A model generated the notes under the pieces. It searched no databases. It was not told the origin of the DNA and saw only the letters and a list, made by a program, of their open reading frames with translations. Positions 1 through 35,685 of a DNA stretch of 35,685 nucleotides are shown piece by piece (position 1 is the first letter of the stretch; each line of letters opens with the position of its first letter). A program made the position numbers and the translations under genes. The DNA lies in the NCBI GenBank assembly GCA_030248885.1, contig JARCMD010000400.1:1-35685 (forward strand), given 5' to 3'. Origin of the DNA: Leptolyngbyaceae cyanobacterium MP9P1.79 (GTDB lineage Bacteria > Cyanobacteriota > Cyanobacteriia > JARCMD01).

Positions 1-88
1 CCCCTTCTCCCAAAAGGGGAGAAGGGGAGCAAGATCCAAGTCCCTCTCCCCACCTGGGAGAGGGATTTAGGGTGAGGGTTGCAAAAGT
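1..88. repeat. Truncated family A palindromic repeat at the window edge
   Basis: Two GC-rich hairpins lie side by side: CCCCTTCTCCC pairs with GGGGAGAAGGGG, and CCCTCTCCC pairs with GGGAGAGGG, followed by a TTTAGGGTGAGGGT tail. The same core occurs at 1846-1982, 16149-16291 and 30588-31229. The left end lies outside the window, so its terminal repeat and any target duplication cannot be judged. It sits just past the 3' end of the minus-strand HD-domain gene. Confidence 0.75.
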
Positions 89-106
89 GAGATGCTCCCG
101 AACTGA

Positions 107-736
107 TTAGCCTGCTAGTTTACCAAGGGAACGTAATAAATTTGCCCGCGCTAGTGCTTCATAGCGCTCCCGAAATAGGGGAGTTGAATAGATGGTTGCG
201 CGATCGATGAATACTTGTAATATCTTTCGCCGCTCACGTTGGTATACAGGACTTGAAACCCAGGAATATTCGGCGCGAACTTGTTGCTCATATTCAGCAA
301 AGCGTGTTGTCTCCGATGCCAAAATACCCAAGTCTACGTCTACCAGCACTTCAGCATCGACACCGATCGGAACTGCATCATGCTTTGTCACCATAATCAA
401 CGAATGAACCCGCGCTCCGATCGCATCAGATAAGCCCTGGTCTGCCACGATCGCTTGGGCCCATGTAGCACTTTTCTGCTCATTTTCGGTGCTGGATACG
501 TCATAGATTGCGTCGTGAAACCAGATGGACAACTCCACTTCTGAAGGGTGTTCAGCATCACTGCGGATCTGCTCAAAATGACTCAAGCACTCCTCTAAAT
601 GCTGAAGTGTATGGTATTTGCGATGAGGCTCTGCGTAGCAGGTTATAACCTGAGTATATAGGTCATCTGTGGGAGTTACTACACCCAGTTGCTGCCACAT
701 AGCCTGCCAACGAGAGAGGGAGATCATTTTACTCAT
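107..736 (-). CDS. HD-domain metal-dependent phosphohydrolase-like protein
   Basis: A 209-aa protein of the predicted HD-superfamily phosphohydrolase group (COG4339-like). The metal-binding signature is visible: YHTLQH at residues 41-46 and FHDAIYD at 73-79, in which H74-D75 is the HD pair. A further acidic run (EVLVDVDLGIL) near residue 130 suits the later metal ligand of the fold. No nuclease, synthetase or sensor domain is fused to it. The protein is probably cytoplasmic, with no signal peptide. The substrate is unknown; HD hydrolases act on nucleotides or phosphoesters, but nothing here specifies which. The gene diverges from modA with 78 bp between the starts, so the two promoters share that space. 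Family assignment is good; biochemical role is open. Confidence 0.8.
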   Translation of the reverse strand: MSKMISLSRWQAMWQQLGVVTPTDDLYTQVITCYAEPHRKYHTLQHLEECLSHFEQIRSDAEHPSEVELSIWFHDAIYDVSSTENEQKSATWAQAIVADQGLSDAIGARVHSLIMVTKHDAVPIGVDAEVLVDVDLGILASETTRFAEYEQQVRAEYSWVSSPVYQRERRKILQVFIDRATIYSTPLFRERYEALARANLLRSLGKLAG

Positions 737-814
737 TCATGGATTTATCACTCCAAGCGTCCTGGTGAGAACATTCCACTCTACATAATTATCCAATCAT
801 TTCACTCTGTCGCC

Positions 815-1615
815 ATGAAAAAGCAACACCTATTTATCCTCATCACCGGATTGACTGCCCTACTCCTCATCTGCCTCAGTCAATTCGTCTTCATCACTCC
901 CAATGCCGCCCAGCCCACCGCCAAGTTAACCGTTTCCGCAGCCATTAGCCTCACCGAGGCACTGCAAGATGTAAAGCAATTGTATGGACGCAGCCAACCC
1001 AGTGTCGCGTTGACCTATAACTTTGGGGCATCCGGGGCATTGCAGCAACAGATTGAGCAGGGTGCGCCCGTGGATGTTTTCATCTCAGCAGCCACCAAAC
1101 AGATGGATGCCTTACAAGCTAAGAACTTGCTCTTACCCAATACGCACCGAAATTTGCTAACGAATCAGTTGGTATTGGTTACACCGTTGGGAGTAAGAAC
1201 GATTACTAGCTTTAAGGATTTAACCCGATCGCAAATTCAGCGAATTGCTCTGGGAGAACCAAGAAGCGTTCCAGCGGGTCAATACGGAGAACAAGTCCTA
1301 AATTTTTATGGCATTGCTGAGCAAGTTAAGCCCAAACTGATCTATGCCAAAGATGTCCGGCAAGTGCTGACCTATGTGGCGACGGGCAATGTGGATGCCG
1401 GACTGGTCTATCTCACCGATGCCCGCAGCAGTAAACAGGTGCGGTTGGCTGCCATCGCTCCACCATCCTCCCACACCCCGATCGTCTACCCTGTCGCTGT
1501 GGTGCGAGATACCAAAGACCCGATCGCCGCCAAAGCCTTTGTCCAATTTCTCTTCACCCGCCAGGCACAGGCTGTGTTCAGCAAATATGGCTTTAAGCCA
1601 GCCCTAAAATCCTAA
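815..1615 (+). CDS. modA: Molybdate ABC transporter substrate-binding protein ModA
   Basis: A 266-aa periplasmic binding protein for molybdate or tungstate. The N-terminus (MKKQHLFILITGLTALLLI) is a signal peptide: a short basic stretch, a long hydrophobic core, and cleavage near the NAAQ that follows. The mature start (LTVSAAISLTEAL), then YNFGASGALQQQI and GAPVDVFISA, are the classic ModA oxyanion-binding segments. The AGLVYLTDA motif lies toward the C-terminus. I chose the ATG at 815 because the reading frame open to 689 would put 42 non-signal residues ahead of the signal peptide. Normally modA is followed by the permease and ATPase genes modB and modC, but here a repeat-bearing non-coding stretch and then unrelated genes follow, so the partners must be elsewhere. 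ModBC is often a fused gene in cyanobacteria. Confidence 0.92.
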   Translation: MKKQHLFILITGLTALLLICLSQFVFITPNAAQPTAKLTVSAAISLTEALQDVKQLYGRSQPSVALTYNFGASGALQQQIEQGAPVDVFISAATKQMDALQAKNLLLPNTHRNLLTNQLVLVTPLGVRTITSFKDLTRSQIQRIALGEPRSVPAGQYGEQVLNFYGIAEQVKPKLIYAKDVRQVLTYVATGNVDAGLVYLTDARSSKQVRLAAIAPPSSHTPIVYPVAVVRDTKDPIAAKAFVQFLFTRQAQAVFSKYGFKPALKS

Positions 1616-1845
1616 TTGCAGTTGTTCAGGTTGCTGATCTGCTAACACTGGAACTATCTACGCTATTTAATCCGTGGAGAAATTTAGGGGATGAGGAAGA
1701 TTTTAAGTTCTATACGTTTAACCTTGAAAAAATCAATGACCTATGACTAATTGGCCCATTTCAAAATAACTGTGCTTGAATATGTGGGACTGAACGTTAT
1801 AAGAGTGATCTCTGATTAAGCAGGGATAGATATTAAACGGGGATC

Positions 1846-1982
1846 GTAACTACTCAGGCTGCTAACTCAATGTCGAGCTGCCCTCATCCCCCACCCCCTT
1901 TTCCCCAGGGAGAAGGGGAGCCGGATTGAAGTCCCTCTCCCTAGGGAGAGGGATTTAGGGTGAGGGTAGGCTGAGTAGTTAC
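1846..1982. mobile_element. Family A MITE with perfect 8-bp target duplication
   Basis: A 137-bp non-coding element with terminal inverted repeats GTAACTACTCAG (1846-1857) and CTGAGTAGTTAC (1971-1982). The flanking octamer CGGGGATC is present at 1838-1845 and again at 1983-1990, an exact 8-bp target duplication. The interior holds the CCCTCATCCCC / AGGGAGAAGGGG and CCCTCTCCC / GGGAGAGGG hairpins shared with the other family A copies. It has no open reading frame, so it would need a transposase supplied in trans. It occupies the 398-bp space between modA and the secreted pentapeptide gene, ending 31 bp before that gene's ATG, so it could influence expression. The rest of the space (1616-1845) shows nothing recognisable. 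Confidence 0.9.
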
Positions 1983-2013
1983 CGGGGATCAATAAAAACA
2001 GGGATAGATAAAG

Positions 2014-2790
2014 ATGATGAAATTAATTTTACCGATCGCTCTGCTGCTGACTGGGATGGGGCTTGCCATGCCAGCGAAGGCTGAGAACCCGGAACATACC
2101 AGGCAACTCCTGTCCACTAAAAAATGCCAACGATGTGATTTGACGGGAGCAGGTCTGGTTTTTGCTAACTTGGCTAATGTTGATCTCAGGGGTTCTGATC
2201 TCAGTGGCGCGAACTTGAGTCGTGCCAACCTGACCAATGCCAACTTAAGTGGCGCAAAACTCGTTGGAACGAGCTTGAATGGGGCGAACTTGAGCGGGGC
2301 AAACTTGAGCGGGGCGGACTTGAGTGGGACAGATTTTACCCAAGCCTACCTGAATAATGCTGATTTGCGAAATGCCAATATGGTCTACACATCCCTCAAA
2401 GGCGCGATCGGCACCCCAATTTATGCCTTGAATGCAGCAGATCTTTATCGCTGGGGGCTAGAAGAAGCGAAGCGAGGCAACCATAGTGGAGCAGTGAATT
2501 ACTATAACCAAACCTTAGCCTTGGAGCCGAAGTCGCCCACAATCTACTTGAGTCGTGCCATATCCCTCTTCAAACTAGGAGATAATGAGGCAGCCATTCG
2601 AGACTCAGAAGTGGCATCTAAGCTCTATTCCATGAGTGGTGACACGAAAGGCTACGAGACATCTCAACAGGTGATTAAAGTCGCCAAGCAGTCCCAGGCT
2701 GCTGTGAATGCCCCTCCAAACGCTGGCGGAGGAGACTTTGGTTCTGCTCTAATGGGTGTTTTTAGTACCTTATTGAACGTATTCTTTTAG
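2014..2790 (+). CDS. Secreted pentapeptide-repeat and TPR protein
   Basis: A 258-aa exported protein. Residues 1-23 form a signal peptide ending in AMPAKA. A CxxC motif (KKCQRCDLTGAGL, cysteines 38 and 41) opens the pentapeptide domain, as is common in cyanobacterial secreted members. Roughly 16 A(D/N)LSG-type pentapeptides run from about residue 41 to 130 and should form a right-handed beta-helix. Residues 140-215 read as two TPR-like helical repeats (EEAKRGNHSGAVNYYNQTLALEPKSP, then a second unit). The tail is glycine-rich and ends in hydrophobic LLNVFF. The likely location is the periplasm or thylakoid lumen. Function is unknown, and protein-protein binding is an inference from the two scaffold domains. 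An equally possible start is the second Met at 2017. Confidence 0.85.
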   Translation: MMKLILPIALLLTGMGLAMPAKAENPEHTRQLLSTKKCQRCDLTGAGLVFANLANVDLRGSDLSGANLSRANLTNANLSGAKLVGTSLNGANLSGANLSGADLSGTDFTQAYLNNADLRNANMVYTSLKGAIGTPIYALNAADLYRWGLEEAKRGNHSGAVNYYNQTLALEPKSPTIYLSRAISLFKLGDNEAAIRDSEVASKLYSMSGDTKGYETSQQVIKVAKQSQAAVNAPPNAGGGDFGSALMGVFSTLLNVFF

Positions 2791-2855
2791 AGGTTGGTTT
2801 GTCCTACGGTTTTATATCCATTGGGACAATAGACTGTAGCGATCGTCCCTCATTT

Positions 2856-2897
2856 TTTATTTAAGGAGATTTCTGGTTTATTTAAGGAGATTTCCGG
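2856..2897. repeat. Two tandem 21-bp units ending in AAGGAGATTTC
   Basis: Units at 2856-2876 and 2877-2897 differ at one base. Each contains TTTATTTAAGGAGATTTC. The AAGGAGATTTC part also forms the ends of the family C elements at 8999-9172 and 17817-17977, so this may be the debris of such an element. The surrounding 2791-2968 stretch is otherwise featureless. Confidence 0.7.
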
Positions 2898-2968
2898 GAA
2901 AAATGCTTCGTCCTTCGGTCTCCTATGTATAAACTTGCTTGGGAATCTCCTGAGACCTCATTTTTATT

Positions 2969-3005
2969 TAAGATAAATATCTTAATATTTAAGATATTTA
3001 TCTTA
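2969..3005. promoter_or_regulatory. Perfect AT-only inverted repeat just before a start codon
   Basis: TAAGATAAATATCTTA (2969-2984) and its exact reverse complement TAAGATATTTATCTTA (2990-3005) are separated by five bases. Each arm is itself nearly palindromic. The structure ends 13 bases before the ATG at 3019, and no clear Shine-Dalgarno lies between. It could be a double operator for a dimeric regulator, or an AU hairpin in the mRNA that affects translation starts. Which of these applies cannot be decided from sequence. Confidence 0.6.
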
Positions 3006-3018
3006 ATATTTCTTAATT

Positions 3019-3561
3019 ATGAATGAACATGAGTTTCTAACGCTTTATGCGGAGGGAAATAGAAATTTTGCCCAAGTGAACTTGGCTGAAGCTAATTTAG
3101 CAAGCGCCAGCCTGATAGAAATCAAGCTGGCAGGGGCTAACTTAAGCAAAGCAAATTTCAACGGAGCCAAACTAATTTTGGCTGATCTCTCTGGGACAAA
3201 TCTGTCAGGAGCTAGCCTGATTAGAGCCAACTTAATCGGTGCAAACTTGAGCAAAGCCAACCTACGCAAGGCGAATCTGATTGGGGCAATTATGATTGAT
3301 GCCAATTTGACAGGGGCAGATTTGACCGAGGCGAATCTCCGTGGAGCAATTTTAAGTGAGGCGAAGTTAACGCGGGCAATTCTTCGCAGCGCAGATTTGC
3401 AGGAAGCAGACTTGGTTGGTGCCGATTTGGGCGAGGCTAAACTAACCGAGGCAAATTTACGCAGCGCCAATCTGACAGGGGCAAGTATCGTTGGGGCTGA
3501 CCTGTGGGGAGCTAATTTGGAGCAAGTGGTATTGCGTGATAGCCCAGTTCTAGAAACGTAG
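3019..3561 (+). CDS. Cytoplasmic pentapeptide-repeat protein
   Basis: A 180-aa protein made almost wholly of A(N/D)L-type pentapeptides from about residue 18 to 175, some 30 repeats in register. It would form one long right-handed quadrilateral beta-helix. The N-terminal cap MNEHEFLTLYAEGNRNF is typical of cyanobacterial solenoids of this kind. There is no signal peptide, so it is probably cytoplasmic. Some pentapeptide proteins mimic DNA and bind gyrase, but most cyanobacterial ones have no known role and nothing here indicates gyrase binding. It follows the secreted pentapeptide gene on the same strand, but 228 bp of repeat-rich DNA lies between them, so they are probably separate transcripts. 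The AT-only hairpin immediately upstream may control it. Confidence 0.88.
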   Translation: MNEHEFLTLYAEGNRNFAQVNLAEANLASASLIEIKLAGANLSKANFNGAKLILADLSGTNLSGASLIRANLIGANLSKANLRKANLIGAIMIDANLTGADLTEANLRGAILSEAKLTRAILRSADLQEADLVGADLGEAKLTEANLRSANLTGASIVGADLWGANLEQVVLRDSPVLET

Positions 3562-3782
3562 TTTTAGATAGAGTAACTGGGAATGAGCCGGACAAAAACT
3601 TACTGCTGCATGGGCAAAGCATTCCCTTTAGGAAGCGAGTTACGGATGAGGCGAGTTACGGATAAGAAACGTCTGGTCAATTTAGGGGTTTATCTGCCTC
3701 CGATCTCTGCTGGTGTAACCTTCTCTAGGAATCTCCCAAGTTCCTTGCCGCTGATGAGTTATTTTCGCTATGCTTCACTGTC

Positions 3783-5738
3783 ATGGAAACGTCAGGATTT
3801 ACGATCGACTTAAAAGGACTGGGGCGGCAACTGCAAGCTGCTCTACAACGGCACCTGCCAGAGATGCCCATCCAGGTACAGTGCGCCATGAAAGGGCAAG
3901 CCCTGATGGTTTTGGCACAGCACTTACCCGGAATCGTGCCTGATCCCTTACAGACCTTCAAGACCTTAGAGCAGGCAATCAATGAAGCAGCGCAGGTGAC
4001 TCAACCCGTGCGATTGTACTTACGGATTGTGGGGCAGCAGCAGCCCTACGCCTTTCACACGTTTACATTAGAACTGATCAATCCGTTTATTTCTGAACCT
4101 GTCGAACCGCCTACCGAGCCACAGAATATTCCCATTGCTGTCTTAGAGCTTCCCTCCAGCGTGGAAGCACACCATTCAAGTGTTGATGATTTAGCAGCTA
4201 CCGATCGCTCGATCGACCTTTCCCTAGACCCGCCGATCGACCTTTCCCTAGACCCTCCAGAAGCAACTAAATCAGGAGCAGCTAACTATTGGGGCGTGTC
4301 CTATGACTCAGATCCCACCACCATTCCAGACGAGGATATTGAATTGATCGGCTATGGTTCACCAGAGGTGACCTTGCCGCTACCGACCTCGTTCAACTCT
4401 GATTCGTTCAGCCCTGAGTCGGCTCAGTCTTCACCAGCTCCATCACCGCGACACATGGGCCCCGCTTTAAAGGTAGGTGGGACGATCGCTGCAATCTTTG
4501 TTTCCATTGGTGCGATTTATGCCCTGAGCCGTCCCTGTGTGGTGGGAACTTGTAGCCTGATCCCAGCGGCCGATCGGGCGAGTCAGGAAGCGCTTCAGGC
4601 AGTGCAGCAGGCAAAATCGGAGCCAGCGATCGCCCAAGCTCAAACCCAACTGCGGCAGGCAACCGATCGCTTAGCCGACATTCCACCGTGGTCGAGCTAT
4701 CACGCCACCGCCCAGACCCTGTTGCAGCGCTACCAGGGGCAAACCCTAGCCCTCGGACAGGTGGTCGCTGCCCAAGCCCAAGCGAGAACCGCTGCTCAAA
4801 AAAGTCTGGTTCCGCCCCACCCTTTGCAAACGTGGGTAGAAGTGCAACAGTTGTGGCGCGGGGCGATTGCCCAGCTAGAGCAAGTTCCGGCAACGGATAC
4901 TACCTATGCCTTAGCCCAGCAAAAGTTGAAGGAGTATCGTGCCAATCTAGTTAACATTAACCGACGCATCCAATCTGAGGAGCAGGCATACCGAACGCTG
5001 ACCATGGCAAAGTCAACTGCACAAGCGGCAGAAGTTCGCCAAAGCAACGCCCAAAATTTGGAGTCTTGGCAACTGGCTTTCGTGACCTGGCAGACAGCGC
5101 TTAATACCCTGAATCAGATTCCCCAAGGCACAATGGCTCGGCGAGAGGCGGAGGAATTGCGGGGAACCTATCAGCCCCAGTTAGCCACAGCCCGCGATCG
5201 GAAGATCAAGGAAGATGTGGCTGCGAGAGCTTATAAACAGGTTCTGACCTTAGCTGAACAGGCCCAGAAATTCCAGAAAGCCAGCCAATGGTTTCAAGCA
5301 GTTACGGTTTGGCGTAGCACTCTCAATGTTGCCCAACAGGTGCCCCAAGATACTTTTTACTATACTCAAACTCAGTCACTGATTGAGGGCTACACAACCG
5401 CCTTGCAACAGGCAGAGGAAGGGCTGCGAGTTGCAGGTAACTTACAAACTACGCAGAATAGCCTGCAAACCACTTGCACTGGACAAATCCAAATCTGCAC
5501 CTATACTGTTGAGCCAAACTCGCTGAAAGTCCAACTCACCAGTGCTTATATGCAAACGATTCTGGGAACGGCTGCCAGTGCCCGCGCGACAGGCGATACC
5601 GCTTCTCAAGGAGAGGTGAATGCTGCTCTGAAAACCTTGCAATCTGCCCTGGAAACAATCAGTCAAAATGCCCGGATTCCGCTGGAACTTTACTCTCATG
5701 AGGGCGCACTTATGGGGCGGTATATACCTTCTATATAA
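3783..5738 (+). CDS. Large single-pass membrane protein with coiled-coil-like repeats, function unknown
   Basis: A 651-aa protein that I recognise only as a cyanobacterial-type hypothetical. Residues 1-105 form a compact globular-looking domain (LKGLGRQLQAALQRHLP...TFTLELINPF). Residues 105-228 are an acidic, Pro/Ser-rich linker. Residues about 230-249 (KVGGTIAAIFVSIGAIYAL) are one transmembrane helix. Residues 265-560 are a Gln/Ala-rich helical region with recurring units such as VEVQQLWRGAIAQLEQVP, LAFVTWQTALNTLNQIP and QAVTVWRSTLNVAQQVP. These look like three TPR-like or coiled-coil repeats ending in I/V-P. The C-terminal 90 residues contain two cysteines (TCTGQIQICTY). The topology is probably cytoplasmic N-terminus and periplasmic or luminal repeats. 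The linker contains a duplicated octapeptide, IDLSLDPP. Confidence 0.75.
   Translation: METSGFTIDLKGLGRQLQAALQRHLPEMPIQVQCAMKGQALMVLAQHLPGIVPDPLQTFKTLEQAINEAAQVTQPVRLYLRIVGQQQPYAFHTFTLELINPFISEPVEPPTEPQNIPIAVLELPSSVEAHHSSVDDLAATDRSIDLSLDPPIDLSLDPPEATKSGAANYWGVSYDSDPTTIPDEDIELIGYGSPEVTLPLPTSFNSDSFSPESAQSSPAPSPRHMGPALKVGGTIAAIFVSIGAIYALSRPCVVGTCSLIPAADRASQEALQAVQQAKSEPAIAQAQTQLRQATDRLADIPPWSSYHATAQTLLQRYQGQTLALGQVVAAQAQARTAAQKSLVPPHPLQTWVEVQQLWRGAIAQLEQVPATDTTYALAQQKLKEYRANLVNINRRIQSEEQAYRTLTMAKSTAQAAEVRQSNAQNLESWQLAFVTWQTALNTLNQIPQGTMARREAEELRGTYQPQLATARDRKIKEDVAARAYKQVLTLAEQAQKFQKASQWFQAVTVWRSTLNVAQQVPQDTFYYTQTQSLIEGYTTALQQAEEGLRVAGNLQTTQNSLQTTCTGQIQICTYTVEPNSLKVQLTSAYMQTILGTAASARATGDTASQGEVNAALKTLQSALETISQNARIPLELYSHEGALMGRYIPSI
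4211..4258 (+). repeat. In-frame 24-bp tandem duplication in a linker
   Basis: Two 24-bp units (4211-4234 and 4235-4258) differ by one base and encode IDLSLDPP twice in the acidic linker of the 651-aa membrane protein. The unit begins with GATCGACC. Being a multiple of three, it keeps the frame and probably varies in copy number between strains. Confidence 0.85.
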
Positions 5739-5889
5739 CTAGTTGAGCTTGGAGTTGATGTACTCCGTGAATAAACTGGTACATTTATAGAAGTTGCTTT
5801 AAGGTGGGATAATTGGTAAGTTGCTTGGGAAAGCAACCAACAAATGCAATCTAAATTCAAGCTAAAGTTCAAGCTAGGAGTGAGACACA

Positions 5890-6327
5890 ATGAAGCTACT
5901 ACATACCATGCTACGAGTTAAGAATTTAGAGGAGTCAATTCAGTTTTATCGAGATTTACTCGGAATGCAGTTGTTGCGCCAAAAAGATTATTCCGATGGT
6001 AAATTCACTCTGGCTTTTATGGGCTATGGGGCTGAATCCGATCATACCGTTTTGGAATTGACTTACAATTGGGGGGTCGAAACCTATACCTTAGGGGATG
6101 CCTACGGACACATAGCGATCGGCACCGATGATATTTACACCACCTGTGAAGCCATCAAAGCCAAGGGAGGGAAGGTGGTGCGGGAACCTGGCCCGATGAA
6201 ACATGGCTCCACAGTCATTGCGTTTGTGGAAGACCCCAATGGATATAAAGTTGAATTGATTCAGGTCAAGGTTCAGAACGCTGAAACCCAGGAACAGCAA
6301 CCCCAGCTAGAACCTGTTCATCCATAA
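5890..6327 (+). CDS. gloA: Lactoylglutathione lyase (glyoxalase I)
   Basis: This enzyme isomerises the hemithioacetal of methylglyoxal and glutathione to S-lactoylglutathione, the first step of methylglyoxal detoxification in the cytoplasm. At 145 aa it is the usual single-domain bacterial size. The four metal ligands are at H5, E56, H74 and E122, the same positions as in the nickel-type E. coli enzyme. Supporting motifs are HTMLRVKNLEESIQFY at the N-terminus and VEDPNGYKVELIQ at the C-terminus. A clear AGGAG lies upstream of the ATG. The last 18 residues are a variable polar tail. It is followed 40 bp later by xth on the same strand, a plausible two-gene damage-defence transcript. Confidence 0.95.
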   Translation: MKLLHTMLRVKNLEESIQFYRDLLGMQLLRQKDYSDGKFTLAFMGYGAESDHTVLELTYNWGVETYTLGDAYGHIAIGTDDIYTTCEAIKAKGGKVVREPGPMKHGSTVIAFVEDPNGYKVELIQVKVQNAETQEQQPQLEPVHP

Positions 6328-6367
6328 ATCTTGCTCACACTCCCACAACTTCCCAGCTATTTTTAGT

Positions 6368-7168
6368 ATGAAAATTGCGACCTGGAATGTCAATTCCATT
6401 CGGACTCGTTTAGCTCATGTCGGTGCTTGGTTGGAGACAAATCCAGTCGATATTCTTTGTCTACAAGAGACAAAGGTCGTTGAACCAGACTTTCCCCGCG
6501 CGCCATTCACAGACTTGGGCTACTCCACCTATGTTTCAGGGCAAAAATCCTATAACGGAGTCGCCCTAATTAGTCGCACACCCTTGGAACACGTCAGCAC
6601 AGGCTTTGCCCCCGTTCTGGGAGATGGCGTTTTGGATCTGGATGAGCAGAAGCGGGTGATTACAGGCGTTGCCGGCCCGCTGCGCGTGGTGAATCTCTAT
6701 GTTCCCAACGGATCTGCGATCGACAGTGACAAATACCACCACAAACTCCGTTGGCTATCCGTACTGCGGGATTATTTGCAGGCATTACTCCATCCCTCCG
6801 ATGGCAGTTCTGTTGCTTGCCTGATCTGCGGTGACTTCAATATCGCTCTGGAAGATAGGGACATCTACAATCCTGAAGGACGCGAGAATCTAGTTATGGC
6901 TTCAGAACAGGAACGGCAAGCCCTACGAGCCATTCTAGACTTGGGTTTTGCGGATACCTTTCGCAAATTCACCGAGGAAGCTGGGCACTTTAGCTGGTGG
7001 GACTATCGGGCAGGTGCCTTTCGCCAAAATAAGGGGTGGCGAATTGATCACCATTATGTCACCCCAGATTTATACGAGAAGACGATCGCTTGCACTATTG
7101 ACCCCGCGCCCCGTCAACTCTCGCAACCTAGCGATCATACCCCTGTAGTTGTAGAGTTATCGCTTTAA
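6368..7168 (+). CDS. xth: Exodeoxyribonuclease III (AP endonuclease)
   Basis: A base-excision-repair enzyme that cuts abasic sites and has 3'-5' exonuclease and 3'-phosphatase activity. The 266 aa match the ExoIII/AP endonuclease I fold. Visible catalytic residues are N7 (MKIATWNVNSIR), the metal ligand E34 (CLQETK), D156 and N158 (CGDFNIA), D227 (WRIDHHYVT) and the D256-H257 pair (PSDHTPVV). It is full-length with no extension. It lies 40 bp downstream of gloA with no obvious promoter in between, so co-transcription is likely. Both genes deal with reactive-metabolite or DNA damage, which fits. The stretch 7169-7306 after it shows only AT-rich DNA. Confidence 0.95.
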   Translation: MKIATWNVNSIRTRLAHVGAWLETNPVDILCLQETKVVEPDFPRAPFTDLGYSTYVSGQKSYNGVALISRTPLEHVSTGFAPVLGDGVLDLDEQKRVITGVAGPLRVVNLYVPNGSAIDSDKYHHKLRWLSVLRDYLQALLHPSDGSSVACLICGDFNIALEDRDIYNPEGRENLVMASEQERQALRAILDLGFADTFRKFTEEAGHFSWWDYRAGAFRQNKGWRIDHHYVTPDLYEKTIACTIDPAPRQLSQPSDHTPVVVELSL

Positions 7169-7306
7169 TAAAGACTGGTTGAAAAATCCCAAAAAATCTT
7201 TTTTTAGCCAGACTCATTGGTGCACGCTGCGACTCCAAAAATTAAGGGTCAGCAGCTAAGATTTCTCCTAACTCCTGACCCTCACATCTACAATTAATCT
7301 CTAAAT

Positions 7307-7831
7307 CTACTTGTTGCGTCCCGACAACCACTTGGCCGCTACCAAGCCCAGAGCCGCTGCCACTACAGGATTGCTGAGAAACTTGATAATCCCTGGTTGG
7401 TCAGCCAACACTTCCTGAAAAATATCAGGATGGCTATGATAAGCAAAACTAGCCAGCTTACTGACATCATCCGCAGTCATCCGATTAGGATGATTGTTGG
7501 AAAGTCCTAGTTGCTGTTGCAAAGCGTGGTCAGTCAGTCCGCGCTTACCTAGTCCTTTAAGGAATTCCTTCGCCACATCGTCCCGCTCGTTGGGTTTAAT
7601 CTGGGCAATTGCCTTTGCCAACTCTGGTTCCATCTGGCTAGAAGCAATGCGATCGGGATGAAAAGATTTGCTGAAAAGTTGACGGCGCTCGTCCTTCGAG
7701 GAACGCTGAGTAAAGTCATCAAAGTTTTGATAATTGTTCAACGCTGTGGAGTTATCATCCAAGGTTTCTACGTTTCCACCAGCCAAATCACCCATAATTT
7801 GGCGCTTGTAATCTTCGCTGCTTGTCGCCAC
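7307..7831 (-). CDS. Conserved hypothetical protein with hydrophobic C-terminus
   Basis: A 174-aa protein starting at a GTG (7829-7831) with a near-ideal AGGAGGT seven bases ahead. The N-terminus is polar and charged (SSKDERRQLFSKSFHPDRIASSQ). The middle is helical with LKGLGKRGLTDHALQQQLGLSNNHPNRMTADDVSKLASFAYHSHP-like composition. Residues 150-168 (FLSNPVVAAALGLVAAKWL) are hydrophobic enough to sit in or on a membrane. I recognise the style of cyanobacterial conserved hypotheticals, possibly stress-induced, but assign no function. It heads a group of three minus-strand genes (with the lipoprotein and CsbD-like protein), each with its own good ribosome site. Confidence 0.75.
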   Translation of the reverse strand: MATSSEDYKRQIMGDLAGGNVETLDDNSTALNNYQNFDDFTQRSSKDERRQLFSKSFHPDRIASSQMEPELAKAIAQIKPNERDDVAKEFLKGLGKRGLTDHALQQQLGLSNNHPNRMTADDVSKLASFAYHSHPDIFQEVLADQPGIIKFLSNPVVAAALGLVAAKWLSGRNK

Positions 7832-7959
7832 GATCGTGACCTCCTATTACATGAAAACTAATTGATTGAAACGAAATCATAACTCTGACTCCAAAAGAAG
7901 CTCAAAAGAGGATAGATACAGCAGTTCCTTGACAGGTGCGGTACGAGAAATAGTTCGGA

Positions 7960-7981
7960 ACAAGGGGATCAGTCCCCTTGT
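7960..7981 (-). terminator. Hairpin after the lipoprotein gene
   Basis: ACAAGGGGA (7960-7968) pairs with TCCCCTTGT (7973-7981) around a TCAG loop, a 9-bp stem about 40 bp past the stop of the minus-strand lipoprotein. The following bases are only moderately U-rich, so it may be a weak terminator or a stabilising 3' hairpin. Confidence 0.45.
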
Positions 7982-8021
7982 CCATACCTCACAAGAATAG
8001 GAAGCGCTATAATTCCAATTC

Positions 8022-8468
8022 TTAAGCGGCTGGCAACTGATACTCAACCTGCTTAGATTGGTCGGTATACTTGGCCGTCAGAATGAGCTTTTTGTCAGGA
8101 GCGTACATCAATACGGTTAAATCCTTATTGGGGAAGTTCCGGCGGAAGCCCTGAACTAGCGATTGAGCTAGTGGCTTGACTTCATTAGGACGAACCTGTG
8201 AGGAAATAACAACACCTAACTTGTCGTTGTCACGCACAAAGCTGTCACTCACTAATCCTTTGGCTGTTTGCAAAACCCAATCTCCAAAGCTTTGACCTAC
8301 TTGGGAATCACCACGGGCAATTTGCCCATAATCAATACTTCTGTCGATCGCTGGGGAATAGGCGGTCTTATCGGACTGTACCAATCCACTACAAGCCGTC
8401 GTTGTTGTCAACATTAAGACAACTAAAAAGGCAATGACAAATTTCTGCACTCGTTGAAGTAATACCAC
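8022..8468 (-). CDS. Small putative lipoprotein, function unknown
   Basis: A 148-aa protein starting at GTG (8466-8468) with AGGAGG seven bases ahead. The signal (VQKFVIAFLVVLMLTTTTAC) ends in a plausible lipobox with Cys26, so the mature protein is probably lipid-anchored. The remainder is a small soluble domain; the central NDKLGVVISSQVRPNEVKP and the C-terminal DLTVLMYAPDKKLILTAKYT suggest an alpha/beta fold. No enzyme motif is visible. It lies between the GTG-start hypothetical and the CsbD-like gene on the same strand, and all three look like small envelope or stress proteins. Lipidation is inferred from the motif only; the -3 and -2 residues (T, T) are not ideal. Confidence 0.72.
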   Translation of the reverse strand: MVLLQRVQKFVIAFLVVLMLTTTTACSGLVQSDKTAYSPAIDRSIDYGQIARGDSQVGQSFGDWVLQTAKGLVSDSFVRDNDKLGVVISSQVRPNEVKPLAQSLVQGFRRNFPNKDLTVLMYAPDKKLILTAKYTDQSKQVEYQLPAA

Positions 8469-8633
8469 TTCAATCCTCCTCGAAACTATTAGAGTAAATG
8501 ACTGAATGAACCTACCTAAAAAAGGTTAACTGTCTTCCAAGGATCGACCATAGAAGGTCGATATAACAAGATGCCATACAGACCTTCTATAAAACGACTA
8601 GTTGGTTCTAAATACCAAGAAACTCAGGAAAAC

Positions 8634-8822
8634 TTAGGCGTGGTCAATGTTCTTTTTGACTTCGTCCTTGATGTCTTCCTTGGCGTTGCGGGCGTTCGCT
8701 TCCACTTGCTTAGCCTTGCCTTCCACCTGATCCTGGATATCACCTGTCACATTACCCATGGCATCTTGGGCTTTGCCTTCAATGTTCTTGGCGGCTGCCT
8801 TAGCTCTTTCTTCTACACTCAT
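8634..8822 (-). CDS. CsbD family stress-response protein
   Basis: A 62-aa, highly charged, Ala/Lys/Asp-rich protein matching the CsbD-like family (KNIEGKAQDAMGNVTGDIQD...GKAKQ). CsbD members accumulate under general stress in Bacillus and are common in cyanobacteria; their mechanism is unknown. I chose the ATG at 8820-8822 because AGGAG precedes it at the right distance and the family begins there. The longer frame to 8897 adds 25 residues unlike the family. The protein is likely disordered or helical and cytoplasmic. Past its stop, a small hairpin (ATCGACC 8543-8549 with GGTCGAT 8556-8562) may end the transcript. Confidence 0.88.
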   Translation of the reverse strand: MSVEERAKAAAKNIEGKAQDAMGNVTGDIQDQVEGKAKQVEANARNAKEDIKDEVKKNIDHA

Positions 8823-8998
8823 TAGCTTGCTCCTAAATTTAATGAATTGAATAAAGTACAGACTAGAACCTGAGAGAATCAGATTTCTATCTGACATTAC
8901 AAATGTAACTAAACAAACATTTTTTTCACTCTGCCTGTTGAGAGATAGAGCCGTAAGCTAAGGTGTATATAAAGGCGGATTCACTCTCTCGCCTCGCT

Positions 8999-9172
8999 CT
9001 TAAGCGATTTCCAGAAAAGGTTATACCAGGCACTGGAAAGGCGTTCGCGTAGCGTGTGCTTTGCAATTAGCATCCGGGCAATGAATTTTTGGTCGATTCA
9101 AGGACTTGTTTGCCGGATGCTTTGCTCCTACAGGGGTAACATCTTTCTCAGAAATCTCCTTAAGCGATTTCC
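8999..9172. repeat. Family C repeat element, copy 1
   Basis: About 146 bp flanked by an exact 14-bp direct repeat CTTAAGCGATTTCC (8999-9012 and 9159-9172). Shared with the copy at 17817-17977 are GAAAAG..TTATACCAGGCAC, GGTCGATTCAAGG, TGCCGGATGCT and CTACAGGGGTAACATC...CTCAGAAATCTCCTTA. A 25-bp module starting GGCGTTCGCGTAGCG sits at 9040-9064; in the other copy it is inverted and elsewhere. No coding capacity. It fills much of the 572-bp space ahead of uvrB; the rest of that space (8823-8998 and 9173-9394) is AT-rich and presumably holds the promoters of the CsbD-like gene and uvrB, but none is clear. Confidence 0.8.
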
Positions 9173-9394
9173 CCCTTGAGTGATTTCTCCTAGAGGAGTT
9201 ACTAAACGTAGTGCAAGCACCTTGTTTGGGTTACAAGAGCGATACGATGGATTTAAGTTGGAAAAACCTCCTGCTGAGGAGTTGCTGAAAACCCTGTCTC
9301 TCTATAGTAAAAATCGGTATTAATAGAAAGAGACTAGAATATAAAAAGAGATAAAGTATAGTACCTACGTTCTCCTATAGCCCACAAGACGTTT

Positions 9395-11395
9395 ATGACG
9401 CGATTTCACCTCCAAACGCCTTTTGAACCCAAGGGTGACCAACCCAGCGCGATCGCCAAGCTCACTGCCTCCCTTCAAGCAGGGTACCGCTACCAAACTT
9501 TACTAGGGGCAACGGGTACCGGCAAAACCCATACGGTGGCACGGGTGATTGAAAAAATAGGCAAACCAACCCTGGTATTAGCCCACAACAAAACCCTTGC
9601 CGCTCAGCTTTGCAATGAGCTACGAGAGTTTTTTCCAGAGAATGCCGTAGAATATTTCATCTCTTATTACGATTATTATCAGCCAGAAGCGTATATTCCG
9701 GTCACGGATACCTATATTTCCAAAACCGCCTCAGTGAATGATGAGATCGATATGCTCCGTCACTCAGCAACGCGATCGTTGTTTGAGCGCAAAGACGTAA
9801 TTGTCGTTGCCTCCATTAGTTGCATTTATGGCTTGGGAATTCCCCAGGAATATTTGAATGCCGCCGTTGCCCTGCGCGTTGGCATGGAAACTGACCAGCG
9901 GCAGATTCTCCGCGATTTGACCTCGGTGCAATATACCCGCAATGACCTGGATGTCGGACGGGGGCGGTTTCGCGTCAAGGGTGATGTACTGGAAATTGGC
10001 CCTGCTTACGAAGACCGGATTATTCGGGTGGAGTTTTTTGGGGATCAGGTGGATGCCATTCGCTACATTGATCCCGTGACGGGCGCGACGCTGCAAAGCA
10101 TGGATGCGGTTAACATCTACCCGGCGCGCCACTTTGTGACCCCAGAAGACCGCTTGGGGGAAGCCTGTGATGCGATCGAGCAAGAGTTGAAAGATCGTCT
10201 GGAAGAGCTAGAGCGATCGGGGAAGTTGCTGGAAGCTCAACGCCTTGACCAGCGAACCCGCTACGACCTAGAGATGCTGCGGGAAGTCGGTTACTGCAAC
10301 GGAGTAGAAAATTATTCGCGGCATTTGGCAGGGCGCAAACCGGGGGAATCCCCAGAGTGCTTGATTGATTATTTCCCCAAAGATTGGCTGCTGGTGGTGG
10401 ATGAATCTCATGTCACTGTGCCCCAGATTCGTGGCATGTACAACGGGGATCAGTCGCGGAAGCAGGTGCTGATTGAACACGGGTTCCGCCTGCCCAGTGC
10501 CGCAGACAATCGCCCCCTGAAGGCGGAGGAGTTCTGGGGAAAGGAGTTCCAATGCATTTTTGTCTCGGCTACACCGGGGGATTGGGAAATTGAGATCTCT
10601 GGGGAGCAGATAGTGCAGCAGGTGATTCGACCCACGGGTGTCCTTGATCCAGAGATTTTTGTACGCCCAACCACAGGGCAAATCGATGACCTGTACAGCG
10701 AAATCCTCAAGCGGGTGGAGGTGCAGGAACGGGTGTTGGTGACAACCCTGACGAAGCGCATGGCAGAGGACTTGACGGAATATCTGCAAGAACGCAGTGT
10801 GCGCGTCCGGTACTTGCATTCAGAAATTCACTCCATTGAACGGATTGAGATTTTGCAAGATTTGCGGAATGGCATTTTTGATGTGCTGATTGGGGTGAAC
10901 TTGCTGCGAGAGGGCTTGGATCTGCCAGAAGTGTCTCTGGTGGCGATTCTGGATGCAGATAAGGAAGGATTCCTGCGGGCAGAACGATCGCTGATTCAAA
11001 CGATCGGCCGGGCTGCTCGTAATATCCACGGTCAAGCAATTCTATATGGGGATAATTTGACCGACAGTATGGCGAAGGCGATTAGCGAAACGGAGCGCCG
11101 CCGCGAAATCCAAATGGCGTATAACGTGAAGCATGGGATCACGCCGACGACGATCGTCAGCCGCTCCAGTAATTCAATTTTGGCGTTTCTGGAAGTGTCG
11201 CGCCGATTGAATACTCAAGAACTGGAAGTTGCCTACGAGCAGGCAAGTGATTTGCCCTTGGACAGCATTCCCGAATTGATCACCCAATTGGAAGCCCGGA
11301 TGAAGGAGTCGGCAAAAAAATTGGAGTTTGAAGAGGCGGCCAAGCTGCGCGACCAAATCAAGCATCTGCGAGATAAGCTAGTCGGTCGCCATTAG
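9395..11395 (+). CDS. uvrB: Excinuclease ABC subunit B
   Basis: The damage-verifying helicase-like subunit of nucleotide excision repair; it receives lesions from UvrA and recruits UvrC. It has the full length of 666 aa. The Walker A GATGTGKT is at residues 38-45. The beta-hairpin that clamps DNA ([12 protein letters not shown]) is near residue 95. The DESH Walker B follows, then SATPGDWE and the motif VI region QTIGRAARN. The C-terminal UVR domain ([19 protein letters not shown]) that contacts UvrC is intact. Start at ATG 9395 gives the canonical [17 protein letters not shown]. No neighbouring repair gene is linked. A strong hairpin follows 25 bp after the stop. Confidence 0.98.
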
Positions 11396-11420
11396 GAACA
11401 CTAAACCTTGCCCTGAACTC

Positions 11421-11454
11421 AGAAGCCGCCGATCGTTCTCGATCGGCGGCTTCT
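11421..11454. terminator. Strong bidirectional hairpin between uvrB and psaI
   Basis: A perfect 15-bp stem (AGAAGCCGCCGATCG at 11421-11435 with its complement at 11440-11454) around a TTCT loop. It lies between the convergent ends of uvrB and psaI. No long T-run follows on either side (AGGTTT on the plus side), so termination may be partly factor-dependent. Confidence 0.8.
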
Positions 11455-11500
11455 AGGTTTATTGAAGAATCAACGCACTAATCCTGATGGCGGGTAGAGA

Positions 11501-11617
11501 CTAGATGCCTCTCGTATCTTCCCGTTCAATGTAGATGAACAAAAAAGCCATTGCGATCGCGGGGAGAAGTAGCCCAGTCAAGGGAACCAGGATGGAAGGT
11601 AGAAATGAGGCTGCCAT
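11501..11617 (-). CDS. psaI: Photosystem I reaction centre subunit VIII (PsaI)
   Basis: A 38-codon gene of the photosystem I subunit VIII family, a single-helix thylakoid protein that helps trimer assembly and the binding of PsaL. The reading begins [19 protein letters not shown]. It continues with a hydrophobic helix and ends in the family-typical [10 protein letters not shown] followed by TRGI. The LPSI-(L/F)-VP start and the LYIE-RED end match plant and cyanobacterial PsaI. An AGGA lies 13 bases ahead of the ATG at 11615-11617. It is alone here; no psaL is adjacent, although in many cyanobacteria psaI is near psaL. It converges on uvrB across a strong hairpin. Confidence 0.9.
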
Positions 11618-11922
11618 AGCGACAAAATTTCCTATCTAAAACTATATATTGAGTGCTGAAAACACTATGCTGAATGTACTACGAATTCAGAGACAGATGC
11701 ACATCTGCTAACAATTCTACTGAAAAGCTAGAAGGGAATTTCTAAATTCAAAATGGCTCCTACCAAATGTGTGCCTGTAGAAGCAAAACATTCGAGAAAA
11801 AGATTTGCATGGGGTTACAAAGACGATCGCCTGGATGTTTTGCCCCTCCAGATAGAATGTTCGATATTATGCAATTTACGATCCTTAGCCCGATCGTTCC
11901 TTCAGAATCAAAACCCCCAGAC
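11618..11922. other. Gene-free stretch upstream of psaI
   Basis: About 305 bp between the end of the DCC-family gene and the psaI start, both on the minus strand. It must hold the psaI promoter if psaI is transcribed alone. I see no hairpin, repeat or convincing promoter; short frames on both strands are unsupported. Confidence 0.5.
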
Positions 11923-12327
11923 TCAAAACTCACAGGTTCCCTCACAGCCGTAACGAGACGTATAGGTTGTCTCCCGTTTGCCAAAAAGAGTATAGCGATT
12001 GTCTCGAACATGTTCATAAACTCGATCGCCCGTCCACTTCAGTCCTGGCAACGCTCGATAGGCACTGACAAACACTGATCCAGCGGGTAACATTTGTCCA
12101 ATTTGCTCCGCTGCTGCGCTCCCTTGCCACCGCTGCTCAGGTGCATCGGGGTTTAGCAAAATCATGCCCAATTCGCACTCCGCAGCAGTGATCCCAAACC
12201 GGTTGAGGGTCGCTTCATCTTGCATCGGCACATATTGAAACCGATCGCCCTGATCCAGGGTTTCTAGTAATTGCACCAACGTGACACAGAGATTACAGGT
12301 GCCATCATAAATTACAGTGTGGGTCAT
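11923..12327 (-). CDS. DCC family thiol-disulfide oxidoreductase
   Basis: A 134-aa protein of the DCC1-like (DUF393) family, related to thioredoxins. The signature YDGTCNLC is at residues 7-14 with the CxxC at C11 and C14. The downstream QYVPMQDEATLNRFGI and VFVSAYRALPGLKWTGDRVYEHVRDNRY-like stretches also match the family. I chose the ATG at 12325-12327; the frame open to 12525 belongs to the neighbouring methyltransferase on the same strand in another frame. The substrate is unknown; members are proposed to reduce or isomerise disulfides. It begins 20 bp after the methyltransferase stop, so the two are probably co-transcribed. The C-terminus adds an unusual extra cysteine (GCEGTCEF). Confidence 0.88.
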   Translation of the reverse strand: MTHTVIYDGTCNLCVTLVQLLETLDQGDRFQYVPMQDEATLNRFGITAAECELGMILLNPDAPEQRWQGSAAAEQIGQMLPAGSVFVSAYRALPGLKWTGDRVYEHVRDNRYTLFGKRETTYTSRYGCEGTCEF

Positions 12328-12347
12328 GGAAGCCAAATCAACAAAAT

Positions 12348-14087
12348 CTACTCCTCTATGGTGGCACAATTGGCACTGAAACGATGGTGTGCTGCCTCGA
12401 CGATCGCTATTTCCAAGGCTGTTAATCCATAAAGGGTATATACCAGGCGATCGATTTGCTGTTCTGTAGTATGAATGGTTTGGAGGAGCAGTCGGGGCAC
12501 TGAAGGGCTTTGGGAAATTGCCCAAAGGGAATGCATTTTTCCAGCTAGGGCAATGAGACGGAGGCAGTTGGATTTTGCCAAGGTGGAATCCAGGGTGGGT
12601 ATGGGTAAGGTGCGGAGTTGGAGTGCGCCCACTCTCAGATAGCCACCACTGAGCCGATCGCCCCCAAAAACAGTCCTGTAGTAGAACGTCATTAATCGGC
12701 TATTCAGCAGGGCAAGAATATAGAAGAGGTCGATGGAGGAGAGAATAATGGATGTGGACTTTCCTGGAAAGAGTGAGCCTGTAGTATCTGCAATACCTTC
12801 CAACGTTTGGGTCATACTGGCCACAATTAGCTTCGGTTGGGTGGCTTGGTGCTGCCGTTTTGCAGACAGGTGGGGAATTTGATCCAGGTTGACTGTGGGA
12901 TAGAGGTAGCGTTTAGCCAGATAGCGCATGGGTTTGTGTCCCCACCGATGATAGTAGCGATCGATGGTGCCGCTGTTGACCACTCGCAGGTCTGAGGAAT
13001 CGGGAGTGGGGCAGTCGTGGATGAAGGGCTGGAGGGCATAGGCTTCGGACACAGTGGCCGCCGCCATGACTTGGGCGATCGTACTTAAGGGAGAAAATGT
13101 CGATCGCAATCGCTCAACTAAGGTTGCTTCCTCCGCATTTTGGGGCAGGCACCAGGGTTGACGTGCCTGGGTGAAGTGGGTGTAATTTAACTGGTAGACT
13201 GGGCGATCGGCTTGCACTGGCTCAATCTGCACCCTTGCTTCTACAGGGGGTGGACAGGTTTGAGCGACATAAACGATCGGATATACAGCCACAGGGAATA
13301 TAGCAATCTGGGAATAATCCCGCAAAGTCAGAAGATGGTTTTGCACCGCTAGCAAATGGCGTGTTGAAGCTGCATAATGGGCAGAGAGGAGTTTATTGGG
13401 AACGATGAGACTAGTATAACCACCCAATTTACAGAGGGAGAACGAGCGCTCAACGAATACACAAAATAAATCCCAATTTCCTGTCGCAGTTTGGTAATGC
13501 TGAGTGCAGTAGTGCCGCCACTCTGGAAGGTGTTGAGTCATCCACTCAGAATCCAGGTAGGGTGGATTGCCGATGACCGCATCAAAACCAGCAGCAGCAA
13601 CAATTTCAGGAAATTCATCATCCCAGTTGAAGGGATTGAGAGGTAAGGAGAGAGGGGCATTTACAGTCCCATTGAAGCCCCTACCAATGACTGCATTGCC
13701 ACATTTAATATTGTGACTGAGGTCAGGCAGGTCATGGTGGGATATACCCCGATCGCATGTCTCCAGTAATTTCCTTAATAACTCCTGCCTAGTAGTCGCT
13801 ACCGCTTGGGGACTAATATCTACACCATAGATGCTATCTAGGAGAATACGGCGACGATCGGCAAATGTCAATTCACCCTTTTGGCGATACCAATCCAGCA
13901 AAAATTGGTAGGCACTCAACAGAAACACTCCCCTTCCACAAGCGGGTTCCAGCACTCGTATAGGTGTGGCTACAGATGTGCTATCTGTCAATAATCTACC
14001 AACAGTCTGGTACACGATATAATCCACAACAGAAGTGGGAGTATAATGTACACCTTTAGTCTGAGGCTGGGAGATTGAGGAACGCAT
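12348..14087 (-). CDS. N6-adenine DNA methyltransferase, Eco57I/TaqI-like
   Basis: A 579-aa methyltransferase that should transfer a methyl group from AdoMet to adenine N6 in a specific DNA site. The N-terminal KGVHYTPTSVVDYIV is the typical pre-motif of the N-6 MTase/Eco57I family. Motif I (VLEPACGRGVFL) is at residues 45-56. Motif II-like YGVDISPQAV is at 87-96. Catalytic motif IV NPPY is at 174-177, inside FDAVIGNPPYLDSEWM. The C-terminal 250 residues resemble a TaqI-like target-recognition domain (SLFPGKSTSIILSS...LALLNSRLMTFYY). No PD-(D/E)XK nuclease domain is visible, and no nuclease gene is next to it. It is therefore either a solitary methylase or the modification half of a broken or distant system. 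It lies 5 bp from the next gene upstream. Confidence 0.87.
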   Translation of the reverse strand: MRSSISQPQTKGVHYTPTSVVDYIVYQTVGRLLTDSTSVATPIRVLEPACGRGVFLLSAYQFLLDWYRQKGELTFADRRRILLDSIYGVDISPQAVATTRQELLRKLLETCDRGISHHDLPDLSHNIKCGNAVIGRGFNGTVNAPLSLPLNPFNWDDEFPEIVAAAGFDAVIGNPPYLDSEWMTQHLPEWRHYCTQHYQTATGNWDLFCVFVERSFSLCKLGGYTSLIVPNKLLSAHYAASTRHLLAVQNHLLTLRDYSQIAIFPVAVYPIVYVAQTCPPPVEARVQIEPVQADRPVYQLNYTHFTQARQPWCLPQNAEEATLVERLRSTFSPLSTIAQVMAAATVSEAYALQPFIHDCPTPDSSDLRVVNSGTIDRYYHRWGHKPMRYLAKRYLYPTVNLDQIPHLSAKRQHQATQPKLIVASMTQTLEGIADTTGSLFPGKSTSIILSSIDLFYILALLNSRLMTFYYRTVFGGDRLSGGYLRVGALQLRTLPIPTLDSTLAKSNCLRLIALAGKMHSLWAISQSPSVPRLLLQTIHTTEQQIDRLVYTLYGLTALEIAIVEAAHHRFSANCATIEE

Positions 14088-14092
14088 TAGCC

Positions 14093-14749
14093 TTAAGTGC
14101 GGCGGAGGATTTCTTGGCGAATGGCTTGCAGGGTATCGTTGAGGGAATCTTTGTAGGTGTTATCGAAGACATCTTGAGGTGCCGAGGGATATTTAGCCGT
14201 AACTTCGTAGGTGATGAGAACCTGGTTCGGTCGAGCGCCCCGATAAGCACCAACTGGCTCTAATTGCCAAAAGCCCTCCATTTGCGTTAAATCCCCTTCG
14301 ATCAGCTTAAAGTCAATGCGCTTTTTGTCGGTTTCTACTGTGGCATAGCGAATGCGCGATCGGACTGAGACGAGAAATACCTGTTGCTGGGTAACCTGTT
14401 CCACTACTTTACCGTTGATCTTTGTGTCGATAATCTTACAAGAGATGACATTGGGGAGAAACTTTGAGAAGTTGTTGTAATCAGTTAAGACTTGCCAAAC
14501 GGTATCGGGTGAGCCGTTGACTAATACCTTAGCCACAAACTGACCGTTGGTTCCCGTCACTAATGCTTTGCCTTGACGCAGTGCCACCCGCTCCATCACG
14601 GGCAACCGATCGACAGGGCCATCAAATAATCCGGCTCTGGCAGGCGAGGCACCGATCGCGGCGATCGAGGCAGCTACCAGGAGACAACTAGACACAGCAA
14701 CCCCAGAACAGAGCAATACTTTGAAGCGAAATGGTAAGGGGTGAGACAT
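14093..14749 (-). CDS. SRPBCC/START-like (polyketide cyclase-type) protein, exported or membrane-anchored
   Basis: A 218-aa protein. The first 39 residues form a signal or anchor (FRFKVLLCSGVAVSSCLLVAA, then an ASPARA cleavage-like site). Residues about 60-215 form a hydrophobic ligand pocket fold of the SRPBCC type. The characteristic stretch runs VLVNGSPDTVWQVLTDYNNF then SKFLPNVISCKIID. Such proteins bind lipids, pigments or other hydrophobic molecules; in cyanobacteria they are usually uncharacterised. I preferred the Met at 14747-14749 because it directly precedes a polar-then-hydrophobic signal; the frame reaches 14767. It is followed after 5 bp by the methyltransferase on the same strand. 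The 14768-15040 region before it is non-coding as far as I can see. Confidence 0.8.
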   Translation of the reverse strand: MSHPLPFRFKVLLCSGVAVSSCLLVAASIAAIGASPARAGLFDGPVDRLPVMERVALRQGKALVTGTNGQFVAKVLVNGSPDTVWQVLTDYNNFSKFLPNVISCKIIDTKINGKVVEQVTQQQVFLVSVRSRIRYATVETDKKRIDFKLIEGDLTQMEGFWQLEPVGAYRGARPNQVLITYEVTAKYPSAPQDVFDNTYKDSLNDTLQAIRQEILRRT

Positions 14750-15040
14750 GGTTAAGGTTAAAAGCAATGCCTTAATTCTACCAGCTTTACGATTTGCGCC
14801 TGAGGCAGGATGAAATCAACCGCATCCAGTATCTTAGAGAATCCCATAACCTATCAAGCAGCTTTACCAAACTCATACTTTAGCTTCTAATCAAGACTTC
14901 TATGGCAAGAGGCGATCGCGCTTTTAAAGGTCAGCATTATGAGGATCAAACAACGTGTTCCATCAGGTATATCAGATTTTGCTACTGAAGACGAAGGATT
15001 CTATATTTTGTACAGGACTGAAGTTGGATCTACCAAGATT

Positions 15041-15667
15041 TCAGGCTTGAGTGAGCGCTTCAGTCAAAGCGATAACTCCAAATAGCAGAAATAAGCCCCC
15101 GCCGATCGCTGTTAAGGTGCGTTCAGAGATGCGTCCGGCAATTAAGCTGCCTCCCATGACAGCGATTACAGCACAGATGGCGTGGCCTAAAACTGCACCG
15201 GCTGCAACTCCTAAAGGATTATTAGAAGCTGCCAAGGTAATGGTGGCAATTTGAGTTCGATCGCCCCATTCCCCCAAAAATATCAACAGGAATGTTTCCA
15301 TAAAAATGGCTAGATTTGCGCCAAATCGAGTGGGATGAAATTGAAATTGGTTGACGGTTGCCTCGGCTGCTTCCACCTCTGCCTCTTGAGCTTTAGCGCT
15401 CATGCGGCTGGCACTGTAGAGCAGTTTCAACCCAAAAAACAGGAATAAAGCAACTTCGAGATAGCGAATGTAATGCTGTGGTAACAGAGATGCAACTTGC
15501 CCCAGGGCAACTGACAAAATCGTCATGATAGACAGGGCAGCGATCGACCCACTCAAAACGATCCAACGGTTGTGGCGCATGGCTAAAAGGGCGGCAATGA
15601 AGAAGGTTTTATCCCCCAACTCTGACACCGTAATCAATAATAATCCTGCCGTAAAACTCTTAAGCAT
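15041..15667 (-). CDS. mnx: TMEM165/GDT1 family manganese exporter (Mnx-like)
   Basis: A 208-aa integral membrane protein with six predicted helices and the two ExGD(K/R)T motifs of the family: ELGDKT (16-21) and EWGDRT (133-138). These line the cation path. In Synechocystis the homologue Mnx exports Mn2+ from the cytoplasm to the thylakoid lumen, where manganese is needed for photosystem II. A charged loop (SAKAQEAEVEAAEATVN) separates the two halves. The ATG at 15665-15667 has AGGAG seven bases ahead. The 5' leader is about 380 nt long and contains a yybP-ykoY-like manganese riboswitch, which agrees with the role. The mnx symbol is by homology, not by a demonstrated function in this organism. 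Confidence 0.9.
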   Translation of the reverse strand: MLKSFTAGLLLITVSELGDKTFFIAALLAMRHNRWIVLSGSIAALSIMTILSVALGQVASLLPQHYIRYLEVALFLFFGLKLLYSASRMSAKAQEAEVEAAEATVNQFQFHPTRFGANLAIFMETFLLIFLGEWGDRTQIATITLAASNNPLGVAAGAVLGHAICAVIAVMGGSLIAGRISERTLTAIGGGLFLLFGVIALTEALTQA

Positions 15668-15722
15668 GGGTCAAACTCCTTTCAGAAAATCCCTTGCATC
15701 ATCACTAAACGCGATCGGCAAA

Positions 15723-15776
15723 GGTGTGGATCAGATCTGAGTGAGCTTGACGGGCAAAAGACCACACCAAGCTCAC
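15723..15776 (-). promoter_or_regulatory. Pseudoknot-capable hairpin in the exporter leader
   Basis: In the minus-strand transcript GUGAGCUUG (15776-15768) pairs with CAAGCUCAC (15749-15741), giving a 9-bp hairpin. Its loop begins GUGUGG (15767-15762), which is complementary to CCACAC (15729-15724) just downstream. The loop pairing would make a pseudoknot, or, if the hairpin opens, a competing 7-bp helix (GGUGUGG with CCACACC). Lying between the riboswitch aptamer and the start codon, it is the obvious candidate for the expression platform. Confidence 0.5.
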
Positions 15777-15795
15777 TTCGATCGCGCCTCAAAAA

Positions 15796-16047
15796 GGCAA
15801 AGGTCGATGGTGAACTTAGTGAAAGTCTCGCTTGCAAATAAATAGTGGATTAGCTGTTAGTGACGCATTGCAATCAATGCATCACAGCTAACATTTGATG
15901 ATTAATCAGTTGAAGTAGTAAATAAATTAATTCACCGATGATTAATGATCAAACTCCCCGTATCAACTTGTCATCTAAACCAGGATTTATTCCAGTATGT
16001 TGATTTAGATGGGCTGGCACTACGCCAGCAGCTACTCCCCTTCAATA
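15796..16047 (-). promoter_or_regulatory. yybP-ykoY family manganese riboswitch
   Basis: Reading the minus strand from 16047, the leader gives GAAGGGGAGUAGCUGCUGGC, then a GCUGGC/GCCAGC hairpin, then AUCAACAUACUGG. GGGGAGUAGC (16040-16031) and the (G/A)UCAACAUAC segment are the two signatures of the yybP-ykoY aptamer as found in the E. coli mntP and alx leaders. The 3' signature GACCUUUGCC ends at 15796; its CCUU can close the P1 helix with the 5' AAGG. The part between is longer than usual and carries an extra hairpin (15856-15892). The element sits upstream of a Mn2+ exporter gene, the classic target class. The manganese response is known for the family; its operation here is inferred. Confidence 0.8.
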
Positions 16048-16053
16048 ATTCTG

Positions 16054-16082
16054 ATTATAGTAAATTTACGCGAGAGAATCAA
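16054..16082 (-). promoter_or_regulatory. Sigma-70-type promoter of the manganese exporter
   Basis: On the minus strand TTGATT (16082-16077), a 17-bp spacer and a perfect TATAAT (16059-16054). Transcription would start near 16047, only a few bases before the riboswitch GGGGAGUAGC, exactly where the leader should begin. This mutual fit supports both calls. Confidence 0.75.
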
Positions 16083-16148
16083 ATTAAATTTTCCAATCTT
16101 AATCTTTAGCAAAATCAAGATGCCCATTGAGGCACTATTCTACCTTTA

Positions 16149-16291
16149 GGCGATGTGCAACTTAAAGTCTGCCCTCATCCCCTAGCCCCTTCTCCCAACG
16201 GGGGAGAAGGGGAGCCGACCCAGTTTTAGCTCCTCTCCCCTTCTGGGAGAGGGGTTGGGGTGAGGGCGGTTCGGGAAAGTTGCACATCGCC
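16149..16291. mobile_element. Family A MITE, complete copy
   Basis: A 143-bp non-coding element with long terminal inverted repeats GGCGATGTGCAACTT and AAGTTGCACATCGCC. The flanking octamers TACCTTTA (16141-16148) and TACCTTTG (16292-16299) match at seven of eight bases, consistent with an 8-bp target duplication. The interior has the same CCCTCATCCCC...CCCCTTCTCCC hairpin core as the copy at 1846-1982, but the ends are different. It lies between the divergent promoters of the manganese exporter and the SLH-like lipoprotein gene, about 70 bp behind the exporter's -35. Confidence 0.88.
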
Positions 16292-16393
16292 TACCTTTGC
16301 AAAGATTATGAGCTACGGGAGGCCGTTTCAACTGACGATGATCTGCGCTAGCGTAGAGAATGATTGGTGTTCACTTCTTTTTTCTAACTCGCT

Positions 16394-17782
16394 GTGTTAC
16401 TTCATCGCCGCATTATCCTGGGTATAGGCTTACTGGTTTGTGTGACCGCTAGTGGTTGTGCAAACAGTTCCTTTGGCAAAGCAGTGGAGCGATCGATCGC
16501 CCCAGACCCTCGCCTCGTCAGCAGTTCCCCGATCTCTGGTCAACCCAACAATCCGCCCAGTAGTCCTGGGGTGCCGATCGCCCAGTTGCCCGCCGACTTT
16601 CCAGGGGAAATTCCTTTGTATCCCAGAGCAATTCTGCAAACGGTGACTCAAGCACCAGCAGTTTCCAACACTCCCAGCAGCCAACCTACGCCCACACCAA
16701 CCACTGATACTAAACCGATTGATACTGAAACGGTGTGGACAACCTCTGATACGAGTAGTCGAGTCCAGAGTTTTTACAATCAACGACTGCCAGCGGAAGG
16801 GTGGCAGGTTTCAGCAAAACCAGCGGATGATTTGAGCGGCATCTTTACTGCTAGTCGTAGTGATTTGCAGTTAACGATCGCCATACAACAGGATTCCATG
16901 CCCAAGGGGACAGTGCTGACGATCGCCTACAAGCGCACCAGTGAAGGCAATCAGCCTCCTGATACTAATACTACAAATGTACCAAAACCGGGCGATCGGG
17001 ACTTCATCGGCCCTGTGATGCCGTCGAACACCGCCCAGCAAACCACCCCCACTCCCCAGTCTCCAACGCCCACTCCTCCGACCTTTACAGATTTAGATAA
17101 GACACCCCCAGCTTTGCGGACTGCGGTGAAGGAAGTCGCTGATCTAGGAGTATTGTCCCTGCAACCTGCTGCATCTACCAAGCCAAATGTCCCCCAGTCT
17201 GCCACAGCATTGGAGCCAAACCGCTTGATGAGTCGGCGGGAGTATGTCCGGTGGCTGGTGGCGGCCAATAATCGGATGCATCGCGATCGGACAACTCAGC
17301 AGATTCGTTTAGCATTGGAGACCGCCCAACCAGCCTTCCGAGATGTGCCTCGCCAAGACCCTGACTTTGCCGTCATTCAAGGATTGGCAGAAGCGGGGAT
17401 TCTTCCTAGCTCCCTTTCTGGAGACACAAACGCTGTGATGTTTCGTCCCAATACTCTTTTGACCCGCGAAATCCTGCTGACATGGAAGGTGCCTTTAGAT
17501 AGCCGCCAGTCATTACCCACAGCCAACTTTGAGGCGGTGAAGCAAACTTGGGGCTTCCAAGACGTGAATCGCATTGATCCCAGAGCTTTGCGGGCTGTTC
17601 TAGCGGATTTTCAGAATTCTGACCAAGCGAATATCCGGCGTGTGTTTGGCTATACAACGTTATTACAACCTAAAAAAGCTGTAACCCGTGCTGAAGCGGC
17701 GGCAAGTCTCTGGTATTTCGGCAGCCAAGGTGATGGTTTATCTGCCCATGATGTTTTGCAGGAGGAGCAGCCAAGCGGGTAG
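16394..17782 (+). CDS. Lipoprotein with C-terminal SLH-like repeats
   Basis: A 462-aa protein starting at GTG 16394. The signal MLLHRRIILGIGLLVCVTAS is followed by a lipobox-like cysteine at C22. Residues 25-105 are a Pro/Ser/Thr-rich linker. Residues 105-185 form a small domain (TVWTTSDTSSRVQSFYNQRLPAEGWQV) with the look of a cyanobacterial outer-layer or periplasmic module. A second linker follows. The C-terminal 220 residues contain SLH-like repeats: AVKEVADLGVLSLQP, FRDVPRQDPDFAVIQGLAEAGILPSS and ALRAVLADFQN...RAEAAASLWYF. SLH domains in cyanobacteria commonly hold proteins to peptidoglycan-linked polymers. Both lipid anchoring and wall binding are inferred. It follows a family A MITE, and a family C element starts about 35 bp after the stop. 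Confidence 0.78.
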   Translation: MLLHRRIILGIGLLVCVTASGCANSSFGKAVERSIAPDPRLVSSSPISGQPNNPPSSPGVPIAQLPADFPGEIPLYPRAILQTVTQAPAVSNTPSSQPTPTPTTDTKPIDTETVWTTSDTSSRVQSFYNQRLPAEGWQVSAKPADDLSGIFTASRSDLQLTIAIQQDSMPKGTVLTIAYKRTSEGNQPPDTNTTNVPKPGDRDFIGPVMPSNTAQQTTPTPQSPTPTPPTFTDLDKTPPALRTAVKEVADLGVLSLQPAASTKPNVPQSATALEPNRLMSRREYVRWLVAANNRMHRDRTTQQIRLALETAQPAFRDVPRQDPDFAVIQGLAEAGILPSSLSGDTNAVMFRPNTLLTREILLTWKVPLDSRQSLPTANFEAVKQTWGFQDVNRIDPRALRAVLADFQNSDQANIRRVFGYTTLLQPKKAVTRAEAAASLWYFGSQGDGLSAHDVLQEEQPSG

Positions 17783-17816
17783 GAATAAAGTTGGCGACCC
17801 TATTTCAGACTTATCT

Positions 17817-17977
17817 AAGGAGATTTCTAGAAAAGTTTATACCAGGCACCGGAAGGGCGAAGTATCCAGGCAATGACCTTCTGGTCGATTCAAGGCTCTA
17901 TCTGCCGGATGCTAAGTGCAAAGCACACGCTACGCGAACGCCCCTACAGGGGTAACATCTTTCTCAGAAATCTCCTT
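17817..17977. repeat. Family C repeat element, copy 2, with inverted repeat ends
   Basis: A 161-bp element with ends AAGGAGATTTCTAGAAAAG (17817-17835) and, inverted, AAGGAGATTTCTGAGAAAG (17977-17959), 16 of 19 matching. ATCT flanks it on both sides (possible 4-bp target duplication). It shares several blocks with copy 1 at 8999-9172, but its 25-bp GGCGTTCGCG-type module (17918-17942) is inverted and at the other side of the element. It lies just upstream of the flavoprotein gene. Confidence 0.82.
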
Positions 17978-18042
17978 ATCTGAGATCTGTCCCTAATAAA
18001 GCGTAAATTCAGTTAGTTGCTATCCTCAGAGGGTTTTTGGTT

Positions 18043-19260
18043 ATGCATGTTGTGGTAATTGGGGGAGGAGCAGCCGGATTTTTTGGGGCGATCGTATGTG
18101 CCCAGACCTATCCCCAGGCGTGCATTACCCTTGTGGAAGCAGGTCGTCAGTTTCTCTCCAAGGTACGAATTTCTGGCGGGGGACGGTGCAATGTCACCCA
18201 TGCCTGTTTTGATCCCGCCACCCTGGTGCAACACTATCCCAGAGGCAGCAAAGCCCTGCGAGGTGCATTTACGCGGTTTCAAGCCCGTGACACGGTGGAG
18301 TGGTTCACCGAGCAGGGAGTGACGCTAAAAACAGAGGCAGATGGGCGAATGTTCCCGATTACCGATGATTCGGCAACGATCGTGGAGTGTTTGCTATATA
18401 CCGCCAAGGATTTGGGTGTGAATTTGCGATCGGGCACCGCAGTTACGGCTGTATCACACCAAAATTCCACTTTTGCTGTGCAACTCAAATCGGGGGAAGT
18501 ACTGGAGGGCGATCGGCTCTTGCTGGCAACGGGCAATAATCCCCAGGGCTACCAGATTGCCGAATCGTTAGGACATCAGATCGAGGCTCCTGTCCCTTCT
18601 CTATTCACGTTTAACGTGTCTGATCCCCGATTGCAGGATTTGGCGGGAGTTTCGGTTCCTTCGGTGCGCCTCCGGTTGACAGCGGCGGATGGTAGCCATT
18701 TAGAACAGACTGGAGCGTTGTTAGTGACTCACTGGGGCTTGAGTGGTCCAGCGGTGCTGAAACTTTCTGCATGGGGGGCGAGGTTGCTGCACAACCACCA
18801 CTACCATGCGACATTGCACATCAATTGGCTACCCCAGTACAAACCCGATGAGCTACGGCAACAATTGCTGGCTGTGCGATCGCAGTTGGCCCGCCGAACC
18901 GCGATGACCAGTTGCCCTGTTCCCCTGCCCCGCCGCCTTTGGGAACGCTTGCTCACCACAGTTGGCATTGGTGGCGACGATCGATGGGCTGAGGTTCCTA
19001 ACAAGGCGCTGAATCCATTAATCCAAGAACTGACTCAAGGGAGTTATGCGATCGAAGGCAAGGGAGTATTTAAGGAAGAGTTTGTGACGTGTGGGGGTAT
19101 AAACCTCAAGGAGGTGGACTTCAAAACGATGCAAAGCCGCCGCTGTCCTGGACTCTACTTTGCCGGGGAAGTTCTCGATATTGATGGAGTTACGGGAGGT
19201 TTTAACTTTCAAAGTGCCTGGACGACAGGCTGGATCGCAGGCAAAGCGATCGGGGCTTAG
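18043..19260 (+). CDS. BaiN/HI0933 family FAD-dependent flavoprotein
   Basis: A 405-aa aminoacetone-oxidase/BaiN-like flavoprotein of the HI0933 family (TIGR00275). The N-terminal dinucleotide-binding motif is GGGAAGFFGA, followed by the family hallmark KVRISGGGRCNVTH. Near the C-terminus VTCGGINLKEVDFKTMQS and GLYFAGEVLDIDGVTGGFNF are diagnostic. The reaction is undefined in most bacteria; the fold implies an FAD-bound oxidoreductase in the cytoplasm. The frame opens at a TTG (18037), but the ATG at 18043 gives the expected MHVVVIGGG. It is transcribed alone; upstream is a family C repeat, and downstream a 19340-19402 inverted repeat and then the accessory patch. Confidence 0.93.
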   Translation: MHVVVIGGGAAGFFGAIVCAQTYPQACITLVEAGRQFLSKVRISGGGRCNVTHACFDPATLVQHYPRGSKALRGAFTRFQARDTVEWFTEQGVTLKTEADGRMFPITDDSATIVECLLYTAKDLGVNLRSGTAVTAVSHQNSTFAVQLKSGEVLEGDRLLLATGNNPQGYQIAESLGHQIEAPVPSLFTFNVSDPRLQDLAGVSVPSVRLRLTAADGSHLEQTGALLVTHWGLSGPAVLKLSAWGARLLHNHHYHATLHINWLPQYKPDELRQQLLAVRSQLARRTAMTSCPVPLPRRLWERLLTTVGIGGDDRWAEVPNKALNPLIQELTQGSYAIEGKGVFKEEFVTCGGINLKEVDFKTMQSRRCPGLYFAGEVLDIDGVTGGFNFQSAWTTGWIAGKAIGA

Positions 19261-19339
19261 GGGCTACTGAGGATTGCACTTGAATGCCTAGGAAAGCTAA
19301 GGATCGTAGATTTAATAACATGCAATAGTTCAAATGTAG

Positions 19340-19402
19340 GGGCGAAGCATTCGGTAAACGGCTCTGATTGAGTGCTAAAGCTTTCGCCCGAATGCTTCGC
19401 CC
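19340..19402. repeat. Inverted repeat GGGCGAAGCATTCGG after the flavoprotein gene
   Basis: GGGCGAAGCATTCGG (19340-19354) and its exact reverse complement (19388-19402) enclose 33 bp. Repeats of this GGCGAA-CATTCG type are frequent in cyanobacterial intergenic DNA. It may also act as the 3' hairpin of the flavoprotein transcript. Confidence 0.75.
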
Positions 19403-19533
19403 TTAGTAAATCTCGAACTTCTGCAACTTATTTAATTCCTGATCCCAACTCAAATGTTATCGACAGTAATCACTATCTTTGCAACAACATTCCTGCTCCC
19501 GAATTAGGCGAGTAAAACCTTGAACCTACACTA

Positions 19534-19722
19534 ATGGCGAGAGATTTTTTTCACAATCAAGTTAAAACTGCTCTGCTCAAAGATGGATGGGAAATCACCC
19601 ATGATCCATTTGTAATTCGGATTAGCGAAGCCATCAAATTGCCAATTGATCTTGCTGCTGAAGGTACGATCGCCGTAGAAGGAAAGAGTGAAAAAATTAT
19701 CGTGAATTTCATGCGGTATTGA
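19534..19722 (+). pseudogene. Truncated xisH (excision-controlling factor homologue)
   Basis: A 62-codon frame beginning MARDFFHNQVKTALLKDGW, then ITHDPFVIRISEAIKL and IDLAAEGTIAVEGKSEKI. This is the N-terminal half of XisH, a protein of the fdxN-element excision system that is normally about 138 aa and has a restriction-nuclease-like fold. The homology stops at the position where AVEIKSF would be expected, and a stop follows. In the +2 frame at 19701-19724 the sequence REFHAVLR resembles the next XisH block (..EFHTALGQ..), which suggests an internal deletion of about a dozen codons plus a frameshift. No xisI partner follows. I read it as a decaying gene; the frame-2 match is only suggestive. 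Confidence 0.75.
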
Positions 19723-19812
19723 GGCGATGTTAATGCCAGAGTGCTAGTATAAAGAGCAATTCGCAACAAGTCTTACCACAATCAAATTTCATTGTAAGTA
19801 TTAATATTCTGT

Positions 19813-20055
19813 ATGAATATCACCTTGAAGCCCGAATATGAGCAATTTATCCAGGCTCAGCTTGCAACAGGTCGCTATACCACCATTGATGACTTGATTG
19901 GCGAAGCCTTGGCTCTATTGATGCAACAAGAGCAACGACTGTCTGAACTTCGCCACAAAATCACAGTTGGGACTGAGCAAATTCGCATCGGACAAGTAAT
20001 GGACGGAGAAACGGTATTTGCACAACTTCAAGAAAAGCTCGATCGTTTGTCCTAA
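19813..20055 (+). CDS. parD: ParD-type antitoxin
   Basis: An 80-aa antitoxin. The N-terminus (MNITLKPEYEQFIQAQLATGRYTT) is a ribbon-helix-helix DNA-binding fold typical of ParD, which binds its own promoter. The C-terminal half (QIRIGQVMDGETVFAQLQEKLDRLS) contains the DGE-(X)-F segment that wraps the toxin. The gene lies 8 bp upstream of the toxin gene, the usual order. Together they form a complete type II module. Confidence 0.88.
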   Translation: MNITLKPEYEQFIQAQLATGRYTTIDDLIGEALALLMQQEQRLSELRHKITVGTEQIRIGQVMDGETVFAQLQEKLDRLS

Positions 20056-20063
20056 CCTGAGCC

Positions 20064-20363
20064 GTGAATACCTATTCCCTATCTGCCGCAGCCATTCAAG
20101 ATCTCAACGAACTTTGTGATTACATTGCTCAAAATCAACCTCAAGCAGCGCATCGAATCTTTGATAATATTCGTCAACGCTGCAAACTTTTGGCTCAATT
20201 CCCTAATATGGGCAAGTCCTACAATCGTCTTAGTCAAGACCTTAAAGGTGCGCTGATAGAGGATTACATTATTTTTTACTATCCCAAACAAGATGGTATT
20301 GATGTTGTGCAGATTGTTGGCGGTTGTCGGGATTTAGAAGCACTGTTTGACGAATCATTTTAG
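20064..20363 (+). CDS. parE: ParE/RelE superfamily toxin
   Basis: A 99-aa toxin of the ParE/RelE fold. Family features are YSLSAAAIQDLNELCDYIA at the start, AAHRIFDNIRQRC and LAQFPNMGKSYNRLSQDLKG in the middle, and YIIFYYPKQDGIDVVQIVGGCRD at the end. ParE poisons DNA gyrase, whereas related RelE members cut mRNA; the sequence with PNMGK fits ParE better, but this is not certain. Start is a GTG at 20064 just after the antitoxin stop, so translation of the pair is likely coupled. The pair sits beside the xisH remnant, a common type of accessory patch. Confidence 0.88.
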   Translation: MNTYSLSAAAIQDLNELCDYIAQNQPQAAHRIFDNIRQRCKLLAQFPNMGKSYNRLSQDLKGALIEDYIIFYYPKQDGIDVVQIVGGCRDLEALFDESF

Positions 20364-20578
20364 ATTCTATACCTCACTATTCTAACCAGGAGGTACTCAC
20401 CCGTAATCTCGTTGTAATTTGGATTAAAGGTTGCTATTGAGATTAAAAGCTTTATCATCGGTTCAGATATCTGTGAGTTCTATACTGTCTTGGATCAATA
20501 CCTCAACATCAGGTCTTATTATGAGCCACAGTATACCCCCTAACATTAAACACTACGCCGACTATTTCTCGATCGGTT

Positions 20579-20687
20579 CTAGTAGTCTGTCAATCATTAA
20601 TTGACGGGTAGCTGAAAGCCGGGAAGTTAATTGGAGTTAAATTTTGAGAGTCTTCGATCCCTCAAAATTTTCTTGGCAGACCACTAG
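20579..20687. mobile_element. Family B MITE, copy 1
   Basis: A 109-bp element whose ends CTAGTAGTCTGTCAA and TTGGCAGACCACTAG are inverted repeats (12 of 15). TA occurs at each edge, as expected for IS630/Tc1-type insertion. Internally AAATTTTGAG (20639-20648) and CTCAAAATTT (20661-20670) form a hairpin. It lies in the 409-bp space between parE and the DUF6398 gene; the rest of that space (20364-20578, 20688-20772) shows nothing recognisable. Other copies are at 23497-23603 and 30481-30587. Confidence 0.85.
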
Positions 20688-20772
20688 TGTAGGCTAGTAG
20701 AAATAACTGAGCAAAACTCAAAACTCAAAACAATCCCTTAAATGCTCAGGAACTTCTGCCAAGCTGCACTAG

Positions 20773-21300
20773 TTACCGAACAGCCATAGAATTTGCAGGC
20801 AAAGAGGGAATCAGCCCTCTCCGAAATGCTTCTTCCTGAATCTCGCGGGGCACTTGACGGGCATCGATGATATAGCCATTCACCGAGATCAGCCAAGCCA
20901 GGGGATTTTTCTCCAGATTACTAGGTAGGCACCACTCCGGGTCTAGTTGGTGCATGTTCATGATTTCCCGCACCTGCTTAGACTTACTCCCCCCGCTGCT
21001 AGCACTCACCCCAAACAGCTTGTACAACTCACTCATTGTCATATAGGGAGTTTGAGCCGGATCAGACAAAAAATTCACCATCCCCAATGCGTGAACAATG
21101 CCACAAGCCCAAGAGCTAGCCTTGCCCGTTACCAAGGGTGAGGGGCGTTTGCGGCACAGCGCAGCCGTGAGTTGGCGGGACAACTCAGCGTATTCCTCGT
21201 TCAGATGTTCTTGGCAAAAATCGTCTGTAATCACAGTAATTTCTGCAAACTTGGCTTGCATAGTTGAAGGAACTAACTCTGACTTGCTGCGCTTGGCCAT
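20773..21300 (-). CDS. DUF6398 family protein
   Basis: A 175-aa protein matching the DUF6398 pattern: FAEITVITDDFCQEHLNEEY, then AELSRQLTAALCRKRPSP, WACGIVHALGMVNFL and MTMSELYKLFGVSASSGGSK. The segment with MSELYKLFGVSASSGGSKSKQVREIM resembles a helix-turn-helix, so a DNA-binding role is possible. Function is not established. The gene is convergent with the ParDE pair across a MITE. Start is the ATG at 21298-21300 (MAKRSKSELVPSTMQ); a second Met lies at residue 14. Confidence 0.78.
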   Translation of the reverse strand: MAKRSKSELVPSTMQAKFAEITVITDDFCQEHLNEEYAELSRQLTAALCRKRPSPLVTGKASSWACGIVHALGMVNFLSDPAQTPYMTMSELYKLFGVSASSGGSKSKQVREIMNMHQLDPEWCLPSNLEKNPLAWLISVNGYIIDARQVPREIQEEAFRRGLIPSLPANSMAVR

Positions 21301-21759
21301 GGGATGCTCCTGACAAGGTAGAATGAAGTTGATACTTATGAACTATTCAAACAGGTGTGCCTATGATGAGTAGATTAATAACTCTATAGATAAGGCTGTA
21401 AAAATCCCTACATAATTAATTGTGTAAAGGTTTTTGCTCGATCGACCTTAACTATTTACTGCATATGTCTGAATAATCTAATTTAACAGGTAGTCTTCAA
21501 AGCTTGGGCAACGAGACTTAAAGACCATAGTTAAAAATTTAGCAGTAATAAACTGTAGCTGGGAAGACAGGAACTTTAAGTTTTGAGTCCCAACGATTGA
21601 ATAGACTAAATGAATAAGTAGGTAGGCGTAATTAATTGTAAAAGGGGGAGTTGGGGCTTTGGCGTGAGCGCTCAGTCGAACGGCGTTACCCTCAGGCAGG
21701 AATTCTACCCCCTCCACCCCCAAAATCATCTTTAGTTTAATTGCACCCAGCTACTTAGA
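21301..21759. other. Gene-free stretch between purF and the DUF6398 gene
   Basis: 459 bp. It should hold the DUF6398 promoter and the 3' end of the purF message. A GC-rich patch at 21650-21720 includes GCGTGAGCGCTCAGTCGAAC, a motif I know from other cyanobacterial intergenic repeats, flanked by G-rich and C-rich runs that could pair imperfectly. An 83-codon frame here (minus strand) has no family features and was left out. Confidence 0.45.
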
Positions 21760-23259
21760 CTAAACACCTACTTCTTCCAAGATCAATTTTGAGCGCTTAA
21801 CTAGTTCTGGGACGGGAACCGGATACTTTCCGGTGAAACATGCGGAGCAGAAGTTCGCCGGATCTTTTTTGGTTGCAGCTAGCATTCCCTGCCAACTGAG
21901 ATAAGCAAGGGAATCTACGCCGATTTGAATGCCAATTTCTGTAACGGATTTAGTGGCAGCAATCAATTGATCCTGATTATCGGTGTCGATGCCATAGAAA
22001 CAGGGATGGGTGACGGGTGGCGAGGAAATTCGCATATGCACTTCGGTGGCCCCGGCATCTCGGAGCGCCTTGACGATTTTGCGACTGGTGGTGCCCCGCA
22101 CGATCGAATCATCCACCAAGACAATCCGCTTGCCCGCCAGCACATCTTTCATCGGGTTTAGCTTCACTCGAATGCCTGCATCCCGCATACTTTGGGTGGG
22201 TTGGATGAAGGTGCGACCCACGTAGCGATTTTTAATTAAACCTTCAGCGTAGGGAATACCGGAGGACTGGGAGTAGCCGATCGCCGCTGGCACCCCAGAA
22301 TCGGGGACAGCGATGACTAAATCAGCATCCGCTGGAGACTCCTGAGCCAAAATGCGACCGATGTGCATCCGGTAGTTGTATAGGCTTTCTCCCTGCATAA
22401 TGCTATCGGGTCGCGCAAAGTAAATCATCTCGAAAATGCAGAGCTTGGGCTGGGTGTATTGCGTCCAGGGCAGCGAGGTCAACCCCGCTTCGGTGATCCA
22501 CACCATCTCACCAGGCTCGATATCTCGCAAATAGGTTGCGCCAATGATGTCAAGGGCACAGGTCTCGGAAGCCAGCACGTAGCGAATTGGACTGTTGGGT
22601 GTATCGCTGGGCAACGCCCCAATCACTAGCGGTCGGATGCCATTGGGGTCACGCACGCCCATCATGCCTGCGGGAGTGCCGATCACTAAGCTAAAGGCAC
22701 CCTGGCAACGGTGCAGGGCGGCGATCGTCCCCTCAACCCAATCCTTGCCAGCACCCACTGCTTCAGCGATCGCAAAGGCAATGAGTTCTGAGTCTGTCGT
22801 CGTCACCAAATTATGATTCTGTTGCAGCAATTCCTGGCGCAGTGCGTCCATGTTGACCAAATTCCCGTTGTGGGCCAGGGCTACGGTTCCTAGGCGAGTA
22901 TCCACGAGGGCGGGCTGGGCGTTGACGACGCGGCTAGAGCCAGTGGTGGAGTAGCGGGTATGTCCGATCGCCAAATTTCCCGTTAGCTCGCTCAAAACAG
23001 TCTCATTAAAAACTTGTGAGACTAAGCCCATTTCTTTGTGTAAATGGACGTTGTGGTGATCATCAAAGGTGGCAATTCCAGCCGATTCCTGACCCCGATG
23101 TTGCAGGGCATACAGTCCAAAGTACGTCAGCTTAGCTACATCCTCGTCAGGAGCATAAACACCAAACACTCCACAGGCTTCTTCAGGCTTATCAGGATGG
23201 AAGGTAGCTCCTGCATCTGGGGAACGATCGTCTAGCAGGTGGAAATCGTTGGGGATCAT
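21760..23259 (-). CDS. purF: Amidophosphoribosyltransferase (PurF)
   Basis: First committed step of purine synthesis: PRPP plus glutamine to phosphoribosylamine. A 499-aa protein in the B. subtilis-type layout: a 28-residue propeptide, then the N-terminal nucleophile Cys29 (EEACGVFGVY). The Ntn glutaminase domain follows with GHTRYSTTGSS and SELIA. The PRPP loop is VLVDDSIVRGTTS. The C-terminal cysteines (HPCFYGID and FCSACFTGKYP) match the 4Fe-4S ligands of the iron-sulfur class, which makes the enzyme oxygen-sensitive in vitro. It lies downstream of purL on the same strand, the usual bacterial neighbour, but with 407 bp and a MITE between them. Start ATG 23257-23259. Confidence 0.97.
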   Translation of the reverse strand: MIPNDFHLLDDRSPDAGATFHPDKPEEACGVFGVYAPDEDVAKLTYFGLYALQHRGQESAGIATFDDHHNVHLHKEMGLVSQVFNETVLSELTGNLAIGHTRYSTTGSSRVVNAQPALVDTRLGTVALAHNGNLVNMDALRQELLQQNHNLVTTTDSELIAFAIAEAVGAGKDWVEGTIAALHRCQGAFSLVIGTPAGMMGVRDPNGIRPLVIGALPSDTPNSPIRYVLASETCALDIIGATYLRDIEPGEMVWITEAGLTSLPWTQYTQPKLCIFEMIYFARPDSIMQGESLYNYRMHIGRILAQESPADADLVIAVPDSGVPAAIGYSQSSGIPYAEGLIKNRYVGRTFIQPTQSMRDAGIRVKLNPMKDVLAGKRIVLVDDSIVRGTTSRKIVKALRDAGATEVHMRISSPPVTHPCFYGIDTDNQDQLIAATKSVTEIGIQIGVDSLAYLSWQGMLAATKKDPANFCSACFTGKYPVPVPELVKRSKLILEEVGV

Positions 23260-23666
23260 AGGTAGACTGTCTCCTGATGGGGTAGATGCATTAAGGAAAG
23301 GGCTAATGAAATTAAGGAAGCTAGGGGAATGACTTTACGGTTCCTTAATGTTCTCACGCAGTCAACGGTTTGTGTGACTAATTATGAACGGATTGTTTGG
23401 ATGGCTTTCTCTGAAATCGCTCTATAGATGTCAGGCAAGGGACTTGAACCCATTGTTCTGCAAACTTGCCACGGAACTGGTGTGACCAGATCTGATTAGT
23501 GTTCTATCAAGAAAATTTCTAAGGTCTTCGACCCCTCAAAATTTAACTCCAACTAACCTCCCGACTTTCAGCTACCCGTCAATTAATGATTGACAGACTA
23601 CTAGAGTGTGAGCAAATGTAGGATTTATGTGTTCAGGCTACGAAATGTAAATGACATCTGAGAACC
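23260..23666. other. purL-purF intergenic region containing a family B MITE
   Basis: 407 bp. The MITE is at 23497-23603. Between it and purF lies a stretch (23430-23480) that on the minus strand reads GGGTTCAAGTCCC, like a tRNA T-arm, but no full cloverleaf can be drawn. A purF promoter may be present but none is clear. Confidence 0.5.
23497..23603. mobile_element. Family B MITE, copy 2, between purL and purF
   Basis: A 107-bp copy in the opposite orientation to copy 1. TA is at both edges; the ends are GTGTTCTATCAAGAAAATTT and, inverted, GTAGTCTGTCAATCATTAAT. The internal pieces CCTCAAAATTTAACTCCAAC and CTACCCGTCAATTAATGATT agree with the other copies. It separates two purine genes that would otherwise make a natural operon. 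Confidence 0.88.
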
Positions 23667-26033
23667 CTACACGGATAAGCGACGTTCGATCGAGCCTTGC
23701 CAGCGATCGTGCATATCCCCGATCCTAGCGTTGATTAAGGGGTGCTGGCCGGTCATCCGCATCTCCAGAAAACCGTCTGCGCTACCGACGGCTCCTAAAA
23801 CCCTCCAAGCATCTGATAATTGATGATGTAGATAGGATTCCCAAGCAGACTGGAACTCTGGAGACACAGAGACGAGAATTCTAGCGCCTCCTTCTCCGAA
23901 GAGCAATTCATCCCAGCGCTGGGCATCTTCCTTTTCCAACGTAATTGCTGCTCCATAGCCAGTGCTGATACACGCTTCAGCTAGGGCAACCGCTAGCCCG
24001 CCCTCAGCACAATCGTGGGCCGATCGCACCCAGCCGTGGCGAATGCCTTCCCGACACGCCAGTTGGACGCGGCGTTCTAGGTCGAAATCAATGAGGGTTG
24101 GTTGTCCAGCGATCGTGGCGTGAATCGTCGCCAGGTATTCTGAAGCGCCCAGCCCGATCCGGCTGGGATCGCTCTGTCCCAGCAGATAAATTAAGTCGCC
24201 CTCAGTCTTCCAGCCTTGCCCACAGACCTTGCTTAAATCGGGGATCAGTCCCACCATGCCGATCACAGGGGTGGGATAAATCGCCTGGGGATTGCCCGCA
24301 GCATCCAAGGTTTCGTTGTAGAGCGACACATTGCCCCCGGTGACAGGCGTAGCCAATTCGCTACAAGCTTCAGCGATCCCGCGACAGGCTTCCGCTAGTT
24401 GCCAGTAGCCCACGGGATGTTCTGGGCTGCCAAAGTTCAAATTATCCGTGACGGCGATCGGCTCGGCTCCCACACAACTCAGGTTTCGCGCGGCTTCTGC
24501 CACGGCTGCTTTCGCTCCTTCGTAGGGGTTGAGGTAGACGTAGCGAGCATTACAGTCTACGGTGGCCGCCACTCCCTTAACTAGCGTGTCGGGAGTTTGT
24601 GTCGTGTCAAGTTGAGGGCGGAGCCGAATCACAGCAGCATCAGCGGCTCCGGGTAGCATGAGCGTATTATTTTGCACCTGATGGTCGTATTGGCGATATA
24701 CCCAGCGTTTGGAGGCGATCGTCGGGACATCCAATAACCGGAGCAAAATTTCAGTCCAGGTTTGAGATTGCCCAACGACAATAATTCCTTCCTGGGTGTA
24801 AGGGGGCAGGGCGGCGATCGTCCATGCCTGCGCTTGTCGCACATACTCTGGCGGCTCTGTCAGCAATTCCCGGTGGTAAAGGGGGGTATTTTCAGCAAGG
24901 GCAGCGGCGGGGATCTCTGCGGCTATCTGCCCCTGGAACAAAATACGGACGATCGGCTCCGCAATTACGGTGCCAGCAACCACGGCATGAAGCCCCCATC
25001 GGTGGAAAATTTCAATCAATTCTGACTCTCGCCCCCGCTGAGCTACAAACAACATTCGCTCCTGAGACTCAGAAAGCAGATATTCGTAGGGCACCATTCC
25101 CGTTTCTCGCACGGGGATCAGGTCTAAATCCAGTTCAATACCCACCCCGCCCTTCGCTGCCATTTCTGAGGTGGAGCAGGTGATCCCCGCTGCTCCCATG
25201 TCTTGGGCGGCCACCACTGCCCCAGTTTTAAAGGCTTCCAAGCAGGCTTCAATCAGGGACTTTTCCAGGAAGGGATCGCCAACTTGCACCGCTGGGCGAT
25301 CGGCTTCCGATTCGGCACTCAATTCCGCGCTGGCAAAGCTGGCTCCTCCCATGCCATCCCGTCCGGTAGTGGAACCCACGTAGAGAACTGGATTCCCAAT
25401 CCCCTGGGCACCCGACTTGACGATCTCTGGGGTTTCCATCAACCCTAGAGCCATCGCATTGACCAGAGGATTCCCCCCATAGGCGGGATCAAAGGCTACC
25501 TCACCGCCGACGGTGGGCACTCCCACACAGTTGCCATAGTGAGCGATCCCCGCCACGACTCCAGTAAACAGCCGCCGCGTCCGAGCATCTTCCAAGGAGC
25601 CAAACCGTAACGAATTGAGGAGGGCGATCGGCCGCGCTCCCATCGTGAAAATATCTCGGAGAATGCCGCCCACTGCGGTGGCTGCTCCTTGGAATGGCTC
25701 CACAGCCGAGGGGTGATTGTGGGACTCAATCTTGAACGCCAACTGCAACCCATCGCCCAGATCCACAACTCCAGCATTTTCCCCTGGGCCCACGAGTACC
25801 CGCTTCCCCTGAGTGGGAAATTGTTTCAGCAAGGGGCGCGAATTTTTGTAGCAGCAATGCTCTGACCACATCACCCCAAACATGCCTAACTCAGCACGAT
25901 TAGGATGCCGCCCCAACCGCTTGACAATCTCGGCATACTCTGTCGGCTTCAACCCTTCAGCGGCAATGTCTTCAGGGGAGCAGGGGGGAGGGGAAGGAGA
26001 CACGGGTAAGGACGTAGATGGGGAGCTAGACAT
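23667..26033 (-). CDS. purL: Phosphoribosylformylglycinamidine synthase, large subunit PurL
   Basis: Fourth step of purine synthesis: ATP-dependent amidation of FGAR to FGAM, acting with PurS and the glutaminase PurQ. At 788 aa it is the small-type PurL that needs those partners. [15 protein letters not shown] is at residues 56-70 and [16 protein letters not shown] at 101-116; [17 protein letters not shown] and the C-terminal [13 protein letters not shown] are also conserved. The first 20 residues ([20 protein letters not shown]) are a Ser/Pro-rich, variable extension. It diverges from the pentapeptide gene with 72 bp between starts. purS and purQ are not in the window. purF follows 407 bp downstream. 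Confidence 0.97.
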
Positions 26034-26105
26034 AAAATCCTCGCATCAATAGCACAGGCTCATCTTATGGGTTAACAATGGGGGTATCTTTGCCTTCGCG
26101 TAGCC

Positions 26106-26687
26106 ATGCCCCCCATCCGATCGGCGAATTTCTCGAATCAAGATCTACGAAATCGCTCCTTCAAGGGGCAAGACTTGACCGGGGCAGACTTCAGCGGCTC
26201 TGATATTCGCGGGTGTGATTTCCGGGAAGCGCAGTTGCAGGGCGCAAATTTTCAGTATGTCACAGCAGGGCGCACCCGCCGTCAGGTTAGAGAGTTGATC
26301 ACACGGGCTGGGGGTACAGCGATCGTCACGACCTTGGCTGGGGCAATGACTGGTTTGGTCGCCGGGTTTGAGGCAGGGGGATTGGCGATCGTGGGGATGG
26401 CGATCGGGGCAACAGTGGTCACCAAGGCTGAACCGGGAGTTCTCGCAGGCGCAACCGCAGGCGCAGCAGCCGTGGCTGGGTGTGGGGGCTTCATAACGTT
26501 TATCCAGGGAAATATTGGCACCGGGCTGATCCCCATGACCGCCGCCATGATTGGGGTTGGATTTGCCGTTGCCCTCTTCCTGCAAGCAGTCAATGAAGCA
26601 GAAGGAGCAGGTAACACTTCCTTTAGAGACGCAGACTTGACCAATGCCAATTTTGAAGGGGCGATCGTTCAAGATACTGAGTTCTAA
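26106..26687 (+). CDS. Pentapeptide-repeat protein split by a hydrophobic glycine-rich domain
   Basis: A 193-aa protein with three parts. Residues 6-50 are pentapeptide repeats (FSNQDLRNRSFKGQDLTGAD). Residues 67-162 are about 95 residues of Gly/Ala-rich hydrophobic sequence forming three to four possible helices (TAIVTTLAGAMTGLVAGF, GGLAIVGMAIGATVV, GVLAGATAGAAAVAGCGGFI, MTAAMIGVGFAVALFL). Residues 171-190 return to pentapeptides (SFRDADLTNANFEGAIVQ). The glycine spacing looks like a glycine zipper. The likely place is a membrane, with both solenoid parts on the same side if the helix count is even. Function is unknown. It diverges from purL and overlaps the end of cysK: its TAA and the cysK stop share bases. 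Confidence 0.83.
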   Translation: MPPIRSANFSNQDLRNRSFKGQDLTGADFSGSDIRGCDFREAQLQGANFQYVTAGRTRRQVRELITRAGGTAIVTTLAGAMTGLVAGFEAGGLAIVGMAIGATVVTKAEPGVLAGATAGAAAVAGCGGFITFIQGNIGTGLIPMTAAMIGVGFAVALFLQAVNEAEGAGNTSFRDADLTNANFEGAIVQDTEF

Positions 26688-27655
26688 TCAACCAATCCCT
26701 TCATCATCAACCACTCTCGATTGAATAATCGGGATTGATACCGCGCTCCACCATCGCACAGAATCGTGACGATCGTATGCCCTGGCCCAAGTTGCTTCGC
26801 CATTGCCACCGCCGCCCCAACGTTGATCCCCACCGAGCCGCCCATAAACAATCCATCTTTTTGCAGCAGTTGATAGATTAAGCGCACACATTCTCGATCG
26901 GTGATTTGGACGGCATCATCGATCGGCGCACCTTCCAAGTTACCTGTGATCCGACTATTACCGATGCCCTCAGTAATGGAACTGCCCTCAGTCTTGAGTT
27001 CTCCTGTCTTGACATAGCTGTAATACCCACTCCCCATTGGGTCAGCAATAATGGATTTAATCGCTGGATTCTGCTCCTTCAAAAACATTGATACGCCAGC
27101 AAATGTGCCACCCGTGCCGATCGACGACACCCACACATCCACCTTGCCATCCGTTTGCCGCCAAATTTCGGGGCCCGTTGTCTCGTAATGGGCGTGCCGA
27201 TTGGCCACATTATCAAATTGGTTGGCCCAGATGGCGTTCTCCATTTCTGTCGCCAATCTGCCTGACAGCTTGACGTAATTATTGGGATTGGTATAAGGCA
27301 CAGCCGGAACAGTTCGTACATCTGCTCCCAGCGTCCGCAGCGCGTCGATTTTCTCCTGAGACTGGGTTTCTGGGATCACAATCAAGCACTTGTACCCCTT
27401 GGCATTGCAAATGTGCGCTAAGCCAATCCCCGTATTCCCCGCCGACCCCTCTACAACCGTTCCCCCTGGCTTCAGCAGTCCCTTGGCTTCCGCATCTTGC
27501 ACAATGTAAAGGGCCGCCCGGTCTTTCACCGAGCCACCCGGATTTAGAAATTCCGCCTTACCTAGAATTTCACACCCCGTTTCGTCACTCACACTATTGA
27601 GCCGAATCAAAGGTGTATTCCCCACGGCTCCCACAAACCCTTGCTTCACATCCAT
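26684..27655 (-). CDS. cysK: Cysteine synthase A-type PLP enzyme
   Basis: A 323-aa PLP enzyme that makes L-cysteine from O-acetylserine and sulfide; some close relatives of this branch act as cysteine desulfhydrases (Cds1). The PLP lysine is K44 in NPGGSVKDRAA. EGSAGNTGIGLAH holds the asparagine loop and SIGTGGTFAGV binds the PLP phosphate. The C-terminus (VTILCDGGARYQSRLFN) is typical of the branch. Which of the two activities dominates cannot be told from sequence. The stop overlaps the convergent pentapeptide gene's stop. The peroxiredoxin gene lies upstream on the same strand, but a strong terminator separates them. Confidence 0.93.
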   Translation of the reverse strand: MDVKQGFVGAVGNTPLIRLNSVSDETGCEILGKAEFLNPGGSVKDRAALYIVQDAEAKGLLKPGGTVVEGSAGNTGIGLAHICNAKGYKCLIVIPETQSQEKIDALRTLGADVRTVPAVPYTNPNNYVKLSGRLATEMENAIWANQFDNVANRHAHYETTGPEIWRQTDGKVDVWVSSIGTGGTFAGVSMFLKEQNPAIKSIIADPMGSGYYSYVKTGELKTEGSSITEGIGNSRITGNLEGAPIDDAVQITDRECVRLIYQLLQKDGLFMGGSVGINVGAAVAMAKQLGPGHTIVTILCDGGARYQSRLFNREWLMMKGLVD

Positions 27656-27765
27656 ACCCGTTTTCCTAACTTAGTTTTTAAAGATCCTAGAGTGAATCTG
27701 AACCAATGCGGCAGGTGAAGGCCGTTTCCTTTGTGAACTTGCCACCAATACATGGTCTGCTCTCA

Positions 27766-27801
27766 ACAAAAAAGAGACACGGCTTCGTGTCTCTTTTTTG
27801 T
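27766..27801. terminator. Strong Rho-independent terminator after the peroxiredoxin gene
   Basis: A perfect 16-bp stem: ACAAAAAAGAGACACG (27766-27781) pairs with 27786-27801 around a GCTT loop. The A and T runs at the base allow it to work on both strands. It is 30 bp past the minus-strand peroxiredoxin stop and 110 bp ahead of the cysK start, so cysK needs its own promoter (27656-27765). Confidence 0.93.
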
Positions 27802-27830
27802 GTATAAACTATCTCAACGATCGTCGATCG

Positions 27831-28469
27831 CTACTTGTTGGGTTGAGGAGTCATACGGAGGTAGGGCTTAACCACCGTATAGCCCTTGGGAAACTTCTGC
27901 TTCAACTCCTCTGGATCTTGGATGGATGGCACAACTACGCAGTCATCGCCATCCTTCCAGTTAGCAGGTGTGGCCACACTGTGGTGATCGGTCAATTGCA
28001 ATGAATCAATCACCCGCAGCAACTCATCAAAATTGCGTCCCGTGCTGGCTGGATAGGTGAAGGTCAACCGCAGCTTTCTATTGGGATCAATGATGAAGAC
28101 CGATCGCACCGTCAGCGTATTGTTCGCATTGGGGTGAATCATGTCGTACAAATCAGACACCTTGCGATCGGGATCAGCCAAAATAGGGTAATTGAGCTTG
28201 GCTCCCTGGGTCTCTTCAATATCGCCAACCCAGCCGTTATGGGAATCAACATCATCAACGCTCAAGGCCAGCACCTTTACATTGCGCTTGTCAAATTCGG
28301 GCTTAAGGTGGGCTACTTGCCCCAGTTCAGTCGTACAAACCGGCGTAAAATCCTTGGGATGGGAGAACAAAACAACCCAGCTATCCCCTGCCCAATCGTA
28401 AAAACTGATTTCACCCTCAGTAGAGTTTTGAGTGAAATCAGGCACTGTATCGCCCAACCTAAGAGTCAT
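27831..28469 (-). CDS. 1-Cys peroxiredoxin (Prx6 type)
   Basis: A 212-aa thiol peroxidase that reduces H2O2 and organic peroxides in the cytoplasm. The peroxidatic cysteine is C45 in HPKDFTPVCTTELGQ. No resolving cysteine is in a usual position, and the C-terminal extension (DDCVVVPSIQDPEELKQKFPKGY) is typical of the Prx6/1-Cys group. LALSVDDVDSHNGWV and RSVFIIDPNRKLRL are family motifs. It is full-length. The ATG at 28467-28469 is preceded by a weak AGGTG-like site. It ends at a strong terminator, so it is a single-gene transcript. Its promoter lies in the long non-coding stretch shared with sigF. Confidence 0.95.
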   Translation of the reverse strand: MTLRLGDTVPDFTQNSTEGEISFYDWAGDSWVVLFSHPKDFTPVCTTELGQVAHLKPEFDKRNVKVLALSVDDVDSHNGWVGDIEETQGAKLNYPILADPDRKVSDLYDMIHPNANNTLTVRSVFIIDPNRKLRLTFTYPASTGRNFDELLRVIDSLQLTDHHSVATPANWKDGDDCVVVPSIQDPEELKQKFPKGYTVVKPYLRMTPQPNK

Positions 28470-28711
28470 ATCTATACACCTCTAAGTAGAAAAACTTAAA
28501 TGAATATTGCCATTTCATCATCTCATAAAACTCCGGTTTTCCGAGCGGAGTTTAGATCTTGATTTTGTGGCAGAATTGCAATCTGCTCAGGGCACTACTT
28601 CTGTTTTCAGCATCTGAATAATACAGTCATTTAGCTAACCCGCTTTCACTTAAACATCCTTAAGAAAGTGTTTGTAAATTAGCGTGTAGTTTTGCACTCG
28701 CCCCCAACCCC

Positions 28712-28800
28712 CCCCAATTCTGGGAGGCTTCCGAGCCGTTTTTGTTCAAAGTTCCCCAGAATTGGGGCCTTAAAGCCTTTCAGGCATACATGAAAAGGGG
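28712..28800. repeat. CCCCAATTCTGGG hairpin repeat, copy 1
   Basis: CCCCAATTCTGGG (28712-28724) pairs with CCCAGAATTGGGG (28755-28767), 13 bp. It is followed by TTAAAGCCTTTCAGGCAT and ATGAAAAGGGG. The same order of blocks recurs twice at 30848-31141, where it forms the right end of the family D element. Confidence 0.82.
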
Positions 28801-29123
28801 ACGGATCGGAGCGCAATTTGTGTTTACAAACATTTTTTAAACATCAGAGGCACACCATCAACAAAAGATAGGCTCTACGGTAATATACTGAGATTCCAGT
28901 TAGCTGAAGGCTGTGACTTCATAAAATCCAACGTCATCAGCTTCCATAGAAGGTAGCAATCTTAAAACTCTTAGTAAAAAAACGTTTTGTTTAGCCTTTG
29001 TTACCACATCCTTAAACCTAATTCGATCGCCGAGCCAGCACCTCTTACATCGTTTCATAGAGCTAAAACTTAGGTGGTGATTATCAGAAACTCCCTAATT
29101 CGTGGCGCTGAAAACACTGTCAC

Positions 29124-29143
29124 AAAGTGATTTGGGTCACTTT
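29124..29143. promoter_or_regulatory. CRP-like palindrome upstream of sigF
   Basis: AAAGTGA (29124-29130), six bases TTTGGG, then TCACTTT (29137-29143). The GTGA-N6-TCAC core matches the site bound by cAMP receptor proteins, including cyanobacterial SyCRP1, although the usual outer T/A pair (TGTGA...TCACA) is replaced by A/T. It is about 460 bp before sigF and 650 bp from the peroxiredoxin start, so its target is uncertain. Confidence 0.4.
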
Positions 29144-29602
29144 CAAGGTTGGTTAATCCTCAAAATTTGTTCCGTAGAAATGCAGTTGAAAGAAACCAAC
29201 AACAACGAATAAGTTTAGGCTATGACCAGCTAAATGTAGGTCAACAGGGTGTAATGTATTGAGCGTGTACATGTGTGTCGATCGTCTATTCCTAACGTTC
29301 TATCAGCAACAGAAACTGCATGAGTCAACCTGCAAAGTTGGCAAATGAGGTTTGTGGCAGATAGAGCAAGCAGGCTAGGGCAAACAATCCCAAGCTAAGT
29401 GACGATGTCCTTTACTTAAGCTTCAAAGTAGAACCCTTTAAAGCTTGAATTGTAAGGTTGTAACATACTTCTCGGAAATTATGTCTTGAGTCACAGTGAA
29501 CAGTCTTGAATTCTGACAAGACTAATTTGTTGCTGTGAATGTAACTAAGGCTCGCTCTGCTCCACATTTTAGCGTTACTGCCCTACCACCCAAATTCCTG
29601 AG

Positions 29603-30379
29603 ATGTCTACACCCGTCACTACTGAATTAAAGAGCGAGAGCTTGCAACTGCTGCGAGAGTATCAAAAATCTCCTAATCCTCGTCTGCGTAACAAATTAGT
29701 CAGCCTAAATCTGGGATTGGTGAGGAGAGAAGCCCACCACTGGATTACCCAGTGTACCGAAGGATATGAAGATTTACTTCAAGTGGGTTGCGTCGGGCTA
29801 ATTCGTGCGGTTGAGCGATTTGATATGTCCAAGGGACATGCCTTTAGTTCCTTTGCAATTCCCTACATTCGGGGTGAAATTCAACACTATTTGCGAGATA
29901 AAGGGTCGTCAGTTCGCATCCCACGGCGCTGGCTAGCTCTGCAAAGGCAGGGATTTTGGGTCATGCAGGCCCTGCGGGAGCAACTGAACCGCCAACCCAC
30001 AGATGCTGAAATGGCAGCGGAGTTAGAGATTTCCTTAAGCGAGTGGCAAGAAATTAAGCTGGCGTGCCGCAACAGAGTCCCTCTGAGCCTTGATGCTCCT
30101 GTCCGGGAAGAAGATGAAGGTTCCACCTCTCTAGGCGAGATGGTTCCCGATAGTCGATACCGTAGTTTCCAGCTTGCTCAGGAAGACCAGATTCGCTTGC
30201 AACAAGCTCTTGTTCATTTGGAAAAGCGGACACGGGAAATTCTGGAATTTGTGTTTCTGTACGATTTAACTCAGAAGGAAACCGCAGAACGCCTCGGAAT
30301 CAGTGCTGTGACAGTATCCCGTCGAGTTAAGAAGGGGCTGAGCTATCTGAAGGACTCCATGGCGGATGTAGAAGAATAA
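29603..30379 (+). CDS. sigF: RNA polymerase sigma factor, group 3, SigF-like
   Basis: A 258-aa alternative sigma factor of the sigma-28/sigma-37 type. Region 2 is visible as LVSLNLGLVRREAHHWI and YEDLLQVGCVGLIRAVERFD. It continues with FSSFAIPYIRGEIQHYLRDK (regions 2.3-2.4). Region 3 contains RQPTDAEMAAELEI. Region 4 is LEKRTREILEFVFLYDLTQKETAERLGISAVTVSRR, with the helix-turn-helix for the -35 element. In Synechocystis the homologue SigF directs type IV pilus genes and motility and envelope functions. There is no anti-sigma partner gene beside it here. No -10 can be assigned with confidence in the long upstream region. Confidence 0.93.
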   Translation: MSTPVTTELKSESLQLLREYQKSPNPRLRNKLVSLNLGLVRREAHHWITQCTEGYEDLLQVGCVGLIRAVERFDMSKGHAFSSFAIPYIRGEIQHYLRDKGSSVRIPRRWLALQRQGFWVMQALREQLNRQPTDAEMAAELEISLSEWQEIKLACRNRVPLSLDAPVREEDEGSTSLGEMVPDSRYRSFQLAQEDQIRLQQALVHLEKRTREILEFVFLYDLTQKETAERLGISAVTVSRRVKKGLSYLKDSMADVEE

Positions 30380-30480
30380 GCTTCTGTAGAAGTCCACGCC
30401 ACTATGGGACTTATGCAATTAGAGTTCATTGCTAGACAATCTCACACAAACAAGGGGCTTATGCGTAAGTTCTACATTAT

Positions 30481-30587
30481 TAGTGTTCTGTCAAGAAAAT
30501 TTTGAGGAGTCGAAAACCCTCAAAATTTAACTCCAACTAACCTCCCGGCTTTCGGCTACCCGTCAATCAATTGTTGACAGACTACTA
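30481..30587. mobile_element. Family B MITE, copy 3
   Basis: A 107-bp copy with TA at both edges and ends GTGTTCTGTCAAGAAAATTT and, inverted, GTAGTCTGTCAACAATTGAT. It has the same orientation as copy 2. The internal pair TTTTGAGG / CCTCAAAATT forms the hairpin. Its right edge is immediately followed by the first base of the family A element at 30588. Confidence 0.88.
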
Positions 30588-30656
30588 GGTGATGTGCAAC
30601 TTTTCCGAACCGTCCACCTTCGGGAAGTAGGCTACACCCCAACCCCTCTCTCAAAA

Positions 30657-31141
30657 GGCTTGTCATTACCAACATCTTTGGGAAATCGAAGATTTCCCAA
30701 AGATGTAAATTCTAAACCCCAGACCTTTGTTACTCATTGTCAATAAATATTGGCTGTTGAGAACAAAGTCAAACTTCAGCAGCTTCGTTGTGTAAGAGGC
30801 TGTCTGAAAAGGCCCGAATTGTCGCCCGAACCGCCCCCCTGCCCCCCAATTCTGGGGGGTTCTGAGATCGAAGTCCCCCAGAATTGGGGACTTAAAGCCT
30901 TTCAGGCATCTATGAAAAGGGGGCAAGTGCAAGGTCTGTGGCATTTTTCAGACACCCTCTAAGCTGTTTAAAAGATGTTGGTAATGACAAGCCAATTCTG
31001 GGGGGAGGTTCTGAGATTGAAGTCCCCAGAATTGGGTTCTTAAAGCCTTTCAGGCATCCATGAAAAGGGGGCGAATGTAAGGTCTATGGCATTTTTCAGA
31101 CACCCTCTAAGCTTTTTAAGAGATGTTGGTAATGACAAGCC
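30657..31141. mobile_element. Family D element nested in a family A MITE
   Basis: A 485-bp non-coding insert with ends GGCTTGTCATTACCAACATC (30657-30676) and GATGTTGGTAATGACAAGCC (31122-31141), a perfect 20-bp inverted pair. A third copy of the right end (30974-30993) lies inside, because the right part is tandemly duplicated. The left arm carries a hairpin with CTTTGGGAAATC / GATTTCCCAAAG (about 30677-30703). No reading frame looks like a transposase; the small frames on both strands lack family features. Confidence 0.82.
30848..31141. repeat. Tandem duplication of the right end of the family D element
   Basis: Units 30848-30993 (146 bp) and 30994-31141 (148 bp) are directly repeated with scattered differences. 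Each begins with AATTCTGGGGGG and contains TTAAAGCCTTTCAGGCAT, TTTTTCAGACACCCTCTAAG and the end repeat GATGTTGGTAATGACAAGCC. The first part also matches the isolated repeat at 28712-28800. Confidence 0.88.
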
Positions 31142-31267
31142 CTGGGGAGAAGGACTTCAATCCGGCTCCCCTTCTCCCAGTGAGAGAAGGGGCTGGGGGA
31201 TGAGGGCAGACTTTAAGTTGCACATCGCCTACTGCTACTTTTAGATACATTGAGATATTAGATAAAG

Positions 31268-31984
31268 CTATCTGTGTAGTAAAATAATCTGTTTTACGGC
31301 TAACTGATACCCATTTGCGTCTCCTTTTCGCCGGAAGTAGTCCGCTGCTTTTTCAAACGCAGTGAGGGCACTGGCTCGATCGCTAACACTGAGTAAGAGT
31401 AAGCCCCGGTTGTAGTGAGCTTCTGCATCGTTGGGGCGAATTTGAATCACCTGATTGTAGTCGTCAAGCGCTCCCTGCTGATCTCCAATCACTGCTCGAC
31501 TCACTCCCCGGTTGAGGTAGGCATCGGTGTAGGTGGGCTGAAGGGCGATCGCTTTGGTAAAGTCATCGATCGCCCCGCGTCTGTCTCCTGCTACGTCGCG
31601 CACCAATCCTCGCCCTAAGTAGACTGCTGCATCACGGGGATTCAGCTTAATCGATTGGGTAAAGTCATCGATCGCCCCTTGGGAGTCACCCAATACGCTA
31701 CGGCTCGCCCCGCGATAGTTATAGGCATCAATGTAGGTTGGGTCAAGTTGCAAAGCCTGGGTAAAATCGCTCACGGCTCCCTGGTAATCTCCTCGCCGAT
31801 TTCTCAATAACCCCCGGTTCACATAGTTCATGGCTTGAGCTTGAGCTAGGTGCAGTTCGGGCTGAGATGACTGCACAGCAGCAGGTTGGGAAAGCTCAGC
31901 GGGGCGGTTTCGGGCAAGGCTGACTTGAGCAAAGAAAATCGCGCTGAGGCTGAGGCAGGACAGAACGGAGTAGAAATATTTCAT
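31268..31984 (-). CDS. Exported tetratricopeptide-repeat protein
   Basis: A 238-aa protein. A signal peptide (MKYFYSVLSCLSLSAIFFAQ) precedes likely cleavage near VSLA-RN. From about residue 50 there are five TPR units of 34 residues, each with the cyanobacterial form YNYRG..R..LGD.QGAIDDFTQ.IKL.P. The last helix (DANGYQLAVKQIILLHR) caps the array. It is likely periplasmic and a protein-binding scaffold with no enzyme domain. It resembles the C-terminal TPR half of the secreted pentapeptide protein at 2014-2790. Start is ATG 31982-31984. It converges on the nested repeat block at 30.5-31.2 kb. Confidence 0.88.
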   Translation of the reverse strand: MKYFYSVLSCLSLSAIFFAQVSLARNRPAELSQPAAVQSSQPELHLAQAQAMNYVNRGLLRNRRGDYQGAVSDFTQALQLDPTYIDAYNYRGASRSVLGDSQGAIDDFTQSIKLNPRDAAVYLGRGLVRDVAGDRRGAIDDFTKAIALQPTYTDAYLNRGVSRAVIGDQQGALDDYNQVIQIRPNDAEAHYNRGLLLLSVSDRASALTAFEKAADYFRRKGDANGYQLAVKQIILLHR

Positions 31985-32242
31985 GACCGAATCTTAAGCT
32001 GGGGACGGCCAACACTATAGCAATCAGGTTTAGGTTTGAAAGAGGTTTATGGTAGAACGATCGTCCGCACAGCTATTTCCGATTTTGCAGGAATTAATTT
32101 GAACTGGGTTTACAGATAAAGCGCGATCGAGACTACTTAAAATAAACTTAAACAGAAGGATTTACCATAGGGCAAGTAGAAGGTTAATTCCTATGAATTT
32201 GCTTCACCTTGTACAGTGAATCAACGTTAAAGCAGGGCTGTT

Positions 32243-32992
32243 ATGTCTCAACCTTCAGTACTGGATTCTCAAGACGTTTCTTTAGATGTGAGAGCAGAGC
32301 TTGAAGCAGTTGCAACTGTAGCGGGCATTCCCTTTCCTCCCAATGATGGAGAGAGTGATGAACTGCCCTTAGAAAGCGACAAACATCGAGACCAAATTGA
32401 CCTGCTTATCCGCCTTTTGAAGGGGTGGTGGCGCGATCGTCGTGACTTTTATGTGGCTGGCAACTTGACTATTTTCTACAGCCCAAATCAGAGGAAATCA
32501 GAGTTTTTCCGTGGGCCAGATTTCTTCGTTGTCCTTGGGGTTGAACAGAAAGACCGCCGGAGTTGGACAGTGTGGCATGAAAATGGCAAGTATCCCAATG
32601 TCATCGTAGAGCTACTTTCTGACTCCACAGCGGCAGTGGATCGAGGCTTCAAGAAGCAGCTTTATCAGGATACCTTTCGCACTCCTAATTATTTCTGGTT
32701 TGATCCCCACACGCTTGAGTTTCAGGGCTTTCACCTTGTGGATGGTGATTACAAAGATTTGGTGCCCACGGCTGAGGGTTGGTTGTGGAGCCATGAGTTA
32801 GGACTTTATTTGGGGATTCATGGGGAGCAACTACGATTTTTTACGGACGATCGCCAATTGATGTCCTTGCCAGAGGAAGCAGCCCAGGAGCAGGCAGAAC
32901 GGGAGCAGCTACGGGCAGAACAAGAATACCAGCGGGCAGAAAAGCTGGCGGCAAAACTGCGAGAACTGGGCATTGACCCGACCGATATTTGA
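32243..32992 (+). CDS. Uma2 family (DUF820) endonuclease-like protein
   Basis: A 249-aa protein of the Uma2 family, which is greatly expanded in cyanobacteria. The PD-(D/E)XK-like core is visible: RDQIDLLIRLLKGWWRDRRDF, then FFRGPDFFVVLG (D93) and PNVIVELLSDST (E123), followed by FKKQLYQDTFRTPNYFWFDP. The substrate and role are unknown; restriction-like DNA cleavage is presumed from the fold only. The C-terminal 45 residues (EEAAQEQAEREQLRAEQEYQ...AEKLAAKLRELGIDP) are a charged coiled-coil helix, a common tail in this family. The gene stands alone. The space before it (31985-32242) holds the divergent promoters of the TPR gene and itself. Confidence 0.9.
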   Translation: MSQPSVLDSQDVSLDVRAELEAVATVAGIPFPPNDGESDELPLESDKHRDQIDLLIRLLKGWWRDRRDFYVAGNLTIFYSPNQRKSEFFRGPDFFVVLGVEQKDRRSWTVWHENGKYPNVIVELLSDSTAAVDRGFKKQLYQDTFRTPNYFWFDPHTLEFQGFHLVDGDYKDLVPTAEGWLWSHELGLYLGIHGEQLRFFTDDRQLMSLPEEAAQEQAEREQLRAEQEYQRAEKLAAKLRELGIDPTDI

Positions 32993-33243
32993 TGGAAATT
33001 TAGGTGATTGACTTAATTAATCTTCTGTAAACCATCAGAGTTTAGACGAGCTAGGGATCGACGTGTGGCTAGCATTAACACGACTAATAATTATTAATCT
33101 GTTGGCTGTAAGATATTACATAGGTCGTTATTCGGATACCTATATGCAAATTTGCCTGACTGATTTGGGGGGATTTGTAAGGGTAATCAGGCAAATTAAA
33201 CTTCTGCGAGATTAGCTCAAACCTGTTTTGCGAATTAACAACT

Positions 33244-35685
33244 ATGACTCACTCTCCTCCGACCCGGACTATTCCTTTGCGCGTCTTGCTGGTTGTGCCA
33301 TTTGTGTTACAACTTGTTGTCACAGTTGGGTTGGTAGGTTGGTTCTCCTTTGTGAATGGACAACGAGCGGTGAGAGATCTGGCAACCCGGCTGAGTCGAG
33401 AGGTTAGCGATCGGATTGAAGAGCGTATCCAATCCTATTCCGACACACCCTATCTGTTCCTGCGGACGAATGAAGCGGCCATTCGCGCTGGAATTTACGA
33501 TCCGAAGAATTTTAAGCAACTAGAACCCTACTTTTGGCAGCAAGCCAATTTGAGTCCGATCGTGACTTCTCTCTTCTATGGCAGTGAAGCCGGAGACTTT
33601 CTGATGGTCGTGACGGAAAAACCTCCCGGTATTTATATCCGCGATCGGTCTACAGCCCCCAATCGGCAGGTGTATGACGTGGATGCTCAGGGGCGGCGCA
33701 CTGCTCTCAATCGAGCCAGCAAGTATGATCCCCGGACTCGCAACTGGTACAAGCAAGCAGTGCAGGCAGGAAAACCCGCGTGGTCATCCATCTATGTTTT
33801 TTCGGATACACCCGATTTGGGGATCACACCCACGATCCCAATTTACGATCGCCAGGGTGGATTGCAGGGTGTGATTGCGATCGACTTTACCTTGACCCAA
33901 ATTAGTAATTTTCTCAACAAGTTAAAGATTAGTGAATCTGGACAGGCGTTCATCATGGAACGATCGGGAGATATCGTCGCCAGTTCAGCCTCAGAGCCAC
34001 CCTTCATCACTGTGGGCAAAGAACGGCAGCGGCTCAGTGCCCTGAAGAGTAGCCAACCCTTAATTCGATCGACCGCTGAGCAATTGCAGCAACAATTGGG
34101 CAACTTGGCAACAATCCAAAGCTATCAGCAGTTACAGTTTGGCTCTGGTGACGATCGCCGATTTGTGCGGGTTACTCCCCTGAAAGATTCACACGGCTTA
34201 GATTGGCTGATGGTGGTCGTGATCCCGGAAGCTGACTTCATGCAGCAAATTCACGAAAACACTCGCCTAACCCTCTGGCTTTCCCTGGGTACTTTGGTGC
34301 TGGCGGTTCTCGTGGGTTTCTACACCTCTCGTTGGATTACTGAACCGATTCTGCGCTTGAGTGCCGCTTCCAAGTCGATCGCCCAAGGCGCACGGGAATC
34401 CCACGTCAGCGATGAGCTAACTCAACAGGTGAAAGCTGGCGGTGTCAACGAGTTGAGTGTCCTTGCCCAGTCCTTCAACCAGATGGCCCAACAATTGCGG
34501 GAATCCTTCATTGCCTTAGAGAAATCCAACGAAGACTTGGAACATCGGGTTGAGGAGCGGACAGCCGAGCTTGCCAGCGCCAAAGATAGCGCTGAGGCGG
34601 CTAATGCGGCTAAGAGTGTGTTTTTTGCGAGTGCCAACCACGAGTTACGCACGCCTTTGAATGCCATTTTGGGCTTCTGTCAATTGATGAGCCGGGATAG
34701 TAGCTTGACGGGGTTGCAACGCGATCGGCTTAACACAATCTCCCAGAGCGGTGAGCATTTGCTGGGACTGATTAGCGATGTGTTGGAAATGTCCAAAATT
34801 GAAGCAGGGCAGGCAGCGCTACACGAGTCGGCCCTCGATTTACACCAACTCGTACAAAGCATTGCTGCCATGATGGGAGTCCGGGCTGAGATGAAGCACC
34901 TGCAACTCTTAGTAGAAATTGCTCCCGACGTGCCGCACTATATTTATGGTGATGAAGGTAAACTTCGACAAGTGTTGATTAATTTAATTGGCAACGCTAT
35001 TAAATTCACCAAAGAAGGGGGTGTGGCGCTGCGAGTGGCCGTCAAGCCATCCCTAGCCCCCAACCCTGGCATGGGTTCTGACACGAGTTTAGGAACTGGT
35101 GCCTTCCCCATCTATTTTGAAGTAGAGGATACAGGCGTTGGCATTGGCAAGCATGAACTCGATAAGTTGTTTCAACCTTTTGTGCAAACTGAAAGTGGCG
35201 CAAATTTGCAGGAAGGAACAGGGCTTGGGTTAGCCATTAGTCATCAATTTGTCAAGCTGATGGGGGGCGACATTACGGTAGAAAGCGTAGTGTATCGGGG
35301 CACGGTGTTTAAGTTTCAGGTGCAAGCAAAGCTGGCAAACCCCACAGAACTTCGGCAGGCTGACACGAATCGCCGAGTTGTGGGCGTTGCTAATGCTCAG
35401 CAACAGTATCGAATTTTAATTGTCGATGATAAACCAGAGAACCGCCGTTTGTTGCTGGAGTGGATGCAGCTTGTGGGGTTGGCGGTTAGGGAAGCCACGA
35501 ATGGTGCAGAGGCGATCGAAGTCTGGGAAGCTTGGGAGCCGCACCTCATTTGGATGGATATGCGAATGCCAGTGATGGACGGTTATGAGGCCACAAAGCA
35601 CATTAAAGCGACGGTTAAAGGACAGGCAACAGCTATTATTGCTTTGACTGCGAGTGTTTTTGAACACGAGCGATCGATGGTGCTA
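33244..35685 (+). CDS. Hybrid sensor histidine kinase (dCACHE-HAMP-kinase-receiver), 3' end outside the window
   Basis: At least 814 codons, running off the right edge. Residues 12-37 are the first membrane helix. Residues 40-335 form an extracytoplasmic double-CACHE sensor (YDPRTRNWYKQAV is the typical dCACHE motif). Residues 342-362 are the second helix, followed by HAMP (SRWITEPILRLSAASKSIA) and a short coiled coil. The phospho-acceptor is H466 in ANHELRTPLNAILGF. The N box (INLIGNAIKFT), G1 (EDTGVGI), F box (LFQPFVQ) and G2 (GTGLGLAIS) are intact. A receiver follows with D772 in WMDMRMPVMDG and the ALTAS threonine. The ligand is unknown; CACHE domains bind small metabolites. More domains (Hpt, further receivers, output) may lie beyond the window. 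Start is ATG 33244. Confidence 0.92.
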   Translation, partial: MTHSPPTRTIPLRVLLVVPFVLQLVVTVGLVGWFSFVNGQRAVRDLATRLSREVSDRIEERIQSYSDTPYLFLRTNEAAIRAGIYDPKNFKQLEPYFWQQANLSPIVTSLFYGSEAGDFLMVVTEKPPGIYIRDRSTAPNRQVYDVDAQGRRTALNRASKYDPRTRNWYKQAVQAGKPAWSSIYVFSDTPDLGITPTIPIYDRQGGLQGVIAIDFTLTQISNFLNKLKISESGQAFIMERSGDIVASSASEPPFITVGKERQRLSALKSSQPLIRSTAEQLQQQLGNLATIQSYQQLQFGSGDDRRFVRVTPLKDSHGLDWLMVVVIPEADFMQQIHENTRLTLWLSLGTLVLAVLVGFYTSRWITEPILRLSAASKSIAQGARESHVSDELTQQVKAGGVNELSVLAQSFNQMAQQLRESFIALEKSNEDLEHRVEERTAELASAKDSAEAANAAKSVFFASANHELRTPLNAILGFCQLMSRDSSLTGLQRDRLNTISQSGEHLLGLISDVLEMSKIEAGQAALHESALDLHQLVQSIAAMMGVRAEMKHLQLLVEIAPDVPHYIYGDEGKLRQVLINLIGNAIKFTKEGGVALRVAVKPSLAPNPGMGSDTSLGTGAFPIYFEVEDTGVGIGKHELDKLFQPFVQTESGANLQEGTGLGLAISHQFVKLMGGDITVESVVYRGTVFKFQVQAKLANPTELRQADTNRRVVGVANAQQQYRILIVDDKPENRRLLLEWMQLVGLAVREATNGAEAIEVWEAWEPHLIWMDMRMPVMDGYEATKHIKATVKGQATAIIALTASVFEHERSMVL

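Follow-up and report, generated by a model that had tools for sequence, protein, structure and literature searches.

Cyanobacteria need large amounts of manganese for photosystem II, yet an excess of the metal is toxic to them. As to how the metal is sensed in these organisms, ManSR is the only system named by a review and by a study from 2024 (PMC7020235, PMC11649195), and in Synechocystis 6803 the transcript of the exporter gene mnx is unchanged under Mn excess (PMC11649195). The mntP leader of E. coli is an established Mn2+ riboswitch in which the ribosome site is hidden when Mn is lacking (PMC11647493); in an X. oryzae construct, the 3' halves of L1 and P1.1 include GAGACC (PMC6754395); and GDT1/UPF0016 genes are already known to stand under yybP-ykoY riboswitches, according to a passage of PMC7380456 that cites Dambach 2015. 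Our search, which was thin on subscription literature, turned up no publication describing a cyanobacterial Mn riboswitch.

The locus considered here lies on the minus strand of contig JARCMD010000400.1 of Leptolyngbyaceae cyanobacterium MP9P1.79 (GCA_030248885.1), the whole 35,685 nt of which form the window that we analyzed. We propose, with a probability of roughly 0.7, that a Mn2+ riboswitch of the yybP-ykoY class would control mnx as an ON switch, acting mainly at translation. The features of the leader are collected in Table 1.

Table 1. Features of the mnx leader and its gene in the window, in the order of transcription.
Feature	Position	Strand	Basis or remark
-35-like element TTGATT	16077..16082	(-)	sequence reading
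-10 element TATAAT	16054..16059	(-)	sequence reading and positional peak in relatives
P1.1 switch helix, 5' strand UGAAGG	16039..16044	(-)	covariation with 3' strand; paired in unconstrained fold
L1 signature GGGGAGUAGC	16031..16040	(-)	sequence reading; RF00080 match; leader alignment
P2 hairpin GCUGGC/GCCAGC	16013..16029	(-)	unconstrained fold
P3 hairpin	15972..16011	(-)	covariation
L3 signature UCAACAUAC, class metal site	15995..16003	(-)	sequence; metal site per PMC9190785
P4 arm, long and branched here	15834..15970	(-)	fold z -5.0
Extra hairpin within P4	15849..15892	(-)	fold
Aptamer 3' end GCGAGACUUUCA: L1 GCGAGAC and P1.1 3' strand CUUUCA (15825-15820)	15820..15831	(-)	alignment, unconstrained fold
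Strand A, CACUAAGUUCAC	15810..15821	(-)	alignment; overlaps P1.1 3' strand
A-B loop, 33 nt, contains GACCUUUGCC	15777..15809	(-)	longest of 159; median 7 nt
Strand B, GUGAGCUUGGUG; partner A or C	15765..15776	(-)	pairing tests
U4 tract 3' of B	15756..15759	(-)	sequence reading
Strand C, CGUCAAGCUCAC; partner B or D	15741..15752	(-)	pairing tests
Shine-Dalgarno AAAGGAG	15676..15682	(-)	sequence reading; 3' portion within strand D
Strand D, GAGUUUGAC	15670..15678	(-)	direct reading; 9 bp with C 15751-15743; touches AAAGGAG
GDT1/Mnx (UPF0016) manganese exporter gene, 208 aa	15041..15667	(-)	PF01169, E 1.4e-48

The preliminary description of this DNA had placed a TTGATT-N17-TATAAT promoter ahead of the leader and a GDT1/Mnx gene 3' of it, and both are where it said. 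The two hexamers are 17 nt apart (16082-16054), and the placement of the -10 element is backed by 164 related leaders, 62% of which carry a TATAAT-like hexamer 7-20 nt 5' of GAAGG, versus 0-4% at offsets further upstream. At the offset corresponding to the -35 element, the relatives show a weak TT and nothing beyond. Judged from these elements, transcription should start near 16047, about 3 nt 5' of P1.1, which makes a start downstream of 16031 unlikely. Just 5' of the promoter lies a MITE-like repeat (16147-16293) with inverted ends AGGCGATGTGCAACTT / AAGTTGCACATCGCCT and with AAAGGTAG on either flank; the genome holds about 40 copies at 82-96% identity.

From its sequence, the leader between 16044 and 15820 is almost certainly a Mn2+ riboswitch aptamer of the yybP-ykoY class, as had been proposed; the assignment is backed by L1 and L3, the 3' element, the four-way junction, and the Mn-exporter context. 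The preliminary description had taken the lack of an RF00080 match above threshold as grounds for refutation, and at the Rfam gathering cut-off the window indeed gives no match: on the local stretch the model reaches 33.5 bits against a cut-off of 45 (E 1.6e-7, match 16052-15947), with the mnx leader being the single RF00080 match in the 4.9-Mb genome. We judge this threshold to be an unfair test, because RF00080 gives a match in 36 of 116 genomes of the class (that of the window included) and stays under 45 bits in every one of them, and because the E. coli K-12 mntP leader (L208 1462-1558), at 41.6 bits, also falls under the 45-bit cut-off of the Rfam release used. The cut-off is a curation threshold rather than a biological feature; thus, we judged class membership on sequence, structure, and gene context. 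R1, a covariance model of the cyanobacterial aptamer, scores the window at 89.3 bits, with the window itself among the 25 leaders from which the model was built, and it also matches a leader absent from its input, that of E. coli mntP, at an E value of 1.2e-5. We rejected position 15947 as an aptamer boundary, given that the RF00080 alignment stops there because the model is stretched across the long, variable P4. The snoRNA and CRISPR-repeat matches in a permissive Rfam search lay far under their own cut-offs and were put down to chance. What the leader carries is a genuine but variant representative of an established riboswitch class, with an aptamer that scores under the Rfam cut-off and a platform found, in the genomes sampled, in cyanobacteria only.

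The 5' signature GGGGAGTAGC (16040-16031) and a second one at 16004-15995, which reads ATCAACATAC (DNA) or AUCAACAUAC, were both named at the outset and are both present; the first occurs in 144 of 167 leaders, and the L3 form TCAACATAC occurs in 136 of 167. In a Synechococcus-like clade (L025, L026, L135, L165), L3 is UCGACAUAC in place of UCAACAUAC, a substitution that probably replaces the adenosine that binds the metal (by our mapping, A41 of L. lactis) with G, which still offers an N7. Left unconstrained, the minimum-energy fold of 16046-15820 contains P1.1, P1.2, P2, P3, and P4, i.e., the four-way junction of the class, at -70.4 kcal/mol versus -49.1 for shuffles (z -5.3). For P3, 11 of 14 pairs have changed on both sides among 25 leaders, 98% of cells are paired, and none of 500 shuffles reaches the same covariation score. 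After P4, relatives share a conserved element, GCGAGACCUUCAC (GCGAGACYUUCAC), the window's copy of which is GCGAGACUUUCAC at 15831-15819. In the window, P1.1 pairs UGAAGG (16044-16039) with CUUUCA (15825-15820), one of the pairs being a G-U; relatives with UGAAAG have CUUUCA opposite, and those with UGAAGG mostly have CCUUCA. The unusual length that the preliminary description noticed is borne out, the 214 nt from GAAGG to GAGAC being the maximum of 167 leaders (median, 111), and the extra hairpin that it saw is real and falls within the variable P4 arm.

On the 3' side of the aptamer is a conserved four-strand platform, A/B/C/D, as read from aligned leaders. Across leaders, strand A has the motif CACUgAGUUCAC, B has GUGAGCUUGGUG, and C has UCAUCAAGCUCAC, while D lies around the ribosome site as GAGGAGCUUGA; in a subgroup, D lies around the start codon itself, as GAGCAUGA, and C is altered to UCAUGC. 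The A:B hairpin has its own covariance model, R2, with columns separate from those of R1; it matches the window at 15835-15764, and A:B is paired in 98% of cells of the leader alignment. For the other two pairings, we ranked each duplex against 100 dinucleotide shuffles; B:C came in the top 5 in 131 of 159 leaders, and C:D did so in 123. The window's own B:C duplex reaches -21.0 kcal/mol, with 0/100 shuffles as low, and its C:D duplex ranks 8/100 against shuffles. In 107 nonredundant leaders, the pairing advantage of own over swapped strands had z values of -8.8 for P1.1, -9.1 for A:B, -9.2 for B:C, and -15.8 for C:D, with the kinship among leaders incompletely removed; a tree-aware count of C:D co-changes had too few independent pairs and was hence underpowered. 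The C:D preference for own strands persists inside each C-strand class. With the C core CAAGC, D has G[CU]UUG in 39 leaders and G[CU]AUG in 2, and with CAUGC, it has G[CU]AUG in 13 and G[CU]UUG in none.

What might such a platform do? The sequence comparisons demonstrate the aptamer, four strands with covariation, and a linkage to Mn-exporter genes; from these we infer Mn2+ binding and the direction of the response, with a hairpin relay that, at high manganese, probably frees the ribosome site. In this model, Mn2+ would dock L1 with L3 and stabilize P1.1, which would withhold the 5' end of strand A and leave B to pair with C rather than with A. With C taken up by B, C:D would be blocked, the ribosome site in D would be exposed, and Mnx would be made. 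Without Mn2+, A:B would form, reaching over the GAGAC of the aptamer, and the free C would pair with D and hide the ribosome site.

The predicted folds are consistent with the first steps of this relay. In transcripts ending after C, pairing is predicted at 0.74 for A:B and 0.23 for B:C, and withholding the P1.1 3' strand from transcripts of the same length gives 0.88 for B:C and 0.05 for A:B. This switch from A:B to B:C appears in 72% of leaders versus 12% with C shuffled, and in the window it runs from an A:B value of 0.97 in the free transcript to a B:C value of 0.98 with the P1.1 3' strand withheld. Averaged over leaders, the opening of the ribosome site is 0.44 with B:C forced and 0.21 with A:B forced; the gain exceeds 0.2 in 60 leaders, and the reverse is seen in 4. 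In the window itself, forcing B:C leaves the opening of the Shine-Dalgarno sequence unchanged (0.34 vs 0.34). When P1.1 alone is forced in equilibrium folds of the full-length leader, the site barely opens (0.24 vs 0.21), because the remainder of A stays paired with B in a short stem, which together with C:D is more stable. Given these two results, we do not claim a purely thermodynamic switch; the weak opening at equilibrium suggests that the choice would have to be made during transcription or with the help of an early ribosome.

The arrangement recurs widely. Among 390 genomes of the class, R1 matches 181 and R2 matches 182, in nearly identical sets (R1 alone in G113; R2 alone in G225 and G285), i.e., the aptamer and the platform occur together in roughly half of the cyanobacterial genomes sampled. 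The pattern GAGACYTTCACTRAGTYCAC occurs at no fewer than 117 loci across GTDB genomes, and among the matches listed all are Cyanobacteriota. A GDT1 gene lies downstream in 161 of 167 unique leaders; of the remaining 6, 3 are cut by the end of the locus, and the others are L191, L155, and L156. In two independent cases (L191, L155), the downstream gene encodes MntP (PF02659): an uncultured Synechococcales member (L191) has the aptamer and platform before an MntP-family gene, and a Pseudanabaena biceps plasmid (L155, L228, L229) has two identical copies of both before such genes. L156 carries two riboswitch copies 1.1 kb apart (358-1687), the first of which precedes a cytochrome b561-like gene and has a damaged B strand that matches A poorly. 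For three extra copies in multicopy genomes (L213, L216, L226), a simple search for ORFs turned up no long one 3' of the riboswitch. Synechocystis salina (L159), a congener of Synechocystis 6803, carries this riboswitch too. Taken as a whole, we consider it somewhat better than an even bet that cyanobacteria have a widespread Mn riboswitch subtype, below the Rfam cut-off, whose A/B/C/D relay would transmit the decision of P1.1 to the ribosome site or to the start codon.

Could the same aptamer instead act on transcription? Without Mn2+, an extended A:B hairpin (GAGAC.. with GGUCUU) would then be an intrinsic terminator, and with Mn2+ the stabilized P1.1 would break the base of that hairpin and allow read-through, as in L. 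lactis. The overlap of A:B with P1.1 resembles that of the L. lactis terminator (PMC11087558), and 26 of 107 leaders, the window included, have a U4 tract 3' of B, versus 1.6 expected. However, U5 occurs in 3 of 107, about three quarters lack U4, and the conserved C and D, with their covarying pairing to the ribosome site, are left unexplained. Given that U tracts are present in just a quarter of leaders, we do not prefer termination and regard it as unlikely. Less probable by far is a fold that responds to a divalent metal other than Mn2+, or one that in this genome has decayed or is constitutive and regulates nothing; the aptamer and A-B loop of the window are the longest of the set and no Shine-Dalgarno opening is predicted for it, but its L1 and L3 signatures are intact, it retains P1.1, A, B, and C, and such leaders stand before Mn exporter genes from two families that are unrelated to each other. 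Closure of the aptamer by the terminal GACCTTTGCC of the preliminary description is hardly credible: the sequence is present at 15805-15796, UGAAGG:CCUUUG could, on direct reading, form 6 pairs (two of them G-U), and GACCUUUGCC is similar to GAGACCUUGCC, with which the alx aptamer of E. coli ends on its 3' side, but the alignment led us to reject it as the aptamer's 3' signature. The element aligned in 30/30 of the first leaders is GAGACYUUCAC (at 15829 in the window), GACCUUUGCC itself sits in a window-specific insertion of the 33-nt loop (median in relatives, 7 nt), and the unconstrained fold closes the aptamer at 15825-15820. That description holds for the class, the target gene, and the promoter placement, its 3' boundary does not, and the expression platform was absent from it.

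A translational ON switch is the reading that we carry into a comparison with known systems. With the RF00080 class the leader has in common L1 GGGGAGUAGC, L3 UCAACAUAC, the 3' GCGAGAC, the P1.1 switch helix, the four-way junction, and the position 5' of a Mn exporter gene; it differs in that none of the 116 sampled genomes of its class has a match at 45 bits and, in the data sampled, in a post-P1.1 platform that is found in cyanobacteria only. The 45-bit cut-off of Rfam thus hides a subtype that roughly one in two of the cyanobacterial genomes sampled carries. E. coli mntP resembles the cyanobacterial aptamer in its 3' element, GGCGAGACC, and in its R1 match, and alx has GUGAGACC in the corresponding place, the two E. 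coli leaders having a GYGAGACC element in common, to which the GAGACC of the X. oryzae construct also corresponds; the mntP leader gives no significant match to the platform model R2, and unlike the proposed cyanobacterial switch it uses Rho as well. In L. lactis yoaB, as in the cyanobacterial leaders, P1.1 competes with an overlapping downstream hairpin (PMC11087558); in contrast, that hairpin is a terminator, whereas most cyanobacterial leaders lack a U tract and have the C and D strands. ManS/ManR, like the proposed switch, adjusts the Mn homeostasis of cyanobacteria in response to Mn (PMC7020235), but it is a protein sensor that represses the importer genes mntCAB and not an RNA acting on an exporter. 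If our model is true, the leader would be a cytoplasmic sensor of Mn excess for the exporter Mnx, and it would help to explain the unchanged mnx RNA of Synechocystis 6803 under Mn excess, which is compatible with a translational switch. An RNA switch on the exporter would then be a missing excess sensor beside the import-controlling ManSR.
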